A DNA stretch of 36,717 bases from Candidatus Enterenecus stercoripullorum (GTDB lineage: Bacteria; Bacillota; Clostridia; Oscillospirales; Oscillospiraceae). Under the pieces are notes generated by a model that made no database searches, was not told the DNA's origin, and was given only the letters and a program-made list of their open reading frames with translations. Shown piece by piece: positions 1-36,717 of the stretch; within the stretch, counting starts at the first letter, position 1, and every line of letters starts with the position of its first letter. The position numbers and the translations under genes were made by a program. The stretch spans positions 1 to 36,717 of the forward strand of contig DVKM01000025.1 in the NCBI GenBank assembly GCA_018716015.1, given 5' to 3'.

Positions 1-291
1 GCGCTGCACCTTCAGAAACTTTACCCGGCAGTCCTCCCAGCCCAGAAACCGGAATAGTCCGTTGATCGCCGCCAACATCGCGTTGACGGTGACTGGCGCG
101 TAGCCCTGGGCCAGCAAGTGTTCCTTCCACCCGGCGGCCAGCTCCTTGGTCACCGGCCTGTCCCCCAGCCATCGGGCGAAGGCTGTTGCGTGGCGCAGGT
201 AGTTCTCGATGGTCCCCGGGCTACGCTCCGCCGTGCACAGATATCGGATATAAGCCGTGATCTGCTCGCTTACTAGTCTATATTCCGTCAA
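1..291 (-). CDS. Tyrosine recombinase (phage integrase family), N-terminal part, cut by window edge
   Basis: Ninety-seven codons read from a TTG start at 291-289 to the edge of the window without a stop. The translation (TEYRLVSEQITAYIRYL..., ERSPGTIENYLRHATAFARW..., VTVNAMLAAINGLFRFLGWED...) has the pattern of the SAM-like, core-DNA-binding N-terminal domain of XerC/XerD-type tyrosine recombinases: SPGTIENYLRH, then a VNAMLAAINGLFRFLG helix. A strong ribosome site (AGGAGG, 306-301) sits 9 bases before the TTG, which decides this start; no ATG is available nearby. The catalytic domain lies outside the window, so it is unknown whether the gene is a complete Xer-like enzyme, a mobile-element integrase or a fragment. 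Its promoter points away from the folate island, so the two are separate transcription units. Confidence 0.8.
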   Translation of the reverse strand, partial: MTEYRLVSEQITAYIRYLCTAERSPGTIENYLRHATAFARWLGDRPVTKELAAGWKEHLLAQGYAPVTVNAMLAAINGLFRFLGWEDCRVKFLKVQR

Positions 292-324
292 TTCGTATGA
301 CCTCCTTTTGCAGTATTTGTATCT

Positions 325-353
325 ATTTTACCTGCACGTCGGACAGGTTGCAA
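325..353 (-). promoter_or_regulatory. Sigma-A-type promoter for the tyrosine recombinase
   Basis: On the minus strand TTGCAA (353-348), a 17-base spacer and TAAAAT (330-325). Both boxes are close to consensus and lie just upstream of the AGGAGG of the recombinase. Confidence 0.55.
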
Positions 354-495
354 GGGGACATGTTTTCGGCCCCCTAATTAAATATCCCATAAGATGCCGG
401 ACATAAAACTTCATACCGCAATTCATGCCGGAGCTGGTTTTGGGATATTCCGTGCATTCCCGTCCCTTAGCCGTAAATTCCCCCACGTCTGCCTC
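354..495. other. Intergenic region with a widely spaced inverted repeat
   Basis: No convincing gene is seen. AATATCCCA (381-389) and TGGGATATT (441-449) form a perfect 9-base inverted repeat separated by 51 bases. ATGCCGG occurs at both ends of that loop. A 93-codon reading frame starting at 394 has no ribosome site and crosses the promoter, riboswitch and terminator of fhs, so it is not called. Confidence 0.4.
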
Positions 496-524
496 TTGAC
501 AGCCAGGAAGGGCTGTGGTACACT
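496..524 (+). promoter_or_regulatory. Promoter of the fhs operon
   Basis: TTGACA (496-501), 17-base spacer, TACACT (519-524). Transcription would start near 531, some 20 bases before the ZTP aptamer, which fits a riboswitch leader. Confidence 0.75.
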
Positions 525-550
525 ACAGTTACTTTCCCCTTTGCGGGATA

Positions 551-659
551 GGAGCTATACGACTGGCGGAAGTGGAGCAAACCACATGAAGTATAGCGGG
601 CGTTGGATGCGCCTCAATGCCGACCGTCTGGGCGCGCCTGAATGGGTGCGCCCTTTTTT
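551..659 (+). promoter_or_regulatory. ZTP (pfl) riboswitch with intrinsic terminator, upstream of fhs
   Basis: P1 is formed by GCTATAC (554-560) and GTATAGC (591-597). It encloses the conserved GACTGGCGGA block (561-570) and a GTGG/CCAC stem (572-575/582-585). The second conserved block, CCGACCGTCTGGGC, spans 620-633. The last GGGC of that block begins a terminator: GGGCGC (630-635) pairs with GCGCCC (648-653), followed by six T (654-659). Ligand-bound aptamer and terminator therefore compete for the same bases, the usual ON-switch design for ZTP, the purine/folate stress signal. The family is known upstream of fhs, purH, folD and glyA genes; fhs follows here. Confidence 0.93.
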
Positions 660-695
660 GCGCGCCCGGGGCTAATTGTAAAAGGAGGATTTTCC

Positions 696-2366
696 ATGAA
701 AACCGACATTGAGATCGCCCAGGCCTGTGAAAAGAAAAAGATTACGGAAATCGCCAGAATCGCGGGGATCGACCAGGAATATCTGGAGCAGTACGGCAAT
801 TACAAGGCCAAAGTGGACTACCGTCTGCTCAAGGATCTGAAGGATCAGCCCGACGGCAAGCTGATCCTGGTCACCGCCATCACCCCCACTCCCGCCGGCG
901 AGGGCAAGACCACCACTTCGGTGGGCCTCACAGACGGGCTGCGGAAGATCGGCAAGAACGCAGTGGTAGCCCTGCGGGAACCCTCTCTGGGCCCGGTATT
1001 CGGCATCAAGGGGGGCGCCGCCGGGGGCGGCCACGCTCAGGTGGTGCCCATGGAGGACATCAACCTGCACTTCACCGGGGACTTCCACGCCATCAGCGCG
1101 GCCAACAACCTGCTGGCCGCCATGCTGGACAACCACATTCAGCAGGGCAACGCCCTGGGCATCGATGTCAAGCAGATCACCTGGAAACGGTGTGTGGACA
1201 TGAACGACCGCCAGCTGCGCCACATCGTGGACGGCCTGGGGGGCAAGGCCCAGGGCGTGCCCCGGGAGGACGGCTTCGACATCACCGTAGCCAGCGAGGT
1301 CATGGCAGTGCTGTGCCTGGCCTGCGACATCCCCGACCTGAAGGCCCGCCTGGGCCGGATGATCGTGGCCTATACCTACGACGGCAAGCCGGTCACCGCC
1401 CATGATCTGAAGGCAGAGGGTGCCATGGCCGCACTGCTCAAGGACGCGCTCAAGCCCAACCTGGTGCAGACCCTGGAGGGCACCCCCGCCTTCATCCACT
1501 GCGGTCCCTTTGCCAATATCGCCCACGGCTGCAACTCTGTCACCGCCACCCGCATGGCCCTGAAGCTGGCGGACTACGCGGTCACCGAGGCGGGCTTTGC
1601 CGCCGACCTGGGGGCGGAGAAGTTTTTGGATATCAAGTGCCGCCTGGCAGGCCTGACCCCCGCCGCGGTGGTGGTGGTGGCCACGGTCCGGGCCCTGAAA
1701 TACCACGGCGGGGTGGCCAAGGACGATCTGAACCAGGAGAACCTGGAGGCTCTGGAGCAGGGCCTGCCCAACCTGCTGCAGCATGTGGGCAACATCAAGG
1801 ACGTGTTCGGCCTGCCCTGCGTGGTGGCCATCAACGCCTTCCCCTCCGACACCAAGGCTGAGCTGGACCTGGTGGAAAAGCGCTGCCAAGAGCTGGGGGT
1901 CAACGTGGCCCTCTCGGAGGTGTGGGCCACGGGCGGCGAGGGCGGCCGCGCCCTGGCCGAAGAGGTGGTCCGCCTGTGCGAGCAGCCCAACCACTTCCGC
2001 CAGTCCTATGGGCTGGAGCTCACCATCGAGGAGAAACTGGACGCCATCTGTAAGAAGGTCTACCACGCCGACGGGGTGCAGCTCACCCCCGCTGCGGCCA
2101 AGCAGGCCAAGCGGCTGGCCGACCTGGGCTTCGGCAACCTCCCCATCTGCGTGGCCAAGACCCAGTACTCCTTCTCCGACAACCCCGACCTGCTGGGGGC
2201 GCCCCAGGGCTTCACTGTCACGGTGCGCAGCCTGAAGGTATCCGCCGGCGCAGGCTTCATCGTGGCCCTCGCCGGGGACATCATGACCATGCCCGGCCTG
2301 CCCAAGATTCCCGCCGCTGAAAAAATTGATGTGGATGAAAACGGGATCATCTCTGGCCTATTTTGA
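696..2366 (+). CDS. fhs: Formate--tetrahydrofolate ligase
   Basis: Activates formate with ATP onto tetrahydrofolate to give 10-formyl-THF, in the cytoplasm. The protein is 556 residues, the usual family length. The nucleotide loop [16 protein letters not shown] covers residues 63-78, and the characteristic [18 protein letters not shown] stretch follows. The start is ATG 696, with AAAGGAGG at 681-688. A longer frame from 642 would begin inside the riboswitch terminator and is rejected. fchA, folD and a formate channel follow on the same strand, making a formate-assimilation operon. ZTP would raise expression by preventing termination in the leader. The gap to fchA (2367-2531) holds a copy of a dispersed repeat. 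Confidence 0.97.
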
Positions 2367-2410
2367 GCCGGGCATGGTCATGATCTGATCAGGGCCCCCG
2401 GGCAACCCCG

Positions 2411-2500
2411 GCAAAGCGGTTGCCTGGGGAAAGGAGCCGCAGTGGGACGAATGAGCTTCGCCAGGGCGGAAGCGAAGGATGTGAACTTGCGGCGCCGCGA
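2411..2500 (+). repeat. Dispersed GC-rich intergenic repeat, copy A1
   Basis: The stretch between fhs and fchA aligns along its length with 4866-4958. Shared landmarks are GCAAAGCG at the left end, GGAGCCG near the middle, TGAGCTT, a CGCC...GGCGGAAGCGA block (2459-2475) and CTTGCGGCG near the right end. It lies inside the operon, so it is transcribed as a spacer. No reading frame is conserved between copies. Confidence 0.65.
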
Positions 2501-2531
2501 TTTCTGGACTATTTTTAAGGAGAAGACTACT

Positions 2532-3155
2532 ATGGACGACGCCACCCTGAAAAGCTGCCGGGAGTTTGTCTCCCTACTGGCCTCCGACGCCCCCGCCCCT
2601 GGGGGCGGAGGGGCCGCCGCCCTAGTGGGCGCCATCGGCACCGCCCTGGGGAACATGGTAGGTGCCCTCACCGTGGGGAAAAAAAAGTATGCCGACGTGG
2701 AAGAGGAAATCCGCGCCCTCATGGCCCGGTGTGACCAGCTCCAGACCCAGCTGCTGGATCAGGTGAAGGCAGACGCAGAGGGCTTTCTCCCACTGGCTCG
2801 GGCCTACGGCATTCCCAAGGACGACCCCACCCGGGATCAGGTGCTGGAGGAAGCCACCGTCACCGCCTGCCAGACCCCCATGGATATTATGACGCTGTGC
2901 TGTGATAGCCTGGAGGTCATCGCCGTGCTGGCCGAGAAGGGCTCCCGGCTGGCGGTGTCCGACGCGGGGTGCGCCGCGGCCCTGGCAAAAGCCGCGCTGC
3001 AAGCCGCCTGCCTCAACGTATTCATCAACACCAAAACTCTGAAAAACCGCGCCCTGGCCCAGGAGCTGAATGAAAAGTGCCTGGGTATGCTGGAGCGGTA
3101 CGGCGGCCTGGCCGACCAGGTCTTCGACCAGGTGAAAAACGGATTTTTCCAGTGA
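2532..3155 (+). CDS. fchA: Methenyltetrahydrofolate cyclohydrolase (FTCD_C/FchA family)
   Basis: A 207-residue protein of the formiminotransferase-cyclodeaminase C-terminal family. It starts with the family pattern FVSLLASDAPAPGGGGAAAL, near residues 12-31, and continues with NMVGALTVGKKKY. In Clostridia, free-standing members next to fhs and folD are taken to interconvert 10-formyl-THF and 5,10-methenyl-THF. The start is ATG 2532 behind AAGGAGA (2517-2523); the longer frame from 2442 lies in the repeat and has no ribosome site. It sits between fhs and folD, 13 bases before folD. Because the FolD here lacks cyclohydrolase residues, FchA is probably the operon's only cyclohydrolase. A glutamate formiminotransferase-linked cyclodeaminase role is less likely, since no histidine-degradation gene is nearby. 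Confidence 0.88.
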   Translation: MDDATLKSCREFVSLLASDAPAPGGGGAAALVGAIGTALGNMVGALTVGKKKYADVEEEIRALMARCDQLQTQLLDQVKADAEGFLPLARAYGIPKDDPTRDQVLEEATVTACQTPMDIMTLCCDSLEVIAVLAEKGSRLAVSDAGCAAALAKAALQAACLNVFINTKTLKNRALAQELNEKCLGMLERYGGLADQVFDQVKNGFFQ

Positions 3156-3168
3156 GGAGGTTCCCGGA

Positions 3169-4065
3169 ATGGCAAAGCAACTGCTGGGCAAGGAAGTAAC
3201 TGAGGCCATGAACCGGCGGCTCCAGGAACAGGTGGCCGCCCTGAAAGCGCAAGGGGTCACACCCAAGCTGGCCATTGTGCGCTGCGGGGAGACCCCATCC
3301 GACCTGGCCTATGAAAAGGGAGCGGAGAGCCGGGCCGTCCTCATCGGGGTGGAGGTTCAAAAATTCCTGCTGCCGGAGGACGTCACTAAGCAGCGCCTCA
3401 TGGAGGTCATCGACCAGGTCAACGCCGACGATTCCATCCACGGCTGCCTGCTGCTGCGCCCCCTACCCGGCCATCTGAGGGCGGATCAGGACGAGATCTG
3501 CAACCGTCTGGCCCCGGCCAAGGACGTGGACGGCATGACAGACCTGTCCAGCGCCGGGGTATTTACCGGCAAGAGCCTGGGCTACCCCCCCTGCACTCCC
3601 CAGGCCTGTATGGAAATGCTCCGCCACTACGGCATCGACCCCAAGGGCAAGCGGGCGGTGGTCATTGGCCGCAGCCTGGTGGTGGGCAAGCCGGTGGCCA
3701 TGATGCTGCTGGCAGAACATGCCACCGTCACCATCTGCCACACCAAAACCATGGATATCGCCAGCATCGCCCGTCAGGCGGACATTCTTATCTCCGCCGC
3801 CGGGACGCTTGGCAGCCTGACGAAAGACTTCGTCCGGCCCGGCCAGGTGGTCCTGGACGTATCCGTCAACTGGGATGAGAAGAAACCCAATGCCAGGGGT
3901 GGACTGGGGGCCATGGCAGGGGACGCCGTTTACGGCGAGGTGGAGCCCATCGTGGCCGCCATCACCCCCGTGCCCGGCGGCGTGGGGAGCGTCACCACCA
4001 GTGTGCTCATCGGCCACGTGGTGCAAGCGGCAGCACGCACATTGCGTCAGGAGGTTTCCCTATGA
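3169..4065 (+). CDS. folD: Methylenetetrahydrofolate dehydrogenase of the FolD family, probably without cyclohydrolase activity
   Basis: A 298-residue FolD-family protein interconverting 5,10-methenyl- and 5,10-methylene-THF with NAD(P). The substrate domain carries the family Tyr (Y48), the KDVDG motif (118-122) and the PLP turn (98-100). The cofactor motif VVIGRSLVVGKP spans 164-175, and TPVPGGVGS is present near the C-terminus. Aligned without gaps to bifunctional FolD, the catalytic lysine four residues after Tyr is Ala52, and the glutamine before the LPLP turn is Leu96. Both are known to be needed for cyclohydrolase, not dehydrogenase, activity. FchA upstream could replace that function. 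The start is ATG 3169 behind GAGGAGG, which overlaps the fchA stop. The gene ends in a four-base overlap (ATGA) with the formate channel. Confidence 0.93.
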   Translation: MAKQLLGKEVTEAMNRRLQEQVAALKAQGVTPKLAIVRCGETPSDLAYEKGAESRAVLIGVEVQKFLLPEDVTKQRLMEVIDQVNADDSIHGCLLLRPLPGHLRADQDEICNRLAPAKDVDGMTDLSSAGVFTGKSLGYPPCTPQACMEMLRHYGIDPKGKRAVVIGRSLVVGKPVAMMLLAEHATVTICHTKTMDIASIARQADILISAAGTLGSLTKDFVRPGQVVLDVSVNWDEKKPNARGGLGAMAGDAVYGEVEPIVAAITPVPGGVGSVTTSVLIGHVVQAAARTLRQEVSL

Positions 4066-4712
4066 ACTATTTCAAAGCCTTTGTCTCCGGCATTCTGGGG
4101 GGTGGGTGCATCGCCCTGGGCGGCGTGGCCTTCCTGTCCCTGGAACATAATATTTTAGGCGCCCTGTTCTTTACCGTGGGCCTGTTTACCATCTGCACCC
4201 TGGGCTTGAACCTGTTCACCGGCAAGGTGTGCTACGTCTTTCAACAGGACAGGGCCTACGCCTTGAAGCTGCCCGTCATCTGGCTGGGCAACCTGACGGG
4301 CACGGTGATCGTGGGCCTGCTGATTCAGGCCACCCGGCTGAGCGCCAACTTAGCGGCCCGGGCCCAGAGCGTCTGCCAGGCCAAACTGTCCGACGGCTGG
4401 CTGAGCCTGTTTCTGCTGGGTATCCTGTGCAACATTTTTATCTACATTGCCGTGGAGGGATTTAACCGGAACCCCCACCAGATCGGCAAATATTTGTCCC
4501 TATTTTTCGGCGTCATGGTGTTTATCCTGTCCGGGTATGAGCACTGCGTGGCGGATATGTTCTATTTCACCGTGGCCGGGGTATGGAGCGTAGACGTCTT
4601 TCTCCGCCTGCTGGTCATCACCCTGGGCAACGCCGTGGGCGGGGTGATCTTTCCCCTGATCCGGGGGTGGCTGAACCAAGTCAAACCTGAGAAGGACGCC
4701 GTTCTGAGATAA
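4062..4712 (+). CDS. Formate/nitrite transporter (FNT) family channel
   Basis: A 216-residue polytopic membrane protein with about six hydrophobic helices. FNT-family signatures are visible: GLNLFTGK after the second helix, GNLTGT, GILCNIFIYIA, and SGYEHCVADMF containing the conserved histidine that lines the FocA pore. GNAVGG lies in the last helix. It is somewhat shorter than FocA (about 280), mainly at the termini. The ATG overlaps the folD stop by four bases, so it is translationally coupled to the formate-assimilation operon. Formate uptake or efflux balance is therefore the most likely role; nitrite or hydrosulfide transport cannot be excluded from sequence alone. Confidence 0.85.
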   Translation: MNYFKAFVSGILGGGCIALGGVAFLSLEHNILGALFFTVGLFTICTLGLNLFTGKVCYVFQQDRAYALKLPVIWLGNLTGTVIVGLLIQATRLSANLAARAQSVCQAKLSDGWLSLFLLGILCNIFIYIAVEGFNRNPHQIGKYLSLFFGVMVFILSGYEHCVADMFYFTVAGVWSVDVFLRLLVITLGNAVGGVIFPLIRGWLNQVKPEKDAVLR

Positions 4713-4734
4713 TCTGAGTTTCACGCAAAAGGAC

Positions 4735-4840
4735 CCCCACAAAAGCCCAGTGCAGCGGGTTTTGTGGGGAGAGGAGGAGCAAGGGAACGTGTGCAGTTTT
4801 CGCCGTAAGGTGGAAGCGGAACATAGCAGACTTTGCTCTG
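4735..4840 (+). repeat. Dispersed intergenic repeat, diverged copy A3, starting with a strong hairpin
   Basis: CCCCACAAAA (4735-4744) and TTTTGTGGGG (4760-4769) form a perfect 10-bp stem shortly after the FNT stop. There is no T-run, so termination is uncertain. The sequence after it resembles copies A1 and A2: CAGCGGGTTTTG, GGGAGAGGAGGAGC, then CGCCGTAAGGTGGAAGCGG (4801-4819), which is nearly the same as 4916-4934. Confidence 0.55.
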
Positions 4841-4865
4841 AAAGAAGGGACCCGGCGCAAACCCA

Positions 4866-4958
4866 GCAAAGCGTTTTGCGTTGGGAGAGGAGCCGTAGCG
4901 AAATGACTGAGCTTGCGCCGTAAGGCAGAAGCGAGAAATATGGAGCTTGCGGCGACGA
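4866..4958 (+). repeat. Dispersed GC-rich intergenic repeat, copy A2
   Basis: This aligns with A1 (2411-2500): GCAAAGCG, GGGAGAGGAGCCG, TGAGCTT, CGCCGTAAGGCAGAAGCGA and GAGCTTGCGGCG in the same order and spacing. Its right end supplies the 5' strand of the THF riboswitch P1 helix (4949-4954). Confidence 0.65.
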
Positions 4959-5050
4959 CAGAGTAGAGCCAGCGCGTTAAGTGCCGCGGGATGGGAGGTT
5001 GCCCGCGGACGAAACACCTTTGGTGTGCGGTGCTGTCTCGCATCCGCTGC
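4949..5050 (+). promoter_or_regulatory. THF riboswitch (class I) controlling folT-folC
   Basis: The conserved blocks of the THF-I aptamer occur in order: GAGTAG (4961-4966), GCGTTAAGTG (4973-4982), GGATGGGAGGTTG (4989-5001), GACGAA (5008-5013), GCGGTG (5027-5032) and GCATCCGCT (5040-5048). GCGGCG (4949-4954) can pair with CGCTGC (5045-5050) as P1, with one G-U pair. CCGCGGG/CCCGCGG forms an internal stem, and ACACC/GGTGT caps the other arm. The family typically sits upstream of folate transporter and folate-enzyme genes; folT starts 56 bases downstream. Confidence 0.92.
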
Positions 5051-5067
5051 CACCCTGGGAGGTCTTA

Positions 5068-5099
5068 TACTCCTTTTGTGGCGCCATTCGAAAGGAGTA
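5068..5099 (+). promoter_or_regulatory. Shine-Dalgarno-sequestering hairpin of folT (expression platform)
   Basis: TACTCCTTT (5068-5076) is exactly complementary to AAAGGAGTA (5091-5099), which contains the folT ribosome site. GGGAG (5057-5061) upstream could pair with CTCC (5070-5073) as the competing anti-sequestor. There is no T-run, so control is probably at translation initiation. Confidence 0.8.
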
Positions 5100-5106
5100 A
5101 CGGAAT

Positions 5107-5658
5107 ATGAATCTGAAAGTCAAGCAGCTGGTCACCATCGCCATGTTGGCTGCAATCTGTACGGTTTTATCCTATTTTTCTGTAAAATTCATCAATTTTG
5201 AATTTACTTTCGCCAGCATCCCTGTTCATATAAGCGGCCTGCTCTTCGGTCCTGTGGACGGCATGCTGGTGGGCGGTGTTGGCACCTTGCTGTACCAGCT
5301 GCTCAGCTATGGCGTCACCGCCACCACCCTGCTCTGGGTACTGCCCTACGCCCTGTGCGGCGGTCTGGTCGGCTGGGCGGCAAGGCGGAAGGATTTCCGG
5401 CTGAGCAGGGTCCAGACTGTGGCTCTGGCTGTCTGCGCGGAGCTGATGATCACACTGCTCAACACCGGGTCCCTATACCTGGACAGCCACATTTACGGCT
5501 ACTATACTCCGTCTCTGATCGCAGGGGTTTTCCTCCTGCGGCTGGCCGTCTGTGTGGGAAAGGCCACCGTTTACGGCATGCTCTTGCCTGAGGTGGTGCG
5601 CCCCCTGCGGCGGGCCGTCCGTCTGGATCTGGCCCCTCAAAAGGAGCGCAGGAAATGA
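5107..5658 (+). CDS. folT: ECF transporter S component, folate-specific (FolT type)
   Basis: A 183-residue membrane protein with about six hydrophobic segments. ECF S-component features are visible: a LVTIAMLAAICTVLSYF first helix with small residues, then the TFASIPVHISGLLFGPVDGMLVGGVG region typical of FolT. It would bind folates and work with a shared EcfA/EcfA'/EcfT energising module, which is not encoded here. The folate assignment rests on the THF riboswitch directly upstream and the folC fusion downstream, with which it overlaps by four bases (ATGA). The start is ATG 5107 behind AAAGGAG, which is buried in the sequestering hairpin. Confidence 0.88.
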   Translation: MNLKVKQLVTIAMLAAICTVLSYFSVKFINFEFTFASIPVHISGLLFGPVDGMLVGGVGTLLYQLLSYGVTATTLLWVLPYALCGGLVGWAARRKDFRLSRVQTVALAVCAELMITLLNTGSLYLDSHIYGYYTPSLIAGVFLLRLAVCVGKATVYGMLLPEVVRPLRRAVRLDLAPQKERRK

Positions 5659-7475
5659 CGCCACAGGAAGCCGTCGCCTATATTGAAAATTACACCTGGA
5701 GCCGCTCCCGACCGGGGTTATCCCGGACCCGGGCGCTGCTCCATGCCCTGGGAGATCCCCAGAAGGAGCTGAAGTTCGTCCATGTGGCCGGGAGCAACGG
5801 CAAGGGCTCCACCTGCGCCATGCTGGAATCCATCCTACGTGCCGCCGGCTGCCGCACAGGGCTGTACATCTCCCCCTATATCCAGGATTTCCGGGAGCGC
5901 ATCCAGGTCAACGGACAAAATATCCCCGGAGACCGGCTGGCGGATATCACTGCGCGGGTGCAGCCCATCGCCGACGGCATGGAGGATCATCCCAGCCAGT
6001 TCGAGCTGGTCACCGCCATCGCCATGGTCTATTTCCTGGAAGAACACTGTGACGTCGTGGTGCTGGAGGTAGGCATGGGGGGGACGCTGGACTCCACCAA
6101 TGTCATTGACGTCCCGGAGGTGGCGGTGATCACCAACATCGGCCTGGAGCACACCGAATATCTGGGTAACACCCTGGCGGAGATCGCCGCCACCAAGGCG
6201 GGCATCATCAAGCCGGGCTGCGCCGTGGTATGCTACGACGGCGCCCCGGAAGTGACTGGGGTGATCGCCCGGGTGTGCCGGGAGAAGGGCGTGCCCATGC
6301 ACCTGTCCCGCTTTGGCGAGATTGTCCCCCTCTCCCACGATCTGTCCGGCCAGCTGTTTTCCTGGCAGGGAAAGGAGTATCTCCTGCCCCTGCTGGGGGA
6401 GCACCAGCTGCGTAACGCCGCCGTGGTGCTGGACACAGTTCAGGCCCTGCACCACCGTGGCTGGGCTATCCCGGAGGATGCGGTTCATCGGGGGCTTGCC
6501 AGCGTGACCTGGCCCGCCCGGTTCGAGGTGCTCTCCCATGCCCCCCTATTCATCCTGGACGGGGGACACAATCCCCAGTGCGCCCAAGCCATGGCCGGAG
6601 TGCTCCGGGACTATCTCCCCGACCAGAAGGTCACCTTCCTCATGGGGGTGCTGGCAGACAAGGATTACCACGCCATTCTGGACGCCTTGCTGCCCTTCGC
6701 CGCCGGTTTTCTGTGCCTTACCCCGGACAGCCCCCGGGCCCTGAAGGCAGAGGCACTGGCCGGCACCATCCGCAGGCGGTGCAATTTGTCCGTTTCAGTC
6801 TGTGACAGCGCGCCCCAGGCCATTCCCGCCGCTCTGGATACCGGGTTGCCCGTGGTGGCCTTCGGCTCTTTGTACATGGCAGGGGCCATCCGAACCGACT
6901 TTCCCCCCTCCCTGCGGCAGTGGCTGCGCAGGCAGGGCATCCGCGCCCGGGACGGCTTCACCCCCGAGGAACGAGCCCGACTGTCTAGCCAGGTGGTGCG
7001 GCACATTTTGGCCAGCCCGGAATTTCAGGCGGCCAAGACCATTCTGCTCTACCGCTCCACTCTGGGGGAGGTACAGCTGGGCGCCCTGGTCCAGGCCTCA
7101 GAGGCCCAGGGCAAGCGGTTGGCCTACCCCAGGTGCATCAGCCCCACGGAGATGGTTGCCCTTGTGCCGGAGGGGCCCCAGGCCTGGGCTTCCAGCCGGC
7201 TGGGAATTCAGGAGCCGGTGTTGGCGCAATCCCAACTCCTTCAGCCGGAGGATCTGGATCTGGTTTTGTGTCCCTGCGCCGCTTTTGACCAAATGGGCAG
7301 CCGGCTGGGCATGGGAGCGGGCTACTACGACCGGTATCTCCCCCGGTGCGTCCACGCCAAAATCGCCGCCGTGGCTTTTGAGGCCCAGCGGTCTGCCCAC
7401 ATCCCCGCCCAGCCCTGGGATTATCCCATGGATATGGTCTATACCGAAACCGCCATCCACCGGCCCAGGAGATAA
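5655..7475 (+). CDS. folC: Fusion of folylpolyglutamate/dihydrofolate synthase (FolC) with 5-formyltetrahydrofolate cyclo-ligase
   Basis: A single 606-residue frame contains two folate enzymes. Residues 1 to about 418 are a full-length FolC Mur-ligase fold: P-loop VAGSNGKGST (44-53), then EVGMGGTLDSTN, ITNIGLEHTEYLG, KAGIIKP and DGGHNP. It adds glutamate to folates with ATP. Residues about 420-606 are a 5-formyl-THF cyclo-ligase: R..LL.YRSTLGEV for the nucleotide end, LVLCPCAAFD, then RLGMGAGYYDRYL (about 549-561), the family signature. It recycles 5-formyl-THF to 5,10-methenyl-THF. The start ATG overlaps the folT stop, so both domains fall under THF riboswitch control. There is no frameshift or internal start between domains, so the fusion looks genuine. 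The gene ends at a bidirectional terminator. Confidence 0.93.
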   Translation: MTPQEAVAYIENYTWSRSRPGLSRTRALLHALGDPQKELKFVHVAGSNGKGSTCAMLESILRAAGCRTGLYISPYIQDFRERIQVNGQNIPGDRLADITARVQPIADGMEDHPSQFELVTAIAMVYFLEEHCDVVVLEVGMGGTLDSTNVIDVPEVAVITNIGLEHTEYLGNTLAEIAATKAGIIKPGCAVVCYDGAPEVTGVIARVCREKGVPMHLSRFGEIVPLSHDLSGQLFSWQGKEYLLPLLGEHQLRNAAVVLDTVQALHHRGWAIPEDAVHRGLASVTWPARFEVLSHAPLFILDGGHNPQCAQAMAGVLRDYLPDQKVTFLMGVLADKDYHAILDALLPFAAGFLCLTPDSPRALKAEALAGTIRRRCNLSVSVCDSAPQAIPAALDTGLPVVAFGSLYMAGAIRTDFPPSLRQWLRRQGIRARDGFTPEERARLSSQVVRHILASPEFQAAKTILLYRSTLGEVQLGALVQASEAQGKRLAYPRCISPTEMVALVPEGPQAWASSRLGIQEPVLAQSQLLQPEDLDLVLCPCAAFDQMGSRLGMGAGYYDRYLPRCVHAKIAAVAFEAQRSAHIPAQPWDYPMDMVYTETAIHRPRR

Positions 7476-7476
7476 A

Positions 7477-7517
7477 AAAGTCGTATCCCCCCGGCATAGC
7501 CGGGGGGATACGACTTT
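7477..7517. terminator. Bidirectional intrinsic terminator between folC and the iron-sulfur protein gene
   Basis: AAAGTCGTATCCCCCCGG on the left is perfectly complementary to CCGGGGGGATACGACTTT on the right, with a 5-base loop. Runs of A and T flank both sides. The minus-strand gene's stop codon lies within the right arm. Confidence 0.92.
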
Positions 7518-8223
7518 AATCCAGGATTTGTCCGTCAGTGGAGATGGTCACCACCTGCCAGGGCAGGAACTTGCCGCTGGCCTGGATGGCAGCTTTGGCC
7601 GCCTGCTCCAGCCCGCCGCAGCAGGGCACCTCCATGCGCACAATGGTCACCTCCCGGATGTCGTTATCCCGGAGGATGGCGGTGAGCTTTTCCGCGTAGT
7701 TCACCCCGTCCAGCTTGGGGCAACCCACCAGGGTCACCCGGCCTTTGATAAACCGCTCGTGAAAATCCCCGTAGGCAAAGGCGGTGCAGTCCGCGGCGAT
7801 AAGCAGCTTGGCCCCATTGAAATAGGGGGCGTTCACCGGCGCCAGCTTGATCTGCACCGGCCACTGGGACAGGCGGCTGACCCGCGCTGTCACGGCCGGG
7901 GCGGTGTCCGACTCCTCCCGGCTGATGGCCCGGGACTGGCTACCGGGACAGCCGCAGGGCAGGGTCATGCCCTGCTTTTGTATCTTGGCCTGCTTGCTGG
8001 CCAGCACGGCGGCCTCGTCATAGGCCGCGGCCTCCCGCTCCACAAAGGTGATGGCCCCTGTGGGGCAGGCGGGCAGACAATCCCCCAGCCCGTCGCAGTA
8101 GTCGTCCCGCATCAGCCGGGCCTTGCCGTCCACCATGGCGATGGCCCCCTCGTGGCAGGCGTCAGCGCAGGCCCCGCAGCCGGTGCACTTTTCCTCATCA
8201 ATTTGAATGATCCTTCTGACCAT
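7516..8223 (-). CDS. Ferredoxin-like 4Fe-4S protein, divergent from a Crp/Fnr regulator
   Basis: A 235-residue cytoplasmic protein. Residues 13-23 give a normal cluster ligand set, CTGCGACADAC. The second set, CDGLGDCLPAC (43-53), has five residues between its first two cysteines instead of the usual two. A longer C-terminal domain has more cysteines: LPCGCPGSQSR, AADCTAFAYGDFH, VGCPKLDG and VPCCGG. Such proteins are commonly encoded beside Crp/Fnr-type regulators in anaerobic Firmicutes; their exact role is unsettled, with redox sensing or electron delivery proposed. The start is ATG 8223 behind an AGGAGGAA site. The shared promoter region has a palindrome placed where a class II activator would bind. 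Confidence 0.85.
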   Translation of the reverse strand: MVRRIIQIDEEKCTGCGACADACHEGAIAMVDGKARLMRDDYCDGLGDCLPACPTGAITFVEREAAAYDEAAVLASKQAKIQKQGMTLPCGCPGSQSRAISREESDTAPAVTARVSRLSQWPVQIKLAPVNAPYFNGAKLLIAADCTAFAYGDFHERFIKGRVTLVGCPKLDGVNYAEKLTAILRDNDIREVTIVRMEVPCCGGLEQAAKAAIQASGKFLPWQVVTISTDGQILD

Positions 8224-8250
8224 AATTTCGTTCCTCCTGTTTCAGGTATC

Positions 8251-8311
8251 TTGCGTTTGCAAACGGATTATACTATAATTTTTACAGGTATTGATGTTGT
8301 TAAAACAACAT
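8251..8311. promoter_or_regulatory. Divergent promoters with a Crp/Fnr-type operator
   Basis: Plus strand: TTGCGT (8251-8256), 17-base spacer, TATAAT (8274-8279). Minus strand: a TATAAT box at 8272-8267 without a clear -35. ATGTTGTT (8294-8301) and AACAACAT (8304-8311) form an inverted repeat around AA. Its centre lies about 42 bases upstream of the expected minus-strand start and just downstream of the plus-strand start. CGTTTGCAAACG (8254-8265) is a second, perfect palindrome inside the plus promoter. Confidence 0.7.
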
Positions 8312-8373
8312 TCTGCACTTTTGTCTTTTTGTCGGTTTTCTGTTTTTACATTCCGACAGGATTGGAGGACGCT

Positions 8374-9039
8374 ATGGACGAGGCTTTTTTGGCGGCGGCC
8401 ACCCTGTTTCGCGGCCTTTCCGCCGGACAGATCCGGGCCGTGCTGCCCAAATTGGGGGCGCGGGAAAAGCTCTATTTGAAAAATGAATCCCTTCTTCACG
8501 CCGGGGACGTGGTCACCCATATGGGATTGGTCCTGTCCGGCGGGGTGCGCATCGAGCACGACGACGCCTGGGGCGGCAAAAGTGTCTTCTCCCACGTGGG
8601 GCCAGGAGACATGTTCGCGGAAACCTACGCTTGCCTGCCCGGACAGCCCCTACTGGTCACCGCTGTGGCGGCGGAAGACAGCCGGATCCTGTTTCTGGAC
8701 GCCCGGCCACTGATCTCCAGCGACCTGCAGGATCCGGGCCTGCGCCAGATCTCCGCCAACCTGCTGCGGGTGTCTCTGCGGAAAAACCTGGGGCTGTCCC
8801 GGCGGATGCTGCACACCTCAGCCAAGACCATCCGGGGCAGGCTGCTGTCCTACCTCTCCGAGCAGGCCCTGCTGGCCGGTGGGCAGCAGTTCACCATCCC
8901 CTTCAACCGCCAGCAGCTGGCCGACTATCTGGGGGTGGACCGCAGTGCTTTGTCCAATGAGCTTTCTAAAATGCGAGACGACGGCCTGCTCAGCGTCACC
9001 CGGAGCACCTTCACCCTCCACAGTCCTCTGGAGCTGTGA
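8374..9039 (+). CDS. Crp/Fnr-family transcriptional regulator
   Basis: A 221-residue two-domain regulator. The N-terminal cyclic-nucleotide-binding-type beta-roll is visible as LYLKNESLLHAGDVVTHMGLVLSGGVRI and then VGPGDMFAE. The C-terminal winged helix has PFNRQQLADYLGVDRSALSNELSKMRDDGLL as recognition region, near residues 176-206. Only one cysteine is present, so an Fnr-type N-terminal iron-sulfur cluster is absent; the effector is unknown. The start is ATG 8374 behind GGAGG (8364-8368); an in-frame extension upstream runs through folC in another frame and is a shadow. It is divergent from the iron-sulfur protein gene, which it probably regulates along with itself. Confidence 0.92.
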   Translation: MDEAFLAAATLFRGLSAGQIRAVLPKLGAREKLYLKNESLLHAGDVVTHMGLVLSGGVRIEHDDAWGGKSVFSHVGPGDMFAETYACLPGQPLLVTAVAAEDSRILFLDARPLISSDLQDPGLRQISANLLRVSLRKNLGLSRRMLHTSAKTIRGRLLSYLSEQALLAGGQQFTIPFNRQQLADYLGVDRSALSNELSKMRDDGLLSVTRSTFTLHSPLEL

Positions 9040-9127
9040 GGGGCTTGCAATGTCCCGGAAAATCCCGTAAAATAGGACAGGCTTTTGACCTTTTGAAAGA
9101 CAGACATGAAAGCGGAGGCATTTGCGA

Positions 9128-11323
9128 ATGAAGCCATGGGCGAGCCGCCTGGAGACAGGCTACCGGAAATACTGCGGGCTGCTGTTCGGGGCCCTGGCCC
9201 TGATTGTCGTTTCCTGCGTGCTGTTCGCCGGGCAAGACATCGGGCTTTCCAACAACGGGGATTTCGTGCGCACCATGAACGCCTGCTCCCTGGGTTTTGG
9301 AGATCGGATCCCCAGCCACACCTATGCGGACACCTTCCGGATCTCCCTGCCCCACGATTCCCCATGGGAAAACGTGGCCTCCATCCTCTTCAGCACGGGC
9401 GGGGTGAGAAATTACCCCTCCCTCCATGTCCTGGTGGTGCGCATCTCGGTGGTACTGAACCTGATGGTGAACAAGCTGGCGGGCTTTCCCATGGACACCT
9501 ACCACCTCTCCGTACTGGGGGGGCTGTACGCCCTGCTGTACGCTGCGGGCATCGGCCTGCTGCTGTCCCAGTTTCAACTGCGCCGCCTGTGGCAGGACCT
9601 CGCCGTCAAGCTCCTGGCCCTGGTGGTGCTGTGCGACATCGGCTATGTGGCCTACTTCAACTCCCTCTATGGGGAGCCCCTGGAGCACATCGCCCTGATC
9701 TACTGCGCGGCCATGGTGGTACGCATCCTCACCCGCCCTCCCACGGTGTGGGACGGGATGTGGTGCGCCCTGGCCACCGCCGCTTACGGCTGGGCCAAGT
9801 TTTTCAACATCCCCATCGCCATTGTGCTGCTGGTGGTCATGGAGGGGATTCTCCTGGTCCGGCTGGGAAAGAAACGGGTGATCGCTTTTGGCGGCGCGGC
9901 CCTGGCCCTGCTGCTAGGGGTGTGGGCTATCGTCCCCAGCTGGATGGATATTGAAACCAACTACAACGCGGTTTTTTACGGCATCGTGCGCAACGTGGAC
10001 GAGGCCACGTCCAAGGAGTATCTCGCCGACCTGGGACTGCCTGACGAGCTATCCGACTACCGGGACACCAACTACTATCTGGGCGGACTGGCGGAATCCC
10101 TGGAGGAGCGGGGGCTGCGAGACGAGGCGGAGTCGGTAACCAAACCGGATCTCATTCGCTTTTACCTCACTCATCCAGGGCGGCTGTGGGAGCAAATCCA
10201 GATCACTGCTTTGCACTGCGGTATGATCCGCCCCTACTATCTGGCAAACTACGGGGAGGGGCAGCCCCTGATGACCTACTCCCACCGCATGTCCCTGTGG
10301 GGCACCCTCCGGGATGTCCTTCCCTTCGACACGCTGTGGGGCAATCTGGCGGTGCTGGCTGCCTTCACGGTGCTGGCCGTCGCCATCTGGCGGCGAACGC
10401 TCCGGCCGGCATACCTGGCCCTGTTCTTACTGGCCCTGTGGGGGGCAATGGCCTACGCCTACATCCTGCCGGTGGTGCTCAACGGCGAGGGGGATTTTTC
10501 CAAGCACATGTTCGCCTTTATTGAGCTTCTGGACCTGATCCTGCTGGCCTGCCTGGCCCTGGCCCTGAATCAGGCGGGCAAGGGCCGGACAGGCGGGGCG
10601 CTGTGCCCCGCCGTGGGCGGCTGTCTGGCCCTCGTCCTTCTCCTGCCCCCGGTATGGGGACAGGCCAGCGCTCTGTGGCGAAACAGCCGCAGCCACGCCC
10701 GGCTGGAGCCCGGCGCCTATGTCACCCTGGGTAGCTACGCGGGGCGGGAGTTGACCTGGTTGGTAGTGAGCGGGGACGGCGGCGGCTATACCCTGCTGTG
10801 CCAGGATTCGTCCATCTCCCTGCCCTTCGACGAGGAGGGCGGCAACGACTGGCTGGGCAGCTCTCTGCGGGCCTGGCTCAACGGGGACTTTCTGGAAGAC
10901 AGCTTTACCTCTTCTGAGCTGGAGCTGCTGGAGGTACAGGACAACGCCGTGCTGCTCCCCGACCATCTGCGGTCCGAAGCCCAGCGAGGCAATCTGGACT
11001 TTGCGTGCAGCCATATCGCCGTACTAGCCGACCGGGGCTATGAGCGGGCCTTTCAGCGCACGGCCCAGGATGCCGTCACCCTGCCCGACATCAACTTGAT
11101 TGCCGCCCTGGCCCGTTCCGGGCGGGATGTTTCCGGGGCGGCCTACTGGCTGGAAACTCCCTACTGCCCGTCGGACACCCTGGTGCGCTACACCGCCCGG
11201 GACGGCCACATCTACTTTGGCCCCGCCCAAGTGTCCAAAATCGTCCGCCCGGTGGTAGAGATTGGGCAGGTGGAGGTCACTGGCGGGTCCGGGAGCTTGG
11301 GCGACCCCTTCCATCTGGATTGA
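9128..11323 (+). CDS. Polytopic membrane protein (GT-C glycosyltransferase-like) with C-terminal DUF6273-like domain
   Basis: A 731-residue protein. A first membrane helix (residues about 17-35) is followed by DIGLSNNGDFVRTM, a motif placement resembling WsfD-type hexose transferases. About ten hydrophobic helices follow up to residue 510. After a last helix (CLALVLLLPPVWG) comes a soluble, probably extracellular, tail with WLVVSGDGGGYTLLCQDS and NDWLGSSLRAWLNGDF, the pattern of DUF6273. The start chosen is ATG 9128, nine bases after GGAGG (9114-9118); the alternative TTG at 9122 is too close. It lies 88 bases after the Crp/Fnr gene and may be read from the same promoter. Substrate and reaction are not known; a role in envelope glycan assembly is inference. 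Confidence 0.75.
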   Translation: MKPWASRLETGYRKYCGLLFGALALIVVSCVLFAGQDIGLSNNGDFVRTMNACSLGFGDRIPSHTYADTFRISLPHDSPWENVASILFSTGGVRNYPSLHVLVVRISVVLNLMVNKLAGFPMDTYHLSVLGGLYALLYAAGIGLLLSQFQLRRLWQDLAVKLLALVVLCDIGYVAYFNSLYGEPLEHIALIYCAAMVVRILTRPPTVWDGMWCALATAAYGWAKFFNIPIAIVLLVVMEGILLVRLGKKRVIAFGGAALALLLGVWAIVPSWMDIETNYNAVFYGIVRNVDEATSKEYLADLGLPDELSDYRDTNYYLGGLAESLEERGLRDEAESVTKPDLIRFYLTHPGRLWEQIQITALHCGMIRPYYLANYGEGQPLMTYSHRMSLWGTLRDVLPFDTLWGNLAVLAAFTVLAVAIWRRTLRPAYLALFLLALWGAMAYAYILPVVLNGEGDFSKHMFAFIELLDLILLACLALALNQAGKGRTGGALCPAVGGCLALVLLLPPVWGQASALWRNSRSHARLEPGAYVTLGSYAGRELTWLVVSGDGGGYTLLCQDSSISLPFDEEGGNDWLGSSLRAWLNGDFLEDSFTSSELELLEVQDNAVLLPDHLRSEAQRGNLDFACSHIAVLADRGYERAFQRTAQDAVTLPDINLIAALARSGRDVSGAAYWLETPYCPSDTLVRYTARDGHIYFGPAQVSKIVRPVVEIGQVEVTGGSGSLGDPFHLD

Positions 11324-11431
11324 AGCCCCAGCTTTCGCGTTTCTTAAGAGAATCCTAATTCCTTTTTTCTTCCCAATTCGCCTTTTTTCTGGTAAACTGT
11401 CCTCATCCTATCTCCCGGGAGGGCATCCGCT

Positions 11432-12112
11432 GTGAGTGAACGCAAACGCACCATCCTGCTTTGGATCCTGGCCGTTTTGGTCCTAGGGGCCATCGTTCTG
11501 GCGCTCTACGCCACCGGTTTTTTTGACGCCATCTCCTCCCAGAAAAAGCTGGAGGCCTATATTCAGGCCAGCACCCCCTGGTCCCATCTGGTCTTTTTCG
11601 GGGTGCAGCTGGCGTCGGTGGTCCTCGCCCCTATCCCCAGCAACATCACCGCCGCGGTGGGCGGGGTGCTGTTCGGCATGCTCCCCGCCTTTCTGCTCAC
11701 CTGGACCGCAGTGGTGCTGGGCTCTCTAATCGTCTTTGCGCTGGCCCGGGTCCTGGGCCAAAAATTCGCCAGCCAGTTTGTGGGGAAAAAGCTGTCGGAA
11801 AAGTACCTGGATGTCATCCGCCGCAAGCAGGACGTGTTCCTGCTCATGGCTTTCCTCTTTCCCTTTTTCCCCGACGATCTGCTGTGCATCCTGGCTGGGC
11901 TAAGCGATATCTCCTGGAAGCGGTTTCTGGCCCTGTGCCTGTTGGCACGGCCCTGGGGGCTACTGGTGGCCTCTGCTGTGGGCGGCTCCGCCCTGGATCT
12001 CCCCATCTGGGGGATGGTCCTCATCGGCATCGCCGGAATCGCAGTCTTCGTGCTGGCTATGAAGTACGGAGACCGGGTGGAACAGGCCATCCTAGAGCGG
12101 CTGAAAAAGTGA
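11432..12112 (+). CDS. TVP38/TMEM64 (VTT-domain) family membrane protein
   Basis: A 226-residue integral membrane protein of the VTT/DedA-related superfamily. The family core is visible: APIPSNITAAVGGVLFGMLPAF, then a helix ending in ARVLGQKFASQFVG, and FPFFPDDLLCILAGLSDISWKRFLA. Related proteins are implicated in lipid scrambling or envelope homeostasis; the substrate is not evident here. The start is GTG 11432 (MSERKRTI...), eight bases after GGGAGGG. It stands alone, 108 bases downstream of the preceding membrane protein, and ends before a strong terminator at 12154. Confidence 0.85.
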   Translation: MSERKRTILLWILAVLVLGAIVLALYATGFFDAISSQKKLEAYIQASTPWSHLVFFGVQLASVVLAPIPSNITAAVGGVLFGMLPAFLLTWTAVVLGSLIVFALARVLGQKFASQFVGKKLSEKYLDVIRRKQDVFLLMAFLFPFFPDDLLCILAGLSDISWKRFLALCLLARPWGLLVASAVGGSALDLPIWGMVLIGIAGIAVFVLAMKYGDRVEQAILERLKK

Positions 12113-12153
12113 GTATCTCAGCCCTCCGGTAGGTGGGGAACAAACTTCACATG

Positions 12154-12193
12154 AAATACGCGCCCAGCGGCAGAAGTCGCTGGGCGCGTATTT
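12154..12193. terminator. Bidirectional terminator between the TVP38-family gene and lysA
   Basis: AAATACGCGCCCAGCG (12154-12169) pairs perfectly with CGCTGGGCGCGTATTT (12178-12193) over 16 bp, with A-rich and T-rich flanks. It serves the two convergent genes. Confidence 0.9.
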
Positions 12194-12213
12194 TGTGTTT
12201 CTTTGCGCTCTGC

Positions 12214-13470
12214 TCACCACACCAGGGTGGCGAAATAGTCGTCAGGCGTCTCCGCTCTGCGCATCAGCTCCACACTGCCGTCCTCCCGGAGCAGCAGCTC
12301 CGCCGAGCGCAGCTTGCCGTTGTAGTTGTAGCCCATGGAGAAGCCGTGGGCCCCGGTGTCATGGATGACCAGAATATCCCCCCGGTCGATTTGGGGCAGC
12401 GGGCGGTCAATGGCAAACTTGTCGCTGTTCTCACACAGGGAGCCCACCACATCGTAGGTGTGGTCACAGGGTTCGTCCTCCTTACCCAGCACCGTGATGT
12501 GGTGGTAGGCCCCATAGATGGCCGGGCGCATCAGGTTGGCCGCGCTGGCGTCCACCCCGATATACTCCTTGTAGATGTGCTTTTCATGGAGGGCAGTGGT
12601 CACCAGATGGCCGTAGGGGGCCAGCATGTAGCGGCCCAGCTCGGTACAGATGGCCACATCCCCCATGCCAGCGGGCGTCAAAATCTCCTCATAGGCCCGC
12701 CGCACCCCCTCTCCGATGGCAAAGATGTCGTTGGCGCTCTGGTCCGGGCGGTAGGGAACCCCCACCCCGCCGGACAGGTTGATGAAGGTGATCTCGCATC
12801 CAGTCTCCCGGGACAGCTCCACCGCGATCTGGAACAGGATCCGGGCCAGGGCGGGATAGTACTCGTTGGACAGGGTGTTGGAGGCCAGGAAGGCGTGCAG
12901 GCCGAACTTTTTCACCCCCAGCTCCTTCAGCCGGGTGAAGGCCTGGGTGAGCTGCTCCCGGGTCATGCCGTACTTGGCCTGGCCGGGGTTGTCCATCACC
13001 TGGAACCCCTCCTTGCTCTCCCCCAGGGCAAACACCCCGCCGGGGTTGTAGCGGCAGCAGATGGTCTCGGGCATATGGCCCAGTGTCTCATGCAGATACT
13101 CCACATGGGTCAGGTCGTCCAGATTGATGATGGCCCCCAGCTCGTCCGCCAGGCGGAACTCCTCTGCCGGGGTCTCGTTAGAGGAAAACATGATCTCGTG
13201 CCCTGAAAAGCCGCACCGCCGGGCCATCATCAGCTCGGTGAGGGAGGAGCAGTCCACCCCGCAGCCCTCCTCTTTCAAGATCTTTAAAATGCCGGGGGTT
13301 GGGGTGGCCTTGACGGCAAAGTACTCCTGGAAGCCGGGGTTCCAGCGGAATGCCTGATACAGCGCCCGGGCCGCCTGGCGGATGCCTTTTTCATCATAGA
13401 TGTGGAACGGCGTGGGATAGGTCTCGCGGATTTCCCTGGCCTGCTCCAGGGTAAGGAATGGTCTTTTCAT
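12214..13470 (-). CDS. lysA: Diaminopimelate decarboxylase
   Basis: Removes CO2 from meso-diaminopimelate to make L-lysine, using pyridoxal phosphate. The protein is 418 residues, normal for LysA. The alanine-racemase-fold barrel begins with YFAVKATPTPGIL, whose lysine is the PLP-binding residue. INLSGGVGVPY is the phosphate-binding loop, CTELGRYMLAPYG is present, and HDTGAHGFSMGYNYNGKLRSAE is near the C-terminus. Substitutions such as FAVKATP for YAVKAN are common in this clostridial branch. The start is ATG 13470 (MKRPFLTLEQ...) behind GGAGAG. An in-frame extension to 13749 overlaps recD2 and has no ribosome site. It has its own promoter and lies downstream of recD2 on the same strand. Confidence 0.88.
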   Translation of the reverse strand: MKRPFLTLEQAREIRETYPTPFHIYDEKGIRQAARALYQAFRWNPGFQEYFAVKATPTPGILKILKEEGCGVDCSSLTELMMARRCGFSGHEIMFSSNETPAEEFRLADELGAIINLDDLTHVEYLHETLGHMPETICCRYNPGGVFALGESKEGFQVMDNPGQAKYGMTREQLTQAFTRLKELGVKKFGLHAFLASNTLSNEYYPALARILFQIAVELSRETGCEITFINLSGGVGVPYRPDQSANDIFAIGEGVRRAYEEILTPAGMGDVAICTELGRYMLAPYGHLVTTALHEKHIYKEYIGVDASAANLMRPAIYGAYHHITVLGKEDEPCDHTYDVVGSLCENSDKFAIDRPLPQIDRGDILVIHDTGAHGFSMGYNYNGKLRSAELLLREDGSVELMRRAETPDDYFATLVW

Positions 13471-13515
13471 CTGTTTTATCTCTCCTTCGCCGCCCCATTG
13501 CGGTGTATTTTGTAC

Positions 13516-13545
13516 AGAATAGAGCAAAACCGACCAGTTTGTCAA
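13516..13545 (-). promoter_or_regulatory. Promoter of lysA
   Basis: On the minus strand TTGACA (13545-13540), 18-base spacer and TATTCT (13521-13516), between the recD2 stop and the lysA start. Confidence 0.7.
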
Positions 13546-13559
13546 GAAGCACTTTCCCC

Positions 13560-15794
13560 TCAGCCCGCAAACTCCCCCAACTCCCGCAGCAGCCGGGTGC
13601 GCAGGGCGGAGTACCGCCGGGCCTGGCGGTCGTTGGCGGTCATCTGGGTCAGCAGATCCCCGCTGCCCACCACCACGAACAGTTCCCGGGCCCGGGTGAT
13701 GGCGGTGTACAGCACCCCCCGGGTCAGCAGGGAGGGGGGCACGTCGCACAGGGCCAGGATCACCCCCCGGTACTCGCTGCCCTGGGCCTTGTGCACAGTG
13801 ACAGCATAGGCCAGCTCCAGCTCCCCCAGCATTTGGGCGGGGTAGGCCACCAGCCGGCCGTCAAAGGAGACGGTCAGCCCGCCGGGGTCCACCTCCAGAA
13901 TCACACCGATGTCCCCGTTAAACACCCCCAGGTCCTTTTCGCCTGTCTCCGGGTTTTCCCAGAACAGGTCGTAGTTATTCTTCACCTGCATCACCCGGTC
14001 TCCCTCCCGGAATACATACTGCCCGAAGGCCCGCTCCTTCTTGTCCGGGGCGGGGGGATTGAGGGCAGCCTGAAGAGCCCGGTTCAGGGTGGCGGTTCCC
14101 GCCCCCCGGCGGCGGGTGGGGGAGAGCACCTGAATCTGATCGGCGGGAATGCCCATCCCCCGGGGCAGGCGGGTCTGGCACAGCTCCACAATGGTATCCA
14201 CTGTTCGGGCCGGGCTCTGCCTTCCCATGTAAAAGAAGTCCTTCCCCTGGTTGGTCAGGTCCGGGGCCTTCCCCTGGTTGACTCCGTGGGCATTCATGAC
14301 GATGGCGCTCTGCTGGGCCTGTCGGAAGATCTCCGTCAGGGTAACGGCGGGCACCACCTGGCTACGCAGCAGATGGTCCAGCACGTTGCCCGGCCCCACC
14401 GAGGGCAGCTGGTCCGGGTCCCCCACCAACACCAGACGGCACTCCCCCCGCAGGGCAGCCAGCAGTGCCGCCATCAGGGACACGTCCACCATGGAGGTCT
14501 CGTCCACGATCACCGCGTCCGCCGCCAGGGGATCATCTTGGTTCTTGGTAAAGGCCAGCTGACCGGTGAAGGGGTCCATTTTGGTCTCTAGCAGGCGGTG
14601 GATGGTCTGGGCCTGCTTGCCGCAGGTCTCCGCCAGACGCTTGGCTGCCCGCCCGGTGGGGGCGGCCAGAGCGGTCTCCAAACCCAGCGCCTCAAACAGG
14701 GCCAGCACCCCCCGCAGAGAGGTTGTCTTGCCTGTACCCGGCCCCCCGGTGAGCAGCATCACCTGACGGCCGGCCGCCAGGCGCACCGCCGTGCGCTGCT
14801 GCTGGGCGTAGACGATGCCCTGCTCGGCCTGGATCCGGTCAATCACCTCATCCAGGTTCCCAGGGGGTGCCAGCTCCGTGCGGCACATCTCCCCGATGCG
14901 CATGGCCACATAGCGCTCCGCGCCATACAGCCCTGTGGGGTAGCAGGCGGTCACCCCGGCGATGTCCTCCCGGACGATCTCCCCCCGCTCCACCAAGTTG
15001 TCCAGCCCCTCCTCCAGGCAGTCCCCCTCCACATGGATCAGGGCGGAGGTGGCCGCCAGCAGCTTGTTCTGGGGCAAAAACACGTGGCCGTTATCCCCGT
15101 TGTGATCCAGTTCAAAGAGCAGCGCCGCCTCAATCCGCTGGGGATCGTCCCCCGGCACGCCCAGGGCGATAGCCAGCTCGTCCACTCGGTCGAAGGGGAT
15201 GTCCAGGCTCCGGTCGGCCAGCACATAGGGATTGTCCTCGATCACCTGGGCCGCCAGATCTCCAAACCGGCGGTACAGGGGTGTGGCCGCGCCCAGGGGC
15301 AGCTTGTGCTCGGAGAGAAAGTCCGCCAGCCGCCGCATGCCCATCTGCTCCCGGAAGGCCTCCCCGATGGCCCGGGCCCGCTTGGGGGTCACCCCCCGCA
15401 GCTCGCTGAGCCGCTCCGGCTCCTTTTCAATGACCTCCAGGGCGTCGGCGCCGAATTTTGCCATGATCTGCCGGGCCAGCCCCGCCCGGACGCCCTTGAT
15501 GGCCCCTGACGCCAGATACTCGAATATCGCCTTCTCCCCCACCGGCATATGCCGCACCACCACCTCCGCCTTGAACTGCTCCCCATAGGCCGGGTGGTGG
15601 CCCCAGCTCCCCTCCAGTTCCAGCACCTCACCGGGGGTCACCCCGGGCATACAGCCCACGGCGGTGATCTCCCCGGCCTGGCCGCAGCTGAGCTTCAGCA
15701 CCGTGTAGCCGTTCTCCTCGTTGCGAAACAGCAGGGCGGACACGGTGCCCTCCACATGGTTCTGGGGGTTTTGATTTTGCTTTTCCTCAGTCAT
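13560..15794 (-). CDS. recD2: RecD2-type ATP-dependent 5'-3' DNA helicase
   Basis: A 744-residue SF1B helicase of the RecD2/RecD-like family, which acts without RecBC. An N-terminal OB-like and helix-hairpin-helix region (residues 1-300) contains LRGVTPKRARAIGEAF. The motor carries Walker A LTGGPGTGKTTS (348-359), motif II VIVDETSMVD, LVGDPDQLPSVGPG (motif III), and the C-terminal UvrD-like motif YAVTVHKAQGSEY, followed by LYTAITRARE. It probably functions in replication-coupled repair or mismatch repair. The start chosen is ATG 15794, with GGAG eight bases upstream; an in-frame ATG at 15857 would add 21 residues without a ribosome site. It is followed 89 bases later by lysA. Confidence 0.93.
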   Translation of the reverse strand: MTEEKQNQNPQNHVEGTVSALLFRNEENGYTVLKLSCGQAGEITAVGCMPGVTPGEVLELEGSWGHHPAYGEQFKAEVVVRHMPVGEKAIFEYLASGAIKGVRAGLARQIMAKFGADALEVIEKEPERLSELRGVTPKRARAIGEAFREQMGMRRLADFLSEHKLPLGAATPLYRRFGDLAAQVIEDNPYVLADRSLDIPFDRVDELAIALGVPGDDPQRIEAALLFELDHNGDNGHVFLPQNKLLAATSALIHVEGDCLEEGLDNLVERGEIVREDIAGVTACYPTGLYGAERYVAMRIGEMCRTELAPPGNLDEVIDRIQAEQGIVYAQQQRTAVRLAAGRQVMLLTGGPGTGKTTSLRGVLALFEALGLETALAAPTGRAAKRLAETCGKQAQTIHRLLETKMDPFTGQLAFTKNQDDPLAADAVIVDETSMVDVSLMAALLAALRGECRLVLVGDPDQLPSVGPGNVLDHLLRSQVVPAVTLTEIFRQAQQSAIVMNAHGVNQGKAPDLTNQGKDFFYMGRQSPARTVDTIVELCQTRLPRGMGIPADQIQVLSPTRRRGAGTATLNRALQAALNPPAPDKKERAFGQYVFREGDRVMQVKNNYDLFWENPETGEKDLGVFNGDIGVILEVDPGGLTVSFDGRLVAYPAQMLGELELAYAVTVHKAQGSEYRGVILALCDVPPSLLTRGVLYTAITRARELFVVVGSGDLLTQMTANDRQARRYSALRTRLLRELGEFAG

Positions 15795-15921
15795 GGCGGA
15801 CGCTCCAGTCAAACAAATGTTTTGTTTGATTATAACAAGTTTCTTCCGGGATTTCAATGTAAACCGCCCAACGTTTAAGCCCCTTTCCGGGATTTTCCCC
15901 CACCGGCGGAAACTGCATCGC

Positions 15922-15927
15922 TATAAT
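15922..15927 (+). promoter_or_regulatory. Probable -10 box for the gene at 15965
   Basis: A perfect TATAAT lies 37 bases before the ATG. No good -35 box is seen at the expected place, so this is only a partial promoter. Confidence 0.4.
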
Positions 15928-15964
15928 TTGCGTTTTGGCGCATACTATCCCAGAGGTGATGGAA

Positions 15965-16393
15965 ATGCTCAGCGAAAATCAGCTGCTCAACCATATCTAT
16001 CAAACCGCGGAAATGGGCGAGGACGGCATCCGCACGGTGCTGAAATACGCCGACGAGCCCAAGCTGGTCAAGGCATTGCACAGCCAGATGGCAGAATATC
16101 AGCACATCCAGAACGCCGCCGGGGCCATGCTCCACGCCCGGGGCGAGCCTCCCAAGGGGATCGGCCCCGTGGCCAAGCTGTCCTCCGAGGCCATGACCGC
16201 CATGAAGTCCCTCACCGACCGCTCCGCCACCAATATCGCCCAGATGATGATCCAGGGCTCCACCATGGGAGTGACCAAGAGCCTGCGCACCCTCCGGGAC
16301 TGCGAACTGAAAGATCATAAGGTGCGGGAGCTGGCGGACCGGCTGCTGAAGACGGAGGAGGCCAACATCGAGGAGATGAAGGGATTTCTGTGA
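15965..16393 (+). CDS. Small helical protein of unknown function
   Basis: A 142-residue soluble protein with no signal peptide or membrane segment. The sequence reads as four to five amphipathic helices: LLNHIYQTAEMGEDGIRTVL, KALHSQMAEYQHIQNAAGAML, SATNIAQMMIQGSTMGVTKS and a C-terminal EEANIEEMKGF. This looks like a ferritin-like four-helix bundle of the DUF2383 kind, but without a clear set of metal ligands. The start is ATG 15965, eight bases after AGAGG; an earlier TTG (15935) and an ATG (15959) have poorer spacing. It stands alone between a TATAAT box and a strong terminator. Function not recognised. Confidence 0.7.
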   Translation: MLSENQLLNHIYQTAEMGEDGIRTVLKYADEPKLVKALHSQMAEYQHIQNAAGAMLHARGEPPKGIGPVAKLSSEAMTAMKSLTDRSATNIAQMMIQGSTMGVTKSLRTLRDCELKDHKVRELADRLLKTEEANIEEMKGFL

Positions 16394-16424
16394 GAAGGGG
16401 AGGAGCCATCGCTCCTCCCCTTCT
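16393..16424 (+). terminator. Terminator after the small helical protein gene
   Basis: AGAAGGGGAGGAGC (16393-16406) pairs perfectly with GCTCCTCCCCTTCT (16411-16424) around a CATC loop, directly after the stop codon. Confidence 0.8.
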
Positions 16425-16466
16425 CCCTGTGTTTCTACCTCCATCCTTCTGTTTCCACCGTTATCC

Positions 16467-16495
16467 TTGACTCTTTCTCCAAATTATAATATATT
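16467..16495 (+). promoter_or_regulatory. Promoter of the XRE regulator
   Basis: TTGACT (16467-16472), 17-base spacer, TATATT (16490-16495). A separate TATAAT at 16485-16490 is too close to the -35. Confidence 0.6.
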
Positions 16496-16524
16496 TTTCT
16501 AGTAACAGGACTGCATCTGACCGC

Positions 16525-16545
16525 ATCGGACACGCTGTGTCCGAT
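16525..16545. promoter_or_regulatory. Perfect inverted repeat upstream of the XRE regulator (possible operator)
   Basis: ATCGGACAC and GTGTCCGAT are separated by GCT. It lies between the promoter and the start codon, where binding by the XRE protein would block its own transcription. It could also be a leader hairpin. Confidence 0.5.
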
Positions 16546-16586
16546 TTGGATGTCTTTGACCTCATGGGGTAAGAAGGGGGTATCAC

Positions 16587-17153
16587 ATGGCATTATCAGA
16601 CAACACAAGGAACGCCAGAGAGCAGCGGGGCGTATCTCAGGAGTTGGTGGCGGAAAAACTTGGGGTAAGCCGGCAAGCGGTTTCCAAATGGGAGACTGGG
16701 CAAGCGGAGCCCTCTCCCCAAAATTTATTGCAACTTGTAGAATTTTTGAAAGTCGACACCAATATTTTGTTGAATGAAAGTCCTGATCAGAAAGTATTTC
16801 CCGAAGAAAATATTGAACAGACTGGGATTCGAACTTCCCTCAATCAGAGAAATGCAATTTTCCCCATTTCTTCTTGTACGGCGCAGATGTTTGCATGGTC
16901 TATTAATCCGGGGCAAATTGATCTTTTTAAGTATAGTTTAGTCGCTATTTCTTTCCTTTTCATGGTTTTGTTGCTGTATAACATTTGGTTTAAGACCGGG
17001 CGGGCCACAAGGATAAAACTGCTCGCCAGAGTGATTGCCTTTTCTGTTATCTTCAATATCGTTGTGGGCGTGGGTTGTTCCATTGCTGGCGGTTTTGTTT
17101 CCCTTTTTGCCGGAATCGTTCTGATGCTTTCGGGTTTGAAAATTGCTCAATAA
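16587..17153 (+). CDS. XRE-family regulator with C-terminal membrane helices
   Basis: A 188-residue protein. Residues about 1-63 are a helix-turn-helix of the XRE family: SQELVAEKLGVSRQAVSKWETG is the DNA-reading part. A linker of about 50 residues is followed by two or three hydrophobic helices (about 116-136 and 146-186), so the DNA-binding domain would be tethered to the membrane. Similar HTH-plus-membrane proteins are common in Firmicutes as local sensors or immunity-type regulators; none of their usual partner genes is adjacent. Codons and flanks are clearly more AT-rich than the neighbours, which suggests acquisition. The start is ATG 16587 behind AGAAGGGGG. Confidence 0.85.
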   Translation: MALSDNTRNAREQRGVSQELVAEKLGVSRQAVSKWETGQAEPSPQNLLQLVEFLKVDTNILLNESPDQKVFPEENIEQTGIRTSLNQRNAIFPISSCTAQMFAWSINPGQIDLFKYSLVAISFLFMVLLLYNIWFKTGRATRIKLLARVIAFSVIFNIVVGVGCSIAGGFVSLFAGIVLMLSGLKIAQ

Positions 17154-17178
17154 AAGCCCTTTGGGGACGTAAACTGTA

Positions 17179-17219
17179 AACCGCCCCAGATTGTGCAAAC
17201 AGCACAATCTGGGGCGGTT
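17179..17219 (+). terminator. Terminator after the XRE regulator
   Basis: AACCGCCCCAGATTGTGC (17179-17196) pairs perfectly with GCACAATCTGGGGCGGTT (17202-17219) over 18 bp. Confidence 0.85.
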
Positions 17220-17466
17220 CATTATATTACCAAAGACCAACCGCAGGGTTGTGGAATGGCCCGTTCCAGTCAATACCGATGTAAATTCCTTTATTCAGAG
17301 CTATTTATATATTATATAAAAACGCACGTTAACGGAAGCAAATAAATTAAGATAGAGTACAATCACTACGTGGATTTATAGGAACTGCTTCTATGTATCA
17401 AAAATCAGGGAAAGAGGGAGTCGGTGTGCTGGAAAGTTTGGGTCCCAGGCGGTTCAGATAGAAGGG
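17220..17466. other. AT-rich intergenic stretch without a recognisable gene
   Basis: About 250 bases, much more AT-rich than the rest of the window, including a TATTTATATATTATATAAA run near 17302. Only a 22-codon frame (17394-17462) without a clear ribosome site is present. It may be the remnant of an inserted segment that includes the XRE gene. Confidence 0.5.
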
Positions 17467-17487
17467 AAGGGGGCGGGCCGCCCCCTT
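17467..17487. terminator. GC-rich hairpin after cysS
   Basis: AAGGGGGC (17467-17474) pairs with GCCCCCTT (17480-17487), six bases from the cysS stop. The minus-strand T-run is poor, so strength is uncertain. Confidence 0.6.
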
Positions 17488-17493
17488 CTTGTC

Positions 17494-18942
17494 TCACACT
17501 CTCTTCCACACCGCGCCGCCAGGCGTGTCGGTGATCTCGACGCCCTGGGTTTTCAGTTCCTCCCGGATTCGGTCGGCGGTGGCAAAGTCCTTAGCCTGCT
17601 TGGCCTGGGCCCGCTGGAGGACCAGCGCGTCGATGGCCGGGTCGCCCTCCCCCTGGATGGTGATGCCGCCGGAGGAGGCGGTGGCAGTCTGGGCCGCCTG
17701 CTTCTCCCGCTCCTGGGCGGCCTTCGGCAGCAGGGACAGGGACAATACCTGGTCGAAGTCGGCCAGGATGGCCAGCCGGGTGGCGTCGTTGGCCTTGGCC
17801 TTCAGCGCGTCGTACAGCAAGGTAACTGCCTGGGCGGTGTTCAGGTCGTTGCCCACCTGCTGGATGAACTTCTCCCGGTACTCCTTGACCACATCCTCGT
17901 CCACTGCCCCGTCCCCGGGTTTAAGGGCGGCAATGCGTCGGATCAGCTTCTGGTAGGCGGTGGCGGCGTTGTCCAGGTTCTCCCAGGAGAACACCAGGGC
18001 CTTGCGGTAGTGGCTTTGCAGGCAGAAGAAGCGGTAGGCCAGAGGGTCGTACCCCTTCTCTTCCAGCAGGGAGACAGTTAAAAACTCCCCCTTGCTCTTG
18101 GACATCTTCCCCGAGTTGGTGTTCAGGTGGTGGACGTGGAACCACTGCGCGCACCAGGGGTGGCCCAGGTAGGCCTCCGACTGGGCGATCTCGTTGGTAT
18201 GATGGGGGAAGGCGTTGTCCACCCCGCCGCAGTGCAGGTCCAGCCACTCTCCATTATATTTCATGGAGATGCAGGAGCACTCGATGTGCCAGCCGGGGTA
18301 ACCCGCCCCCCAGGGGGAGTCCCATTTCAGGGCCTGGTCCTCGAATTTGGACTTGGTGAACCAGAGGACAAAGTCGTTCTTGTTGCGCTTGTTCTGGTCC
18401 TCCTCCACGCCCTCCCGGACGCCCACAGCCAGATCCGCCTCATCGTGGTCGTGAAACACGTAGTAATGGGCCAGCCTGGAGGTATCGAAGTACACGTTGC
18501 CCCCCGCGAAATAGGCATAGCCCTTGTCCATGAGGGCGGACACCACCTTGATATAATCTTCGATCATCCCGGTGGCGGGCTGCACCACGTCGGGGGTCTT
18601 GATGTTGAGCTTTTTGCAGTCGTCGAAGAACGCGTCGGTGTAAAACTGGGCGATCTCCATGACAGATTTGTGCTCCCGCTTGGCCCCCTTGAGCATCTTG
18701 TCCTCGCCGGTATCCGCATCCGAGGCCAGGTGGCCCACATCGGTGATGTTCATCACCCGGTTCACGTCATAGCCCTCGTAGCGCAGGTACTTTTCCAGCA
18801 CGTCCTCCATGATATAGGAGCGCAGGTTGCCGATGTGGGCAAAGTGGTACACCGTGGGGCCGCAGGTGTACATCTCCACATGGCCGGGGGTATGGGTGTG
18901 AAATTCTTCTTTCTTATGGGCGGCGGAATTGTATAGATACAT
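17494..18942 (-). CDS. cysS: Cysteinyl-tRNA synthetase
   Basis: Charges tRNA-Cys in the cytoplasm. The protein is 482 residues, typical length. Class I signatures: the HIGN motif at residues 36-39 after CGPTVYHFA, with C27 a zinc ligand, and KMSKS in NTNSGKMSKSKGEFLTV. The remaining zinc-site residues are in ECSCISM and in the VDNAFPHHTNEIAQSE segment. The start is ATG 18942, with AAGGAG eight bases upstream inside the end of cysE. The cysE stop is six bases away, so the two genes are co-transcribed from the promoter and cysteine T-box at 19613-19887. Cysteine supply and tRNA charging are thus controlled together. Confidence 0.97.
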   Translation of the reverse strand: MYLYNSAAHKKEEFHTHTPGHVEMYTCGPTVYHFAHIGNLRSYIMEDVLEKYLRYEGYDVNRVMNITDVGHLASDADTGEDKMLKGAKREHKSVMEIAQFYTDAFFDDCKKLNIKTPDVVQPATGMIEDYIKVVSALMDKGYAYFAGGNVYFDTSRLAHYYVFHDHDEADLAVGVREGVEEDQNKRNKNDFVLWFTKSKFEDQALKWDSPWGAGYPGWHIECSCISMKYNGEWLDLHCGGVDNAFPHHTNEIAQSEAYLGHPWCAQWFHVHHLNTNSGKMSKSKGEFLTVSLLEEKGYDPLAYRFFCLQSHYRKALVFSWENLDNAATAYQKLIRRIAALKPGDGAVDEDVVKEYREKFIQQVGNDLNTAQAVTLLYDALKAKANDATRLAILADFDQVLSLSLLPKAAQEREKQAAQTATASSGGITIQGEGDPAIDALVLQRAQAKQAKDFATADRIREELKTQGVEITDTPGGAVWKRV

Positions 18943-18948
18943 GGTTGA

Positions 18949-19584
18949 TTACTCCTTTTCGTACAGCGTTCTCTCCAGCGCCTCCACCCTGCGGACAAGG
19001 GTGTTGATCTCTTCCAGGGTGGGGTTGTTTACGCTGGTCTGGTCCACCTCGGCGGCATAGTTTACCTTCTTGCCGTGGAGGCGCACCACCTGGGCGGGCA
19101 CCCCCACGGCGGTGGCCCCCGCCGGGATCTCGCTGAGCACCACTGCGTTGGCGGCGATGCGGGCCCCGTCCCCCACGGTGAAGGGCCCCAGCACCTTGGC
19201 CCCCGTGGAGATGAGTACGTTGTTGCCAATGGTGGGGTGGCGCTTGCCCTGGTCCTTTCCGGTGCCTCCCAGGGTAACGCCGTGATAGATGAGGCAGTCG
19301 TCCCCCACTTCGGCGGTCTCCCCGATGACGATGCCCATGCCGTGATCAATGACCAACCTGCGGCCGATCTTGGCCCCGGGGTGGATCTCGATCCCCGTCC
19401 AAAACCGGCTCCACTGGGACACAAACCGGGCAATAAACTTCAGCCTGTGCCGGTAGAAAAAGTGGGCAAGGCGGTGGTACAGGGTTGCGTGAACCCCGGG
19501 ATAGAGCAGGAAGATCTCCAGCCTGCTGCGCGCCGCCGGGTCCCGGGCCTGATAGGCCCGCAAAGTTTCACCTAATCGGGTCAT
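18949..19584 (-). CDS. cysE: Serine O-acetyltransferase
   Basis: Makes O-acetylserine from serine and acetyl-CoA, the first step of cysteine synthesis. The 211-residue protein has the left-handed beta-helix hexapeptide repeats: IEIHPGAKIGRRLVIDHGMGIVIGETAEVGDD, then IYHGVTLGGTG, with the catalytic histidines in DHGMG and YHGVTLG. The C-terminus after VGVPAQVV is extended by about 40 residues that look like a short coiled coil (EEINTLVRRVEALERTL). The start is ATG 19584, twelve bases after AAAGGAGG, slightly long but the best choice; an extension to 19674 would run through the T-box terminator. It is first in the cysE-cysS operon. Confidence 0.93.
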   Translation of the reverse strand: MTRLGETLRAYQARDPAARSRLEIFLLYPGVHATLYHRLAHFFYRHRLKFIARFVSQWSRFWTGIEIHPGAKIGRRLVIDHGMGIVIGETAEVGDDCLIYHGVTLGGTGKDQGKRHPTIGNNVLISTGAKVLGPFTVGDGARIAANAVVLSEIPAGATAVGVPAQVVRLHGKKVNYAAEVDQTSVNNPTLEEINTLVRRVEALERTLYEKE

Positions 19585-19612
19585 AATCGTAGTATGCCTC
19601 CTTTCCTGGGAA

Positions 19613-19852
19613 GAAAAAACGCCTCCCATGTCCCCAGGGACATGAGAGGCGGCAAAAAATCGTCGCGGTTCCACTCTCTTTTCTCACTCGATGGCCGTAT
19701 CGTGGCCGGACGGAGGGCACCTGCGTCCCCCTCGCTCCCGCTTGCACTTCACATGAGGTTCCCCTGAGCCCCGCTTTCAGCCGGTGACAAGGCCTCTCTG
19801 TCAGCTTCCGCCCATGCTACTCTCCGCGTTCACAGCGATATTCCTTTGATAC
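19613..19852 (-). promoter_or_regulatory. T-box leader, cysteine-specific, controlling cysE-cysS
   Basis: On the minus strand the T-box core TGGAACCGCG is at 19673-19664. The terminator pairs GCCTCTCATGTCC with GGACATGGGAGGC (19650-19621) and is followed by six T. Stem I carries the AGAGAGTAG-type motif soon after the start of the transcript. A TGC triplet (19746-19744) in the context GAAGTGCAAG, about 106 bases from the predicted transcription start, is the likely specifier and codes cysteine. Uncharged tRNA-Cys would stabilise the antiterminator. Confidence 0.92.
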
Positions 19853-19858
19853 TTTAGT

Positions 19859-19887
19859 ATATTACCATACCCGCCAAATGGTGTCAA
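19859..19887 (-). promoter_or_regulatory. Promoter of the cysE-cysS operon
   Basis: On the minus strand TTGACA (19887-19882), 17-base spacer, TAATAT (19864-19859). Confidence 0.85.
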
Positions 19888-19930
19888 GACAAGGCACTGC
19901 CCGCACCCGGTAAAATTTTTTGATTTCCCC

Positions 19931-19985
19931 TTGACATTTTTGTTAGCATGTGCTAACATTATAATCGAAGTTAGCGCTAGCTAAC
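19931..19985 (+). promoter_or_regulatory. Promoter with two operator palindromes
   Basis: TTGACA (19931-19936), 17-base spacer, TAACAT (19954-19959); a perfect TATAAT at 19960-19965 gives an alternative -10. GTTAGCA/TGCTAAC (19942-19948/19951-19957) lies within the spacer. A second palindrome, GTTAGC/GCTAAC (19970-19975/19980-19985), covers the start region. Two copies of TTAGC-N4-GCTAA spaced 28 bases apart suggest a dimeric repressor, for instance of the MarR family. No regulator gene is adjacent. Confidence 0.75.
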
Positions 19986-20027
19986 CTCCAATGTAATCTC
20001 CTTCCATGTTTTGAACCAGGGATCTGA

Positions 20028-20068
20028 AACCGCCCGCGCCGTGACTGGCGCGGGCGGTTCCCTTTTTT
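20028..20068 (+). terminator. Intrinsic terminator between the operator-promoter and the ABC exporter genes
   Basis: AACCGCCCGCGCC (20028-20040) pairs perfectly with GGCGCGGGCGGTT (20047-20059), followed by CCC and six T (20063-20068). It is on the same strand as the promoter at 19931 and 205 bases before the first exporter gene. It is either an attenuator or the end of a very short transcript. The remaining leader to 20272 has no clear open frame. Confidence 0.85.
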
Positions 20069-20272
20069 CCCACTCCGGGAAGGGCGCCCGGGGTGCATTC
20101 CCGCCCGTAACGCTTCCTCGCTTTTGATGCAAAATGTCCCGAGGATTCTTCTGAGATTTTTCTGCTTTTGTGGATTTGACGATTCCATTCTTTTATTAAA
20201 ATGTGTATACTTATGCTTGCCATTGTTTGCCCGTGTATTGGAAAGACGTTTGCTTGAGGAGAAAGGAAAGAA

Positions 20273-22015
20273 ATGCTCAAAACATTGATGAAATCCATCG
20301 GAGAGTATCGGAAGGTCACCATACTCACTCCGGTCCTGGTCATTGGCGAGGTGATCGTGGAATGTCTCATCCCCTTCATCATCTCCACCCTGGTAAGCGA
20401 GATTCAGCAAGGCTGCGAGCTGTCCGTCATCATGCGGTACGGCGGCCTGCTCATCGTCATGGCCGGTGCAGCCCTGCTGCTGGGCTGGGCTGCGGGCACT
20501 ACCTGCGCCGCCGCCTCCACGGGCTTTGCCCGCAATCTGCGCAGGAATATGTTCTACTCCATCCAGGGGTATTCCTTTGCCAACATCGACAAATTTTCCA
20601 CCTCGTCCCTGGTTACCCGGCTGACCACCGATGTGACCAACGTGCAGTTTGCCTTCATGATGATCATCCGCACTGCCATCCGCTGCCCGCTGATGCTGGT
20701 GTTCGCCTTCACCATCTCCTTCATCATGGCCGGCTCCATGTCCTTTATCTTCCTGTTCACCATCCCGGTGCTGGCCATTGGCCTGATCCTGGTCATCTGG
20801 AAAACGGTGCCCCTGTTCCGCAAGGTGTTTAAGAAGTATGACCGGCTCAATGAGTCCATCCAGGAAAACGTGCAGGCCATGCGGGTGGTCAAGTCCTACG
20901 TGCGGGAGGACTATGAGAAGAAGAAGTTCGCAGCGGCCGCTGAGGACGTATGCGCCGACTTCACCCGGGCGGAAAAGATCCTGGCCCTGAACTCCCCCCT
21001 GATGCAGTTCTGCGTCTACGCCGCCTCCACCCTCATCATGGGCGTGGGTGCCTATGTCATCATCACCACCCGAGGCACGGATCTGGATGTGGGCCAGCTG
21101 TCCGCCCTGTTAAACTACAGCATCCAGATCCTCATGAGCCTGATGATGCTGTCCATGGTCTTCGTCATGATCACCATGGCCTTTGAGTCCGCCCACCGGA
21201 TCTCCGAGGTGCTTCAGGAAAAGAGCAGCCTGACCTCTCCTCCCAACGCGGTCACCCAGGTCAAGGACGGCTCCATCGACTTTGACAACGTCAACTTCCG
21301 CTACTCCCAGCACGCCGAGCGCATGGCTTTGTCTAACGTGAACCTGCATATCCGCTCCGGCGAGACCATCGGCATCCTGGGCGGCACCGGCTCGTCCAAG
21401 AGCTCGCTCATCCAGCTCATCCCCCGCCTGTACGACGTCACCGAGGGCTGCGTCAAGGTGGGCGGCATCGACGTGCGGGACTACGATCTAGAGGCGCTGC
21501 GCAACCAGGTGGCCGTGGTGCTGCAAAAGAATGTGCTGTTCTCCGGCACCATCAAGGAGAACCTGCGCTGGGGTGATCAGAACGCCACCGACGCGGAGCT
21601 GGTCCAGGCCTGCAAACTGGCCCAGGCCGATGAGTTTATCCGGCAGTTCCCCAAGGGCTATGATACCTACATCGAGCAGGGCGGCACCAATGTGTCCGGC
21701 GGCCAGAAGCAGCGGCTGTGTATCGCCCGGGCCCTGCTGAAAAAGCCCAAGATCCTGATTCTGGACGACTCCACCTCCGCCGTGGACACCAAGACCGACG
21801 CGCTGATCCGCAAGGCCTTCCGGGAGTACCTGCCCGACACCACCAAGATCATCGTGGCCCAGCGGGTGGCCTCGGTAGAGGATGCCGACCGTATCCTGAT
21901 CATGGACGGCGGGCAGATCGTGGCCATCGGCAACCACGAGGAGCTGCTGGCCTCCAACCCCATCTACCAGGAGATCTACGAGTCTCAGAACAAAGGAGGG
22001 AAAGCGGATGAATAA
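20273..22015 (+). CDS. ABC exporter half-transporter, degenerate-site subunit
   Basis: A 580-residue protein: a six-helix exporter domain (about 1-310) and an ATPase domain (335-580). Walker A is GGTGSSKSS (370-378), with a serine in place of the usual glycine before lysine. The signature VSGGQ is at 474-478. In Walker B, ILDDSTSAVD, the catalytic glutamate is Asp499, and the switch histidine is Gln530 (VAQRVAS). These changes are those of the non-catalytic half of heterodimeric exporters such as BmrC/BmrD or TM287/TM288. The last eight bases overlap the next gene, its partner. The substrate is unknown; drug or lipid export is typical. The start is ATG 20273 behind GAGGAGAAAGGAAAG. Confidence 0.92.
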   Translation: MLKTLMKSIGEYRKVTILTPVLVIGEVIVECLIPFIISTLVSEIQQGCELSVIMRYGGLLIVMAGAALLLGWAAGTTCAAASTGFARNLRRNMFYSIQGYSFANIDKFSTSSLVTRLTTDVTNVQFAFMMIIRTAIRCPLMLVFAFTISFIMAGSMSFIFLFTIPVLAIGLILVIWKTVPLFRKVFKKYDRLNESIQENVQAMRVVKSYVREDYEKKKFAAAAEDVCADFTRAEKILALNSPLMQFCVYAASTLIMGVGAYVIITTRGTDLDVGQLSALLNYSIQILMSLMMLSMVFVMITMAFESAHRISEVLQEKSSLTSPPNAVTQVKDGSIDFDNVNFRYSQHAERMALSNVNLHIRSGETIGILGGTGSSKSSLIQLIPRLYDVTEGCVKVGGIDVRDYDLEALRNQVAVVLQKNVLFSGTIKENLRWGDQNATDAELVQACKLAQADEFIRQFPKGYDTYIEQGGTNVSGGQKQRLCIARALLKKPKILILDDSTSAVDTKTDALIRKAFREYLPDTTKIIVAQRVASVEDADRILIMDGGQIVAIGNHEELLASNPIYQEIYESQNKGGKADE

Positions 22016-23891
22016 CGCGAGAGGCACTCTGGGACGCCTGCTGCGCACCATTGTAGCGTTCTACCCTGTGATGGCTCCGCTGACCCTGCTGTGCATCCTG
22101 TTCAGCGCCGTAGTCAACGCCATCCCCTCTATCTTTATGCAGAATATCATCGCCGTCATTGAAGGCAGCTGGCAGTCCGGCGACTGGGCCGGCGTGTCCG
22201 GGCAAATCTTTCGCCTGGTGGGCACCCTGGCTACCGCCTATGTGATCTCCCTGATCAGCGTGTTTACCTGGACCCGGTTGATGGCCATTATGACCCAGGG
22301 GCTGCTGAAGAAGCTGCGGTGCAAGATGTTTGACGGGATGCAGGACCTGCCCATCCGCTACTTCGACACCCACAACCACGGCGACATCATGAGCTACTAT
22401 ACCAACGACATTGACACCTTGCGCCAGCTGGTATCCCAGAGCATCCCCCAACTGATCAACTCCGGGGTCATCGTGATCACCGTGGTGTTCATCATGCTCT
22501 ATTACAGCCTGTGGCTGGCGCTGGTCATTATCGCCGGGGTGGTGTGCATGCTCATTGTCATCAAGAAGGTGGGCGGCGGTTCCGCCCGGTTCTTCCGCCG
22601 CCAGCAAACCGCGCTGGGCAAGATGGAGGGCTTTGTGGAGGAGCTGATGAACGGCCAGAAGGTGGTCAAAGTCTTTTGCCACGAGGAGGAGACGGGCAAG
22701 GACTTCGACCAGGTCAACGACGCGCTGTTCTCCGACTCGAAAAAAGCCAACACCTACGCTAACACCCTCATGCCCATTCTCAACAACATGGGCAACGTGC
22801 TCTACGCTATTGTGGCCATAGTGGGCGGCCTGCTGCTGCTGTTCCAGGTCCCCAACGTCTCCCTTTCCGGCATGGCCATCAGCATCAGTATTGTCGTTCC
22901 CTTCCTGAACATGACCAAGCAGTTTGCCGGAAACATCGGCCAGGTCTCCCAGCAGATCAACTCCGTGGTCATGGGCATGGCCGGCGCCGCCCGGATCTTT
23001 GAACTGATGGACCAGAAGCCGGAGGTGGACGAAGGCACCATCACCCTGGTCAACGCCAAGGAGCAGGCCGACGGCTCGCTGAAGGAGTGCCAGGAGCGCA
23101 CCAATGTGTGGGGCTGGCGCCGGGTCAATCCCGACGGCACCGTCACCCTCACCCGCCTCACCGGCGATGTGCGCATGGAACATGTGGATTTCGGCTACGA
23201 TCCCAAAAAAACCGTTCTCCATGACATCACCTTGTATGCCGAGCCAGGGCAGAAGGTGGCCTTTGTGGGTGCCACCGGTGCTGGCAAGACCACTATCACC
23301 AACCTCATTAACCGCTTCTATGACATCCACAACGGTCGTATCCTCTACGATGGCATCGACATCATGAACATTAAAAAAGCGGATCTGCGCCGGAGCCTGG
23401 GCATTGTGCTCCAGGACACCAACCTGTTCACCGGCACCGTCATGGAAAACATCCGCTACGGCAACCTGAACGCTTGCGACGAGGAGTGTATCGCCGCGGC
23501 CCAGCTGGCCGGCGCCCACGACTTCATTACCCGTCTGCCCGACGGCTACAACACCATGCTCACCAGCAACGGTACCAACCTGTCCCAGGGCCAGCGCCAG
23601 CTGCTGGCCATCGCCCGGGCCGCCGTGGCCGATCCCCCGGTGATGATCATGGACGAGGCCACCTCTTCCATCGACACCCGTACCGAGGCCATCGTCCAGC
23701 AGGGTATGGATGCGCTGATGTGCAACCGCACGGTATTTGTCATCGCCCACCGCCTGTCCACCGTGAAGAACTCCGATGTCATCATGGTGCTGGAGCAGGG
23801 CCGGATCATTGAGCGGGGCAGCCATGAGGAACTGATTGCCAAAAAGGGCAAGTACTACCAGCTGTATACCGGTGCGTTTGAGCTAGAATAA
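22008..23891 (+). CDS. ABC exporter half-transporter, catalytic-site subunit
   Basis: A 627-residue exporter-type ABC protein with an N-terminal six-helix domain (about 20-325). An insertion of about 40 residues follows (near 345-385, containing ERTNVWGWRRVNPDG), then the ATPase domain. Walker A is VGATGAGKTT (about 419-428). The signature is NLSQGQRQ (about 524-531), with Gln in place of the second glycine. Walker B is MIMDEATSS with a normal Glu, and the H-loop is IAHRLSTV. Together with the preceding subunit, this gives one competent and one degenerate ATP site. The start overlaps the upstream stop, so translation is coupled. It is followed by a hairpin that opens repeat element B1. Confidence 0.92.
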   Translation: MNNARGTLGRLLRTIVAFYPVMAPLTLLCILFSAVVNAIPSIFMQNIIAVIEGSWQSGDWAGVSGQIFRLVGTLATAYVISLISVFTWTRLMAIMTQGLLKKLRCKMFDGMQDLPIRYFDTHNHGDIMSYYTNDIDTLRQLVSQSIPQLINSGVIVITVVFIMLYYSLWLALVIIAGVVCMLIVIKKVGGGSARFFRRQQTALGKMEGFVEELMNGQKVVKVFCHEEETGKDFDQVNDALFSDSKKANTYANTLMPILNNMGNVLYAIVAIVGGLLLLFQVPNVSLSGMAISISIVVPFLNMTKQFAGNIGQVSQQINSVVMGMAGAARIFELMDQKPEVDEGTITLVNAKEQADGSLKECQERTNVWGWRRVNPDGTVTLTRLTGDVRMEHVDFGYDPKKTVLHDITLYAEPGQKVAFVGATGAGKTTITNLINRFYDIHNGRILYDGIDIMNIKKADLRRSLGIVLQDTNLFTGTVMENIRYGNLNACDEECIAAAQLAGAHDFITRLPDGYNTMLTSNGTNLSQGQRQLLAIARAAVADPPVMIMDEATSSIDTRTEAIVQQGMDALMCNRTVFVIAHRLSTVKNSDVIMVLEQGRIIERGSHEELIAKKGKYYQLYTGAFELE

Positions 23892-23892
23892 T

Positions 23893-24110
23893 CCCTTTGG
23901 AAAGGCTGTGCCTTTCCAAAGGGTCCTTTAGCGGCCCGCCGCAGCACACCCGCCGTAAAGGACGCGGCTGGCACGTTTGCGGGCCGGGAAGAATTTTCAT
24001 CCGGGTACACCCCCCGGCCGAAAACAGGTTACAATTTTTCACGGCGCACCACACAGTGCGCCGTGAACTCTGCGAAGCTGAAAAGGGCACCGCCAGCGGC
24101 GGTGCCCTTT
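23893..24110 (+). repeat. Hairpin-bounded intergenic element B, copy 1
   Basis: The left hairpin pairs CCCTTTGGAAAGG (23893-23905) with CCTTTCCAAAGGG (23911-23923). The core, 23931-24079, aligns with the minus strand of 31256-31111: GCGGCCCGC.GCAGC, GTTTG.GGGCC, TTTTC.TCC.GGTACAC, GGCCGAAAACAG, and GAACTCTGCGA.GCT in the same order. An internal stem CACGGCGCAC/GTGCGCCGTG (24040-24049/24056-24065) replaces a GCGCC/GGCGC stem in the other copy. The right hairpin AAAGGGCACCGCC/GGCGGTGCCCTTT (24082-24094/24098-24110) also serves as terminator for the convergent importer operon. No gene is called. Confidence 0.75.
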
Positions 24111-24124
24111 CTTTTCTATCCCTG

Positions 24125-24922
24125 TCAGTCCGACAGCAGCATTCTGTCATTGTCCAACGTCCTGCCTGTCCCCTCCCGGAACTTCCGCAGCAGGTCATCC
24201 ACCGTCATGCCGGAGCGTTCCTCCCCATTCACATCCAGCACGATCTTCCCCTCCGACATCATCAGGGTACGGTTGCCCACATTCAAGGCCTGGGCCATGT
24301 TGTGGGTCACCATCAGGCAGGTGATCTTCTCCCGGGCCACCACCTGGCGGGTGAGGGCCAGCACCTGGTCGGCGGCGGCGGGGTCCAGAGCGGCGGTATG
24401 TTCGTCCAGCAGCAGCAGCTGTGGGGGCACCAGGGTAGCCATGAGCAGGGTGAGAGCCTGGCGCTGCCCGCCGGACAGAAGCCCCACCGGCTGGCTCATC
24501 CGGTCCTCCAGCCCCATGCCCAACAGGGCCAGCCGCTCCTGGAAGAAGGCCCGGTCCTTTCTGGACAGGCGGCTGAAAGGGTTGCCCTTGGCCGAGCGCA
24601 GGTAGGCCAGGGCCAAGTTCTCCTCAATGGTCATGGAGGGCGCGGTGCCCTTCAGGGGATCCTGAAACAGCCGGCCGATCCCTCGGCTGCGCCGGTGTTC
24701 CGGCTGGAAGGTGATGTCCCTCCCGCCCAGCACGATACTCCCCTCGTCCACATAGAACACGCCGGCCACAGCATTGAGCAGGGTGGACTTACCTGCCCCG
24801 TTGGATCCGATGATGGTGACGAAGTCTCCCGCCTCCAGGTGGAGGGACAGCCCGGACAGCGCTTTTTTCTCGTTGGCCGTGCCGGGATGAAAAGTTTTGG
24901 AAATCGATTTCACGTCCAGCAT
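24125..24922 (-). CDS. ABC importer ATP-binding protein (tryptophan-type TrpXYZ family)
   Basis: A 265-residue ATPase: Walker A IIGSNGAGKST (about 38-48), signature LLSGGQRQAL, and Walker B LLLLDEHTAALD with the DEHTAALD variant typical of the COG1101 group, followed by MVTHNM. It powers uptake with the permease and binding protein encoded upstream. The start is ATG 24922 behind GGGAGGGG, one base after the permease stop; a longer frame from 25015 lies within the permease gene. It is last in the operon under the tryptophan T-box at 27038-27325. It ends at the hairpin at 24082-24110. Confidence 0.9.
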   Translation of the reverse strand: MLDVKSISKTFHPGTANEKKALSGLSLHLEAGDFVTIIGSNGAGKSTLLNAVAGVFYVDEGSIVLGGRDITFQPEHRRSRGIGRLFQDPLKGTAPSMTIEENLALAYLRSAKGNPFSRLSRKDRAFFQERLALLGMGLEDRMSQPVGLLSGGQRQALTLLMATLVPPQLLLLDEHTAALDPAAADQVLALTRQVVAREKITCLMVTHNMAQALNVGNRTLMMSEGKIVLDVNGEERSGMTVDDLLRKFREGTGRTLDNDRMLLSD

Positions 24923-24923
24923 A

Positions 24924-25832
24924 TCAGGCCCCTCCCTTGCGTCCGGCAGCCATCTTCCGCTTCTGGAAGGCCACCCACCTTCTGATGCTGGGCGCGGCGA
25001 TGGCCAGGCCCACAATGGCGGCAGTGAGCAGCTTCAGGCAGTCCACCGGCACCACCTTGGTGTAAAACACGATGGCGTAGATAAAGCGGTAGATGATGGA
25101 CCCCACCACAGCGGCGGCCACCCCTTTGAACACCGTCCGGCGGCCCAGCACCGTCTCACCGATGATCAGGCAGGCCAGCCCGATGACCACAATGCCGGTT
25201 CCGGAATTGATGTCCACCGTTTTCTGGTACTGCCCCACCATTGCTCCAGCCAGGGCGGTGAGGGCATTGGAGAGGCAAAGGCCCACCGTAACGGTAAAGG
25301 TGGGGTTGACCGACGAGGCCCGGACCATGTCCCGGTTGTCCCCGGTGGCCCGGATGGACAGGCCAAGCCGGGTGCCCAGAAACAGCACCAGCAGCCCCCC
25401 GGCGGCCAGGGTAACGATGGCCGCCAGCAAAAGTTCGCTGTAACCTCCGCCAATCCCGGCATCCCGCAGCAGGGTGAAAATTGTGTCGGCCCGCAAAAGG
25501 CTGGCGTTGGACCTCCACCCCATGGCCATCAGGTTGACGGTATACAGCCCCGTGTTGGTCACAATGCCCGCCAGAATAGAGGGCACCCCCAGCCGGGTCT
25601 GGAGAAAGGCGGTGACAAAACCGGCGCAGGCCCCCGCCGCCAAAGCCGCAGGGATGGCCAGAATGGGGTGGCCCCCGGCGGCCAGGGTGACGGATACTGC
25701 GGCCCCCAGCACAAAACAGCCGTCAGTGGTCAGATCAGCGATATCCAAGATCCGGTAGCTTAAAAAGAGGGCCATGGCCACCAAGGCATACAGGAATCCC
25801 AGTTCCAACGCGGTTTGTGTAATCAGTAACAC
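24924..25832 (-). CDS. ABC importer permease (tryptophan-type TrpXYZ family)
   Basis: A 302-residue membrane protein with about eight to nine helices, related to the branched-chain/ribose-type permeases of the COG4120 group: LSYRILDIADLTTDGCFVLGAA near the start and LGLSIRATGDNRDMVRASSVN in the coupling region. The start is GTG 25832, nine bases after AAAGGAG. An ATG inside that spacing (25840) opens only a five-codon out-of-frame stretch and is ignored. It lies between the binding-protein gene (68 bases upstream) and the ATPase gene. Confidence 0.9.
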   Translation of the reverse strand: MLLITQTALELGFLYALVAMALFLSYRILDIADLTTDGCFVLGAAVSVTLAAGGHPILAIPAALAAGACAGFVTAFLQTRLGVPSILAGIVTNTGLYTVNLMAMGWRSNASLLRADTIFTLLRDAGIGGGYSELLLAAIVTLAAGGLLVLFLGTRLGLSIRATGDNRDMVRASSVNPTFTVTVGLCLSNALTALAGAMVGQYQKTVDINSGTGIVVIGLACLIIGETVLGRRTVFKGVAAAVVGSIIYRFIYAIVFYTKVVPVDCLKLLTAAIVGLAIAAPSIRRWVAFQKRKMAAGRKGGA

Positions 25833-25900
25833 TGCTTCATGCTCCTTTCCATGCCGGTGCCCCCGGCCAGCGCCGGGGCGGCAGACCAGGGAGGGCGGAA

Positions 25901-26962
25901 TCAGTCCTCCGTGGTGGTCACCTCCACCACCTGGCCATACTGCTCGAACATCGAGTAATCTGCGTTCAGCGCCGTGGCGGTCTCAGTATTGACGGTGATG
26001 ATGCCCCCGTCCATCAGGTAATAATCCTCCATCTCCTCCATGCCCTGGGTGATGGCCTGATAGGCCAGGTCGGCGGTGTAAGCCCCCAGGTCGGTATAGT
26101 TCACACCGCAGGTGGCAAAGGCGCCATTGCGTACAAAGGAGTCCGCCCCGGTATAGTGGGGGATCCCCGCCGCGGCCAGATCTTCATAGATGGCCAGCTC
26201 CGCGGCGGCAATCACATTATCCGTGGGGGTGAAAACGGCGTCCACGCCGGCGGCAATGAGGGCGGCGGAGGCGGCGATCACCTCGTCATTGGTAGTGGCG
26301 GTCTGCTCAATGTAGGAGATGTCCTTGCTATCCAGATAGGCCTTTGCCTCGGCAATGGGGGTGGCGGAGTTGGGCTCCGACAGGGAATAGAGCAGACCCA
26401 CCGTCTCCACCTGGGGATTTTGGGCCAGCATCATGTCCAGGATCAGCTGGGTGTTCAGCCCGTCGCTGGTGCCGGTGACATAGTCGATCCCGGTCAGCTC
26501 CGCTGTGGCGGGATCGGACACCGCGGCATAGACCACGGGCGTGCCCGTTTCCTCAGCGCTCACCGCAGCCACCTGGGCGGCAGTGCTGGCAATGGGGATG
26601 ATGGCGTCCACCCCGTCGGCAATGGCCTGGTCCGCAAGCTGCACCAGCACGGTCTGATCCCCCTGTCCGGAGGTGGTGGTATACTGAATGGTCACGCCGT
26701 TCTCCCCGGCGATCTCGGTCAGCCTTGCCTCAATAGCCTTGGCAATTTCATCCAGAGAGGGGTGGTCCATCTGCTTGATGATGGCCACGGTGTACGTCTC
26801 CCCCGTGCCCTGGCTGCTTTCCGCACCGGCACTGGCGGGGGTATCGCTGGCGCCGGACTGGGACTGCTGCCCGGCGCTGTTGGAACAGGCCGCCAGGGAC
26901 AGGCCCAAGGCACAGGCGGCGGTGAGGGCAAAGAGCTTCTTGACCAAATTGCATTTTTTCAT
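25901..26962 (-). CDS. ABC importer substrate-binding lipoprotein, probably tryptophan
   Basis: A 353-residue lipoprotein. A basic start (MKKCNLVKK), hydrophobic stretch and lipobox LAAC with Cys26 mark export and lipidation. A Ser/Ala/Gly-rich linker runs to residue about 50, then the periplasmic-binding fold of the ABC_sub_bind family: YTVAIIKQMDHPSLDEI, ADGVDAIIPIASTAAQVA, VDAVFTPTDNVIAAA. Family members bind aromatic amino acids or other small ligands. The upstream T-box reads UGG, so tryptophan is the likely substrate. The start is ATG 26962 behind GGAGG; in-frame codons upstream to 27301 run through the T-box and are not protein. Confidence 0.9.
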   Translation of the reverse strand: MKKCNLVKKLFALTAACALGLSLAACSNSAGQQSQSGASDTPASAGAESSQGTGETYTVAIIKQMDHPSLDEIAKAIEARLTEIAGENGVTIQYTTTSGQGDQTVLVQLADQAIADGVDAIIPIASTAAQVAAVSAEETGTPVVYAAVSDPATAELTGIDYVTGTSDGLNTQLILDMMLAQNPQVETVGLLYSLSEPNSATPIAEAKAYLDSKDISYIEQTATTNDEVIAASAALIAAGVDAVFTPTDNVIAAAELAIYEDLAAAGIPHYTGADSFVRNGAFATCGVNYTDLGAYTADLAYQAITQGMEEMEDYYLMDGGIITVNTETATALNADYSMFEQYGQVVEVTTTED

Positions 26963-27003
26963 GTTCGGTTCCTCCAATGATTTTGATTTCAGGTGGCAGA
27001 TGA

Positions 27004-27028
27004 CCGGCCGCTTCGCCAAGGCGGCCGG
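27004..27028 (-). other. Extra hairpin between the T-box terminator and the binding-protein gene
   Basis: CCGGCCGC (27004-27011) pairs with GCGGCCGG (27021-27028), with further pairing in the loop. It has no T-run. It could stabilise the mRNA 5' end after antitermination. Confidence 0.4.
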
Positions 27029-27037
27029 GGAGGTCAA

Positions 27038-27325
27038 AGCAAAGAAAAAAGCCTTTGCCCCCATCCATGGGACAAAAGCTGCTGCTTCTGCGATACCACC
27101 CAAATTGACGTTAAAAACGTCCGCTCGCTTACGCGTACCATCATACGCGCCCCGGTGGATAACGGGTGGGTGCCCGTCGGTCCCTACTTGGTCTCCCGTT
27201 CGGTCCGCCCTCCGAAGTCCATTCACCGGCCGCGCCCCGCCCCGATTCCACCATCCGGGACTCTCTGAAGGTTTGCCGCGCCGGCTACTTCTCTCCGTCA
27301 CAGGTTTCAGGTATTTTCTTGTTAT
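27038..27325 (-). promoter_or_regulatory. T-box leader, tryptophan-specific, controlling the ABC importer
   Basis: On the minus strand the T-box core GGGTGGTATCGCAG is at 27101-27088. The terminator pairs GCTTTTGTCCC with GGGGGCAAAGGC (including G-U pairs) and ends in TTTTTT near 27048. Stem I begins GGAGAGAAGTAG. The specifier loop reads GAATGGAC; TGG (27221-27219) is tryptophan and lies about 104 bases from the predicted transcription start, the same distance as in the cysteine T-box of this window. Confidence 0.92.
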
Positions 27326-27330
27326 GTGTC

Positions 27331-27359
27331 ATTATACGCATCCCCCCGGCTTTTGTCAA
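27331..27359 (-). promoter_or_regulatory. Consensus promoter of the tryptophan importer operon
   Basis: On the minus strand a perfect TTGACA (27359-27354), 17-base spacer and a perfect TATAAT (27336-27331). Full consensus fits a promoter whose control lies in the T-box rather than at initiation. Confidence 0.93.
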
Positions 27360-27411
27360 CCCCTTTTGCGAGAAAATTTTTTACCGAGCTAAAGCGGCAC
27401 AGTGATTTTTC

Positions 27412-27462
27412 CTGAAAATATTTCAGATTTTCCATGGGGTGGGCCCCTATTTTGTTGTATAA
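27412..27462 (+). promoter_or_regulatory. Candidate control region of the ECF sigma gene
   Basis: CTGAAA (27412-27417) and TTTCAG (27421-27426) form a palindrome around ATA. A TATAAT box follows at about 27459, some 35 bases before the ATG. No normal -35 box stands 17 bases upstream, so the promoter type is uncertain; it could be autoregulated by the sigma factor itself. Confidence 0.4.
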
Positions 27463-27498
27463 TAGGGTAAAGAGACCAGAAGGAGAGGAGGGAACGCC

Positions 27499-28059
27499 AT
27501 GGGCCGCCGGGACGAGGACCGGAGGCTGGCCAGCCGGATGGCCCGCCGGGCGGCGGGGGCGCTGGAGGAGTTCCAGACCGCCTACACCCCCCTGCTGCGC
27601 TACATCATCGCCCCCATCCTCCACGACCAGCGGGACCAGGAGGAGTGCCTGGCCGATGCCATCCACCGGGCCTGGGTGTCCATCGAGCGGTTTAACCCGA
27701 ATCGGGGATCCCTGGCCGCATGGCTGGCCGCTATCGCCCGGAACGCCGCCCTCAACCGCCTGCGGGAGCAGGGCCGCTACCCCCAGTGGGAACCCTTGGA
27801 CGACCACCCCCACCTGTCCGACCCCGCCCAGGGGCCGGAGGAGGTCCTGCTCACCGCCGAGCTGGCCCAGGCTCTGCGCCGGGCGGTGGATGGGCTGTCC
27901 CCCTGGGACCGGAACCTGTTCCTGCGCAAGTACTACTACTATCAGTCCACCGCCCAGATGGCCGCCGAGTTGGGACTCACCGTCCGGGGGGTGGAGGGGC
28001 GGCTGTACCGCATCCGCAAGCGCCTACAAAAGGAGTTGAGAGGTGACTGGCATGACTGA
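27499..28059 (+). CDS. ECF-type RNA polymerase sigma factor
   Basis: A 186-residue sigma-70-family protein with regions 2 and 4 only. Region 2 is near residues 22-90, with QEECLADAIHRAWVSIERF and NRGSLAAWLAAIARNAALNRLRE as the core-binding and -10-reading helices. Region 4 is near 125-180, with LSPWDRNLFLRKYYYYQSTAQMAAELGLTVRGVEGRLYRIRKRL as helix-turn-helix. The start is ATG 27499 behind AGGAGAGGAGGG. It overlaps the following membrane-protein gene by eight bases, the usual arrangement of a sigma factor with its controlling partner. Its target promoters are unknown. Confidence 0.92.
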   Translation: MGRRDEDRRLASRMARRAAGALEEFQTAYTPLLRYIIAPILHDQRDQEECLADAIHRAWVSIERFNPNRGSLAAWLAAIARNAALNRLREQGRYPQWEPLDDHPHLSDPAQGPEEVLLTAELAQALRRAVDGLSPWDRNLFLRKYYYYQSTAQMAAELGLTVRGVEGRLYRIRKRLQKELRGDWHD

Positions 28060-29482
28060 CCGAAGCTTTGACCAACTGCTCTACCAGGGGGCAGCCCAGC
28101 TGCCTCCCCAGACGGTGGGACAGGATCCCCCCGACCCCTGGCGGAAGGCGCTGTGGCGGGTGTGCTGGGGACTGGCCCTCACCACCATCACCCTGAATTT
28201 TCTCGATCTCCAGTATATCCTTCCCGCCCTGGGGTCGGTGTTGCTCTACCTGGGCTTCCGCGCCCTGCGGCGGGAGAACGGCTGGCTCCGGATGGGCTAT
28301 GGCCTGTCTGCCCTGTTCCTGCTTCTCCGGGGCGTCATCACCATTCTTAACGCCACCCCTCTGGTCTCCACCTCCAGCGGGTGGGGCTACGTCCTGGGAA
28401 TGGCGGTGTGGCTGTGCAACCTGCTGCTGGCCATCGCCCTGTGGCAGGGGCTGAAGGAGGTGTTCCGCAAGGCGGGGCAGAAACCCAAGACCGGGGCTGC
28501 CGGTGGGACGGTCCTCTGCTATCTCTTTCTCTTCCTGCTGGCCCTGGTCAGCGCCCAGGGTCTCCTGCTCTGGCCCATCGTCCTGCTGTGGATCGGCCTG
28601 CTCATCGGCCTGTTCCGGGTGAGCCGTAGCCTGGACCAGGCGGGATACGCTATCTCCCCCGCTCCGGTACGCTTCTCTGAGCAGCGGGTGATCCTGGTCT
28701 GGCTGGGCCTGCTGCTGGCCGCGGTGCTGGCCTGCCTGTTCCTCTTCCGCCGCTACCCGGTGGAGGCGTCCCCTGCCCAGGTGGAAACAGGGCAGGAGGA
28801 GCTGCGGCAGAAACTGCTGGTGCTGGGCTTCCCGGAGGAGGTGCTCTCCGACCTCACCGACGGGGAGGTCGCCCTGCTGGAGGGGGCGCAAACTGTAGAC
28901 GCGGAATCTTTTGCCTCCCGTCCAGAGCTTCCCGATGAGATCGAACAGCTCTCCATGCGCTTTGTTCAGGTGGAACTGCCCCAGGACCGGGTGCGCTACT
29001 TTCTCTGGTTCTCCTGGGAGGAGGCCCCCGACCACCGCCTCCAGGAAGGGCTGGAGATCCAGCCGAACGGTCAAAACGCGTTGACCATGAACTATGACAT
29101 GCTCCCCTCCGGCCGCCTGCTGTGGGAGGAGGAGGGACAGCTGTACCAGGCTCCCATCTCGGGCACGTACGAAGGCCACACCCAGAACAGCATCTTCTTT
29201 GGCCCCTCCACCTACAATTCCTTCGCCTTCCACTTCTCCCTGCCCGCCCGGGGGGAGCGCATCCGGGGCTATGTGAGCTATGAGGCATACGACGCCTACT
29301 CCGGGTGGCATATCTTCAACGCCATTGCCAACTATGTCCACCAGGAGAGCTGGCTGGTCTACCCCTGGGAGACCCCTCTCCAGCACCAGTGGCGGAACTG
29401 GAACAACACCGACGAAGTCTTCCCCGCCCGGCAATTCCTCACCATGTTCACGCTCAACAAGGACGACATGGAGACGGAATGA
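28052..29482 (+). CDS. Membrane protein coupled to the ECF sigma factor, possible anti-sigma partner
   Basis: A 476-residue protein not recognised by family. A short cytoplasmic N-terminus (about 35 residues, FDQLLYQGAAQLPPQT...) is followed by about eight membrane helices (roughly 35-240). A C-terminal region of about 230 residues, probably extracellular, follows: it opens with GQEELRQKLLVLGFPEEVLSDL and contains aromatic-rich beta-like segments such as VRYFLWFSWEE and NSFAFHFSL. There is no zinc-binding anti-sigma motif (HxxxCxxC). The start chosen is ATG 28052, eight bases after GAGAGG; GTG 28043 behind AAAGGAG is an alternative. The eight-base overlap with the sigma gene is the main reason to suspect a regulatory role. 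The gene is followed by a hairpin at 29499. Confidence 0.75.
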   Translation: MTDRSFDQLLYQGAAQLPPQTVGQDPPDPWRKALWRVCWGLALTTITLNFLDLQYILPALGSVLLYLGFRALRRENGWLRMGYGLSALFLLLRGVITILNATPLVSTSSGWGYVLGMAVWLCNLLLAIALWQGLKEVFRKAGQKPKTGAAGGTVLCYLFLFLLALVSAQGLLLWPIVLLWIGLLIGLFRVSRSLDQAGYAISPAPVRFSEQRVILVWLGLLLAAVLACLFLFRRYPVEASPAQVETGQEELRQKLLVLGFPEEVLSDLTDGEVALLEGAQTVDAESFASRPELPDEIEQLSMRFVQVELPQDRVRYFLWFSWEEAPDHRLQEGLEIQPNGQNALTMNYDMLPSGRLLWEEEGQLYQAPISGTYEGHTQNSIFFGPSTYNSFAFHFSLPARGERIRGYVSYEAYDAYSGWHIFNAIANYVHQESWLVYPWETPLQHQWRNWNNTDEVFPARQFLTMFTLNKDDMETE

Positions 29483-29498
29483 TCGCGAGGGATTCCCC

Positions 29499-29536
29499 GT
29501 GCCCAGCTTTTCCAGAAAGCCGGGCACGAACTTTTT
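29499..29536 (+). terminator. Probable terminator after the sigma-partner gene
   Basis: GTGCCC-GCTTT pairs with AAAGC-GGGCAC (29499-29527, one internal mismatch), then a run of five T at 29532-29536. ylbJ, 60 bases further on, would then need another promoter or read-through. Confidence 0.6.
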
Positions 29537-29595
29537 CGGACAGGCAAACCGGACAGCCCCCCGCGCATATCCTTTCCCGTGAGGGGGTGAGAGAG

Positions 29596-30774
29596 ATGCT
29601 TCGCATTCTGCGCCAGCGGTGGCTGCGGGACCTGCTGGTCACCATGGCCGTGCTGGTGTCCACCGCGGCGCTGGTGGCCGCGCCGGAGCAGGCCATGGAG
29701 GGGGCCAAGAACGGGCTGGCCCTGTGCTTCAACGTCATCGTCCCCTCTCTGTTTCCCTTTTTCGTGTTGTCCTCCCTAGTGGTGGACCTGGGACTGGCCG
29801 CCTACTTGGGGGGCGCTCTGGAGGGGCTGATGCGCCCATTGTTCCGGGTGAGCGGCAGCTGCTCGGCAGCGGTGGTGCTGGGCTTCATCGGCGGCTATCC
29901 TGTGGGGGCGCGCACCGCCCTACAACTCTACCAGCAGGGGCTGTGCTCTAAGGTGGAGGCGGAGCGGCTGCTGGCCTTCTGCAACAACTCGGGCCCGGCC
30001 TTCATTTTCGGCGTGGTGGGGGCAGGAGTGTTCGGGGATGGCCGGGTGGGTCTGCTACTCTATCTCACCCACACCCTGGCCTCATTGCTGGTGGGCCTCC
30101 TTTTTCGCTTTCATGGCGGTTCCAGGCGCGCCGGCGCCACCAGCCCCCGCCGGTCCAAGCCCATTGAGACGGTCACCGTACCCGCCGCCTTCACCGGGGC
30201 GGTTACCCGATCCTTTCAGAGCACCCTGAACATCTGCGCCTTTGTGGTGTTCTTCTCTGTGGTCCTCCAGCTGCTAGCCGCCTGGGGAGCCCTGTCCGCT
30301 CTGGCCCAGGCTCTGGGCCTGCTGGGGCTCAGCCCAGAGTGGGCCCGCCGGCTGGTGGCCGGGCTGCTGGAACTGTCCTCCGGGGTGTCCTCCCTCAGCG
30401 GTGGCAGCGGCCTTGCCGGCCGGGCCTCCATGGCCGCCTTCATGCTGGGCTGGGCGGGGCTGTCTGTCCACTGCCAGGTACTGTCCTTTCTCCTGGACAG
30501 CGGGCTCTCCGCCCGGATCTATCTGGCCGGAAAGCTGTGCCATGGCCTCATCGCCGCCGCCCTCACCTGGCTGGCCACCCAGCTCTTCCCCATCTCCCAG
30601 TCCGTGTCCCACTACCTCATCCAGCAGACGGAATCCATCGCCTCCCTGGACTTTTCCACCGCCCTGGCTATCTCCACCTGCGCCGCCTTCGGCTGCTGGC
30701 TGTTGTTTACCGCCCTGTGTGCCATGCTGGCAAGAAAAAGGTATGGAAAAATCTCGAATCATCATGTATACTAA
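29596..30774 (+). CDS. ylbJ: Sporulation integral membrane protein YlbJ
   Basis: A 392-residue polytopic membrane protein with nucleoside-recognition (Gate) type repeats. The family pattern is clear: CFNVIVPSLFPFFVLSSLVVDLG, GFIGGYPVGARTALQLYQQG, AFCNNSGPAFIFGVVG, and a matching set near residues 250-300, GLLELSSGVSSL. YlbJ in Bacillus subtilis is needed for spore cortex formation under sigma-E control. Length is close to family norm. The start is ATG 29596 behind GAGGGGG; longer in-frame codons to 29305 overlap the preceding gene and are rejected. Its presence suggests an endospore-forming host. Confidence 0.9.
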   Translation: MLRILRQRWLRDLLVTMAVLVSTAALVAAPEQAMEGAKNGLALCFNVIVPSLFPFFVLSSLVVDLGLAAYLGGALEGLMRPLFRVSGSCSAAVVLGFIGGYPVGARTALQLYQQGLCSKVEAERLLAFCNNSGPAFIFGVVGAGVFGDGRVGLLLYLTHTLASLLVGLLFRFHGGSRRAGATSPRRSKPIETVTVPAAFTGAVTRSFQSTLNICAFVVFFSVVLQLLAAWGALSALAQALGLLGLSPEWARRLVAGLLELSSGVSSLSGGSGLAGRASMAAFMLGWAGLSVHCQVLSFLLDSGLSARIYLAGKLCHGLIAAALTWLATQLFPISQSVSHYLIQQTESIASLDFSTALAISTCAAFGCWLLFTALCAMLARKRYGKISNHHVY

Positions 30775-30803
30775 AAGCAACCCCAGAGAGAGAAGGAATG
30801 GCC

Positions 30804-31013
30804 ATGCTCTTTGAGAAAGATATGGAACCCCGGTGCGCCTACTGCAAGCGGGGCTCCCCCCTGGATGAGGAGACAGTGGTATGCGTCAAGCGGGGGGTGG
30901 TGCCCGCCACCGGGTCCTGCCACCGGTTCCGGTATGATCCCCTGAAACGGATCCCGCCCAAGCCGGTGTCCGTGGATTTCTCCCATCTGAAGGAGGAGGA
31001 TTTTGTGCTGTAA
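30804..31013 (+). CDS. Conserved-looking 69-residue four-cysteine protein
   Basis: A short soluble protein downstream of ylbJ. It has a CAYC pair near residues 11-14, then VVCVKRGVV and GSCHRFRYDP, giving four cysteines and a nearby histidine that could bind zinc. The sequence ends with a basic-proline stretch (DPLKRIPPKPV). The start is ATG 30804, seven bases after GAGAGAAGG; an ATG six bases earlier is too close to the ribosome site. The gene is 29 bases from the ylbJ stop, so it is probably co-transcribed with it. Function not recognised; it resembles small Clostridia proteins of unknown role. Confidence 0.75.
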   Translation: MLFEKDMEPRCAYCKRGSPLDEETVVCVKRGVVPATGSCHRFRYDPLKRIPPKPVSVDFSHLKEEDFVL

Positions 31014-31056
31014 TTTTCCCCGGAGGTACGCATCCCCCGGTTGAAAAATCAGAAGA

Positions 31057-31295
31057 AACCGCCAGCGCTCACAGCAAAAAAGTGAGCGCTGGCGGTTAAC
31101 TTGTCAAAAAAGCCTCGCAGAGTTCGCGCCCGCAGGCGCAAATCAATCGAAATCTGTTTTCGGCCAGGGCGTGTACCGGGACGAAAACACTTCTTGGCCC
31201 ACAAACATGCAAGGCGGGGCAAACTTTTCTCCGACGAGTGCGCTGCAGCGGGCCGCAACCTTCCCATCGGAAAAGGCAAAGCCTTTTCCGATGGG
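31057..31295 (-). repeat. Hairpin-bounded intergenic element B, copy 2
   Basis: Read on the minus strand, it opens with the hairpin CCCATCGGAAAAGGC/GCCTTTTCCGATGGG (31295-31263), eight bases after the kinase stop. This hairpin matches that of copy 1 in its GGAAA-GGC core while the outer pairs differ in a paired way. The core (31256-31111) matches 23931-24079. It ends with a 16-bp hairpin AACCGCCAGCGCTCAC/GTGAGCGCTGGCGGTT (31057-31072/31082-31097), which also terminates the convergent ylbJ unit. Like copy 1, it fills the whole gap between convergent genes. Confidence 0.75.
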
Positions 31296-31298
31296 ACG

Positions 31299-32411
31299 TT
31301 AGTTCCGGTATTTGTCCACGATGGCCTTCATGTCCCCCCAGCGGGACTCCATATCCGCCACCAGCTTGAACTGGGTGCGGCAGCGGTCCAGGTTCTGCCC
31401 CGGACGCTGGGTGTGGAAATAGTGGTCTCCCTCCAGATAATCGGTGAGGAAGCGGATACCGCACTCCAGGGTCATGAGCTTGGCCCCCCAGGGCAGGTAG
31501 TCCAGCTCCGCCTGGGTAAGAGCTCCGCCGGTCCCTTCCACAAAGGCCTGGGTGTACACCTCGTAGAGGGGCAGGTCAAAGTTGACCTTGGACAGATCCC
31601 GCTCATCCTCGGCGCTGTGGTTGGCCCCGAAGCGGATGGAGTCACCGAAGTCGTTGATGGACAGCCCCGGCATGACGGTGTCCAGGTCAATGACGCACAC
31701 ACCTTCCCCGCTCTCCCGGTCCATGAGCACGTTGTTCAGCTTGGTGTCGTTGTGGGTGACCCGCAGGGGAAGCTTGCCCTCCCGCAGAGCCTGGAGAGCT
31801 ATGGAGCAGTCTCCTTCCCGGGCCGTCACAAAGGCCAGCTCAGGCCCTACTTCCTTCACCCGGCCCATGGGGTCGGCGGCCACAGCGGCCTTGAGCAGGG
31901 CCAGCCGGTTCTCCGTGTCGTGAAATCGGGGGATGGTCTCATACAGGGTATCGGCGGGGTAATCCTTCAGCATCCGCTGGAAGCGGCCGAAGGCCCGCCC
32001 CGAGGCGGCGAACAGCTCCGGAGTTTCAGCGGTCTGAAGGCTGAGGGTGCCCTCAATGAAGGGATACACCCGCCAGGCACGCCCTTCCCCATCAGTGTAA
32101 AAACTCTTGCCATCCTTGGTGGGCCACACCGACAAGGTCTCCCGCTCCGGGTCGCCGCCAGCCTGGGAGATACCCCGGGTCAGGTAGGAGGTCACCCCCA
32201 CAATGTTGGCCATCACCTGCTCGGGGTGATGGAAGGCGGCGGAGCTGATGCGCTGGAGGATGAACCGCCGGCAGGGGTCCTCCCCGGGCTGGGTGTGGAC
32301 GCAGAATGTGTCGTTGATGTGCCCCGAGCCGTAGCGCACCGCCCCCACCACCTGACCTTTAAAGTCAAAGGCGGCCAGAGCCTCCTGGAGATACTGTTCG
32401 GCTTGCGCCAT
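31299..32411 (-). CDS. N-acetylhexosamine 1-kinase-like sugar kinase (APH fold)
   Basis: A 370-residue kinase of the aminoglycoside-phosphotransferase fold. GSGHINDTFCV (28-38) is the nucleotide loop. THNDTKLNNVLMD carries the catalytic H220-x-D222 and N227. VIDLDT (240-245) is the metal-binding motif. Size and order match NahK/LnpB, which phosphorylates GlcNAc and GalNAc at C1. Its neighbours, a sugar-1-phosphate nucleotidyltransferase three bases upstream and GalE, are the two other activities of the lacto-N-biose/galacto-N-biose route, which supports this role over an antibiotic or choline kinase. The start is ATG 32411. It is last gene of the operon, and the stop is followed directly by the hairpin of element B2. 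Confidence 0.82.
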   Translation of the reverse strand: MAQAEQYLQEALAAFDFKGQVVGAVRYGSGHINDTFCVHTQPGEDPCRRFILQRISSAAFHHPEQVMANIVGVTSYLTRGISQAGGDPERETLSVWPTKDGKSFYTDGEGRAWRVYPFIEGTLSLQTAETPELFAASGRAFGRFQRMLKDYPADTLYETIPRFHDTENRLALLKAAVAADPMGRVKEVGPELAFVTAREGDCSIALQALREGKLPLRVTHNDTKLNNVLMDRESGEGVCVIDLDTVMPGLSINDFGDSIRFGANHSAEDERDLSKVNFDLPLYEVYTQAFVEGTGGALTQAELDYLPWGAKLMTLECGIRFLTDYLEGDHYFHTQRPGQNLDRCRTQFKLVADMESRWGDMKAIVDKYRN

Positions 32412-32414
32412 GGC

Positions 32415-33341
32415 TTACACCTCCCAGAGTTTGTCGGGGTAGAGCCCCCGGGCGGTCATGTCGGCAATGGCCTTCACCACCACAGGCTTGTCCTCCCGGT
32501 AGGTGACGCCGTACCACTTATCTGCGCTGCGCAGCACCTTGACCCGGGCCTTGCCCTCGTCCAGCAGCTGGGTGACCACGCTGGGCAGGAAGTACTCCCC
32601 CTTCAGGGGATTGTCCTTCAAGGTCTTATCCAGGAAGGTGGGAAAGCGGACCTGAGCCTCGTCCAGAAAGCTGCGGGTGAAGCCCCACAGGTTCATGGAC
32701 ACGATGGTGTCCCCGCTCAGGGCCGTCCAGGTGGCGCCGCCGTCCTCGGTAAAGCGGGCGTTCTCTCCGTCCTTCTCGATCTGGGTGCGCTCGGTGACTT
32801 TGACCAGGCAGCCGTCACTGTCCTCCTCGCACACCCCCCGGGCCACGCTGCCGTGCTCGGTGACGGTGTTGCCCAGGCGGTAGCCCACCATGGCAAATTC
32901 GTAACAGCCCGGCCGGTCCGGGTGGGTGGACAGGTAGTCATAGATCTTCCGGAACCCCTCGGGGCCGTAGTAATCGTCGGCGTTGACCACGGCAAAGGGA
33001 CCGTCCACCACGTTCCGGGCGGCCAGCACCGCGTGACAGGTGCCCCAGGGCTTGGCCCGGTCCTGGGGGACGGTGTATCCCTGGGGAATATCGTCCAGCT
33101 GCTGATAGACGTATTTCACGTCGATGAACCGGCTGAGCCGGTCGCCGATAGCATGTTTGAATTCCTCTTCGATCTCGTGCTTGATAACAAACACCACCAT
33201 CTCAAAGCCAGCCCGGCGGGCGTCGTAGATGGAATAGTCGATGATGAGCTGGCCGTGGTTTCCCACCGGGTCAAGCTGCTTGAGTCCGCCGTACCGGCTG
33301 CCCATGCCGGCGGCCATCACGATCAAAACAGGCTTCTTCAT
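32415..33341 (-). CDS. Sugar-1-phosphate nucleotidyltransferase
   Basis: A 308-residue protein with the N-terminal nucleotide-binding signature MAAGMGSRYGGLKQ (9-22) and the metal-site DD in VVNADDYYG. It would join a sugar 1-phosphate to UTP or another NTP. Between galE and an N-acetylhexosamine-kinase-like gene, it most likely makes UDP-GlcNAc/UDP-GalNAc or UDP-Glc/UDP-Gal; it is not homologous in pattern to the GalT-type LnpC of bifidobacteria. The start is ATG 33341 behind AAAGGGA, 44 bases after the galE stop. Only three bases separate it from the kinase gene. Confidence 0.85.
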   Translation of the reverse strand: MKKPVLIVMAAGMGSRYGGLKQLDPVGNHGQLIIDYSIYDARRAGFEMVVFVIKHEIEEEFKHAIGDRLSRFIDVKYVYQQLDDIPQGYTVPQDRAKPWGTCHAVLAARNVVDGPFAVVNADDYYGPEGFRKIYDYLSTHPDRPGCYEFAMVGYRLGNTVTEHGSVARGVCEEDSDGCLVKVTERTQIEKDGENARFTEDGGATWTALSGDTIVSMNLWGFTRSFLDEAQVRFPTFLDKTLKDNPLKGEYFLPSVVTQLLDEGKARVKVLRSADKWYGVTYREDKPVVVKAIADMTARGLYPDKLWEV

Positions 33342-33385
33342 AGCTGCATCCCTTTCTTCTTATTTCGCCTCTGGACCGGAACGGT

Positions 33386-34405
33386 TCACCCGTGATAGCC
33401 GTCAGGGTTGGCGGACTGCCACTTCCAAGAGGAGGCGCACATCTCCTCAATGCCGTACTGGGCCTGCCAGCCCAGCTCCTCCCAGGCCTTTGTGGGGTCG
33501 GCGTAGCATTCGGCGATGTCGCCGGGACGGCGGGGATCGATGACGTAGGGCAGAGTCTTGCCGCAGGCCTTCTCATAGGCGTGGAGCACGTCCAGCACGC
33601 TGTATCCCTTGCCAGTGCCCAGGTTACATACAAACAGGCCGCAGTTTTCCGCCAGCTTTTTCAAAGCAGCCACATGCCCCCGGGCCAGATCCACCACATG
33701 GATGTAATCCCGCACCCCGGTGCCGTCGGGGGTGGGGTAGTCCCCGCCGTAGACGTGGAGCTTTTCCAGCTTGCCCACCGCCACCTGGGCGATGTAGGGC
33801 ACCAGGTTGTTGGGAATACCCTTAGGATCCTCGCCGATCAGGCCGGACTCATGGGCTCCAATGGGGTTGAAGTACCGCAGCAGGGCCACGTTCAGGGTGG
33901 GGTCGGCAGCGCAGTAGTCGGTGAGGATGCGCTCCAAGAACAGCTTGGTAGTGCCATAGGGGTTGGTGGTGCCCCCGGTGGGGAAATCCTCCCGGATGGG
34001 TACGCTGGCCGGGTCGCCGTACACCGTGGCCGAGGATGAGAACACAAAGTTTTTCACCCCATGCCGCCGCATGGCATTGAGCAGCACCAGGGTGTTGACC
34101 AGGTTGTTGGTGTAGTACTCCAGGGGCTTGGACACGCTCTCCCCCACCGCCTTCAGCCCGGCGAAATGGATCACCGCGTCAATGCCGGGATAACGGACGA
34201 ACAGGTCCTCCACCTGCTGGGGGTCGCACAGCTCTGCCTTGACAAAGGGGATGGACCGGCCCACGATCTGCTCCACCCGGCGCACCGCCTCCTCACAGGA
34301 GTTGACCAGGTTGTCCGCCACCACAATGTCATAGCCCGCCTGGATCAGCTCCACGCAGGTGTGGCTGCCGATATAGCCGGCGCCGCCGCTCACGAGAATG
34401 GACAT
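33386..34405 (-). CDS. galE: UDP-glucose 4-epimerase
   Basis: A 339-residue short-chain dehydrogenase/reductase, the normal GalE length. The NAD loop GGAGYIG is at residues 7-13, the serine of SSSATVYG at 123-125, and the catalytic YGTTK at Y150 and K154. It interconverts UDP-glucose/UDP-galactose and possibly the N-acetyl forms. The start is ATG 34405 with AAGGAG eight bases upstream; an ATG six codons earlier overlaps that ribosome site. It is first gene of the galE-nucleotidyltransferase-kinase operon, behind a roughly 210-base leader that contains an intrinsic terminator. No galK or galT gene is in the window. Confidence 0.95.
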   Translation of the reverse strand: MSILVSGGAGYIGSHTCVELIQAGYDIVVADNLVNSCEEAVRRVEQIVGRSIPFVKAELCDPQQVEDLFVRYPGIDAVIHFAGLKAVGESVSKPLEYYTNNLVNTLVLLNAMRRHGVKNFVFSSSATVYGDPASVPIREDFPTGGTTNPYGTTKLFLERILTDYCAADPTLNVALLRYFNPIGAHESGLIGEDPKGIPNNLVPYIAQVAVGKLEKLHVYGGDYPTPDGTGVRDYIHVVDLARGHVAALKKLAENCGLFVCNLGTGKGYSVLDVLHAYEKACGKTLPYVIDPRRPGDIAECYADPTKAWEELGWQAQYGIEEMCASSWKWQSANPDGYHG

Positions 34406-34616
34406 GGAAAACGCTCCTTTCATTCCTCTTTCCTATGGATTCCGGGCTCAGGCCCGGTGTGCCAACCAGTGGGATGGTATCTGGTTTTCCCCTGAAAAAT
34501 AGACGATCTCACAAATCGTTTGTAGGATCGTCCGCGCCGCTGCCGGGGCCTGCGGCACCCGGTCTGTGTTTTCCCAGCGCCCCCTGCCCCGCAAGGAATC
34601 ATTCTATTCTTTCTGT
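34406..34616 (-). promoter_or_regulatory. Structured leader of the galE operon with an internal terminator
   Basis: On the minus strand GACGATC..ACAAA pairs with TTTGT..GATCGTC (34532-34502), followed by TATTTTTC, an intrinsic terminator about 85-115 bases after the predicted start. Closer to galE is CCGGGC/GCCCGG (34457-34441). The 5' part (34590-34535) is GC-rich, with GCCGC and GCGGC able to pair. No known riboswitch or T-box motif is recognised. Confidence 0.6.
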
Positions 34617-34622
34617 TGATTC

Positions 34623-34652
34623 ATTATATCGGCCAACCCGGTTTTTTGTCAA
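34623..34652 (-). promoter_or_regulatory. Promoter of the galE operon
   Basis: On the minus strand TTGACA (34652-34647), 18-base spacer, TATAAT (34628-34623). Confidence 0.85.
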
Positions 34653-34712
34653 TATACCTGCGCCTTTCTCCCCGGCGCCCCCCTTGACGGTGCTCACCCA
34701 CACAACATAACG

Positions 34713-34740
34713 CTTGCCCCTGTGTCAAACAGGGGACAAG
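34713..34740. terminator. Hairpin downstream of the AraC-family gene
   Basis: CTTGCCCCTG (34713-34722) pairs with CAGGGGACAAG (34730-34740), with one bulged base, 38 bases after the stop. There is no clear T-run, so strength is uncertain. Confidence 0.5.
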
Positions 34741-34778
34741 TCTCATGTTATCCCCCATATCCTGGAGAGGGCGGGCCG

Positions 34779-35660
34779 TTACCCAGCGGTCTCCTCCGGC
34801 CCGGGAGCTTCTTCCTGCGCCGATTGCCGGTGGATCTTTCGATACTGGGTAGGGGTGACGCCCTCAGCGCTGAGAAAACGCTGGGAGAAATAGCTGGGGG
34901 AGGAAAAACCGGTCATACGGGCAATATAGGTTAAGGAAAAGTCTGTCGTACTCAGCAGCTTGCGGCTCTCCTGGAGCCGCAGGGACTGCACATATTTCAG
35001 CGGCGAAGTGCCAAATTGCCGGCGGAAGGTATGGACCAGATGATACTTGCTGGTGTGGACCGCCTCAGCCAACTGCTCCAGGGTCAGATTTTCCCGAAAA
35101 TGCAGGTGGATGAAGTCCCGGGCGGCAGTGGCCCCCCGGCTGGCATTCGCTTGGGGGGTGGGCGTGTTGGCCGCAAGGCCAGTGCCGCGGGTGAGCTGGA
35201 TCAGCAAAATGCCAAGCAGATTTTGGCAGACGGTTTCAAAGCCCGGCGCCTGCCCCTCTACCTCCCGCAGCATGCTTTGCAGATAGGCGGGAACGTCGGC
35301 GGCATACTCGCAGACGTTGGTCATACGGAAGCAGCCGTCCAGCTCCCCGTCCATGGACAACTCCAGCCCCTCCACCCCCACGACGATATACGCCATGGGA
35401 TAGGAGGGAAGGCTGGTCTCCGTATGCTCCACATTGGGGTTCACGACCACAAGATCCCCCTGGCTGACCGGAAAGACCTGGCTGCGGATCTGGAACTGGC
35501 CTTTTCCCCCGACGACACAAAAAATCTCCGTGCAGGCGTGGGTATGCAGTACGCTCTGCCAGTCACCGTCGTACTTCGCCGTGGTGATATAGAGCAGCTT
35601 CGCCCTGGGGACGTATGCATGGGCGTCCCGCAGTGCGAGATCATATCGCTTGATGCTCAT
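34779..35660 (-). CDS. AraC-family transcriptional regulator
   Basis: A 293-residue regulator. The N-terminal cupin-like sensor domain contains HTHACTEIFCVVGGKGQFQIR and GDLVVVNPNVEHTE. The C-terminal pair of helix-turn-helices (about 185-285) reads NLTLEQLAEAVHTSKYHLVHTFRRQFGTSP and TYIARMTGFSSPSYFSQRF. The start is ATG 35660 behind AAAGGAGG. It is divergent from a sugar-binding lipoprotein gene whose promoter has AraC-type half-sites, and lies next to the galE operon. This suggests it senses the sugar handled by these genes, probably as activator. Confidence 0.92.
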   Translation of the reverse strand: MSIKRYDLALRDAHAYVPRAKLLYITTAKYDGDWQSVLHTHACTEIFCVVGGKGQFQIRSQVFPVSQGDLVVVNPNVEHTETSLPSYPMAYIVVGVEGLELSMDGELDGCFRMTNVCEYAADVPAYLQSMLREVEGQAPGFETVCQNLLGILLIQLTRGTGLAANTPTPQANASRGATAARDFIHLHFRENLTLEQLAEAVHTSKYHLVHTFRRQFGTSPLKYVQSLRLQESRKLLSTTDFSLTYIARMTGFSSPSYFSQRFLSAEGVTPTQYRKIHRQSAQEEAPGPEETAG

Positions 35661-35716
35661 ATTGCCTCCTTTGCGGAAATGGGCGGCAGGATCTGGGAGA
35701 GCGTGATCTTTTTTCT

Positions 35717-35745
35717 ATTATAAGGCCAGCCTGACCAAAACACAA
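35717..35745 (-). promoter_or_regulatory. Promoter of the AraC-family gene
   Basis: On the minus strand TTGTGT (35745-35740), 17-base spacer, TATAAT (35722-35717). Confidence 0.65.
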
Positions 35746-35794
35746 GACCGGAAAAATCCCGCTCTTTTTTGGTGATTTCGGCAAAGAATTTAGT

Positions 35795-35816
35795 CATAAT
35801 ACCTGTGCTCATTATG
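35795..35816. promoter_or_regulatory. Inverted repeat in the araC intergenic region
   Basis: CATAAT (35795-35800) and ATTATG (35811-35816) are separated by ten bases, one helical turn between arms. It lies upstream of the -35 of the AraC-gene promoter; possible second regulator site. Confidence 0.35.
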
Positions 35817-35853
35817 CACAAAAACAATGAACAAAGATTGTAAAAACCCACGA

Positions 35854-35895
35854 TTCTTGCTCTATGAGCAAGAAATATAAAATTCAGCGCAAGAA
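35854..35895 (+). promoter_or_regulatory. AraC-type operator half-sites upstream of the sugar-binding lipoprotein gene
   Basis: TTCTTGCTC (35854-35862) and GAGCAAGAA (35866-35874) form a perfect inverted repeat. A third, direct copy, GCGCAAGAA (35887-35895), begins exactly 21 bases after the second and ends five bases before the -35. Two direct half-sites 21 bases apart next to the -35 is the classic arrangement for AraC activators. Confidence 0.7.
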
Positions 35896-35900
35896 AACGG

Positions 35901-35929
35901 TTGTAAATCCACCGGAAACCCGATATGAT
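35901..35929 (+). promoter_or_regulatory. Promoter of the sugar-binding lipoprotein gene
   Basis: TTGTAA (35901-35906), 17-base spacer, TATGAT (35924-35929). The -35 is imperfect, as expected for an activator-dependent promoter. Confidence 0.75.
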
Positions 35930-35978
35930 GCAGATAGTACTAAAACGGTACGAATCACATGATAATGGAGGAGTAGCT

Positions 35979-36717
35979 ATGAAAAAGATCATTGCCCTGC
36001 TGCTGGCCGGCGCCATGGTGTTCGGCCTGGCCGCCTGCGGCGGTACCGGCGACACCACCAGCCAGAACCCCGGCACCAGCGCGAGCCAGGGCTCCGAGGA
36101 GAGCGAGACCCCGGCCAGCGACGTCACCATCCAGGTGGCCGCTCTGCTGTCCGCCTATGAGGAGACCTACCCCGGCATGTGGCAGGAGGTGTGCGACGCC
36201 TTTACCGCCGAGACCGGCATCCAGGTGGAGCTCACCGTGGACCGCAACCTTGAGGATGTCATCGGCCCGTCCATGCAGGGCGGCGACTACCCCGACGTGG
36301 TCCACCTGGCCACCGGGCGTCCGGCGGGTCTGACGGAGCAGTTCATCAATGACAAGCTGATCACCGACATCACCGACGTGCTGTCCATGACCGTTCCCGG
36401 TGAGGACGTCACCGTGGGCGACAAGATCATCGAGGGCTTCACCGACAGCTCCGCCACCAACCCCTACGGCGACGGCAAGACTTACCTGGCCCCCATGTTC
36501 TACTCCCCCTGCGGCCTGTTCTACAACGCCGGCCTGTTTAAGGAGAAGGGCTGGGAAGTACCCACCACCTGGGACGAGATGTGGGAGCTGGGTGACACCG
36601 CTCTGGAAGAGGGCATCTATCTGTTCACCTATCCCCATGCCGGCTACTTTGACGCCTTCCTGTACGCCCTGATGAACGTGGTGGGCGGCCCTGAGTTCTT
36701 CAACGCCGCCACCAGCT
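35979..36717 (+). CDS. Sugar ABC transporter substrate-binding lipoprotein, N-terminal part, cut by window edge
   Basis: The frame is open for 246 codons to the window end. The signal peptide MKKIIALLLAGAMVFGLAAC ends in a lipobox with Cys20, followed by a Ser/Thr/Gly-rich linker. The mature part has the family-1 extracellular sugar-binding fold: EVCDAFTAETGIQVELTV, DYPDVVHLATGRPAGLTEQF, APMFYSPCGLFYNAGLFKEK and EVPTTWDEMWELGD. This pattern resembles binding proteins for N-acetylglucosamine oligosaccharides (NgcE-like), which would suit the adjacent kinase-epimerase operon; the sugar is not proven. The start is ATG 35979 behind GGAGGA (35967-35972). Permease genes presumably follow outside the window. 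Confidence 0.9.
   Translation, partial: MKKIIALLLAGAMVFGLAACGGTGDTTSQNPGTSASQGSEESETPASDVTIQVAALLSAYEETYPGMWQEVCDAFTAETGIQVELTVDRNLEDVIGPSMQGGDYPDVVHLATGRPAGLTEQFINDKLITDITDVLSMTVPGEDVTVGDKIIEGFTDSSATNPYGDGKTYLAPMFYSPCGLFYNAGLFKEKGWEVPTTWDEMWELGDTALEEGIYLFTYPHAGYFDAFLYALMNVVGGPEFFNAATS

Follow-up and report, generated by a model that had tools for sequence, protein, structure and literature searches.

A family of short, terminator-targeting repeats in gut Clostridia, likely mobilized by IS1182-family transposons

Two related intergenic sequences in a 36,717-nt stretch of the Candidatus Enterenecus stercoripullorum genome (hereafter the window) are, judging from their sequence and that of their relatives, members of a mobile, terminator-targeting MITE family. 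The full explanation that we favor, and hold with considerable confidence, is a MITE of ~200 bp that is mobilized in trans by an IS1182-type transposase, targets hairpins, and duplicates the whole hairpin. MITEs are described, in parts of a review, as short, non-coding sequences with terminal inverted repeats and direct repeats, presumed to be mobilized in trans by IS enzymes and giving folded transcripts (PMC10969869). The main text of that review contains neither IS1182, hairpin, nor Clostridi-, and MITEs are called typically AT-rich in the parts drawn on, whereas 105 copies of the present family have a G+C content of 47–65%. No title or abstract on this family was found among the matches listed in our literature search, subscription journals being mostly outside its scope.

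The first-pass annotation had described two copies sharing an ordered series of blocks, and both alignment and BLAST bear this out: the copies lie at the positions and in the orientations it gave, their blocks align in the same order, and copy 1, searched against its own genome, retrieved copy 2 (E 9.9e-17, 74% identity). Copy 1 (23893–24080, plus strand; model R2 match 23889–24088, E 9.9e-26) has a shortened right end and a diverged left repeat, and copy 2 (31096–31298, minus strand; model R2 match 31097–31298, E 2.3e-44) is full length, its left repeat also diverged. Copy 1 starts immediately 3′ of the stop codon of the upstream gene, which we take to be ABC-transporter-like. Its parts, all on the plus strand, are a left-end hairpin H0 (23893–23923), a hairpin domain P1 (23932–23986; outer arms 23932–23939 and 23979–23986), a hairpin P2 with a GTACAC-type loop (23993–24024), a hairpin P3 (24038–24067), and a conserved GAACTCTGCGA block with the shortened right end AAGCTG (24065–24080), near which, by eye, ~13 bases are missing that read GGCTTTTTTGACA in other copies. 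The corresponding parts of copy 2, on the minus strand, are H0 (31263–31295), P1 (31196–31255; outer arms 31248–31255 and 31196–31203), P2 (31156–31188), P3 (31123–31142), and the right terminal repeat TTTTTTGACAAGTTAA (31096–31111). As had been noticed, the outer pairs of the left hairpins and the sequences of the inner right stems (P3) differ between the two copies, with pairing kept in both cases.

A single terminator-like hairpin, the presumed target, adjoins the right end of copy 1 (24081–24110, unstranded), and another single one adjoins that of copy 2 (31058–31096, unstranded). These had been taken as the last parts of the two copies and lie outside the element. Each copy does stand between convergent ORFs, but the claim that it fills the whole gap holds only approximately: copy 1 and its terminator occupy nearly all of 23892–24124, whereas copy 2 leaves ~44 bp (31014–31057). 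No flanking direct repeat was found at threshold around either window copy. Each window stretch, folded together with its adjoining terminator, beat 200 of 200 shuffles (z scores of −8.4 and −8.0).

Further copies, sought in the host genome and its relatives as had been suggested, were found in both. The own genome carries 12, and with it included, the family is present in 20 of 60 genomes, with dozens of copies in some relatives, and in 40 of 295 genomes of the order (model R2). Among the genomes sampled, it is confined to this one order and patchy in its presence; cultured hosts that carry it include Flavonifractor plautii and Papillibacter cinnamivorans. A single plasmid record matched (an 861-kb replicon of Vescimonas fastidiosa, with 15 partial matches), as did a single phage record (MT835961.1) and two contigs of IMG/VR.

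The modal length of the element is 203–204 bp, with a median of 204 bp in the 65 copies that bear duplications. It is non-coding: the longest internal ATG ORF has a median of 25 aa and a maximum of 65 (23 and 80 in shuffled sequences), and no transposase-sized ORF lies inside it. Many of the duplication-bearing copies have terminal inverted repeats (CAGNCTGTC.../...GACANNCTG), the left one being enclosed by the H0 hairpin in copies bearing duplications. Direct repeats of 14–43 bp surround 65 of the 161 copies that were testable after removal of 10 edge artefacts, compared to 1 of 170 mismatched controls; 27 of the 65 are perfect, and the other 96 copies have no flanking repeat at threshold. 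A hairpin above the 99th percentile of the control is contained in 51 of the 65 repeats, covering a median of 94% of the repeat, and the 14 duplications under the hairpin threshold include one with the clearest empty site. At an empty site, a 28-nt sequence is single in L291 and L292 and doubled around the element in L287–L289. The gene pair of copy 1 is found without the element and with one hairpin in six relatives (L317, L320, L325, L327, L329, and L330); L328 likewise lacks the element but has two hairpins, which differ from each other.

A strong hairpin lies on at least one side of 72 of the 102 model-bounded copies (control, 4%), the remaining 30 having none within 50 nt on either side. 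Divergent gene pairs flank only 7 of 127 copies, a count that, like all our gene-context counts, comes from a crude ad hoc ORF caller. Among the readings offered by the first-pass annotation, a small non-autonomous mobile repeat is borne out on several counts: the copies are dispersed and end in inverted repeats, targets are duplicated, empty sites exist, and there is an IS1182-type partner. A terminator-associated element holds as a target preference.

IS1182-family transposons of the same genus, complete and partial ones, carry the end sequence of the element, 15–22 bp being identical or near-identical between the two. In L235 and L244, an IS1182 transposase (NF033551, 386 and 383 bits, for a cut-off of 270 bits) lies between matching inverted repeats, and the same hairpin stands on either side of each of these complete elements. 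Twelve picked IS ends adjoin hairpins; in L240, which holds only a transposase fragment, the hairpins at the two ends differ. ISfinder records long direct repeats for IS1182. The shared ends and hairpin targets point to IS1182-family transposons as the likely mobilizers of the element which, as it encodes no transposase, is likely a dependent of the family and not a member. A derivation of its interior from an IS1182 element was considered and rejected: when the two window copies, along with the 65 that bear duplications, were compared by BLAST with 19 IS1182 loci (E up to 1), the strong matches among the best 25 of 168 hits were at the ends (top E 2e-4, over 42 bp at an end; best interior E 0.026).

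PF13751 matches were absent from G000 and seven other copy-rich genomes (G009, G013, G019, G020, G021, G025, and G042), and the own genome has none, so the mobilizer would be absent there, lost, or missed. Nor was copy number clearly linked to the presence of IS1182, PF13751 being found in 4 of 12 copy-rich genomes (at least 12 matches; the four are G001, G006, G010, and G011) and in 10 of 48 others. The failure to find an IS1182 transposase in several copy-rich genomes would suit mobilization by a different enzyme, such as a Y1 transposase of the REP-associated kind, with a convergent likeness to the IS1182 ends. However, the (near-)identity of the ends over 15–22 bp, the presence of an inverted repeat at each end, and the duplication of hairpins in the same way by the L235 and L244 elements make another mobilizer highly improbable.

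In the mechanism that we infer, an IS1182-family DDE transposase would probably recognize the terminal inverted repeats in trans and would select hairpin-forming DNA, mainly terminator-like hairpins at gene 3′ ends. On each strand, the 3′ end of the element would be joined at the hairpin's 5′ foot, and gap repair would then duplicate the entire hairpin. Because the whole hairpin would be copied by gap repair, the length of the duplication would be set by the hairpin. A terminator would be left, often on both sides, so that transcription would be little disturbed and copies could accumulate; hairpin duplication thus probably lets the element spread with little harm to the host.

According to the portions of two papers drawn on here, the staphylococcal IS1182-family elements IS1272 and TnSha1 do not duplicate the hairpin that they target but delete or replace it, and some IS1182 members target palindromes, per Siguier et al. 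(PMC5678879, PMC4923244). They resemble the present system in that its presumed mobilizer belongs to the same family (NF033551) and in that their hairpin targets, in those portions, have no common sequence and lie in some cases at terminators or just past genes. They differ in that they lose the hairpin, while the repeats seen here are mostly a whole hairpin, and in that our element has no transposase gene. The 30 hairpin-less copies among the 102 could represent stem-loop replacement of the IS1272 type. RUP, a pneumococcal repeat, is linked to IS630 and has a short target. In part of one paper, BOX and RUP are described as bounded by inverted repeats, as accompanied by duplications of the target, and as folding tightly in structure predictions, and SPRITE as enriched near gene 3′ ends (PMC3049150). 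Like our family, all three are short, multi-copy repeats, but they belong to other hosts, and a duplication defined by a hairpin was not found for them in that part of the paper.

The interior stems change on both sides yet stay paired in 696 cells, compared to 193 in shuffled alignments, a strong covariation of the kind that the first-pass annotation had asked for in raising the idea of an undescribed structured RNA. The interior would then be a structured RNA with a function in the 3′ region of the mRNAs that contain it, either as cargo of a mobile element or descended from one. Besides this very strong covariation, such a role would agree with the plus strand of the element being more often sense than antisense between co-directional genes (48 vs 22; 34 vs 13 and 30 vs 9 in other counts) and with highly conserved unpaired blocks, one of them favored by the GAACTCTGCGAGGCTTTTT search pattern with which the copies were selected. 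However, G–U did not exceed A–C in P1–P3 (21 vs 27; 13 vs 18 in a MAFFT alignment) or in single hairpins (6 vs 11 in P3, 13 vs 108 in P2), whereas tRNAs from the same loci, counted at fixed positions, gave 24 vs 2 (superseding a count of 26 vs 0 by the pairs drawn by ARAGORN in 17 tRNAs). At one fixed position of P2, A stands opposite C in 78 of 105 copies, which is G–U only on the opposite strand. RNA structure is hence unsupported, and on this wobble test we rejected it as the main explanation. The patchy presence also speaks against an RNA, as does Rfam 15, where no described family, identity to which the first-pass annotation had named as a refuting outcome, gave a credible match (whole window; copy 1 at a lax threshold; 20 loci at the gathering score). 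Altogether, we consider a functional RNA unlikely.

The paired changes might also reflect mutation and not selection. In quasipalindrome correction, template-switch repair copies a change from one palindrome arm to the other. Here, the pairs swap Watson–Crick type with almost no half-way cells (e.g., UA 59, CG 42, mismatch 0), mean conservation is 0.74 in unpaired and 0.76 in paired columns, and at the gene pair of copy 1 in G020 (L316), a P3-like hairpin differs, by eye, by a matched change, a weak case since model R2 finds no element there. Template switching alone would leave the near-fixed blocks (e.g., ACTCTGCGAGGC), in part an effect of the search pattern, unexplained; we see it as a serious contender, though not one that we would back. 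DNA hairpins or templated repair of their arms fit better than RNA structure, and the interior hairpins would be kept paired at the DNA level, either because pairing is needed for transposition or because the arms are matched by template-guided repair. That the system reads shape throughout, the target being cut at the two 5′ feet of the hairpin, so that a hairpin of any length would itself become the duplication, and the interior DNA hairpins, with their fixed loops, being kept paired by selection and recognized by the machinery, is a tentative proposal and somewhat doubtful.

The terminator-targeting MITE family offers many natural cases of whole-hairpin duplication, an outcome that is drawn as a mere alternative in the published IS1272 model, as far as the portions drawn on here present it. 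The comparison of G–U with A–C, which tells the strands apart, helps to separate DNA palindromes from RNA structure. In gut Clostridia, the family accounts for a set of conserved, well-folded intergenic sequences that might otherwise pass for regulatory RNAs.

The two stretches that the first-pass annotation had set side by side, corresponding to copy 1 at 23893..24080 (+) and copy 2 at 31096..31298 (-), are true relatives (BLAST E 9.9e-17 between them) and belong to a widespread MITE family. The window is the entire contig C7 of a draft genome (G000; 1.83 Mb, 87% complete). In this genome, a covariance model built on six of its own copies (R1) found 12 strong places (E ≤1.8e-10), six of them the model's own members; E-values of R1, and of R2, a further model spanning the entire element and built on 33 copies, are approximate, coming from a short calibration. 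Further copies were sought in related genomes, and R1 matched in 20 of 60, own genome counted, with at least 51 matches in the richest, where every candidate that was scored proved a match. Of 295 genomes sampled from the order, 40 (own counted) had an R2 match, with at most eight candidates scored in each; these 40 cover 21 of 148 genera and six families. In a sample of 299 from the phylum two genomes matched, the own one and one congener.

The conserved right part of the element supplied a 19-base pattern, which matches exactly in at least 119 GTDB genome stretches. R1 run on 80 listed pattern loci and two IMG/VR loci gave 82 matches (E ≤0.001), unevenly spread, with two at some loci and none at others. 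Model matches were obtained, among others, in Flavonifractor plautii ATCC 29863 (locus L186), Papillibacter cinnamivorans DSM 12816 (L154) and a Pseudoflavonifractor sp. (L183), and in metagenome bins of Dysosmobacter (L184), Candidatus Intestinimonas pullistercoris (L156) and Candidatus Acutalibacter pullistercoris (L167); the 861-kb replicon of Vescimonas fastidiosa holds 15 partial matches. We take the named host genera to be Oscillospirales. Copies also lie on contigs classed as viral (L228, a 4,490-base IMG/VR contig with two copies; L229; phage record MT835961.1), a possible route of transfer.

A regular expression matching the right core and a stem gathered 181 distinct copies, most of them recovered through the 19-base pattern, a route that over-represents copies with an intact right end. 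Of the 171 with enough flank, 75 had a direct repeat at their two sides with a score of at least 13. After ten contig-edge artefacts (score 110) were dropped, 65 of 161 remained, partly non-independent (L049, L050, L062 and L063 are one orthologous site), compared with 1 of 170 mismatched left-right pairs. The repeats measure 14-43 bp (median 30), are perfect in 27 of 65 cases and enclose a median of 204 bp. The ends that they set, CAGNCTGTC[A/G]AAAAA on the left and TTTTT[T/C]GACANNCTG on the right, form an inverted repeat varying among subfamilies.

In most cases what is duplicated is a hairpin. A hairpin beyond the 99th percentile for random stretches of matched length lies within the flanking repeat in 51 of the 65, and the best hairpin, wherever there was any, has a median coverage of 94% of the repeat. 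Of 102 R2-bounded copies, 38 had a strong hairpin (seen in 4% of random stretches) within 50 nt at each end, 17 at the left end alone and 17 at the right end alone, and 30 lacked one at either end. Both window copies directly follow a stop codon and have one terminator-like hairpin past the right end.

Empty and occupied sites could be compared where a gene for an enoyl-CoA hydratase-like product, as judged from its sequence, has its 3′ end. Genomes G001 and G010 (L291, L292) carry a single CTTACTTGTTCTGGAAGT[G/T]CTTCTCAGC and no element there, and in G019, G021 and G006 (L287-L289) two copies of 27-29 nt enclose the element, with the outer flank as in L291 and L292; this duplication is not a strong hairpin. 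The gene 3′ end of L287 is also repeated over about 50-58 nt around other inserts at L290, L293 and L297, and the left parts of L072 and L079 look similar by eye; the genus of L290, L293 and L297 thus seems to harbour other element families that copy the 3′ ends of genes.

For copy 1, the comparison covered 18 loci of relatives that carry the neighbouring gene. Its gene pair occurs without the element, and with one hairpin, at L317, L320, L325, L327, L329 and L330, and with two unlike hairpins at L328. At L316 (G020) the pair holds a stretch that by eye resembles a remnant, without an R2 match, and 9 of the 18 loci have other neighbours. At L326 (G019:C144), the right part of another element subtype lies directly at the end of copy 1's ATPase-like gene (R2 E 0.0018, the match being cut off by the contig edge), possibly an independent insertion at the same site. 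Copy 2 offered no clean empty site, as the 12 relatives' loci at its kinase-like gene gave no R2 match and none, by eye, has the same convergent neighbour.

IS1182 is the element's likely partner. PF13751 (IS1182-family transposase) genes were found in 14 of 60 genomes, and the element's end motif, hand-picked among matches of a looser pattern, at 9 of 19 IS1182 loci (eight from the same genus, one from the order). Complete elements stand at L235 and L244, with NF033551 scores of 383 and 386 bits (cut-off 270), inverted repeats that match and one hairpin that recurs at both ends, suggesting that the IS itself also duplicates the whole hairpin; L240, with a transposase fragment only, has unlike hairpins at its two ends. 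All 12 picked ends, chosen with the flanks already in view, adjoin hairpins scoring 8-16 (random 95th percentile 7, 99th 12). The element interior was not found in the 19 loci. G000 and seven more copy-rich genomes gave no PF13751 match, which might indicate that their copies are relics or that the gene is missing from the drafts.

According to Wan et al. (PMC5678879), IS1272, of the IS1182 family, replaces stem-loops without duplication, and an alternative is drawn in which joining at the 5′ feet would duplicate the whole stem-loop; Furi et al. (PMC4923244) report that IS1272 and TnSha1 delete hairpins bluntly. Unlike IS1272 as so described, the element's copies look like products of that alternative. 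As they fit both 5′-foot joining and the arrangement of L235 and L244, an IS1182-type transposase is the proposed mover, which would cut hairpins at their feet and move the element. A terminator kept at the insertion, often on both sides, would make insertion nearly neutral. Dispersed copies, inverted-repeat ends, flanking duplications, empty sites and the IS1182 end motif thus bear out the mobile repeat, one of three readings first proposed.

A second reading was a structured RNA. Inward of the left-end hairpin H0, the interior runs through the hairpins P1 (with inner P1b), P2 and P3 to GAACTCTGCGAGGC and a T run. Two-sided changes numbered 213 cells when 33 copies were aligned by MAFFT without regard to structure (62.5 shuffled, at most 45 with slid partners) and 696 in an R2 alignment of 104 distinct copies, matched in 100 chosen sources (193 and at most 120). 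This excess means that the interior pairing is real, and covariation in both alignments confirms the paired change noted in the stems. An RNA was nevertheless not demonstrated. A selected RNA should tolerate G-U, as 20 tRNAs from the same loci do (G-U 24, A-C 2), whereas P1-P3 gave G-U 21 and A-C 27 (13 and 18 in the MAFFT alignment; 39 and 71 with the poorly aligned P1b), differing from the tRNAs with Fisher p 4e-5 (MAFFT 7e-5). Such near-equal counts are what decaying DNA palindromes give. Mean conservation was no higher in unpaired columns (0.74) than in paired ones (0.76). At one P2 position (columns 269/281 of alignment A7) a conserved A stands opposite C in 78 of 105, a G-U if read on the other strand. 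By eye, the P2 loop holds recurrent inserts of two kinds, roughly 45-80 nt (L005/L083/L205 and L042/L110/L221), as if it were a nesting site. Elsewhere in the window, a ZMP/ZTP riboswitch (549-640, +), a THF riboswitch (4957-5051, +) and a T-box leader (27065-27310, -) exceed the Rfam gathering score.

The third reading, association with terminators, holds in that the element favours gene 3′ ends, as expected under terminator targeting. With a crude ORF caller and both neighbours within 400 nt, 127 copies were convergent in 50 cases, tandem sense in 48, tandem antisense in 22 and divergent in 7; the counts were 28, 34, 13 and 7 for 82 copies with R2 ends, and 22, 30, 9 and 5 for 66 with longer ORFs. 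The sense bias among tandem copies (p 0.001-0.003) could stem from the polarity of insertion or from selection acting in transcripts, and of the remaining hints of an RNA-level effect it is the best. One copy, L004 (G000:C13:48087-48215, -), sits between genes that we take, from their protein starts, to be groES-like and groEL-like; the groES/groEL operon is expected to be essential.

Folded MITEs are already known, BOX and RUP among them (PMC3049150), and a description of the present family was not found in the literature searched. Whole-hairpin duplication together with DNA-like covariation marks the element as an unusual variant among folded MITEs.
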